Of a DNA stretch of 5,082 nt, positions 1 to 5,082 are shown piece by piece; positions within the stretch are counted from its first letter, which is position 1, and each line of letters opens with the position of its first letter. The translations under genes were made by a program, and so were the position numbers. The stretch comes from a bacterium. Its GTDB lineage: Bacteria > RBG-13-66-14. The notes beneath the pieces are model-generated. The model was given only the letters and a program-made list of their open reading frames with translations. It was not told the DNA's origin and made no database searches. Where the stretch lies: assembly GCA_035528375.1 (NCBI GenBank), contig DATKYS010000013.1, forward strand, positions 1 through 5,082. Reading direction: 5' to 3'.

Positions 1-106
1 TTCCACTGCAAACCGTGTTGACCGTGGAACCGGGACGTTTTTTTCAAATTCACGCGCGCGGGGTCCGCGGAATCACTTCAACGTCGGTGAGGACCGGAGT
101 CAGAAG
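1..106. other. Upstream flank of rplR with no recognisable gene
   Basis: In the usual spc order the 3' end of rplF (L6) would sit here, but no frame gives the family's basic VRRKxGK-like tail. One frame stops at 19-21. A second is open from base 3 to a TAG at 111-113, overlapping rplR by 7 nt, but its translation does not resemble L6. The third is open in the rplR frame but has no ATG, GTG or TTG. The stretch has a run of seven T (38-44), unlike the neighbouring genes, and a short GC hairpin (57-61 pairing with 65-69). TTGACC at 18-23 resembles a -35 box but has no convincing -10 partner. I see no supportable gene here. Confidence 0.5.
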
Positions 107-463
107 ATGCTAGTCAAACAGAAGCTGCGTTTCCGGCGGCACTTCCACATCCGCAAGCGGGTGCGCGGCACGGCCGAGCGGCCGCGGATGGCGGTCTTCC
201 GCTCCAACCGGCACCTCTACGTCCAGCTCATAGACGACGAGGCCGGTCACACCCTGGCCTCGGCCAGCACCCTCGACCTGCGCTCCGAGGGGGCGACCTC
301 GACGGCGAACCGTCAGACGGCGGTCAAAGTCGGCGCCCTCATCGCCGAACGGGCCAGGGAAAAGAAAATCACGAGCGTCGTTTTCGACCGCGGCGGGTTC
401 AAGTTCCACGGCCGGGTCAAGGCCCTCGCCGAAACCGCACGCGAGGCCGGGCTCAAGTTCTAG
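107..463 (+). CDS. rplR: 50S ribosomal protein L18 (uL18)
   Basis: L18 binds 5S rRNA and, with L5, helps place it in the central protuberance of the large ribosomal subunit. The 118-residue product has the normal family length. It shows a basic N-terminal tail (residues 3-25, rich in Lys, Arg and His), then the [20 protein letters not shown] block (about 21-40), the IDDxxGxTLASAST block (42-55) and the [24 protein letters not shown] C-terminal block (about 94-116). Together these are diagnostic of bacterial L18. The ATG at 107 is the only possible start in the frame; GGAG at 96-99 lies 7 nt upstream. rpsE follows after 7 nt, so the two are surely co-transcribed. The protein looks intact and ordinary. 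The odd point is the region before it, which is not a visible rplF end. Confidence 0.97.
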
Positions 464-470
464 GAGACTC

Positions 471-1079
471 ATGAAGCGCGAGGAAATCCTGGGCGATCTG
501 GAAGACCGGGTCATCGCGATCAACCGGGTGGCCAAGGTGGTCAAGGGCGGCCGACGCTTCTCCTTCAACGCCCTCGTCGTCGTGGGCGACAAGAAGGGCC
601 GCGTGGGCTGGGGCCTGGGCAAGGCCCCCGAGGTGCCGGACTCCGTGCGCAAGGGGATCGAGGCCGCCAAGAAGCACATGGTCAAAATCCCCATGATAGG
701 CACGACCATCACCCACAGCATCGTGGGGCACTCCGGGGCGGGACGCGTGCTTCTTAAACCGGCCGCGCCCGGCACCGGCGTCATCGCCGGCGGCGCCGTG
801 CGTGCCATCCTCGAGGTGGCCGGCGTCGGCGACATCCTCTCCAAGACCCTCAACACCAACAACCCCCACAACGTGGTGCACGCCGTCTTCGACGCCCTCG
901 AGGGGATGATGAGCATTGACAGCGTGGCCAAGCGCCGCGGCAAGCGCCCGATAATGCGGCACCACGGCTACTACACCTTCAGCCGCCCCGGCAAGGAGGA
1001 GCCCGAGGAGGCCCTCGAGCCGGTGGAGGAGAAGCTCACCGGTTTCAGCGCCGGCGGCGCGGGGAACGAGGATGGCTAA
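471..1079 (+). CDS. rpsE: 30S ribosomal protein S5 (uS5) with C-terminal extension
   Basis: S5 sits on the solvent side of the small subunit near the mRNA entry and the decoding region, where it affects accuracy. The N-terminal double-stranded-RNA-binding-like domain (about 8-72) includes [17 protein letters not shown] (24-40) and [17 protein letters not shown] (46-62). The C-terminal domain (about 80-158) has the [20 protein letters not shown] block (89-108) and the [17 protein letters not shown] helix (127-143). AGGAG at 462-466, 4 nt before ATG, overlaps the rplR stop and fixes the start. Length is 202 residues against about 165 for E. coli S5. The surplus is a tail after the usual RRGK end (residues 155-158): first basic/aromatic (HHGYYTF), then Glu-rich (176-187). 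The last 8 nt overlap rpmD, suggesting translational coupling. Confidence 0.97.
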
Positions 1080-1269
1080 GAAGAAGCAAAAGCTCTCCGT
1101 CACCCAGGTCAGGAGCCAGATCGGCGCCCTGGAGCGTCACAAGGTCACCCTGCGGACCCTCGGCCTGGGGCGCATCGGCCGCACCGTGGTCCACGACGAC
1201 ACGCCCCAGATACGGGGCATGATCTACCACGTCCGGCACCTGGTCCGCGTGGAAGAGGCCAAAAAATAA
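1072..1269 (+). CDS. rpmD: 50S ribosomal protein L30 (uL30)
   Basis: L30 is a small large-subunit protein that binds 23S rRNA. The 65-residue product contains the core of the family: [12 protein letters not shown] (7-18), [20 protein letters not shown] (26-45), then [16 protein letters not shown] (47-62). Bacterial L30 is usually about 58-62 residues, so this is essentially full length with a few extra Lys at each end. The ATG at 1072 overlaps the rpsE stop by 8 nt, and GGGGA at 1061-1065 inside rpsE is a plausible ribosome-binding site. The product shows no defects. It is followed by a 79-nt gap, the first break in an otherwise compact gene run. Confidence 0.96.
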
Positions 1270-1278
1270 TTCGGTAAC

Positions 1279-1320
1279 GACGCCCCGTAAGTCCGCGGCG
1301 CGGGCGAGGGGCGGGGTGTC
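1279..1320 (+). other. Predicted RNA stem-loop between rpmD and rplO
   Basis: GACGCCCCG at 1279-1287 can pair with CGGGGTGTC at 1312-1320 as a 9-bp RNA helix with one G-U pair. A smaller CCGC/GCGG stem (1293-1296 with 1300-1303) fits inside the loop. The structure starts 10 nt after the rpmD stop and has no T-run after it, so it is not an intrinsic terminator. It would bury the alternative GTG at 1316. A role in mRNA processing, stability or control of rplO translation is inference. GC-rich DNA forms such stems by chance fairly often. Confidence 0.4.
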
Positions 1321-1327
1321 CGGCGGA

Positions 1328-1339
1328 CGCCTCGAGGCG
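1328..1339. repeat. 12-bp perfect palindrome upstream of rplO
   Basis: CGCCTCGAGGCG reads identically on both strands. It lies 9 nt before the chosen rplO ATG and abuts its GGGAG ribosome-binding site. It could be a protein-binding site or, in RNA, a short hairpin or dimerisation site. Chance occurrence in GC-rich sequence is a real alternative, and no function can be claimed. Confidence 0.4.
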
Positions 1340-1343
1340 GGAG
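1339..1343 (+). promoter_or_regulatory. Ribosome-binding site deciding the rplO start
   Basis: GGGAG lies 5 nt before the ATG at 1349. A competing GAGGGG at 1306-1311 lies 4 nt before the in-frame GTG at 1316. The L15 family begins only about 15-20 residues before its GRG motif, so the ATG is favoured. From the GTG, the protein would gain 11 residues that do not look like L15. Confidence 0.55.
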
Positions 1344-1348
1344 CGGTC

Positions 1349-1783
1349 ATGGACCTGGTTTCCGGAAATACGAAAAAGCGGCGGCGGATCGGCCGGGGGA
1401 ACGGCTCCGGCAGCGGCACCACCTGCGGCCGGGGGATGAACGGCCAGAACGCGCGCTCGGGCGGCGGCGTACGCCGCGGGTTCGAGGGCGGGCAGATGCC
1501 GTTCTTCCGCCGGCTGCCCAAGCGCGGATTCCAGTCACGCGTCGGCCGGAAGAAGAAGGGCTTCGACCACGTGAACGTGGGCGAGCTGGATGCCCTCGGG
1601 GTGACCGGGACCGTGGACATCGAACTGTTGAAGGCCGAGCGCCGCGTCATGCCCAGCGCCCAGCGGGTCAAGATTCTGGGGACCGGCGAGGTGACCGGGG
1701 CCTACGAGGTGCGGGCCAACGCGTTCAGCGCCGGAGCCGCCAAGAAAATCGAGGCCGCGGGAGGGAAGGCGGTGGTCGTCTAA
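1349..1783 (+). CDS. rplO: 50S ribosomal protein L15 (uL15)
   Basis: L15 is a late-assembling large-subunit protein. Its long basic N-terminal arm threads into 23S rRNA and its globular domain sits at the surface. From the ATG at 1349 the product has 144 residues, the usual length. The Gly/Arg-rich arm comes first (KKRRRIGRGNGSGSG, then GRGMNGQNARSGGG). The RRGFEGGQMPFFRRLPKRGF signature follows, and then the C-terminal domain with VKILGTGEV and an ending of FSAGAAKKIEAAGGKAVVV type. An upstream in-frame GTG at 1316 would give 155 residues and cannot be excluded. The arm has GTTCGRGMNGQ where many L15 proteins have GKTxGRGxKGQ, a mild variation. The stop TAA shares its last base with the secY ATG, implying translational coupling. 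Confidence 0.95.
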   Translation: MDLVSGNTKKRRRIGRGNGSGSGTTCGRGMNGQNARSGGGVRRGFEGGQMPFFRRLPKRGFQSRVGRKKKGFDHVNVGELDALGVTGTVDIELLKAERRVMPSAQRVKILGTGEVTGAYEVRANAFSAGAAKKIEAAGGKAVVV

Positions 1784-3093
1784 TGTTTAATAGTATCCGG
1801 AACATGATGGCCATCCCCGAGCTCCGCCAGCGCATATTCTTCACCATCGCCATCTTCTTCGTCTATCGCGTGGGCGGCCACATCCCCGTCCCCGGCGTCA
1901 ACGCCGGCGTCCTGTCCGCCTGGTTCAACCAGAACGCCCAGGGCGGCCTCTTCGGCTTCATAGACATGTTCGCCGCCGGCAACCTACGCAAGGCCACCAT
2001 CTTCGCCCTGGGCATCATGCCCTACATCTCCGCCTCCATCATCATCCAGCTCCTCACCGCGGTCGTGCCCGCCCTGGAGAAGCTCTCCAAGGAGGGCGAG
2101 GCCGGCCGCAAGCGCATCACCCAGTACACGCGCTACGGCACCATCGGCCTATCGCTCCTCCAGAGCTTCGGCATCCAGATCTGGCTCAAGAGCTTGGTCT
2201 TCAACGGCGTACCCGTGGTGGAGCCCAGCATGGGCTGGCTCTTCACCCCGCTGACCATGATCACCATGACCGCCGGAACCGCCTTCATCATGTGGCTCGG
2301 CGAACAGATATCCGAGCGGGGTATCGGTAACGGGATGTCACTCATCATTTTCATCGGCATCATCGCCCGCATACCGGCCGACGTGACGCTGACCATGGAG
2401 AAGATAGGCGCGGGCGACACCAACCTGGTCAACATCGCCGTGGTCCTCCTGGTGATGGTGGTCGTGGTGGCCGGAGTCGTGCTCATCCAGCAGGGGCAGC
2501 GCAAGATCCGCGTCCAGTACGCCAAGCGAATCGTCGGGCGCAAAATCTACGGGGGTCAGTCCACCCACATTCCCCTGCGCGTCAATACCGCCGGCGTCAT
2601 CCCGATCATCTTCGCCAGCGCGCTGATCATGTTCCCCAACACCATCCTGATGTTCACCGACGCCGACTGGCTCAAGACCCTCGCCGGGTGGCTCGCCCCC
2701 GGAAAACCACTCTACATGATTATCTACGGCGGATTGATCATCTTCTTCAGTTACTTCTACACCGCCATCGTCCTGAACCCGGCGGACCTGGCCGACAACA
2801 TGAAGAAGTACGGCGGTTTCATCCCAGGCATCCGACCGGGGAAGAACACCGAGCAGTTCATAGACCGCGTCCTGACACGCATCACCCTGGCCGGCTCGGT
2901 CTTCCTGGCCGTCATCGCCCTGTTGCCGATAGTGATGGCGATCATCTTCAAGTCGCCCATAACATTCGGCGGCACGGGACTTCTGATCGTGGTGGGCGTC
3001 GCGCTGGACACCGTACGCCAGATAGAGAGTCACATGCTGATGCGCCACTACGACGGTTTCCTGAAGAAGGGGCGCATCCGCGGCCGCCGGTAA
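1783..3093 (+). CDS. secY: Preprotein translocase channel subunit SecY
   Basis: SecY is the central subunit of the SecYEG channel, which passes unfolded proteins through the inner membrane or releases membrane segments sideways into it. The 436-residue product has ten likely membrane segments: about 17-35, 71-92, 115-136, 153-173, 182-197, 214-236, 268-290, 309-331, 367-389 and 395-412. The plug region precedes the second ([10 protein letters not shown], 54-63). Both family signatures are visible: the block around [17 protein letters not shown] (75-91) and [16 protein letters not shown] (171-186). The cytoplasmic loop at 341-366 carries [12 protein letters not shown]. Its Arg351 matches the loop Arg known to be needed for SecA-driven transport in E. 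coli (family knowledge, placed by motif). The tail [17 protein letters not shown] is typical. The start ATG overlaps the rplO stop by one base, with GGTGG at 1771-1775 upstream. The gene looks intact. Confidence 0.98.
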
Positions 3094-3116
3094 GCCCTCG
3101 ACGCCCATGAACCGAC

Positions 3117-3148
3117 GGGGCCCCTGGGAAGACGCCCAAGGGCCCTTT
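3117..3148 (+). terminator. GC-rich hairpin after secY, possible weak terminator or attenuator
   Basis: GGGGCCCCTGGG (3117-3128) pairs with CCCAAGGGCCCT (3135-3146) around a 6-nt loop. The 12-position stem has one C-A mismatch and one G-U pair. It begins 24 nt after the secY stop and is followed by only TTT, then GACCCATTTT, which is weaker than a normal intrinsic terminator tail. The 5' arm also contains the palindrome GGGGCCCC. It may lower read-through into adk or act as an RNA end or processing barrier. That function is inference. Confidence 0.45.
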
Positions 3149-3158
3149 GACCCATTTT

Positions 3159-3163
3159 AGGAG
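3159..3163 (+). promoter_or_regulatory. Ribosome-binding site deciding the TTG start of adk
   Basis: AGGAG lies 9 nt before TTG at 3173. An in-frame TAG at 3158-3160 rules out any start further upstream. The P-loop begins only 7 residues into the protein, so a downstream start would remove it. The TTG is therefore well supported. Confidence 0.75.
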
Positions 3164-3172
3164 CCGCCGGCC

Positions 3173-3826
3173 TTGATCCTCGTTCTCTTCGGACCGCCCG
3201 GAGCCGGAAAGGGCTCCATCGCCAAGCTCCTCGAGCTGCGCCGCGGGATGATCCACCTCTCCACGGGGGACCTCATCCGGGCCGAGCTCGCACGACCCGA
3301 CTCGCCCGTCGCCGACCGCATACGCGCCGTGGTGGAGTCCGGCGGGCTGGTGGACGACGCCACGGTGGAGGAAATCCTGGCGGCCCGAATCGCCGAGAAC
3401 GCCCCCTCGATGCTCTTCGACGGATACCCGCGCAACATCCGCCAGGCCGAGCGCCTCGGGGAGATTCTCACCGGCGCGGGGAGGAACCTCACCGCCGCCG
3501 TCCTCTTCGAGGTCCCCGACTCCGTCATCGTCCGGCGGCTCTCGAACCGGCGCAGTTGCCCGGCCTGCGGGGCGGTGTACAATCTTCTGACCGTTCCGCC
3601 GAAGGTGGAGGGCGTCTGCGACCGCGACTCCGAGAGGCTCGTGGCGCGCCCGGACGACGACGAGCCGACGGTCGGTCGCCGGTTGGAGCTCTACCGCCGC
3701 GAGACGAGCCCCCTGGTGGAATACTACCGGGAGCGGGGGAAGTTCGTGCGGGTGGACGGCGTGGGCGAGCCGGAGAAAGTGTACCGGCGGCTGCTGGAGA
3801 TTCTGGCTCCCCTCGAAAAGCGTTGA
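3173..3826 (+). CDS. adk: Adenylate kinase, zinc-LID type
   Basis: Adenylate kinase catalyses ATP + AMP to and from 2 ADP in the cytoplasm, keeping adenine nucleotides balanced. The 217-residue product has the P-loop GPPGAGKGS (7-15), the AMP-binding STGDLIR (30-36), and FDGYPRNIRQAE (82-93) with its conserved Arg and Gln. The LID is long (about 121-165). The DDDEPTVGRRLELYRRET segment (161-178) carries the catalytic arginines. The LID has Cys129-X2-Cys132-X16-Cys149-X2-Asp152, the zinc-binding pattern known from B. subtilis Adk, so a structural zinc is likely. The P-loop continues as GSIA instead of the common GTQA; Ser for Thr is conservative, while Ile for Gln is less usual. Translation starts at TTG. 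secY-adk-map-infA is a standard arrangement, but here adk is set off by hairpins on both sides. Confidence 0.96.
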   Translation: MILVLFGPPGAGKGSIAKLLELRRGMIHLSTGDLIRAELARPDSPVADRIRAVVESGGLVDDATVEEILAARIAENAPSMLFDGYPRNIRQAERLGEILTGAGRNLTAAVLFEVPDSVIVRRLSNRRSCPACGAVYNLLTVPPKVEGVCDRDSERLVARPDDDEPTVGRRLELYRRETSPLVEYYRERGKFVRVDGVGEPEKVYRRLLEILAPLEKR

Positions 3827-3834
3827 ACGGGTCG

Positions 3835-3850
3835 GGGCGACACCTCGCCC
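3835..3850 (+). other. Small hairpin between adk and map
   Basis: GGGCGA (3835-3840) and TCGCCC (3845-3850) form a perfect 6-bp stem around the loop CACC, starting 9 nt after the adk stop. No T-run follows, so it is not an intrinsic terminator. It could affect mRNA stability, or it may be chance in GC-rich sequence. Confidence 0.35.
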
Positions 3851-3880
3851 GGAATCCACCCTCGTAAACGAACGGATGAG

Positions 3881-4648
3881 TTGCAGAACACCGACTTCGT
3901 AAAAAAGCGCGACGCCATGGCCGCGGCGGGGGCGATAGTCGCCGAGGCCCTGAACCTAGCCACCCGGACGGTGGTCCCCGGTATGAGGACCGGCGAGCTG
4001 GACGCCCGGGTGGAGGAGCTCATCCGCTCCCGCGGCGCACTTCCCTCTTTCAAGGGTTACAACGGCTACCCAGCCAGCGTATGCACCTCGGTGAACGACG
4101 AGATAGTCCACGGCATCCCCGGCCCCCGGCGCCTCGTCTCCGGGGACATCCTCAGCGTGGACATCGGCGCGTTCCTGGGCGGCTACCACGGCGACGCGGC
4201 GGTCACCATCCCGGTGGGCGACATTGACGAGCTCTCCGCCCGCCTCATCCGCGTCACCCGGGCCTCCCTCAACGCGGCCATCGAGCAGTGCCGCGCGGGG
4301 AACCACATCGGCGACGTCGGCTCGGTCGTCCAGCGCATGGCACTCGAGGCCGGCTTCCAGGTCGTGCGCGATTTCACCGGCCACGGCATCGGACGACGCC
4401 TCCACGAGAGGCCACAGATTCCCAACTACGGACGCCCCGGCACCGGACCCGCCATACGCCTCGGGGACGCCCTGGCCGTCGAGCCCATGATCAACGCCGG
4501 CACAATGGCCATCAAGATTCTCGACGACAACTGGACCGCCGTGACCTACGACGGCAGCCGAAGCGCCCATTTCGAGTGCACCCTCTTCGTCGGCGAGGGG
4601 GGACCGGAAATACTCACACCTTGGGAATGGCCCTGGGACGAACTGTGA
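3881..4648 (+). CDS. map: Methionine aminopeptidase, type I
   Basis: This enzyme removes the initiator Met from new proteins when the next residue is small, working in the cytoplasm near the ribosome exit. The 255-residue length is usual for the compact bacterial type Ia form. All five metal ligands are present: Asp94 (SVDIG), Asp105 (HGDAAVT), His168 (GHGIG), Glu201 (VEPM) and Glu232 (AHFECT). The active-site His77 (VHGIP) and His175 (LHERP) are also there. The substrate-pocket region PSFKGYNGYPASVCTSVN (55-72) is typical. The TTG at 3881 gives MQNTDFVKKRDAMAAAG, which aligns with the usual N-terminal helix; starting at the next ATG (3917) would cut it short. The ribosome-binding site is poor (GGATGAG, 3874-3880, directly against the start). 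The variants FECT and GDALAVEPM, in place of the commoner FEHT and GMxxxIEPM, are mild. Confidence 0.96.
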   Translation: MQNTDFVKKRDAMAAAGAIVAEALNLATRTVVPGMRTGELDARVEELIRSRGALPSFKGYNGYPASVCTSVNDEIVHGIPGPRRLVSGDILSVDIGAFLGGYHGDAAVTIPVGDIDELSARLIRVTRASLNAAIEQCRAGNHIGDVGSVVQRMALEAGFQVVRDFTGHGIGRRLHERPQIPNYGRPGTGPAIRLGDALAVEPMINAGTMAIKILDDNWTAVTYDGSRSAHFECTLFVGEGGPEILTPWEWPWDEL

Positions 4649-4685
4649 GAATCACCGGGGCGTTTCTCCCTTTTCCTCAAAAACC

Positions 4686-4715
4686 TTGACTTACGACGCC
4701 TGCCTGTCTTAAACT
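4686..4715 (+). promoter_or_regulatory. Candidate sigma70-type promoter for infA
   Basis: TTGACT (4686-4691, five of six matches to the -35 consensus) is followed after 18 nt by TAAACT (4710-4715, four of six matches, with the key first, second and last bases right). This lies in the 97-nt map-infA gap, which is visibly less GC-rich than its surroundings. Transcription would begin near 4722, giving a leader of about 24 nt. An internal promoter for infA fits general knowledge, since E. coli infA has its own promoters, but this site is predicted only. Confidence 0.5.
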
Positions 4716-4734
4716 TGCCGCTCGCAACCGGCGA
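4715..4734 (+). other. Possible hairpin just before infA
   Basis: TTGCCG (4715-4720) can pair with CGGCGA (4729-4734) around an 8-nt loop: 6 bp including one G-U. On read-through mRNA from map it would sit 11 nt before the infA ATG, where a Shine-Dalgarno would be expected. A transcript starting near 4722 would lack the left arm. The signal is weak. Confidence 0.25.
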
Positions 4735-4745
4735 ACCGCCATTAA

Positions 4746-4964
4746 ATGCCAAAAGAAGAGGTCATCCAGGTCGAGGGGGTCGTCACCGAAGCATTGCCTA
4801 ACGCCATGTTTCGCGTGGAGCTTGAGAACGGCCGGATGATACTGGCCCACATCTGCGGGAAGATGCGGATGAACTTCGTGCGCATCCTCCCCGGCGACCG
4901 CGTCCGCGTGGAGGTCACCCCCTACGACCTCACCAAGGGCCGCATCACCTGGCGCTTCAAATAA
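4746..4964 (+). CDS. infA: Translation initiation factor IF-1
   Basis: IF-1 is a small OB-fold (S1-like) protein that binds the A-site of the 30S subunit during initiation and helps IF-2 and IF-3. The 72-residue length is exactly usual. Recognisable blocks are [21 protein letters not shown] (9-29), [31 protein letters not shown] (33-63) and GRITWRFK (65-72). Cys37 replaces the common Ser in HISGK, and Trp69 replaces the common Tyr in ITYR; both are mild. The ATG is preceded by CCATTAA with no purine-rich ribosome-binding site in the 20 nt upstream, which is odd for a highly expressed gene. It probably has its own promoter in the gap. The stop codon overlaps the first base pairs of a tandem repeat. 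The usual next gene, rpmJ, is not seen before the window ends. Confidence 0.97.
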
Positions 4965-5082
4965 AGGGGGCCCGTAAAGGGGGCCTGTAAAGGGGGGCCG
5001 GTCTGATAGGTGAAAAGGGGGCCCGTAAAGGGGGCCCGTAAAGGGGGGCCGGTCTGATAGGTGAAAAGGGGGCCCGTAAAGG
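4963..5082. repeat. 51-bp tandem repeat array, about 2.35 copies, running off the window end
   Basis: Each 51-bp period is made of two 13-bp units, AAAGGGGGCCCGT, and one 25-bp unit that starts AAAGGGGGGCC and ends in GGTCTGATAGGTGA. Boundaries are 4963-4975, 4976-4988 and 4989-5013; then 5014-5026, 5027-5039 and 5040-5064; then 5065-5077 and a cut unit at 5078-5082. Copies are identical except for one C-to-T at 4986. The first AAA includes the last two bases of the infA stop TAA. The array likely continues beyond the window. It is not a CRISPR: there are no unique spacers and the sub-units share the same AAAGGGGG core. Confidence 0.93.
4968..4986 (+). other. Hairpin formed by adjacent repeat units
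   Basis: GGGCCC (4968-4973) can pair with GGGCCT (4981-4986) around GTAAAGG, giving a 6-bp stem with one G-U pair 3 nt after the infA stop. The same fold can form at 5019-5037 between the next pair of units. No T-run follows, so ordinary intrinsic termination is not supported. Confidence 0.4.

Follow-up and report, generated by a model that had tools for sequence, protein, structure and literature searches.

A compound tandem repeat at the infA stop codon and related G-rich spacers in the ribosomal operons of a bacterial genus

Genes of ribosomal protein operons are as a rule separated by short gaps that change little. Bacterial minisatellites (VNTR) consist of head-to-tail units of 10 to 100 bp, are intergenic, and change in copy number between lineages. 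The closest known system to the locus described here is the GGGNATC repeats of Xanthomonas and Nostoc, which are G-rich, occur on the sense strand close to stop codons, and form quadruplexes in vitro (Rehm et al. 2015, PMC4692102). Their unit is 7 bp, and about 180 loci are found per Xanthomonas genome (PMC4692102). Marine Beggiatoaceae carry TAACTGA direct repeats, which are 7 bp long, intergenic, and mostly situated just upstream of start codons (MacGregor 2015, PMC4679880). Our search of the open literature found Coatesbacteria mentioned by six papers but in no title or abstract, subscription literature being outside that search.

The window, meaning the whole stretch of DNA that we analyzed, is a complete contig of 5,082 bp (C13) from an assembly of 2.63 Mb in 144 contigs. 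We refer to its genome as G000, to two congeners as G001 and G002, and to a fourth species of the genus as G003. The map protein is 89% identical to that of Candidatus Coatesbacteria bacterium RBG_13_66_14, the nearest named genome via map. The window holds rplR, rpsE, rpmD, rplO, secY, adk, map, and infA, with the genes from rplR to rplO identified by eye from sequence and gene order. The infA protein is 100% identical to that of G002, and the following features were recorded at this end of the contig.

4746..4964, + strand: infA (translation initiation factor IF-1, 72 aa), including the TAA stop; Pfam eIF-1a, E = 6.8e-29
4963..5082, + strand: compound tandem array, period 51 bp (13+13+25), 2.4 copies, ending at the contig edge; TRF score 233, 98% matches
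4963..4975, + strand: 13-bp unit 1, AAAGGGGGCCCGT; near-identical first unit in G001 and G002
4976..4988, + strand: 13-bp unit 2, AAAGGGGGCCTGT, bearing the single substitution
4989..5013, + strand: 25-bp unit, AAAGGGGGGCCGGTCTGATAGGTGA, the 13-mer with a longer tail (from the sequence and the TRF consensus)
5014..5064, + strand: second complete 51-bp period (TRF; comparison at distance 51)
5065..5082, + strand: third period, its beginning only, ended by the contig edge

A first-pass annotation had described a near-perfect 51-bp compound repeat of 13+13+25 bp at 4963-5082, starting within the infA TAA. TRF bears out the repeat, as does the comparison of positions 51 apart, 68 of 69 of which are identical (the lone difference is T/C at 4986/5037). 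The start inside the stop codon (TAA, 4962-4964) is evident from the sequence; the array lies on the coding strand, and infA and rpmJ have the same orientation. With up to two mismatches allowed, the 13-mer AAAGGGGGSCCGT matched nine times, every time in the array (0.64 expected), and none of 200 shuffles reached nine matches. As the window ends with the contig, the array is truncated on its right.

Like the GGGNATC repeats, the array sits at a stop codon on the coding strand. It differs from them in its units, which are 12 to 13 bp long (13 bp for AAAGGGGGCCCGT) with ~7 to 9 nt between G runs and thus not heptameric; further, the repeats described here occupy few loci, have longer compound units, and are accompanied by gene-tail duplications, and a quadruplex is not supported for the window array. 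With the TAACTGA repeats (PMC4679880) they have in common that they are short direct repeats, some of them in ribosomal protein operons, with a unit containing stop codons, but the unit here is a different one and G-rich, and the array begins at the stop of the gene that precedes it. The head-to-tail arrangement (periods of 51 and 13 bp, and of 30 bp on the contig C84 discussed below) resembles a minisatellite, in contrast to which several loci here carry a common G-run core and are anchored at a stop codon inside essential operons. What sets these spacers apart from known stop-proximal G-rich repeats is the unit, the number of loci, and the gene-tail duplications.

In G000, rpsM lies on contig C84. 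This contig opens with 164 bp of another G-rich tandem repeat (30-bp unit GTCGGGGGGCCGGTGTAGGAAAGAGGATGA, 5.4 copies), which is followed by rpmJ at position 221 (220 bp in) and then by rpsM. Contigs C52 (with rplF), C13, and C84 align in that order to a single unbroken contig of G002 (C116) at ~90 to 94% identity, a collinearity which indicates that the operon is intact in content in G000. Absent from the window, rpmJ is thus present in the genome, on C84 behind a second, different G-rich array. The infA-rpmJ spacer of G000 spans at least 118 + 220 bp, plus the gap between C13 and C84; the join of these contigs is taken from their alignment to G002, and the array copy number from the assembly. 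As side observations in this region, positions 1-82 of the window did not align to the congener, and the rplF-rplR spacer of G000 contains the beginning of an AAA ATPase gene of low GC content, truncated by the end of C52 (L147, minus strand, 1-402; Pfam AAA_21; best PADLOC model HEC-01A, E 3e-48). This suggests that a candidate defence gene was inserted in the ribosomal operon, unless the contig end is chimeric.

An array placed exactly at a contig end, facing a C84 that also begins in an array, is what one might expect if a false k-mer loop had made the repeat during assembly. However, G001 and G002, two separately assembled congeners, each hold infA through rpmJ in one contig with a like G-rich spacer between the genes, and the first units are orthologous among the species. 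On this evidence an assembly artefact is very unlikely, although the precise number of copies may yet prove wrong. The possibility that the repeat occurs only at assembled contig ends was likewise looked for in the congeners, and in both of them the spacer lies inside a contig. The contig break is most likely the result of the assembler failing in the array, and in our judgment the earlier reading of a slippage-prone repeat at a contig edge was right.

The infA-rpmJ spacer of both congeners is made of degenerate G-rich repeats. It measures 290 bp in G002 (G skew, +0.30; coding-strand runs of at least five G, 8; runs of at least five C, 0) and 352 bp in G001 (G skew, +0.31; runs, 6 and 1, respectively). 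No match to infA or rpsM was found in G003, so the infA locus was compared in the other three species. Behind the infA stop, the first 13-bp units align among all three, the flanking genes being ~90 to 94% identical at the DNA level; since these units are common to the three species, they were present in the common ancestor and are not young. The motif GGTGTACGAAAGAG of the 30-bp unit on C84 occurs, with close variants, five times in C84, twice in G001, and once in G002 (infA-rpmJ), so that units are common while copy number differs.

The spacer is thus held in common by descent, with turnover of its units. Among the three species, the 51-bp block and the five-copy 30-bp unit were found only in G000, and the G001 spacer has its own 79-bp duplication; repeat unit and copy number therefore differ at infA-rpmJ among species (as distinct from strains of one species). 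The recent expansion proposed in the first-pass annotation holds for the 51-bp duplication, which looks young, but not for the old 13-bp units. Repeat units that differ in length may have more than one origin.

Among 10 phylum members outside the genus for which infA and rpmJ were both located, eight had a gap of 23 to 57 bp between them; two, belonging to sister genera, had gaps of 318 and 423 bp that lack the repeat of the window. A pattern of two tandem AGGGGG units had matches in all seven family members and in one of seven genomes outside the family, and the matches included 13-bp-period arrays in G000, G001, G003, G004, and G006. Within the genus, arrays began no more than 16 nt from the stop of a long same-strand gene at infA, at rnfA (G001), and, in G003, at a conserved short protein gene and at a lamin-tail gene. 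Arrays lacking a stop-codon anchor were present on G006 C53, G004 C355, and G003 C401, the last at a contig end.

Nor is the array isolated: related G-rich stretches lie behind several other stop codons of the genus. The element has the form TAR-GGGG(G)-CC-GGT at the stop codon, with coding-strand runs of five to seven G and almost no C runs. In G000, spacers of this type follow rplW, rplB, rplF, rnfA, and a putative rnfG. Behind rnfA, the spacer is tandem in G001 and holds a non-tandem element in G000 (TAAGGGGGCCGGTCGGG) and G002 (TAGGGGGCCGGTCGCG); behind the conserved short protein gene, it is tandem in G003, with the non-tandem element TAAGGGGCCGGTCGGG in G000 and G001. A search for TAAGGGG-CCGGT found tuf of G002, behind which lie 453 bp containing nine G5 runs but not a single C5 run. 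From the same search, TAAGGGGGCCGGT was seen just upstream of a presumed 5S rRNA (identified by eye) on L315 (G000:C39, near 235, minus strand), and the G-rich motif may, going by its sequence, stand within an rRNA operon too.

In the operons that carry such spacers, the remaining spacers are short or lack the G-strand bias: the fusA-tuf spacer has three G5 and three C5 runs, the rpsQ-rplN spacer has one of each, and the map-infA spacer has a skew of -0.31. A sampled survey of G000 found no general excess of G runs behind stop codons (G runs, 2.97 per kb; C runs, 2.56 per kb), and the spacer type thus belongs to a minority of genes, with high expression to be expected for many of these. The G000 stretches sampled came to ~0.48 Mb, and these post-stop surveys relied on rough ORF calling, in some passes of which infA, rplF, or rnfA went undetected. 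Three loci flagged in a scan for G-run clusters (L160, L161, and L175) were rejected as palindromic intergenic sequence or coding DNA. Separately, tandem repeats of ~98 to 106 bp with CCCCCC...GGGGGG inverted segments lie behind rplQ in all three species (L146, 3490-3676; L166, 5828-6491; L124, 1-215). Intergenic repeats of ~30 bp around AACCGAGCGAACCGAGCTACGCC(A/C)CCGGC occur at several places in G002 (L167, L168, and L170 to L172), and a similar stretch lies behind rpmJ in G001.

Similar 12- to 13-bp arrays at other loci in the family might point to a dispersed or mobile repeat family that inserted between infA and rpmJ. Against this, neither a whole-array search nor a 13-mer junction pattern found a second copy of the array elsewhere in the 2.63-Mb assembly, and the units vary between loci and species. 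We saw no coding capacity, no mobile-element ends, no target-site duplications, and no unrelated loci with full-length, nearly identical copies. The 11-mer core GGGGGGCCGGT has 18 occurrences in G000, seven of them being the operon sites, and a reversed control has 12. Matches inspected outside the infA-rpmJ array of C13 and C84 and the rplF spacer of C52 showed no tandem G-rich arrays, which argues against a genome-wide dispersed family of this exact sequence. We regard insertion of a mobile repeat as extremely improbable. What survives of the earlier suggestion of a genomic repeat family is the set of related G-rich stretches behind other stop codons of the genus, without a second whole-array copy in the genome; similarly, a search for the units in the genome and its relatives, as the first-pass annotation had advised, recovered related arrays at other loci of the genus and family but not the 51-bp duplication.

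Some of the duplications include the ends of genes. In G000, the last codons of rplF, its stop, and the G-rich start of the spacer are repeated downstream, the second copy matching the same G002 segment as the first, and G002 itself has a decayed version of this gene-tail duplication. Behind rplB of G002, the gene end (the RAKGQVKL-stop region) is repeated. In G006, which belongs to another genus, the last codons of a short protein gene, its stop (DYYHD-stop or similar), and a spacer form several tandem copies (L282, G006:C45). Tail duplications at rplF, rplB, and a short protein gene thus point to a copying process that acts at gene ends, apparently at scales from 12 to ~100 bp.

Recurrent placement directly at the stop codon and the coding-strand bias would also fit functional mRNA or DNA elements under selection in highly expressed operons, for example a 3'-end stabiliser, a transcription pause, a G-quadruplex, or an intra-operon insulator. 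Such spacers stand behind tuf, rplW, rplB, rplF, infA, and rnfA, the infA spacer is kept in three species though its units differ, and in Xanthomonas and Nostoc, comparable sense-strand repeats close to stop codons form quadruplexes in vitro (PMC4692102). Predicted folding of the window array, however, was barely beyond shuffles (z = -1.7; of 200 shuffled sequences, 12 did as well); a single 51-bp unit gave z = +0.4, and the spacers of G001 and G002 were no better than shuffles (z = -0.3 and +0.2). When quadruplexes were allowed in ViennaRNA, the window array still preferred GGGCCC hairpins, and its shuffled versions formed quadruplexes more often, although quadruplexes were predicted for other arrays of the genus. 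RNA structure of the window array is thus not supported by these models.

Further, Rfam had no match for the array, and the orthologous spacers of sister genera lack the repeat. A promoter and terminator scan found no sense terminator in the array; the lone terminator-like site was on the minus strand (0.5 expected by chance). AAAGGGGG has anti-Shine-Dalgarno similarity, but there is no start codon at a usual distance downstream. We consider selected function of this kind unlikely. It is also doubtful, and slightly more so, that the genus uses a stop-anchored G-rich element (TAR-GGGG-CCGGT plus G runs) to mark selected highly expressed operon genes (tuf, rplW, rplB, rplF, infA, and rnfA), with an action on the transcript or on transcription and with G runs that seed lineage-specific arrays and gene-tail duplications.

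In our view, the array is probably the first part of a long G-rich infA-rpmJ spacer, of the kind found behind certain stop codons of the genus, that grew by tandem duplication and is tolerated within operons. Such a spacer would begin at the stop codon with a TAR-GGGG(G)-CC-GGT-like sequence and would grow by repeated tandem duplication, through polymerase slippage or unequal recombination between G-run repeats. The duplicated units would range from a G-run core of ~12 to 13 bp, through units of 30 to 106 bp, to copies that take in a gene tail and stop codon. In G000, an ancestral 13-bp cluster would have undergone recent copying in the form of a 51-bp block, and, separately, a unit of 30 bp would have expanded just before rpmJ. 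The spacer's position between genes of the same operon would let this growth be tolerated, the genes presumably being co-transcribed and suffering no strong harm from it.

The genus appears to tolerate, or use, fast-changing G-rich spacers of ~190 to 450 bp in its ribosomal operons, together with copies of gene ends. These spacers offer a natural test of whether such sequences disturb coupled transcription and translation, and they suggest a reason for the breaks that metagenome assemblies of these bacteria can show in marker-gene operons.
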